From positions 2,501 through 24,161 of the forward strand of contig JAHBMJ010001959.1 in the NCBI GenBank assembly GCA_018398765.1: a stretch of 21,661 nt of DNA. The letters run 5' to 3'. A program made the translations under genes and the position numbers. This document shows, in pieces, positions 1 through 21,661 of this stretch. This stretch comes from Chromera velia (taxonomy: Eukaryota; Sar; Chromeraceae). Below the pieces are notes generated by a model that was not told where the DNA came from, made no database searches, and worked only from the letters and a program-made list of their open reading frames with translations. Position 1 is the stretch's first letter; each line of letters opens with the position of its first letter.

Positions 1-133
1 CTTTTGCACTCTTCCTATAAGTCCCTCTCTCTTCTCTATCTCTCCCTCTCTTGTCCTTTCCGCCCTTCCCATTTGCCCTTTTCCTCTTCCCTTCCCTTCT
101 CTCCTTTCCTTTCCTTTTATTCTCGCCCGACCT

Positions 134-954
134 TTGCATCGGAGACTTCCTTGTCGGGGACCGTCACGGTCCCGTCGGCTCTCCACTGAAAGAACAGTGA
201 GAGGAGAGGGGAGGAGAAAGACAAAGAAGACAAGACAAGACACATGTAGCCTCACCCACCCAGCCACCCATCCCTCTGATGTTCTCTCCCTAACTCCATT
301 CTCTTTCCAGTTTCCCCGTTCGCCCAATTCATCATCATCTTTCTTCCCTTCCCCTGCAGGCTCGCCGTCTCGGATTCACGGAGCTCCAGACGGGGCCGTC
401 TCCTTTCCCCGCCAACAGAAAGGCCCTGAAAGCCGAGAGAAATGCAAAGAAGTATGAGGCAGCCAGAAAACGGTTCAGGGAGGACACGCGACGGCGGACA
501 GAGAGGAGACAACGCAAGGCTGCGATCAAGGCCGAGCTCCGATCCCGAGGGCTGATACCGGAAGGGACGGATCTGCTGACTTTTGAGGACAAGAGGTTAA
601 GAAAGATCCAGGGCAGAGTCAAAGAAAAGGTGTCTGCTGTCTGGAAGCGCTTCTTCGGAACGGCAGCCGTTGAAGGGTGGGTGTGTGCGTCAGTCGGTTT
701 CTTCTCTTGCTGCTCCTCCGACTGGCTAAACCGTTTCTGCTCCTCGTACTTGGTTGGGTTCTTTCGTTCTCTTCATCTGTCCCGGTTCGAGCCCTAACGT
801 CTCCCCCCCTCCTTGCATGCCTTGTTTCCGCATTTTTTGTCGCAAGAATGAGGTCTTAAATTTGCTTGGCTGTTGGGGTGTCTGCGCGACTGAGTATAGT
901 GAGTACCGTCAGAGCGCCTGGAGTAGTGGGGGTCTGTCTCTTCTTGCGCCTTCC

Positions 955-990
<36 letters not shown>

Positions 991-1910
991 GGGGGGAGGG
1001 TGAAGGAGAGATAGAGTAGAGGTCGTCAGCAGGCAGAGGAGTCTCTCTCCCCTCAGTTGGTGCTCGTTCTTCTGTACAGAGGCCCCCAGATAGAGGGCAG
1101 TTTGACGGCGCCGACATCAAAAACTCTCGAATGCCATGCGGAGATACGATTGAGAATGAAAGAGACGATTTCTCTCTTCTTCATTGTGCCTCCTTGACTC
1201 CCTGCAGTTTCGTTTCGATTCCATGGATAGATGGAAATCAGTTCATACCGGAAGAGATGAGGATCTCTCAACAGAGAGAAGGTCTGTGGCGGGCTGCGTG
1301 TCTGTCCTTCCTCTTCCTGTAGCTCTCGGAAGTTGCTGGAAAACGTCCTGGTTCTCTTCCATGAATCCTTTCTCAGAAAACACTGTCTGTGGTGAGAGTC
1401 GTGTCCTTCTCGTCCGTCGATCTATCCTGTTCGTGTGTCTGTTCGTTCGTTTGACTGCCTGCCTGCCCACATCTCTCTCTCCCTCGCTTCCTCCCTTTCT
1501 CTATCTCTGTGTCTCTGTCCGCCCGCCTGTCCGCCCGCCTGTCCGCCCGCCTGTCTGTCCGTCGGTATAGTACATCACTTTTCCTGCTCAGAAAAGAGCC
1601 CCATTGTCTACCTACCTCTCAGTCTGATCACAGAAAAGGGCTCAAGATCAGTAGGGAGAAATTTGACCGCGTTATCTATCCTCTTTCAACGTGCATTGAG
1701 TGTGCCGCAGGTGAAAATTATTATGATTGGGTACAGCGACTGATGAGGGAGGGGCCCGGTGCTCCTGTGGATGCAGACCCCCTGCTGTGCGGGGTTCCTT
1801 TGGCGGAGCTGGAGGGGGGCAGCAATCTGAGGGGGTCGATACAAAAGAAGAAAGAGCAAGTCCTTGCAGACTTGAAAAACAAAGCAGCGGGGCGGATAAA
1901 AGAATCCTAG
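134..1910 (+). CDS. Multi-exon gene, basic helical protein of unknown function
   Basis: I do not recognise this protein. A phase-consistent model is exons 134-196, 360-680, 1208-1281 and 1634-1910 (735 nt, 244 residues, stop TAG at 1908-1910). Donors are GTGAGA (197), GTGTGT (681) and GTCTGT (1282). Acceptors are CTGCAG (359), CTGCAG (1207) and CACAG (1633). Exon 360-680 encodes a strongly basic, probably helical stretch rich in Arg, Lys and Glu (KAERNAKKYEAARKRF, then RRRTERRQRK) and ends with KEKVSAVWKRFFG. The last exon includes REKFDRVIYPL and YYDWVQRLMREG and ends in a Lys-rich tail. Two alternatives remain open. Sequence from 1080 stays open in another frame through 1281, and 1326-1386 could be an extra exon after a good CCTGTAG acceptor. 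The start codon at 134 is only the first in-frame ATG, and the true 5' end may lie outside the window. I am fairly sure a gene is here, less sure of its internal exons. Confidence 0.5.
360..680 (+). other. Best-supported coding exon of the first plus-strand gene
   Basis: Of the three plus-strand frames after the CTGCAG acceptor at 354-359, only this one stays open past position 460, and it runs on into the following intron. Its composition changes sharply from the CT-rich flanks to codon-like, Arg/Lys/Glu-rich sequence. The donor is ambiguous. GT at 677 (GTGGGT) is the better match to a consensus, but GT at 681 (GTGTGT) keeps phase 0 with the exon at 1208. Confidence 0.65.
954..990. repeat. 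(CTGT)n microsatellite in an intron
   Basis: About nine uninterrupted CTGT units. The same tetranucleotide recurs at 20050-20087, and as its complement CAGA throughout the minus-strand gene. Confidence 0.95.
1519..1554. repeat. Three perfect 12 bp units, CCGCCCGCCTGT
   Basis: Three adjacent identical 12-mers, followed by CTGTCC, within the CT-rich intron of the first gene. Confidence 0.9.
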
Positions 1911-3000
1911 AAAGAAGAGGAGTTTGATTTGAATGTAGATTTGAATATAGGAACAGAACGTAGTTTTAAACTTTTATTATGAGTCAAGCTAGAAAGTATA
2001 GCTCATCATCATCATCATCATTGTTATTGATCATAATCATCAATCATAAGCCATATCGCTAGCCATATCGCTATCAGTTCTAGTATAAAACTAAACTTGC
2101 GGGGATTTTTTTTATTCAAATTAAAATTTACTGATTAATTGATTCGTTTCGGGCTTCAAGCCTGAGCCTAGCCGTCCTAGCGCTAAGCTTTTCATACAAC
2201 ATAACTCGGATATAATAGGATTTATGTTCCATAATTTTTGATTATGATGTATGAATAATGTCCCTACGGGACATGCCGTGGCCCCCAGGGGTGAGATATA
2301 GGGTGAGAGCACTGAGAGGTGCGTCCATGATCGTAGTACATGCATGCAACAGGTTCCCCTTCCTATATTAATATATAGTGCATGACAAAACCCTCAATCA
2401 TGGTTGTTGGCTGCACAAAAGCGTAGCCGCGGTATCTGTAAATGCCGTAGAGGGCCGGAGACGGCTGGACAGGCTTCAAGACCATTAAAAAGAAGAAATA
2501 AGAAGAGCTCTGCTATTAGATACATTTGCTAATAAGAAAATTAATTACGTACAAGGACTTCGCTAATACATCGTGTTAACATGAATAAATGTGAAAGAGA
2601 AAATAAAATTGTAACCGCAGCAATACATTACTGATAAATCTTTAACAACTTCTTTTTGCTTATATAAAAAAAAATCACAGTGCTCCCCACTTAAATCTAC
2701 TTACATTTTTATTTTTTATTTACGGAGTCAATATACAAGTCTTTTGCATACAGACACACATGTTTTTTTTATTTACTTTCATTTATATTTTAGCCATTCT
2801 AGAAGTAGCATAGTAGCATATGTAGTAGCCAAACATTATATACACCTTCTATTACTAATACTAGTATCAACTTGCTCTTTTAAATCATCTAGCTGTGACT
2901 GAGACTGTAAGCTAGTCTATAAAATGTTTGAACATAACGTTATACAAGTCCCAAACTATACGCTTGCTACGCTTGCTATATTATTAGTTGCTGTAGTTGA
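1911..3000. other. AT-rich intergenic sequence with no recognisable gene
   Basis: No open frame here has coding character. The base composition drops to AT-rich directly after the stop codon at 1910. Small structures are an (ATC)n tract near 2005-2022, a perfect tandem 12-mer AGCCATATCGCT at 2049-2072, a tandem 9-mer ACGCTTGCT around 2960-2977, and several TGCATGCA-type palindromes (for example near 2340). A 13-base string TGCCGTGGCCCCC near 2274 is the reverse complement of part of the 158 bp repeat at 5104-5419. The short 74-codon minus frame at 2121-2345 is probably chance. Confidence 0.6.
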
Positions 3001-3179
3001 TTGTGCTCACTTACTCACTCACCAACACACTTAGTCACTGACTTACTCAGTCTTACTAAGTCATTCTTGCTTTCCTCACTAATTCACTCACTCACTGTCT
3101 CACTTGCTCACTCACTTACTCCCTCATTTTCCCTGTCTCTCTTCGATTACTCACCCACATGCCCAAAGTTAACGGCTTC

Positions 3180-4660
3180 CATTAACACTCTCACATCCAC
3201 ACGCCCGAACGGCTTTTGTTCATACACTCGCTCTCTCTGTCTCTCTTCGTTTATTTCTATTTATCCACAGGCCCTAGCGGCTTGAAGTTCTGTTTACACA
3301 CTGAGTCTCATTCTTTCTTAGTGACAGGCTGTCTCTATTCATTCAAGTACTCACACGCCCATGCAAATATCTTCTGCTGACATGCTTGTGTGAGTCCTTG
3401 TCCCTCTTCATTCACCCATACGCCCAACCGGCTCCTGTTCACCTAGCCTGTTCACACCAGTTCAGACACTCGCTTTGCCTGTCTGTGTTCATGCACCCAC
3501 ATTGTCGTGACGCCCCAAACGGCTTCTGTTTACACATTCGCTCTCCATGTCTCTCTTCATTATTCTTCATTAATTCACTGCATGAGGCCCAAGCAGCTTC
3601 TGTTCACACACTCGCTCTCCTTGTATCTCCTTGTCTCTCTTCATTCACCCACACGCCCAAACGGCTTCTGTTCACACACTTACTCTCCCTGTCTCTCTTA
3701 ATTCATCAGCAGGCCCAAGCAGCTTCTGTTCACGCACTTGATATCTCTTCATTCATCCACAGGCCTAGCCATAGGCCCGAGCGGCTTTTGTTTAATAACA
3801 CACAATTGATCCCTCTTCATTCATCTACAGGCTAGTCCATGGGCCTAAACGACTCCTGTTCCTAGCTTCTGTTCATACACTCGTTCTTCTTATCTCTCTT
3901 TCTTTGCCCGCAAGCCCAACCGGCTTCTGTTCACACACTCGCTCTCCTTGTATCTCCTGATCTCTCTTCATTCACCTACACGCCCAAGCGGCTTCTGTTC
4001 ACACACTCTCCTTATATCTCCTTGTCTCCCTTCATTCACCCACACACCCAAACGGCTTCTGTTCATACACTTGCTCTCTTTGTATCTTTTTATCTCCCTT
4101 CATTCACCTACATGCCCAAACGGCTTCTGTTCACATACTCGTTCTCCCTGTTTCTCTTCACTCATCCATAGGCCCAAGCAGCTTCTGTATGTTTCTGTTT
4201 ACACACTTGATCTTTCTTCATTCATCCACAGGCCTAACCAGCAGCCCAAGCGGCTTTTCTTCAATGACACACAATTGATCTCTCTTCATTCATCCACGGG
4301 CCTAAGCGGCTTCTGTTCATACACTCGTTCTTCTTGTCTTGCCCGCATGCCCAAACGGCTTCTGTTCACAAACTCATACATACTCATAAACACGCTCGCT
4401 CTCTCCGTCACGCCCAAACGGCTTCTGTTCACAAACTCATATATACATACTCATAAACATGCTCGCTCTCTCCGTCTCTCTTCATTCATCCACCTGCAGG
4501 CCTAAGCGGATTCTGTTACTGCACACACTTCTTTTCCATACCTCTTTTTCTCCATGCACCCGCACGCCCAAACATTCACCCACATGCCCAAAGGGCTTCT
4601 GTTCACACACTTGCTTACCTAGCTTTATCCACAGGCCCAAACGGCTTCTGTTCATATCTC
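3180..4660. repeat. Degenerate minisatellite, roughly 57-75 bp units, about 20 copies
   Basis: Units share a core of GCCCAAACGGCTTCTGTTCA, then ACACTCGCTCTC, then TGTCTCTCTTCATTCA and CCACAG/CACGC. The core (or a close variant such as GCAGCTTCTGTT or GCGGCTTTTGTT) recurs near 3205, 3427, 3520, 3595, 3660, 3719, 3780, 3920, 3988, 4052, 4118, 4177, 4248, 4304, 4355, 4418, 4504, 4600 and 4640. Unit length varies because the CTCTC/TGTCTC middle expands and contracts. The plus-strand open frames across it (for example 3386-3835 and 3948-4505) only translate the repeat, with RLLFTHS-like units recurring, and change frame between units. I read them as non-coding. The array is pyrimidine-rich on the plus strand, unlike the AT-rich DNA on both sides. 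Confidence 0.85.
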
Positions 4661-4699
4661 TCCCTCTTGAGCTCACTAAGCGCTGGACCCATACGCGGT

Positions 4700-5103
4700 A
4701 AGCCTCTCCACAACATTTCAAAGCGAATACTACAGCATCCACAGCGACACACACTATATATAGACAGTATTTTGCATCCCAAATCCTCAAGTGGAGGTAG
4801 AAGGAAGTCGAGAAACCAGGTGCTGAAGAACGATAAGAGGGGCTAAGTAGAGAGAAAGAAGACGGGCAAAAAGTTTTTCCTCTTTGTCAAACGCACTCAG
4901 TCGTGGTGCGGCTCACTCCTGACTCTGTAAGGCGGCATGTCTTAACTTGCCACTGAGTTTTGTAGCATAGTCAAATAACAAAGCAATTCAGAAGAGCTTC
5001 ACTTAGACGGTGAGCTTTATCGCCTTCTTTGAAAACTATATAGATGATCGAATCTACGTACAATTCCCGTCCATGTGTGTTTTTGCATATGTACCGATAC
5101 ATC
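4700..5103. other. Intergenic sequence with no recognised gene
   Basis: This lies between the minisatellite and the 158 bp duplication. I see no coding signal, no tRNA-like boxes and no clear repeat. A short ACTATATATAGACAG string occurs near 4753, and the minus-strand frame at 4482-4790 mostly translates minisatellite units. Confidence 0.5.
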
Positions 5104-5419
5104 AAGGTTAGACGCATGTTCGCCATGCACACGCGCTGTACAGTTACCGGAAAGCGCAGGTCCCGAAAGGCAAATATAACCCGATTTATTGGTAATTCGA
5201 CTTTTTTTTTTCCATAGGTATGGCTAAGGGCCTTAACAGATACCATGGCCGGGGGCCACGGCAAGGTTAGACGCATGTTCGCCATGCATGCGCTGTACAG
5301 TTGCCGGAAAGCACGGGTCCCGAAAGGCAAATGTAACCCGATTTATTGGTAATTCGACTTTTTTTTTTCCATAGGTGCGGCTAAGGGCCTTAACAGATAC
5401 CATGGCCGGGGGCCACGGC
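5104..5419. repeat. Tandem duplication of a 157-159 bp unit
   Basis: Unit 1 is 5104-5262 and unit 2 is 5263-5419. Both start AAGGTTAGACGCATGTTCGC and end CCGGGGGCCACGGC. They differ by a 2 bp indel (CACACGCG versus CATGCG) and a handful of substitutions, so the duplication is recent. Each unit carries a T9-10 run followed by CCATAGGT; read on the minus strand this is ACCTATGG followed by A9-10. The GC-rich end forms a near-palindrome CCATGGCCGGGGGCCACGG. The minus-strand open frames at 4971-5330 and 5233-5421 are just two offsets of the same repeat, and I do not call them genes. A short non-autonomous element is possible, but no target-site duplication was found. Confidence 0.85.
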
Positions 5420-6224
5420 AATTAAAATGCTCAATTCGGCTGATGAGCTAGCTGGTGTACGAGCTAGCTGATAAGCTTCAAACATGCAGTTCAATCAACT
5501 TAGTAGTCAATCAATCATACACTGAATTAGTCAATTATAGGACTATAGTAGTAGTTACGGGGGCGACCTCTATAAGCCAGTCTCTAAGATAGAACGATAA
5601 CAGTGCTCTACCCTAGGCTCTATAGAGTACTACTAAATGACTTATCACTTACTGCTTATAATTGATTCAAATTAGATAACGACGGCGCGTCATAGCTAGC
5701 GTCATAGTCATAGTGAATTAACTATAACCGACTTTATAATCAAATTAATCTATAGCTTTAAAATTAAGTACCAGTTCAATGGTACGAATGTTATTCGGAA
5801 TGTGAGTACGTGCCAGCCTGAGTGTTGTAAGTGTAGTGTTAATATACAGTGTCGTAAAAATGTGTCTGAATATACAACTATATGCTTAAAACAAAAGATT
5901 GCAGGTCTTTAATTCTAGCTTTTTTTAAATGTGATTATATATTTAGGCCAAATTTCGTTTTCTTCATGTGATACAGACAGCGATGGAACAGGTCAAGTGA
6001 AGCATGCATTAATAATAGCAGGGTACATTCAGCTACACACTCAGACATCACTCAGAGCGTTGTCTCCATGATGACTGTCTGAAAGACTTGCCAATGAGAC
6101 ATCCAAAGATAATGGATCTATGCATGCCCGTCAACTTTTGAAGCCAAGTGCAAAATAACGTCATGAGAAATGCACGGATGCATGCGGCAACTCACAACAA
6201 AATTTGAGTGCATAATAGAGGCTT
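5420..6224. other. AT-rich intergenic sequence downstream of the GTPase gene
   Basis: No coding frame is seen. It contains a GAGCTAGCTG direct repeat (near 5445 and 5461) inside a locally palindromic AGCTAGCT-rich patch, CTCTATAAGCCA-type AT-rich DNA, and TGCATGC palindromes near 6003, 6120 and 6178. Any 3' UTR and polyadenylation signal of the minus-strand gene should lie just below 6225, but no clear signal could be picked out. Confidence 0.5.
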
Positions 6225-6443
6225 TTACGAGAGTGTACGTCGGAGTTTTGTCCTCAGGGCCTCAAATGAGTCTGTCACTCTCGTTCTCTCAACATTGAAG
6301 AGCGACACTCCGTTTTCATCTGTCTGCATGTCTTCCGATCGAAAGGAAGCAGGCGGAAAGCGCTCGAGAATATCTGGAAGGAAGCGCGACACGTCAGATC
6401 CCGTTCGATCGCAGTGAACATCTGCGTAGTAATCTGCTGCGAC
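6225..6443 (-). other. Probable last exon of the minus-strand gene
   Basis: The frame ending at TAA 6225-6227 encodes DRTGSDVSRFLPDILERF, then FRSEDMQTDENGVSLFNVER and a final FEALRTKLRRTLS, which has good protein character. Several acceptors are closely spaced: CAAG before 6443 (phase 0, matching exon 19) and CAG before 6436, 6433 and 6421 (all one common phase that does not match exon 19). The acceptor is therefore unresolved. A different gene cannot be excluded. Confidence 0.45.
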
Positions 6444-7212
6444 CTTGATTGCATCAATTCAAACTGCATTCGCACGCGCAGACTGCGGGGACAAGTAGCC
6501 ACCCATGCACTCACACAGTTAGTCGAAGTCCTCTCCTGGGTCCTCGTCGCGCTTCCCCCTGCGTCGCGCCCTCACCCCTCCCCTGTCTCGTCCGTCTGCA
6601 GAGGGGTCCGGAGATCTGCCGGGAGAGGGAGAGGCAGCGCTGTGGGAGAACTCCGACGCAGAGGGCCCCGCGGGCACAGGCTCAGCAGGCGCCCCCCCTC
6701 CTGCGAGAGCAGCAGGCCCACAGTGGAGCAGATACTCCTTGTTCAGCCTCCGCTGCTGCTTCTCGCAAGTCTTTACGAAAACCCGTCGCTCCTGGAGTCC
6801 CAAGAATTCCTGCCGAGAGAGGCACTCGAGGCTCCGAGTACAATACTGCGTAGGAGGGACCCGAAAGGAAGGAAGGAAACACAAGAATACATCGTCACAG
6901 GACTTTACGGAAGGAGTGAAGAGAAAATGCAGGGTGGAAGAGAGAGGGAGGCAGGGAAAGAAAGAGAAAGGGAGAAAGGGAGGCAGGGAAAGGACAGGAA
7001 GAGACAATCCAAAAAAGAGGAAAGAAATCATGAATGGACGCAGACATCGACAGGCACCCCGAAAGGCGAAAGTCCGTCTTCCAATCTTTTTGTGCACACA
7101 CATCCTTTTCTCTTTTGCTGACACATTGGTAGTATTGCACACCCACCCGTCTTCAGCAAAGCGGTAGAAACCACGATGAGTTTACACTTGCAATTGTCTT
7201 TCTTTCTTTCTT

Positions 7213-7286
<74 letters not shown>

Positions 7287-7309
7287 CGTGTGTGTGTCTC
7301 TGTGTGTAT

Positions 7310-7350
<41 letters not shown>

Positions 7351-9145
7351 CTGGTGTGAGTGCGGCAATGTGTTGAGTGCCTGTCCATTTGCGTGAACAC
7401 ACGCGCACATGTGTGTGCAAGAGAGGTTCCCGTCTCTCCTCTTTGCCCCTTCCCTTTCCCGTCTAGACTCCAACCAAATTCTGTGACCAGATCAACAGGT
7501 CCGCAGAATGTGAGGAAAGAAAACACAAAAAGCGAAAGAGCCCAAAGAAAAGACGAAAAAACTACAGCTCCAACGGCGCGCCCCGCCATTCTTGTCCTGC
7601 GAGTCTGAGGTTTCCTTCACGCATTGACTGTCTCTGTTTGGATATGTCTCATGCAGTAATTCTCTGTTCTCTTTCTCTCTTTTTCATTCGATGGGACCTC
7701 TCCTTCGCAACCCTCTGCAGTCATGCAAGAGTGGATGGATGGCATTGCGCGTCTGAAGGATGACGGATGGGACAGACACGTGCAGGACTGACTGCTTCAT
7801 TCATTCATTCATTGTCACACGATCGACTCTATCTTCCTTCCTTCCAGATGCATGCGTTTCCTTCCACAGTTCCTGAATGTCTTCTTCTTCTTCACAGCAG
7901 CACGGACCGACCGACTGAAGGAGCGCCAGAGCCAAAACCACCAGGAGAGCGCCTCCCAAAAGGTGGAGGTGGAAAGGCACTGCACGAAGAGGGAAGGGAC
8001 GCAGTCGCAGATCGTTGGAGGTCAAGAAGCATTTCGAAGACGGCAGGGTCTTCCTTTTGCTCTGTCTAGACAGATGGACGTTCAAACTGCAAAATGTGCT
8101 TTTCTCAACGATTGACAGATGGACAGCCCCTCTCCTTGCCCTTTTCCCTCCATTTCCGTCACTCTTTTGAAGATCAGAAGAAGCACCGGGCCATACTTGG
8201 ATCGGAAGCAACAGCCCGAAAGAAACGAGGGCATGAAAAAAGGTACCAATGAGCGAAAGGATACGAATGATGAGAAAAAACGCGCAAAGTATACCCGACA
8301 GAAAGAAAAAAAAAAGCGAGAAAGAAAAGACACACACGTAGAAACGGAGAAAGAAGCTGAAAGACAAAAAAAACACAAAAGGAGGACGACAGAAGCGAAG
8401 AAACAAGGACGAAAACTGAAATGACCCTTTTCCCTGCATGCAGCAGCGATTGCGAGCAGAGGGACGACTTCCTCCATCTGCTCCGTCAGGTCGACCACTG
8501 AGCTGCAGATTGGGAAGAAAGCAGTCTTACTCTCTCATGTTTAGATTATTTGGATCATTGCTGATCGAAGTTGTAGACTCAAACTCTCCCTCAAGGTCTT
8601 TCTTTTCTTTTCTTGCATCACAAATGCAAACACATGACAGCTTCTCGTCATCCACTCCTATGAAGAATTTACCATGGTGGGTGCATATTCATACATCGTC
8701 TCCATGCATCCGTTCAAAACCTTTGAATGAGCACACAGCCGATCCGTCCAAATTCAATCATCAACAAACTTTCAAGCGTCTTTCAAGCGCCTCTCTTCCC
8801 TTTTCCCTCTTTCCTTTGACTTCAAGACAAAGAAACACTCCGAGAAGTAAATCCACGCATTCACCCCCCTCTGCACTCACTCTCTCCAGCTCTCCAGCCA
8901 CGCCTGTTGTTGGACCTTTCCACTTCCACCCGACGAGGCCCCCCCGCCCCCTCCAGCAGTCCCGCTCGACGTACCGGGACCCACGTTCTTCTCTAAAGAC
9001 GACACGCTCAAAGCCACCGACGCAAAACCAAGAAAGCCGAAGATCACAGAAAGAGCAAAGACACCCAGCCAAAGACGTAGGACTGCACCAGTCAGGAAAA
9101 GAATGGAAAAATGATACAAAGGAAAGAGCGACACACGCACACACA

Positions 9146-9223
<78 letters not shown>

Positions 9224-11285
9224 CGGATAGGCAGACAGAAAGAAAGAAAATGTGAAAATCCAAGACCGCCACAATGCAAGCAGGCATCCACCCGCAAACA
9301 AATTTTCGAGAGAACTCGCATAGAAAGCGATTGAATCTGCAAGTCTGTATGTCTTCACCCTAACCCCGACCCACAAGCTCTTTTTCTCCCCGCTGCAGGG
9401 TGTCTGTCTGTCTGTATGCGTGTGTGTGTGTGTGTGTGTGTATGGGTGTGTGCATGTGTGTGTGTGTGTGTGTGCGTGAGAGAGAGAGAGAGGGCCTCCT
9501 CATTCGAGTCCGTGAAAAAAAAGAAAGAGTCCGATCATGCAGGGCAAGCAACCTGCATGGCCGTCTGCCTTCGACACAGACCCACTTCCAAGCCGGTGGA
9601 GCTTTTTTCTTGTCCTCAAAACAGACAGACAGGCACTATTTACAAAACTCCACTTTTGTCACCTTCAACCGTACTCACATTACCGTTACTTTTCAGTGGC
9701 CCATTCGTGCTTCTCGCTCGCACAAAAAAAAAACAGACTATATGGTTTCTTAAAAGACAGACAAACAGACAGACAGACACGCATGCAGCCAGACAGACAG
9801 ACCGACTCGCAACCAAGTTTTGCTTTAATCCTTTATCTTTTCCCTCTACAGACTATATCGTCTTTTCTTCACTTCACTCTTTCCGAATCGCTTCCTTTCT
9901 TTCGGACAGACAGACAGACAGACAGAGAAAAAGACCAAATGAAAACGGACGGCACGGCAGACGAAAAGACGACCGCATCCAAACAAACACCACGGAACGC
10001 GACCCAAACAATGCAGAATCAAGCGCTCTGAATGGGCAAAGAGACACAAAGTCATGCTGAGTGACAAGGTGGGAGGGAGATCGAGTGATTTCTTTCGAGT
10101 CTCACTGTGCCATTGCAGCACAAGAGAAACAGATGACCAATGGAATAGATGACTGACTTTTTCCTCGTCTGACTGCATTTTTTCGTTGCCTCTCTTTCTC
10201 CTGCATCACAACTCTGCAAGCAAAGAAGTTCTTGTCGACGTAGAATAGAAATGAAAAAAGGCGACCCGAACTCAAAGGACTGACTCGAAACGAAATGACT
10301 CCCAGGGAGGAAGGGGTGAAGGGAGGATGGAAGGAAGAAAACAACAAAAAAAGAAGGAAACAAGGAAAGAAGCAGAGAACTGGAGGACGTCAACTGTCCG
10401 CCACACAAAACACTTCGTGGACATCCACGATGACATTCCGAGCTAAACAGAAGTCACTCATGGATCGAAAAGAGCAACCAGGCAAGTTTGAGGCACACGG
10501 ACTGACTGCAGGACCGACACTTTCTGAAGAAACAGCAGAATCGGCACAAGAACGACTGTCAGTATTAAATCAAGGAGGCTGCGGGCAAATCAATTTTTGT
10601 TGTCACTATTCTGCCGCTGTGTGTACTCGAGCAGAAAGAACTCACGTCTCCTTGCAAGGGACAAGACGATCCAACCAAGCGAATTAACCAAACAAACAGC
10701 CCAAACAAACCCCCGACCGAACCATGCACTCACTCACTTACCCGTCCAGAACCTTTGCAAGTGTCTCTGTATTCTTCTTCAGAGCCGCCAGACCATCCTG
10801 AACCTTTCTCTCCACACACTTCCGAATGTCGTCACAGAGATCCTGTACACAGACAGACAGACGGACAGACAGACAAGAAGATGGGGGGATGGACCCTCTT
10901 CTTATAGTTACAGGCAAAAAAACAGAAAGGCCTTCTGAACGACTGGACTTACAGACTGCATCACAACATGTTCCTCCCTTCGTCTTTTTTTTTTCTTGTC
11001 AACAGGCGGCCAGGCAAAAAGGAGAGGAGAGGAAATTTCAGTTGAAGAGGGACGACCGCAAGAAAGGCGGACAGTCAAAAAGCGAGGGAGGGGGTCCCGA
11101 AAGAGGCAGAGTGCAGCGCTGTGCTGTGTTCTGCTACCACCCAACACACCATCCATGCATCCATCCATCCATCCATCCATCCATCCAACGTGATTGATGA
11201 CTGAAAGAAAATTACACACCAGCGATCACCTCTGCAGAGAGCAGAGGCAAGACAGGATAGCAGAAAGAAGCAAGGAAGAAAAAAA

Positions 11286-11317
<32 letters not shown>

Positions 11318-11344
11318 AGGAAAGAAAGACAGACTATATGTTTC

Positions 11345-11383
<39 letters not shown>

Positions 11384-12676
11384 AAGAAAGAAAGAAAGAA
11401 AGAAAGAAACAAACAAACAAACAGAGGAAGCACACAGACCTCAATCCTATTCACGGTGCTTGTGCCACCACGGAACGCAGCGTCCCTCTCGGCCCGTGTC
11501 TGCATTGAATTTGTCGGTTCAACTTTCTTTCTATCTGCCTATCATTCTTCTTTCTCCTTCTCTTTCTTTGTCCGTCTTTCTATCTTTCAGTCTCTCTGAA
11601 GGCTATGAAGTCACACAAAGCAGGTGAGAAAGCCACGGAAAGGAAAGAGATATCTGCAAATTTCCCCGTCTCGGAAGGGGCCCGCCAACGAGGCTGTCAG
11701 CAGTGTTCATCCATCCATCCATCCATCCATCCAGAGAATACACTCAAAGAGCCTGCAGGCTTTAATTCACTGTCGACCGTGCCCCAGTAGGTTTTGATCT
11801 CTGCCGAATTCCTTTTTTTTGGGAACGCGCAGAAGCATTTGGAAGACTAGACATACCTGAACACCCTGAAGAAAACTGACCCACCTCGTCCTCTCCCGCG
11901 TCCCCTCTTTCCACTTTCCTCGCATGGGTGTGAAGATACGTCCCCTCTGGATTCATGCAAGCAAGCAGAAACGGACGGATAGGGAGAGAGAGAGAGAGAG
12001 GGAGAGCAAGCAAGCAAGCAAGAAAGAAAGAAAGAAGTCTATGAGGAATCGATCTCTGATCACGCTCCTGTGCCGATCGGGGACCTTGAATGCGGACTAG
12101 CTAGGGAGACGATCGAGACAGCCCTCCCTGGCGCATCCATGCATGCCACTTTAATTGGCCCTTTCAACCGATGTTGAAGTCAATTCTTGCTGAGCCAACC
12201 GCTAAAGGGGCCGCTCTGCACGTTCGTCTTCCCTCTCCCGTCTTCCTTTCGATGTTGCAGGCAGGCAGGAACAGACGCATTTCCCTCTCGTTCTCAAGAA
12301 AAGAAACAAAGACGCATTGAAGACACGGACAGCTAGACGGGGTGACCTTTGGCTCCCGGGACGAAGATTGGCATCAGATCGAATCCGTGTCTGCAAGCAA
12401 GAACGGAATCCATGATTGAATTGAGACGCGGTAAATCACTCAAAAGGAAAGAAAAAAAAGGAAGCAGGGAACGAAGGAAGGAAAGAAAGAAAGAAAGAAG
12501 CAAGCCAGCAAGCAAGCAAGCAAGCAAGAAAGAAAGAAAGAAAGGAAGGAAGGAAGGAACGAAGGAAGAAAACATCTGGAACGAGGCAAAAAGCTCATCA
12601 GAGTCAGCAAGGAAGGCATGAGTTTTCCTTTCCTCCGTCTCTCCTTTCTCTCTCTCTCTCTCTCTCTCTCTTTCTG

Positions 12677-12733
<57 letters not shown>

Positions 12734-13156
12734 CTGTGTGTGTGTGCAACCTTCATGTTCTGTCCTGCTCCCCTCCGCTAGTTTGCCACAGGAAGATTGC
12801 ACGTCTCTGTTGACTGACAAGATGCTTGCATGTCTGTCAGCCTTCCTTGATCATTCTCACGGTCACATGCATGCATGAATCGGATTGGATGCTGACCTGA
12901 CTGAAATTTTGGATGTCAAGCTCTGTGTCGTTTGGCAGATAACTTTGATGCGCTCCTCCTCTGAAGGAATGGCGTCGCACTTGCTCAGGCAGAAACTGCA
13001 GGCACACACGTTGATGCATGTCTGTCCGGGGAGATAAATCGAAGAGGTAGAAATCAGATACCAGAAGAGACAAACACTGATATGCAAAAAGAGAACGAAT
13101 TGACTCACAGACCAAGAGGGCATCGGCCGCGCAGACAGACTGGAAGGAAAGGAACG

Positions 13157-13202
<46 letters not shown>

Positions 13203-15854
13203 CGTCCACATACCAATACAAAGAGAAGCAGGGTCTAATTTACCGAATTTTGTCCGGATGCTTCTTGAAGAGAGCGTCGACCAACGAGAGGGTCCGCCTC
13301 CCAAGAGCCTGCCCAATCGGGTCGAAGAGAACTGCACAACAATTCATGGACGGACGTGCACTTTCTTTCTGATCGACTTCTCGCTCGCTCAGACCTCTCT
13401 GACAGGTAAAAATATGCAATTAAGGGATGAATCGTGGAAGGAACGAAGCAAGGAAGAGATGAAGAGAGGGACGACCCCATCTCAAGAGGATGCATGCAGA
13501 GAGAAAAGGTAAGAGGAGGCAATCCATCAGGCAGGCATGAAGGCAGGCACCAAAAGAAAGAAAGCAGGAAACAAACAAACAAACAAACAAAGAAAGAAAG
13601 AAAGAAAGAAAAAACTGACAGAGAACGATGTCGACGTGCTCGGCCAAGTCTCCCATCACGCCCATCACGTCAAAAGGGTATTGCATGTCCCCATCGGCCA
13701 GCCCCGGGGAGTCAATCAGGTCCAGCATGCACATTCTGCAGAGAATAAAAGGAAAAAACACAGGAACAAATTCGACTGTCTATGTGCTTGTGTATTTATA
13801 TATGTATGAATATCCATAGCTTCAAGTGTGTCGCATTCGACGGACAGATGAGATAGCTGAAGACATGAAGAAACACAAAACGAGTGTCGCTCCACTGCAC
13901 GCGCACGCATGTTTTGGAGAATTGGTGACGTTCCCCCTTCGCAAATGTATGAACCCCTTTGTCTCTTGTTGTGATCGAGGGGGGCTGCTCTTCTCTCCGA
14001 CCGCTCGCCCCTTTCCGTCCGACTTTTCGTCTTCAATTTTTAGTTGCTTTGTCGCTTTCCGAGAAATGACCTGTTGTAGTGAGGTACTGACCGATCAGAT
14101 GGACAGGTCTTGCAAGACAAATTTTCCAGGAATCCTGAGAGAGGAGGGACGGGAAGGGAAGGAGACACACCCATGCAGAGAGAGTGAGTGGAAGAGGAGA
14201 TCAAAAGAGGAATCCTGAGAGAGGAGGGACGGGAAGGGAAGGAGACACACCCATGCAGAGAGAGTGAGTGGAAGAGAAGATCAAAGGAGGAATCCTGAGA
14301 GAGGAGGGACGGGAAGGGAAGGAGACACACCCATGCAGAGAGAGTGAGTGGAAGAGGAGATCAAAAGAGGAATCCTGAGAGAGGAGGGACGGGAAGGGAA
14401 GGAGACACACCCATGCAGAGAGAGTGAGTGGAAGAGAAGATCAAAGGAGGAATCCTGAGAGAGGAGGGACGGGAAGGGAAGGAGACACACCCATGCAGAG
14501 AGAGTGAGTGGAAGAGAAGATCAAAGGAGGAATCCTGAGAGAGGAGGGACGGGAAGGGAAGGAGACACACCCATGCAGAGAGAGTGAGTGGAAGAGAAGA
14601 TCAAAGGAGGAATCCACCACAACACTTCTTGAGCAGTGGCGGGTCAGCTCGAAAGAATCTGGCAGGCAAAGAAAAAAAGAGCGAACAACAAGACTTTCTC
14701 TTTCAGTGAGATATTAATAGATGTTGAGGGTCCACAGAGGAACTCCTGATTCAGAGAGACGAATCCTCAATCGTCAATCGTCCTCTCCTCTCCTCTCCAT
14801 TCCATTCCGGTCAACTACCCACACGTCAGGCTGAAGGAATTGGAGTGACGGACGCATGAAGGAAGAATGCAGACACAGAAGAGTCCTCTGGCTGTGGGCT
14901 TTTGGTTCCTTTTGCAGCTGTGAAGGGGCGAACATTCGGGGTCCGAGGGGGGGCAGAGAAAAAAGGAGAAGAAGGAACTGAATAAGGAAAAGAAAAAGAA
15001 AAAAAAGGAAGACAGAAAAGGACGAAAGAAGACAGACACAGATCCACTGGCCGAAGCAAATGAGGACGGAAGGATGCAAGGAAGAAAGGAAGGAAAGACG
15101 GAAGACGCGAACCACACCAGAAACAAAGAAACAGCAAAACGCAGATAGATAAATAGATCGATAGATAGATAGACAGATAGATGAATAGATCGATAGATAG
15201 ATAGATAAATAGACAGATAGATACATACAGCACACCCCACGTGCAGGACCTCACCAGAATACTTCTCTGTCAGAGCCCTGAGGTAAGGCAGCAAGAGGAC
15301 AGTAGACTCTCCCTTCAGTTCGTTCACAGTGCTTCCACTGCATGTGAGCAAATTAGGTGCATCGGTCAACAGACAGACGTGCAAAGAGCCAGCACAGACA
15401 TAAGCAAATGCTCAGATGCTGACTCATACAAATCTACAGAAAGACCGGAAGGCGGGTGCATGGGGCGTGTAGGAAGGAATCAAGAGACTGATTCAGAGGC
15501 CCTCCACGGGTACAGGAAGAATGGAAGAAAGGCACATTGACTGCAAGTCTCTGTTGCTCCTGCATGTCTTTCTGCTGTCAGACAGAGAGATTGTGGGGCA
15601 GAGAGCTAAGCAGGTAAAGCGATTGGTCAGTTCATCTATTGTTTTCCAACCCCCCCCTATCCCAGGAAAAATATCTAGACTGAATCCTCAAGTTTGGACG
15701 GAGAAGGGGAACAGAGCACTGTAATAGAGAACAAACTCAGTTGGCTCATTGCTTGACTGACTATGTCACCACGGTCACTCCGTTTGTTTCTGCGCGGAAG
15801 CAAAAAAAACGCATACTGGTATTCACGCGCACACGCACTCGTGCTCTTTCTCCC

Positions 15855-15926
<72 letters not shown>

Positions 15927-18048
15927 AGAGAGAGAAGCAGAGAGGAAGAAAAGCGGGAGGGAGGGGGCTGTACTTATTCCCTACTGTTTTCTCAAGCGCC
16001 CGTGTGTGTACGAGTTTTTTGAATGCCGATTGAAAGGAGTGGCGAGATTCCATAAATGGATTTTTGGGAAGGGGTCGATGACTCATTCACGCAAGAGATG
16101 CACTGCTGCTGTGTCAAATCTATCTGCAATCCGTCGCTTTGCCTCTCTTCTTTTGTCTCTCGTCGTTTCCCACCTATCGCCACTCCCGTCTTTTGGAGAT
16201 GGTCTCCGGCATACCAATTGACACTGCAGTAGCAGCAAGAGCAGCCACAACAATTGGAAAGGCACACGGACAGGAAGAAAACAAATTGAAAAATGTCAAT
16301 TGTCTCTCAGGCTTCTCTAGAACAGAGCGGCCGGAAAAAAGACGATAAAACCAGGCGGATAGATGGAGAGGCAGACAGACTCTATGACTTCTTTTCCGTC
16401 CTTCTCTTCATGAACAGACACACAGACAGACTACATGGTTTCTTTCCCTCCGTCAACAGACAGACGGACACACAGACAGACTTAGAGACAGACAGACAGA
16501 CTATATGTTTCTTCTTCTTCCTTCTTTTCTTCATCTACACAATAGACAAAAGAAAGACAAACAGACACACAGACAGACTGTATGGTTTTTTCCCCTCCTC
16601 TTCTTCATGAACACAACAGACAAAGAGAAAGAAAGCAACAAAGACAGACAGGCAGGCAGGCAGACAGACAGACAGACTGTATGTTCTTTCTTTTCCTTTC
16701 CTTTCTCTTGAGACAGACTGCATGTTTCTTCTCCTCCCTTCTGAGACAAACAGACAGACAGACAGACAGAAACACAGACAAACTGTATGACTTCTTTTTT
16801 TCTTGTTCTTTCTTTTTTCCAGGCAGAAATGCAGACAGGCAGGTGGGCAGAAGGGTGAACATACCAGCAGGGAGAGGAGAAAAAACACAGAGACCGACAA
16901 TGTGCTCTTCCCAGCCGAAACGTTCCCAATGATCAGAGCCGAACACCTCGTGTGCACTGGATGGATCGAAGCATCGAAGCGTTTCGCTGCAGCCATTCCG
17001 ACAGACAACGAAATGAGAAGCTGGAGGGGCCGCTCTGTGCGGAGAAGACGTTACGTCGTTTCTGTCATTTCTGTAGGCCTTCCGTGCACCGTTAGCTGTT
17101 CCCAAAAGGAGAGAACCAACCAAAAAAGCTGGACGGACGCCGCAATTCAAGGCGCTGATGAAATATCGGACGATGGGTGCAGGTTTGTTTCCTCTCTATC
17201 TCCACCGACCGACCGACCAACCGATACAGGCGAGGCCGAGAGGCGGATCGGCTTCGTCATCCAGGTCGTCGTCCGGCCGCGGGAAGTAGAGATGCTCTAT
17301 CTGCAATCATTGGTCGCCCTCAGAGAAAGGGATGTACGGAGATGGGAAGACTGATGAGGGGAAGAAGAGGTGAACTGGGTGTGCCAGGGAATGGAAGGGT
17401 GGCGGCAGAGTGAAACACGATGTGCCGCTTTCACTCACTGTATGAATGTTGGGGGTGGGATAGCCCTTAGTGCACATCGAACCGAGAAGTAGAACAGAAA
17501 GAACAAGTGGACGAGGGAGGAGGGCAGAGAAGAAAGATGTGAATGAATCTGGGGGGACCGGCCAAGGGCAACAGAAGAAACTCACTGTGCACAAAAAAGA
17601 GAAGGAGCCAGCAACAAGAAGAGATAATGAAAGAGAGAGAGGCGGAGAAAAAGTGAGGGGTGGGGTGGGGGCTGGGAGAGAGGGAGGGAGAGAGAGAAAA
17701 AGGAAGGAAGGAACGAAGAAAGGAAGGATGGAGGGAAGAAAAAAAAAGAAACGAAACAGGAACGGGAGGAAGCATGGAAAGAAGGAAGCAGGCAGGAAAG
17801 CAAGCATGGAAAGAAGGAAGCAGGCAGGGAAGGAAGCAGGGAAAGAAGGAAGCAGGCAGGGAAGGAAGGAAGCGGGGAAAGAAAAAAACAGCAATAAATG
17901 AACGAATAAGAGTCCTGGGAGACAGAAACAAAGAAAGAAACGAGCAAAGGACGGGCGCAAGGAATGACAAAGAGAAAGCTCTGCTCCTTCCGACCTCTCT
18001 CATGATGCGCTGGATAAGATAGCGCTGCTTGTCAAGTGCACCGGCCAT
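6225..18048 (-). CDS. Dynamin/EHD-like GTPase with C-terminal membrane module, about 20 exons
   Basis: Exons in transcript order: 17995-18048, 17222-17300, 16899-16986, 16174-16223, 15762-15789, 15255-15337, 14092-14134, 13620-13735, 13244-13331, 12897-12995, 12347-12390, 11885-11946, 11440-11499, 10742-10842, 10158-10213, 8881-9082, 8426-8502, 7828-7979, then less certainly 6576-6845 and 6225-6443. The first 18 exons total 1482 nt (494 codons). All 17 of their junctions have GT-AG ends and matching phase, which is the main evidence. The protein has G1 GNVSAGKS (65-72), G3 DSPG (150-153), a FDPIGQAL segment (183-190) and G4 SKCD (214-217), in the order expected for Dynamin_N/EHD-type GTPases that bind and remodel membranes. 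It has no EH domain. Instead there are two hydrophobic helices near residues 352-377 and 448-467. The start codon at 18048 is the first ATG in phase. The GTPase call is firm; the family name rests on remembered motifs. Confidence 0.85.
6576..6845 (-). other. Probable GTPase exon 19, phase 0
   Basis: A strong acceptor (a CT-rich tract, then CCTACGCAG) opens a frame encoding YCTRSLECLSRQEFLGLQER, then a basic helix and a Pro/Ala/Ser-rich segment. Donor GGG|GTGAGG keeps phase 0. Exon 18 also ends in phase 0 (AGA|GTCGAT), so the join is consistent. If the last intron is retained, the frame ends at TAA 6519-6521. A second frame here (LYSEPRVPLSAGILGTPGAT) also stays open for about 55 codons, so the frame is not certain. 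Confidence 0.5.
7198..7347. repeat. Compound microsatellite (CTTT)n-(CT)n-(GT)n-(GA)n
   Basis: A chain of four simple tracts inside the last large intron of the GTPase gene. Apparent open frames over it translate to SLSLS and HTHTH strings and are not genes. Confidence 0.95.
7828..9082 (-). other. GTPase exons 16-18: membrane module
   Basis: Exon 16 (8881-9082, acceptor GTGCAG) encodes a 26-residue hydrophobic helix starting LRLWLGVFALSVIFGFLGFA, then a Gly/Ser linker (GTSSGTAGGGGGASSGGSG), and ends at donor GTGAGT. Exon 17 (8426-8502, acceptor CTGCAG) gives an amphipathic helix, SVVDLTEQMEEVVPLLAIAA. Exon 18 (7828-7979, acceptor GTGCAG) gives a second hydrophobic helix, LHLLGGALLVVLALALLQSV, followed by three cysteines and EEEED. 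The three Cys beside the membrane could be lipid-modified; that is inference. Confidence 0.8.
9130..9220. repeat. Compound (CA)n-(GA)n microsatellite in GTPase intron 15
   Basis: A CA tract with one AT interruption, followed by about 16 GA units. It lies about 50 bp upstream (in transcript sense) of the exon 16 acceptor. Confidence 0.95.
9400..9493. repeat. Compound (CTGT)n-(GT)n-(GA)n microsatellite in GTPase intron 15
   Basis: Simple tracts in the order CTGT, GT with a few interruptions, then GA. The same intron also has (CAGA)n at 9757-9802 and 9904-9926. Confidence 0.93.
10158..11946 (-). other. GTPase exons 12-15: charged helical middle region
   Basis: Exon 12 (11885-11946) encodes GTYLHTHARKVERGDAGEDE. 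Exon 13 (11440-11499) encodes TRAERDAAFRGGTSTVNRIE, is exactly 60 nt and is in phase 0 at both ends. Exon 14 (10742-10842, donor GTAAGT) encodes DLCDDIRKCVERKVQDGLAA and a further Lys/Leu-rich helix. Exon 15 (10158-10213, donor GTCAGT) encodes VVMQEKERQRKNAVRRGK. The region looks like a helical stalk that ends in a basic patch directly before the first membrane helix. Confidence 0.78.
11155..11423. repeat. Cluster of (ATCC)n, (GAAA)n, (CAGA)n, (GAAA)n and (CAAA)n in GTPase intron 13
   Basis: ATCC units run to about 11188. GAAA/CAGA/GAAA/CAAA blocks follow from 11279 to 11423, with an ACTATATGTTTCAGAC string at 11332-11347 joining two of them. Another ATCC tract is at 11708-11732 in intron 12. 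Confidence 0.93.
11984..12034. repeat. (GA)n, (GCAA)n and (GAAA)n tracts in GTPase intron 11
   Basis: Short adjacent simple tracts. The remaining intron sequence (12035-12346) is not repetitive, but I see no exon in it that keeps phase. Confidence 0.85.
12477..12747. repeat. Purine tetranucleotide field, then (CT)n-(CTGT)n-(CT)n-(GT)n
   Basis: Located in GTPase intron 10. GAAA, GCAA, GAAA and GGAA blocks occupy 12477-12560, and a pyrimidine compound tract occupies 12646-12747. This is one of the few places where the plus strand is locally pyrimidine-rich inside the minus-strand gene. Confidence 0.92.
13158..13199. repeat. (CA)n microsatellite in GTPase intron 9
   Basis: About 21 CA units between exons 9 and 10. 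A further (CAAA)n-(GAAA)n tract sits at 13570-13611 in intron 8, directly next to the exon 8 donor. Confidence 0.95.
14092..14134 (-). other. GTPase exon 7, 43 nt, next to the splice-site array
   Basis: This short exon encodes FLENLSCKTCPSD with split Gly and Arg codons and ends at donor CG|GTCAGT. Its acceptor CTCTCAG|GATTCCT is the last member of the tandem 80 bp array at 14131-14610. Phase in from exon 6 and out to exon 8 both match, and the spacing to the G3 motif fits. The sequence itself is not diagnostic. Confidence 0.62.
14131..14610 (-). repeat. Six exact 80 bp tandem units carrying a 3' splice site
   Basis: Units begin at 14131, 14211, 14291, 14371, 14451 and 14531, with the first five bases repeated once more at 14611. 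Two variants differ at two places (GAGGAGATCAAAAG versus GAGAAGATCAAAGG) in the order A-B-A-B-B-B. On the transcribed minus strand every unit carries TCTCTGCATG, a CT tract (CTTCCCTTCCCGTCCCTCC), TCTCTCAG and then GATTCCT. The unit nearest exon 7 supplies its acceptor. The array lies in intron 6, which with it reaches 1120 bp. The minus-strand open frames in the array only translate the unit. Confidence 0.97.
15146..15228. repeat. (GATA)n microsatellite with CAGATA interruptions, GTPase intron 6
   Basis: Runs of GATA/GATC/AATA units lie just downstream (in transcript sense) of exon 6. Confidence 0.93.
15255..15789 (-). other. GTPase exons 5-6: switch region, including a 28 nt micro-exon
   Basis: Exon 5 (15762-15789) is only 28 nt. 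It starts after CGCAG and ends at donor GTCAGT. It supplies ETNGVTVVT with split codons at both ends, which aligns with the switch I/G2 area of the family as I remember it. Exon 6 (15255-15337) supplies GSTVNELKGESTVLLLPYLR and the residues ALTEKYS, then ends at TCTG|GTGAGG. Confidence 0.78.
15858..15936. repeat. Compound (CT)n-(CA)n-(GA)n microsatellite, GTPase intron 4
   Basis: Three simple tracts in a row, about 70 bp upstream (in transcript sense) of the 28 nt exon 5. Confidence 0.95.
16174..16986 (-). other. GTPase exons 3-4: P-loop and following helix
   Basis: Exon 3 (16899-16986, acceptor CTGCAG) ends ...SALIIGNVSAGKST, a Walker A/G1 loop of the GxxxxGKS type. Exon 4 (16174-16223, acceptor CTGCAG, donor ATAG|GTGGGA) continues VNWYAGDHLQKTGVAI. 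The split Phe codon (TT|T) joins them as GKST-F-VNW, in place of the false Leu that reading into the intron would give. The Gly-Lys-Ser of the loop is intact, so nucleotide binding is expected. Confidence 0.88.
16350..16830. repeat. Interspersed (CAGA)n plus ACTATATG-type repeat array, GTPase intron 3
   Basis: A compound unit recurs at least seven times: (CAGA)2-5, CT, then A-T-rich TATATG/GTATG/ACATG/GCATG, then TTTCTT and a CT-rich run of 20-40 bp (often CTTCTTCATGAACA). Starts are near 16372, 16426, 16490, 16567, 16660, 16712 and 16770. Units are 50-90 bp and not exactly periodic. Related copies occur near 9735, 9850 and 11330 in other introns of the same gene. Confidence 0.8.
17222..18048 (-). 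other. GTPase exons 1-2: N-terminal acidic segment
   Basis: Exon 1 (17995-18048) reads MAGALDKQRYLIQRIMRE and ends at donor GAG|GTCGGA in phase 0. Exon 2 (17222-17300), after a TTGCAG acceptor, gives IEHLYFPRPDDDLDDEADPP and ends one base into a codon at ATCG|GTTGGT. The Asp/Glu-rich stretch precedes the G domain. The intron between them (17301-17994) is a purine-rich repeat field on the plus strand. Confidence 0.7.
17640..17885. repeat. Purine-rich field with a roughly 33 bp minisatellite, GTPase intron 1
   Basis: Almost pure A/G on the plus strand. Units with GGAAAGAAGGAAGCAGGCAG recur near 17775, 17807 and 17839. Confidence 0.85.
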
Positions 18049-18688
18049 CTTGCAAAGCCGCCCTTATTTCGCCGTCTCCTTCGTTGTTTCCCCTTTTTCG
18101 CAGACAGAGAGTGGATCAGACGATGTAAAGACTTTCCGACGACCACAACCAGAAGAGCGGAATACGATTCTACGTCAAGCCTTGTCCTTTTCGCTTAGCT
18201 ATTCGCTCCCGTCATGGGCAGTCCTTGTCGAAACATTTTTCCTGGTCGTGCGCGACCACCCCTCTGCCCGCGCCTGATTCTTTTTCGTGCGATTGGCCTA
18301 TGAACAAGACTGCCGGACGAAACGAATGCAGGTTACTCGCGTACAATCTGACCTCTCACCATTGTTAATGTCTGTCCAAGTCGGACAAGAGATGATATTA
18401 ACAAGAGCAGAGGGATGTAGAGGGCATATGATGGCGCATGGGGGCGCATGGGCGTTGAATGGCGCGTATAGTGTTGTTTCATGCGGAGCCTCACGCAATA
18501 CGCATGTTTTGATCTTGAGCATGTTTTGTCACACGCATGTTTGTCCATAGGATGTCCATAGGTTTTGTCCATGTTTTGTCGGTGTGGGAATCTCAGAAAT
18601 AAATTCAGGCAATTTGCTACGAGTATTAATAGACACCTTCTCTAGGAAAGAGACATGCCCGTCGTGCAGTAGGTCCAGCTGATTTGTC
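18049..18688. promoter_or_regulatory. Divergent intergenic region between the GTPase and the leader-bearing gene
   Basis: The two start codons (18048 minus, 18689 plus) are 640 bp apart and point away from each other, so both promoters should lie here. No TATA box is convincing. Visible repeats are CATGTTTTGTC near 18521 and 18570, TCCATAGGNTNTGTCCATAGG near 18543-18562, and GGCGCATGGG twice near 18433-18452. Which of these matter is unknown. Confidence 0.4.
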
Positions 18689-20057
18689 ATGATGCAGTGT
18701 CTCTCTGTGTTGCTTTCTGTTGCCCTTCTGGCTTTGGGAGACGGCAACGGTTCGTCCGTGTCTCCATTCCGTGGGCCAACGAGCCGCAGCAGAGTTGTGG
18801 GACCCCGACAGAAGTCGGTTACCTCAAGCCTCCTCTTCAGGTTTTCCGAGAAAGAAGCTGTTGGCGATGGGAGGCAGGCAGGACGGAGAGGGCGTGACGG
18901 GAGTAATACAGGTGGGGCTTTCCTTCTCCGAATTTCACGACTTCACCCGAGAACACGACGGGGCCCCTTGATGGGTGGAAGAACGAAGCTGCGGATGGTG
19001 TGGGCAACGCCGATGTTCGGCGATGAGCCTGGAAAGAAAAGGCGGAAGAGAGGGAACCGGGCGGTTGAAATTTCAAACTATGGCCCCGACAAGGTGACTC
19101 AGATGAACTCGGACGAATTGGAGTTCTATGAGAAGCACATGTAAGTCAGCTCTGTAGAGGCAGAACGTATATAGAGAGAACATGACAAATGGAACCTTGA
19201 CGCTGGATTTTCCCCCGGCATTGGCCGGTCCATATGGGAGATGTGTTAATAAGAACATGCGCTCGGCGTGCAGTTTCTTCTTTTCCTTCTTTCGTTTCTT
19301 CCTTCTTCACCTTTCTTTCTCTCTTTCTTCCCTGCTTGCTTGCTTGCTTCCTTCTTTCCTTCCTTTCTTACTTGCTTCCCTCCGTCATTCCTTTTTTCTT
19401 CCCTTGTTTCTTGCTTGCATTTTTCGCTCAATGGTTCGGTATCTGCTCTGCAGGTACAACTCTTCCTGGGGCAACTTTTTCTACGTCCTTGACCCAGGCC
19501 TGGGTCGGTTCCCGTGGACAAAGATGACGCCGTGGGAAGCCGCTGGGGGGGTACACATTGAGCCTGAGGTCTGTCCCGGAACTCATTTTGTTGAGGATGA
19601 TTTGCCTTCTTTGTTTTCTCCCAATTTGATTTGGCCTAGCGTCTGGACAGCTAGAGAATGCGTTCCGATTTGTGGCTGCATCATGAATCTGTGTCTTCCT
19701 GTCTGCCGGCCTTTCTGCCTGAATTCCTGATTGCCTGTCGGGTGCATGGATTTTGTGTGTGCATGTTTTGGCTTTGTCTGAAGGTGAGGGGGAAGTTTCA
19801 AAAAAGGCATGTTGTCTGCCTGCTTGCCTCTCTCTCTCTCTCTCTCTCTCTTCCCCCCCCCCCTCCGTCTGTGAGTGCATGTTGAAATTAAGAAACCAGG
19901 ACATAAAACGAGATGGACACAAAGAGTCAGGGCTGTGGTGCGTGGAAGGAACCCTTTCCTTTGAGTTCCTTCCGCATGTTTTGTCTGATGCAGGCGTACG
20001 AGAAAATCAAAAATGTGATTCAAAATTGGACAACACCAGAGGTAGGTCTGTCCGTCC

Positions 20058-20089
<32 letters not shown>

Positions 20090-20673
20090 GCCTGCCTGGC
20101 GAAGTGCCTCTTCGTTTGTCGCGACTGGTCTCCCTATCTGGCTGTTTTAGTGGCTGTTTGCTCTGTCTCTGTTCACATGTCTTTTGTGTGCTTGTGCGGT
20201 TGAGTGCATGGGTCGACCTATGGTTGTCAGCTCAGTTCGACGTGTGTGTAATCAGCGTGGCCCCCGTGAGTTGATGGAGACTTTCTTTTATTTTCATGCT
20301 CACTTAATTCTGTGAATGATGGATGCTGTATGTGTGGACTGTCGCAGGGACGAGGAGCCTTCGTTCTGGTCGGAGCGAAAGACGACCACTACGCATTTGC
20401 CTACTATGGTTCCATGCAACAGTATTCATGCATCACTGTGTGGTTAAAGTCAGCCCTACTTCCTTCCGTCCATTTTTTTTCTGCCATTTCTTTGCTGTCG
20501 TGTATTCGGACCTGTCAACGTCTCGGTGGGCGACTACCTTCATCTGACCCTTCTTTCTGTATTGTCCGATGTCCGACCGCCCAGCTTCCCGCCCTCCTGT
20601 CTTCTGTCCTTTGCATGGTCTGGGGATCGCATTGAAGACAAAGTCATCTTTGCGCGCCTTGGCACCTCCTCAG
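18689..20673 (+). CDS. Multi-exon gene with a predicted signal plus plastid-transit leader, product unrecognised
   Basis: Exons: 18689-19140, 19454-19568, 19994-20041, 20348-20448 and 20585-20673, continuing in phase at 20911. The first three junctions are well supported: CACAT|GTAAGT to TCTGCAG, GAG|GTCTGT to GATGCAG, and GAG|GTAGGT to GTCGCAG. Exon 1 begins MMQCLSVLLSVALLALGDG, a short hydrophobic core like an ER signal peptide. A Ser/Arg-rich, acid-poor stretch follows (SPFRGPTSRSRVVGPRQKSV), then the likely mature start near ATPMFGDEPGKKRRKRG. Later exons give YNSSWGNFFYVLDPGLGRFP, AYEKIKNVIQNWTTPE, GRGAFVLVGAKDDHYAFAYY and IEDKVIFARLGTSSG. The order signal, transit, mature fits nucleus-encoded proteins of secondary plastids. 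I do not recognise the mature domain. The exon 4 end (20437, 20442 or 20448) and the exon 5 start are uncertain. Confidence 0.6.
19454..20041 (+). other. Exons 2-3 of the leader-bearing gene
   Basis: Exon 2 (19454-19568) completes the split Met codon AT|G and encodes YNSSWGNFFYVLDPGLGRFP, then WTKMTPWEAAGGVHIEPE. Exon 3 (19994-20041, exactly 16 codons) encodes AYEKIKNVIQNWTTPE. Both are flanked by CT-rich intron sequence, so the coding segments stand out. Composition (Trp, Tyr, Phe and Gly rich) suggests a folded globular domain. Confidence 0.72.
19836..19863. repeat. (CT)n followed by a C10 run in the intron before exon 3
   Basis: Simple tract. The preceding intron (19141-19453) also carries (CTTG)n near 19335-19349. 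Confidence 0.9.
20050..20087. repeat. (CTGT)n microsatellite directly after the exon 3 donor
   Basis: The tract begins within 10 bp of the GTAGGT donor and has about seven CTGT units. Confidence 0.93.
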
Positions 20674-20887
20674 GTAGAAAAGAAAGGTCGCATGCATGAA
20701 ACATGGAATGAACCGACTGAGATTATTCCTAAGCTGTCAAAAAGCTGTGTGCGCGTGGTTTTGTGATCGTTCGGTGCTCGTAATCCATGGATCCATGGGG
20801 TCGTGTGTGAGAGCCTCCCTTTTTGTTTCTCTCTGTTTCTCTCTCGCCGTCCTCCTTCCTCCATTTGATTCGAATGTTTCCTTCCTG

Positions 20888-20906
20888 AATGAATGAATGA
20901 ATGAAT
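20888..20906. repeat. (GAAT)n tract next to a 3' splice site
   Basis: GAATGAATGAATGAATGAAT leads directly into ACAG at 20907-20910, the acceptor of the next coding segment. Confidence 0.88.
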
Positions 20907-20910
20907 ACAG

Positions 20911-21661
20911 GAATATTCTCTGGAAGGAAGTCCCGGGGTGTAAAGTTTCAATCGTCGCACCGGTCAGCCGCAGATCTTCAAAGTTGTCGGTCTTTTACTT
21001 TCTCTGTCCATCGCTCTCTGTCTGTTTGTCTTTCTGCCTCGGTGTGCCTGTGTCCATGTCTTTTTGTCGGTCTGTCTGTCTGTCACGGGTGGCACACCCA
21101 CGTCACACGTAAATGGGTACAGCAGAAGCATCTTTTGAGTCGATTGAACGGGTGGTTCCGTCGTCTTTTTGTTTGGCTTTCCCACAATCCGAATGGGAAG
21201 ATTTGGAGCCACCGGGACCACCGACCGCAAGTCCCACCCCCTCCCGACCCAATGGCACCCCCGCCCGGCTTTCCAGGAAACCCACTACCCCAACACGGGA
21301 ACAACAGAAGCAATGAAGCCCCAGCCCCAGTCTCAGCCCCACCCTTCAATGATCGCGCCGTTCCCAACAGTGAGGAAAACGCTTGGAAATGTCAAAAATG
21401 CCAAGCGACGTTCCCCGCTGCACGTGGGTTAATCACGCATCAAACCCACCCGAACGGGAGAAAGAAATGCAAAGAGACGATCAAAGCAAGAACAGAAGCA
21501 GCAGCAATTCCCCCACCTCCTCCCGCCGCCCCCGCCCCCGCCCCCGCCCCCCCTCTTCCCTCTTCATCGGCCTCCTCATCCCCTGCAGACCCCCCTCCAC
21601 AGGCTCCCCCTCCTTCGTCGTCCCTGCACGCCTCCTCTTCCTCCTCCTCCTCCTCCTCCTC
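20911..21661 (+). CDS. Frame open to the window end with a C2H2-like zinc finger (3' end of previous gene or new gene)
   Basis: After the ATACAG acceptor the frame in phase with exon 5 stays open for 250 codons to the window edge. An internal intron is likely: GGT|GTAAAG (after 20940) to GGGTACAG (ends 21119), both phase 0. From 21120 it reads QKHLLSRLNGWFRRLFVWLS, a Pro-rich stretch, then AWKCQKCQATFPAARGLITH followed by QTHPNGRKKCKE. CxxC and HxxxH-like spacing (C-x2-C, then H...H) resembles a single C2H2 finger. Ala/Pro repeats and a run of Ser codons follow. An in-frame ATG at 21252 (MAPPPGFPGNP) would make this a separate gene that begins here and runs off the window. Single fingers of this kind also occur at the N-terminus of some non-LTR retroelement proteins, but no reverse transcriptase is visible. 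Confidence 0.5.
21510..21661 (+). repeat. GC-rich coding low complexity: (CCGCCC)n and (TCC)n
   Basis: CCCGCC repeats at 21522-21550 encode Ala-Pro dipeptides in the open frame. A (TCC)n tract from about 21635 to the window edge encodes serine. The window end cuts the latter. Confidence 0.85.

Follow-up and report, generated by a model that had tools for sequence, protein, structure and literature searches.

A tandemly multiplied predicted splice acceptor in an EHD-like GTPase gene of Chromera velia is probably a tolerated, mirage-type minisatellite

RESULTS

Intron 6 of an EHD-like GTPase gene of Chromera velia ends in a tandem array of six 80-bp units, every one of which carries a candidate 3′ splice site. 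The duplication itself is real and involves a predicted splice acceptor. As judged from its sequence, the array is most likely a minisatellite of the "mirage" type, known from lancelets and present here in a new lineage. It probably resembles the lancelet repeats in being tolerated by its gene and is probably not a switch.

Organization of the array

The window, i.e., the whole stretch of 21,661 nucleotides (nt) that was analyzed, yielded 53 rows in Tandem Repeats Finder (TRF), and the top-scoring one (14128 to 14615; period 80, 6.1 copies, 98% matches, no indels, score 948) corresponds to this array. On the minus strand, six units of 80 bp run from 14614 down to 14135, with starts at 14614, 14534, 14454, 14374, 14294, and 14214, and are followed at 14134 by the GATTCCT of exon 7. 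The initial annotation had located the array at 14131..14610; an array indeed lies there, but these coordinates are 4 bases off the unit frame of the minus strand. It had also spoken of six exact units, which is slightly too strong, since the six 80-nt units fall into two variants. Units 1, 2, 3, and 5 (variant B) are identical, as are units 4 and 6 (variant A), and the variants mismatch solely at unit positions 9 and 18, the units being 97.5 to 100% alike. The order in the transcript is therefore B-B-B-A-B-A, which is the A-B-A-B-B-B order given earlier for the plus strand.

Each unit (14135..14614, minus strand) consists of GATTCCT, branch-point-like motifs, a polypyrimidine tract, and CTCTCAG, an anatomy that bears out the tract, CTCTCAG, and ensuing GATTCCT previously assigned to every unit. 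Pyrimidines make up 80% of the 80 nt. When scanned with the branch-point consensus, every unit contained two yUnAy-like motifs, whose A residues are situated 66 and 50 nt upstream of the end of the unit. AG occurs just once per unit, in the terminal CAG, and the border between units reads CAG/GATT. All six units agree in their last 62 nt, which comprise the tract and the CAG, and the string CTCTCAGGATTCCT occurs six times in the window, each time within the array. On the plus strand, a donor-like string, GAGAGAGTGAGT, is present once per unit, six times between 14178 and 14589.

Several other identities were considered for the array. A structured RNA element was ruled out, because the folded array was no more stable than shuffled sequences (z = +1.35; 88 of 100 shuffles were at least as stable). 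When two units were used to search the genome (178 Mb in 4,040 contigs) by a procedure that skips common words, the scored matches were the array itself only, which ruled out a dispersed element. The same search showed no dispersed copies among its scored matches, and the unit border is CAG/GATT rather than AG/GT; an introner-type or recursive-splicing element was rejected on these two grounds. No Rfam family matched the window at or above its gathering score.

The array adjoins the predicted exon 7 acceptor of a GTPase gene

The gene in question occupies 12333..18048 on the minus strand and belongs to the dynamin superfamily, as indicated by its frame, homology, and profile matches. Our hand model of it is incomplete: the outer exons are predicted, and exon 5 was not found. 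Exon 6 (15255..15337, 83 nt, donor CTG/GTGAGG) was placed by frame, with its 3′ part aligned to EHD4. Exon 7 (14092..14134, 43 nt, donor CG/GTCAGT) was placed by frame and the EHD4 alignment. Exon 8 (13620..13735), which codes for LIDSPGLADG with the DxPG motif and for HVDIVL, was placed by alignment, its end being set by the frame. All three lie on the minus strand.

Joining exons 3, 6, 7, and 8 gave seven matches in the PDB at E values up to 10. Six of them were EHD4 or EHD2, all weak (E = 0.076 to 1.4), and the seventh was an unrelated regulator (E = 0.49). In this weak match of the short join, the EHD4 alignment is gap free from exon 6 through exons 7 and 8 as far as DSPG (FLENLSCKTCPSDRMCMLDLIDSPG versus FLNRFMCSQLPNQVLKSISIIDSPG), and the 43 nt of exon 7 are required for the frame between exons 6 and 8. 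The longer hand model matched EHD4 at E = 4.8e-7 and EHD2 at about 1e-5. It shares with these proteins (PDB 7sox and 2qpt) the P-loop, GNVSAGKST, the DSPG motif, and similarity over residues 61 to 212 of the model. It differs from them in ending without an EH domain, after HGFDLMPIFVPGAKGHPV, where the gene ends are uncertain; no EH family was matched in Pfam. The Pfam family Dynamin_N was matched below its curated cutoff (E = 2.2e-4; 21.7 bits versus a gathering score of 27) and over residues 63 to 90 only, in a model lacking exon 5. These data agree with the strand, the GTPase gene, and the exon 7 acceptor proposed in the initial annotation, and the predicted acceptor at 14134 is supported by both homology and frame.

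A paralogue that might represent a single-copy ancestor was not found, as all matches of two protein queries (3 of 3 and 8 of 8) fell on the window's own contig. Another intron of the gene holds three degenerate copies of a 77-bp unit (16413-16632, TRF).

Upstream acceptors lead to a common stop codon

The candidate exon starts are 14534, 14454, 14374, 14294, 14214, and 14134. As no AG precedes the first unit, the first upstream AG lies at 14535..14536 (minus strand, exon start 14534), and four more follow at 80-nt steps. With identity over 62 nt, the six candidates are equal, as had been suggested. We compared the exon 7 acceptor with the other acceptors of the hand model, nine in total (exons 2, 3, 4, and 6 to 11). 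Its tract is the richest in pyrimidines, with a fraction of 0.95 versus 0.45 to 0.86 elsewhere, and it is preceded by an AG-free stretch of 78 nt, the range for the other eight being 16 to 78 nt.

Upstream acceptors would lengthen exon 7 to between 123 and 443 nt. As 80 is not divisible by 3, the annotation had concluded that the acceptor at 14134 alone keeps the frame, which holds whenever exon 6 is included. It had excepted the joint inclusion of three units (240 nt); that exception fails, for here too a TGA ends 14 nt after the junction. In fact, each of the five upstream acceptors leads to an in-frame TGA ending at this distance if exon 6 is present. A length switch through three units is thereby ruled out, and the choice of acceptor alone cannot act as the "length switch" for the protein that had been envisaged. 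We then considered exon 6 in or out combined with zero to five units. Two of these 12 combinations reach exon 8 in frame, namely, the normal form and the one in which exon 6 (83 nt) is skipped and exactly one unit is included (−83 + 80 nt); the latter form presupposes the acceptor predicted for exon 6 at 15337.

Inclusion of one unit would place the stop 109 nt upstream of the exon 7 donor (123 minus 14), and each additional unit would increase this distance. Under the usual rule of about 50 nt, mRNAs spliced to an upstream copy would be targets of nonsense-mediated decay (NMD), and the genome encodes a UPF1 zinc-binding domain (E = 3.7e-59). A decoy with loss of function is possible.

The predicted splice products can be told apart by sequence. 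After the TATTCTG that ends exon 6, the predicted true junction continues with GATTCCTGGAAAA, the B decoys with GATTCCTCCTTTG, and the A decoys with GATTCCTCTTTTG. In decoy products, exon 6 would be joined to GATTCCTCC or GATTCCTCT. Because the first 7 bases are common to all junctions, an overhang of at least 9 nt is needed to separate the three strings.

A short repeat flanks the array on both sides

An 8-bp string, GGATTCCT, borders the array at either end. Its inner copy (14128..14135, minus strand) is made up of the final intron base and the first 7 bases of exon 7, and its outer copy (14608..14615, minus strand) is intronic and has no AG before it. The string occurs at seven places in the window, which are both outer edges of the array and every inner unit border. 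Judging by this layout, a single-copy ancestor would have carried GGATTCCT once at the exon border and, at a distance of 80 nt, once in the intron, and such a repeat would suffice for slippage or unequal exchange. Since the string also stands at the outer, intronic edge, the seven exon-like bases of each unit are no proof of a copied exon; they may instead be the microhomology that seeded the array. The presence of only two variant sites in 80 suggests recent growth or homogenization. Growth by 80- and 160-bp steps, as proposed earlier from the order of the variants, is one possible path among others.

Tandem repeats in the genome and in the window

To judge how common such arrays are, we sampled the genome in 20 regions, two of which have long runs of N; 186,873 bases other than N were covered. 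TRF arrays took up 4.6% of these bases. The share was 0.89% for arrays with a period of 30 or more (8 arrays) and 0.17% for arrays with at least 90% matches and no fewer than 3 copies (1 array, at L007:5295-5614, with a 45-bp unit, 7.1 copies, and 99% matches). Tandem repeats are thus common here, and in a genome with very many acceptors, some arrays should land on acceptors by chance if they are placed at random. This argument is weak, however, as only one sampled array had at least 3 copies at 90% or more, and none of the 8 arrays with a period of at least 30 was shown to lie on an acceptor or to be a second mirage (two of them, in L018 and L007, were read in context). The L018 array, which has two copies of 72 bp with TTTCAG in the unit, was rejected as a mirage and read as coding on account of its 24-codon period and a minus-strand frame open over all of the 401 bases translated. 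This perfect tandem pair (L018:4713-4856) is likely an in-frame protein repeat.

Other repeats were seen in the window. At 5103-5421, a dispersed repeat of 157 bp is present as a head-to-tail dimer, which contains a T-run and CCATAGGT. The 157-bp repeat has at least 42 matches in the genome, the dimer itself included (144 candidates, 40 scored). Degenerate minisatellites of 58 to 68 bp, pyrimidine rich on the plus strand, account for several TRF rows at 3514-4592.

Comparison with known repeats at splice sites

In amphioxus, mirages are described as minisatellite-like tandem duplications of the 3′ end of an intron plus the 5′ part of the exon, with cases in BflGb6, BflGb9, and Adh3 (PMC3087553). 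The account given there reports BflGb6 haplotypes of 6 and 3 units with splice signals in many units, and the RT-PCR results are read in it as mirages not interfering with regular splicing. A second lancelet paper (PMC3902484) states that no aberrant mRNAs arise from the Adh and TnC mirages and proposes that this also holds for PGBD5. The array studied here likewise consists of tandem, minisatellite-like copies (period 80, 6.1 copies, 98% matches), with splice signals in its units and a last unit ending at the predicted exon 7 acceptor. It thus shares with the amphioxus mirages, as they are presented in PMC3087553, the head-to-tail copies across an intron-exon boundary and the splice signals, and its six units equal those of one BflGb6 haplotype. 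It differs in lying in a probable alga genome, in having an exonic share of 7 nt only per unit (which may be microhomology), and in being known from DNA alone. Its units are 97.5 to 100% identical versus 81 to 100% for BflGb6 (PMC3087553).

Two further systems are related more distantly. The lancelet PGBD5 gene has 60- and 108-bp repeats over splice sites; these are imperfect and belong to another gene, and the source weighs heterozygosity and assembly error in their case (PMC3902484). Intron gain by tandem genomic duplication, as treated in PMC4974935, is alike in that duplication within a gene supplies raw material for new gene structure. That work reports a new intron, whereas none is seen in this array, whose unit border is CAG/GATT, not AG/GT. 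In the open-access literature, we found no mirage reports outside lancelets.

DISCUSSION

We consider it probable that the array is a tolerated mirage-type minisatellite, of which the last acceptor is used and any stray use of another yields a decay-prone mRNA. An 80-nt stretch ending at the intron 6 acceptor, with GGATTCCT on both sides, would have been multiplied by slippage or unequal exchange, giving rise to about six equal acceptors. The splicing machinery would mainly take the last one, which alone has the whole of exon 7 after it. Any other copy would lead to the TGA within 14 nt, over 100 nt upstream of the following exon junction, and thus to NMD. The array would then be tolerated, and any loss of transcript that it causes would be small at most and would depend on the copy number. 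The support for this account lies in the array and its anatomy, the frames and stops, the homology of exons 6 to 8, and the UPF1 domain in the genome, from which we infer the use of the last acceptor, decay, an origin by slippage, and the absence of selection. There are counterpoints. Over 62 nt, the six acceptors do not differ, and the sequence offers no proof that the last one would prevail. At 43 nt, exon 7 is very short, and splicing to an upstream acceptor would give a longer exon; effects of both proximity and exon context are known from tests with duplicated splice sites. Since their tract is the most pyrimidine rich of the nine acceptors compared, the upstream copies may well be used.

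How far the six units and the order B-B-B-A-B-A can be trusted is a separate matter, as a true tandem duplication whose copy number and order are products of assembly would be compatible with any of the other readings, and the respective odds are not exclusive. We regard such a product as a serious possibility, albeit not the likelier case. According to the assembly description in PMC4501334, the published Chromera velia assembly (193.66 Mb) is Illumina based and was made by velvet at k=71 with gap filling. The genome analyzed here is close to it in size, has a G+C fraction near 0.49 to 0.50, and encodes a nuclear PsaD with 100% identity over 124 amino acids to PDB 9hyu_D; the PsaA/PsaB family was not found in the assembly. 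The array contains 159 distinct 71-mers more than once (up to 4 times each), and the count of six is provisional for that reason if a short-read assembly at k=71 applies. Seven of the 20 sampled regions contain short runs of N, in keeping with a scaffolded short-read assembly, and the BflGb6 mirage appears misassembled in the amphioxus genome draft (PMC3087553). On the other hand, the window contains no N, and the stretch common to A and B between the variant sites, 70 nt, is just spanned by k=71.

The remaining alternatives concern function and the gene model. It had been suggested that the array acts as a tunable decoy or is simply tolerated; by the amphioxus precedent, our analysis favors toleration, and the regulated-decoy reading is unsupported. 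In its fullest form, poisonous acceptors would take a regulated share of splicing, and the copy number together with a tract-binding factor would set the GTPase level. The five extra full acceptors with their identical tract and single AG, the same stop after each of them, and the UPF1 domain would all suit such a rheostat, yet units so nearly identical suggest that growth was recent or homogenized, and amphioxus mirages of like layout are reported without splicing disturbance; we hold this to be unlikely. Less credible still is its extension, in which the unit number sets the loss to the uniform TGA and skipping of exon 6 with one unit opens a second route, by which array sequence translated in frame would replace exon 6 with about 26 residues. 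It is also rather improbable that the units serve not as decoys but as an intronic enhancer, or a sink for pyrimidine-tract proteins, that aids inclusion of exon 7. This idea draws on 480 nt of 80%-pyrimidine units beside a very short exon and is countered by the true acceptor, which on its own is already the most pyrimidine rich of the nine. Finally, the exon 7 model could be wrong and the array an ordinary intronic minisatellite away from any used acceptor, as might be argued from the missing exon 5, the short exon 7, and the weak EHD matches of the first join (E = 0.076 to 1.4). We give this little credence, since exon 7 is needed for the frame of exons 6 to 8 and is gap free in the EHD4 alignment, and the longer model reaches E = 4.8e-7.

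If the array is indeed a tolerated mirage, minisatellites of this type would reach beyond lancelets into a photosynthetic protist, and the number of copies may vary between strains. The array would also constitute a natural competition test, in which acceptors are identical over 62 nt and the true one can be distinguished from the decoys by base 8 past the junction and those beyond it. It illustrates how a gene might survive the multiplication of one of its acceptors.
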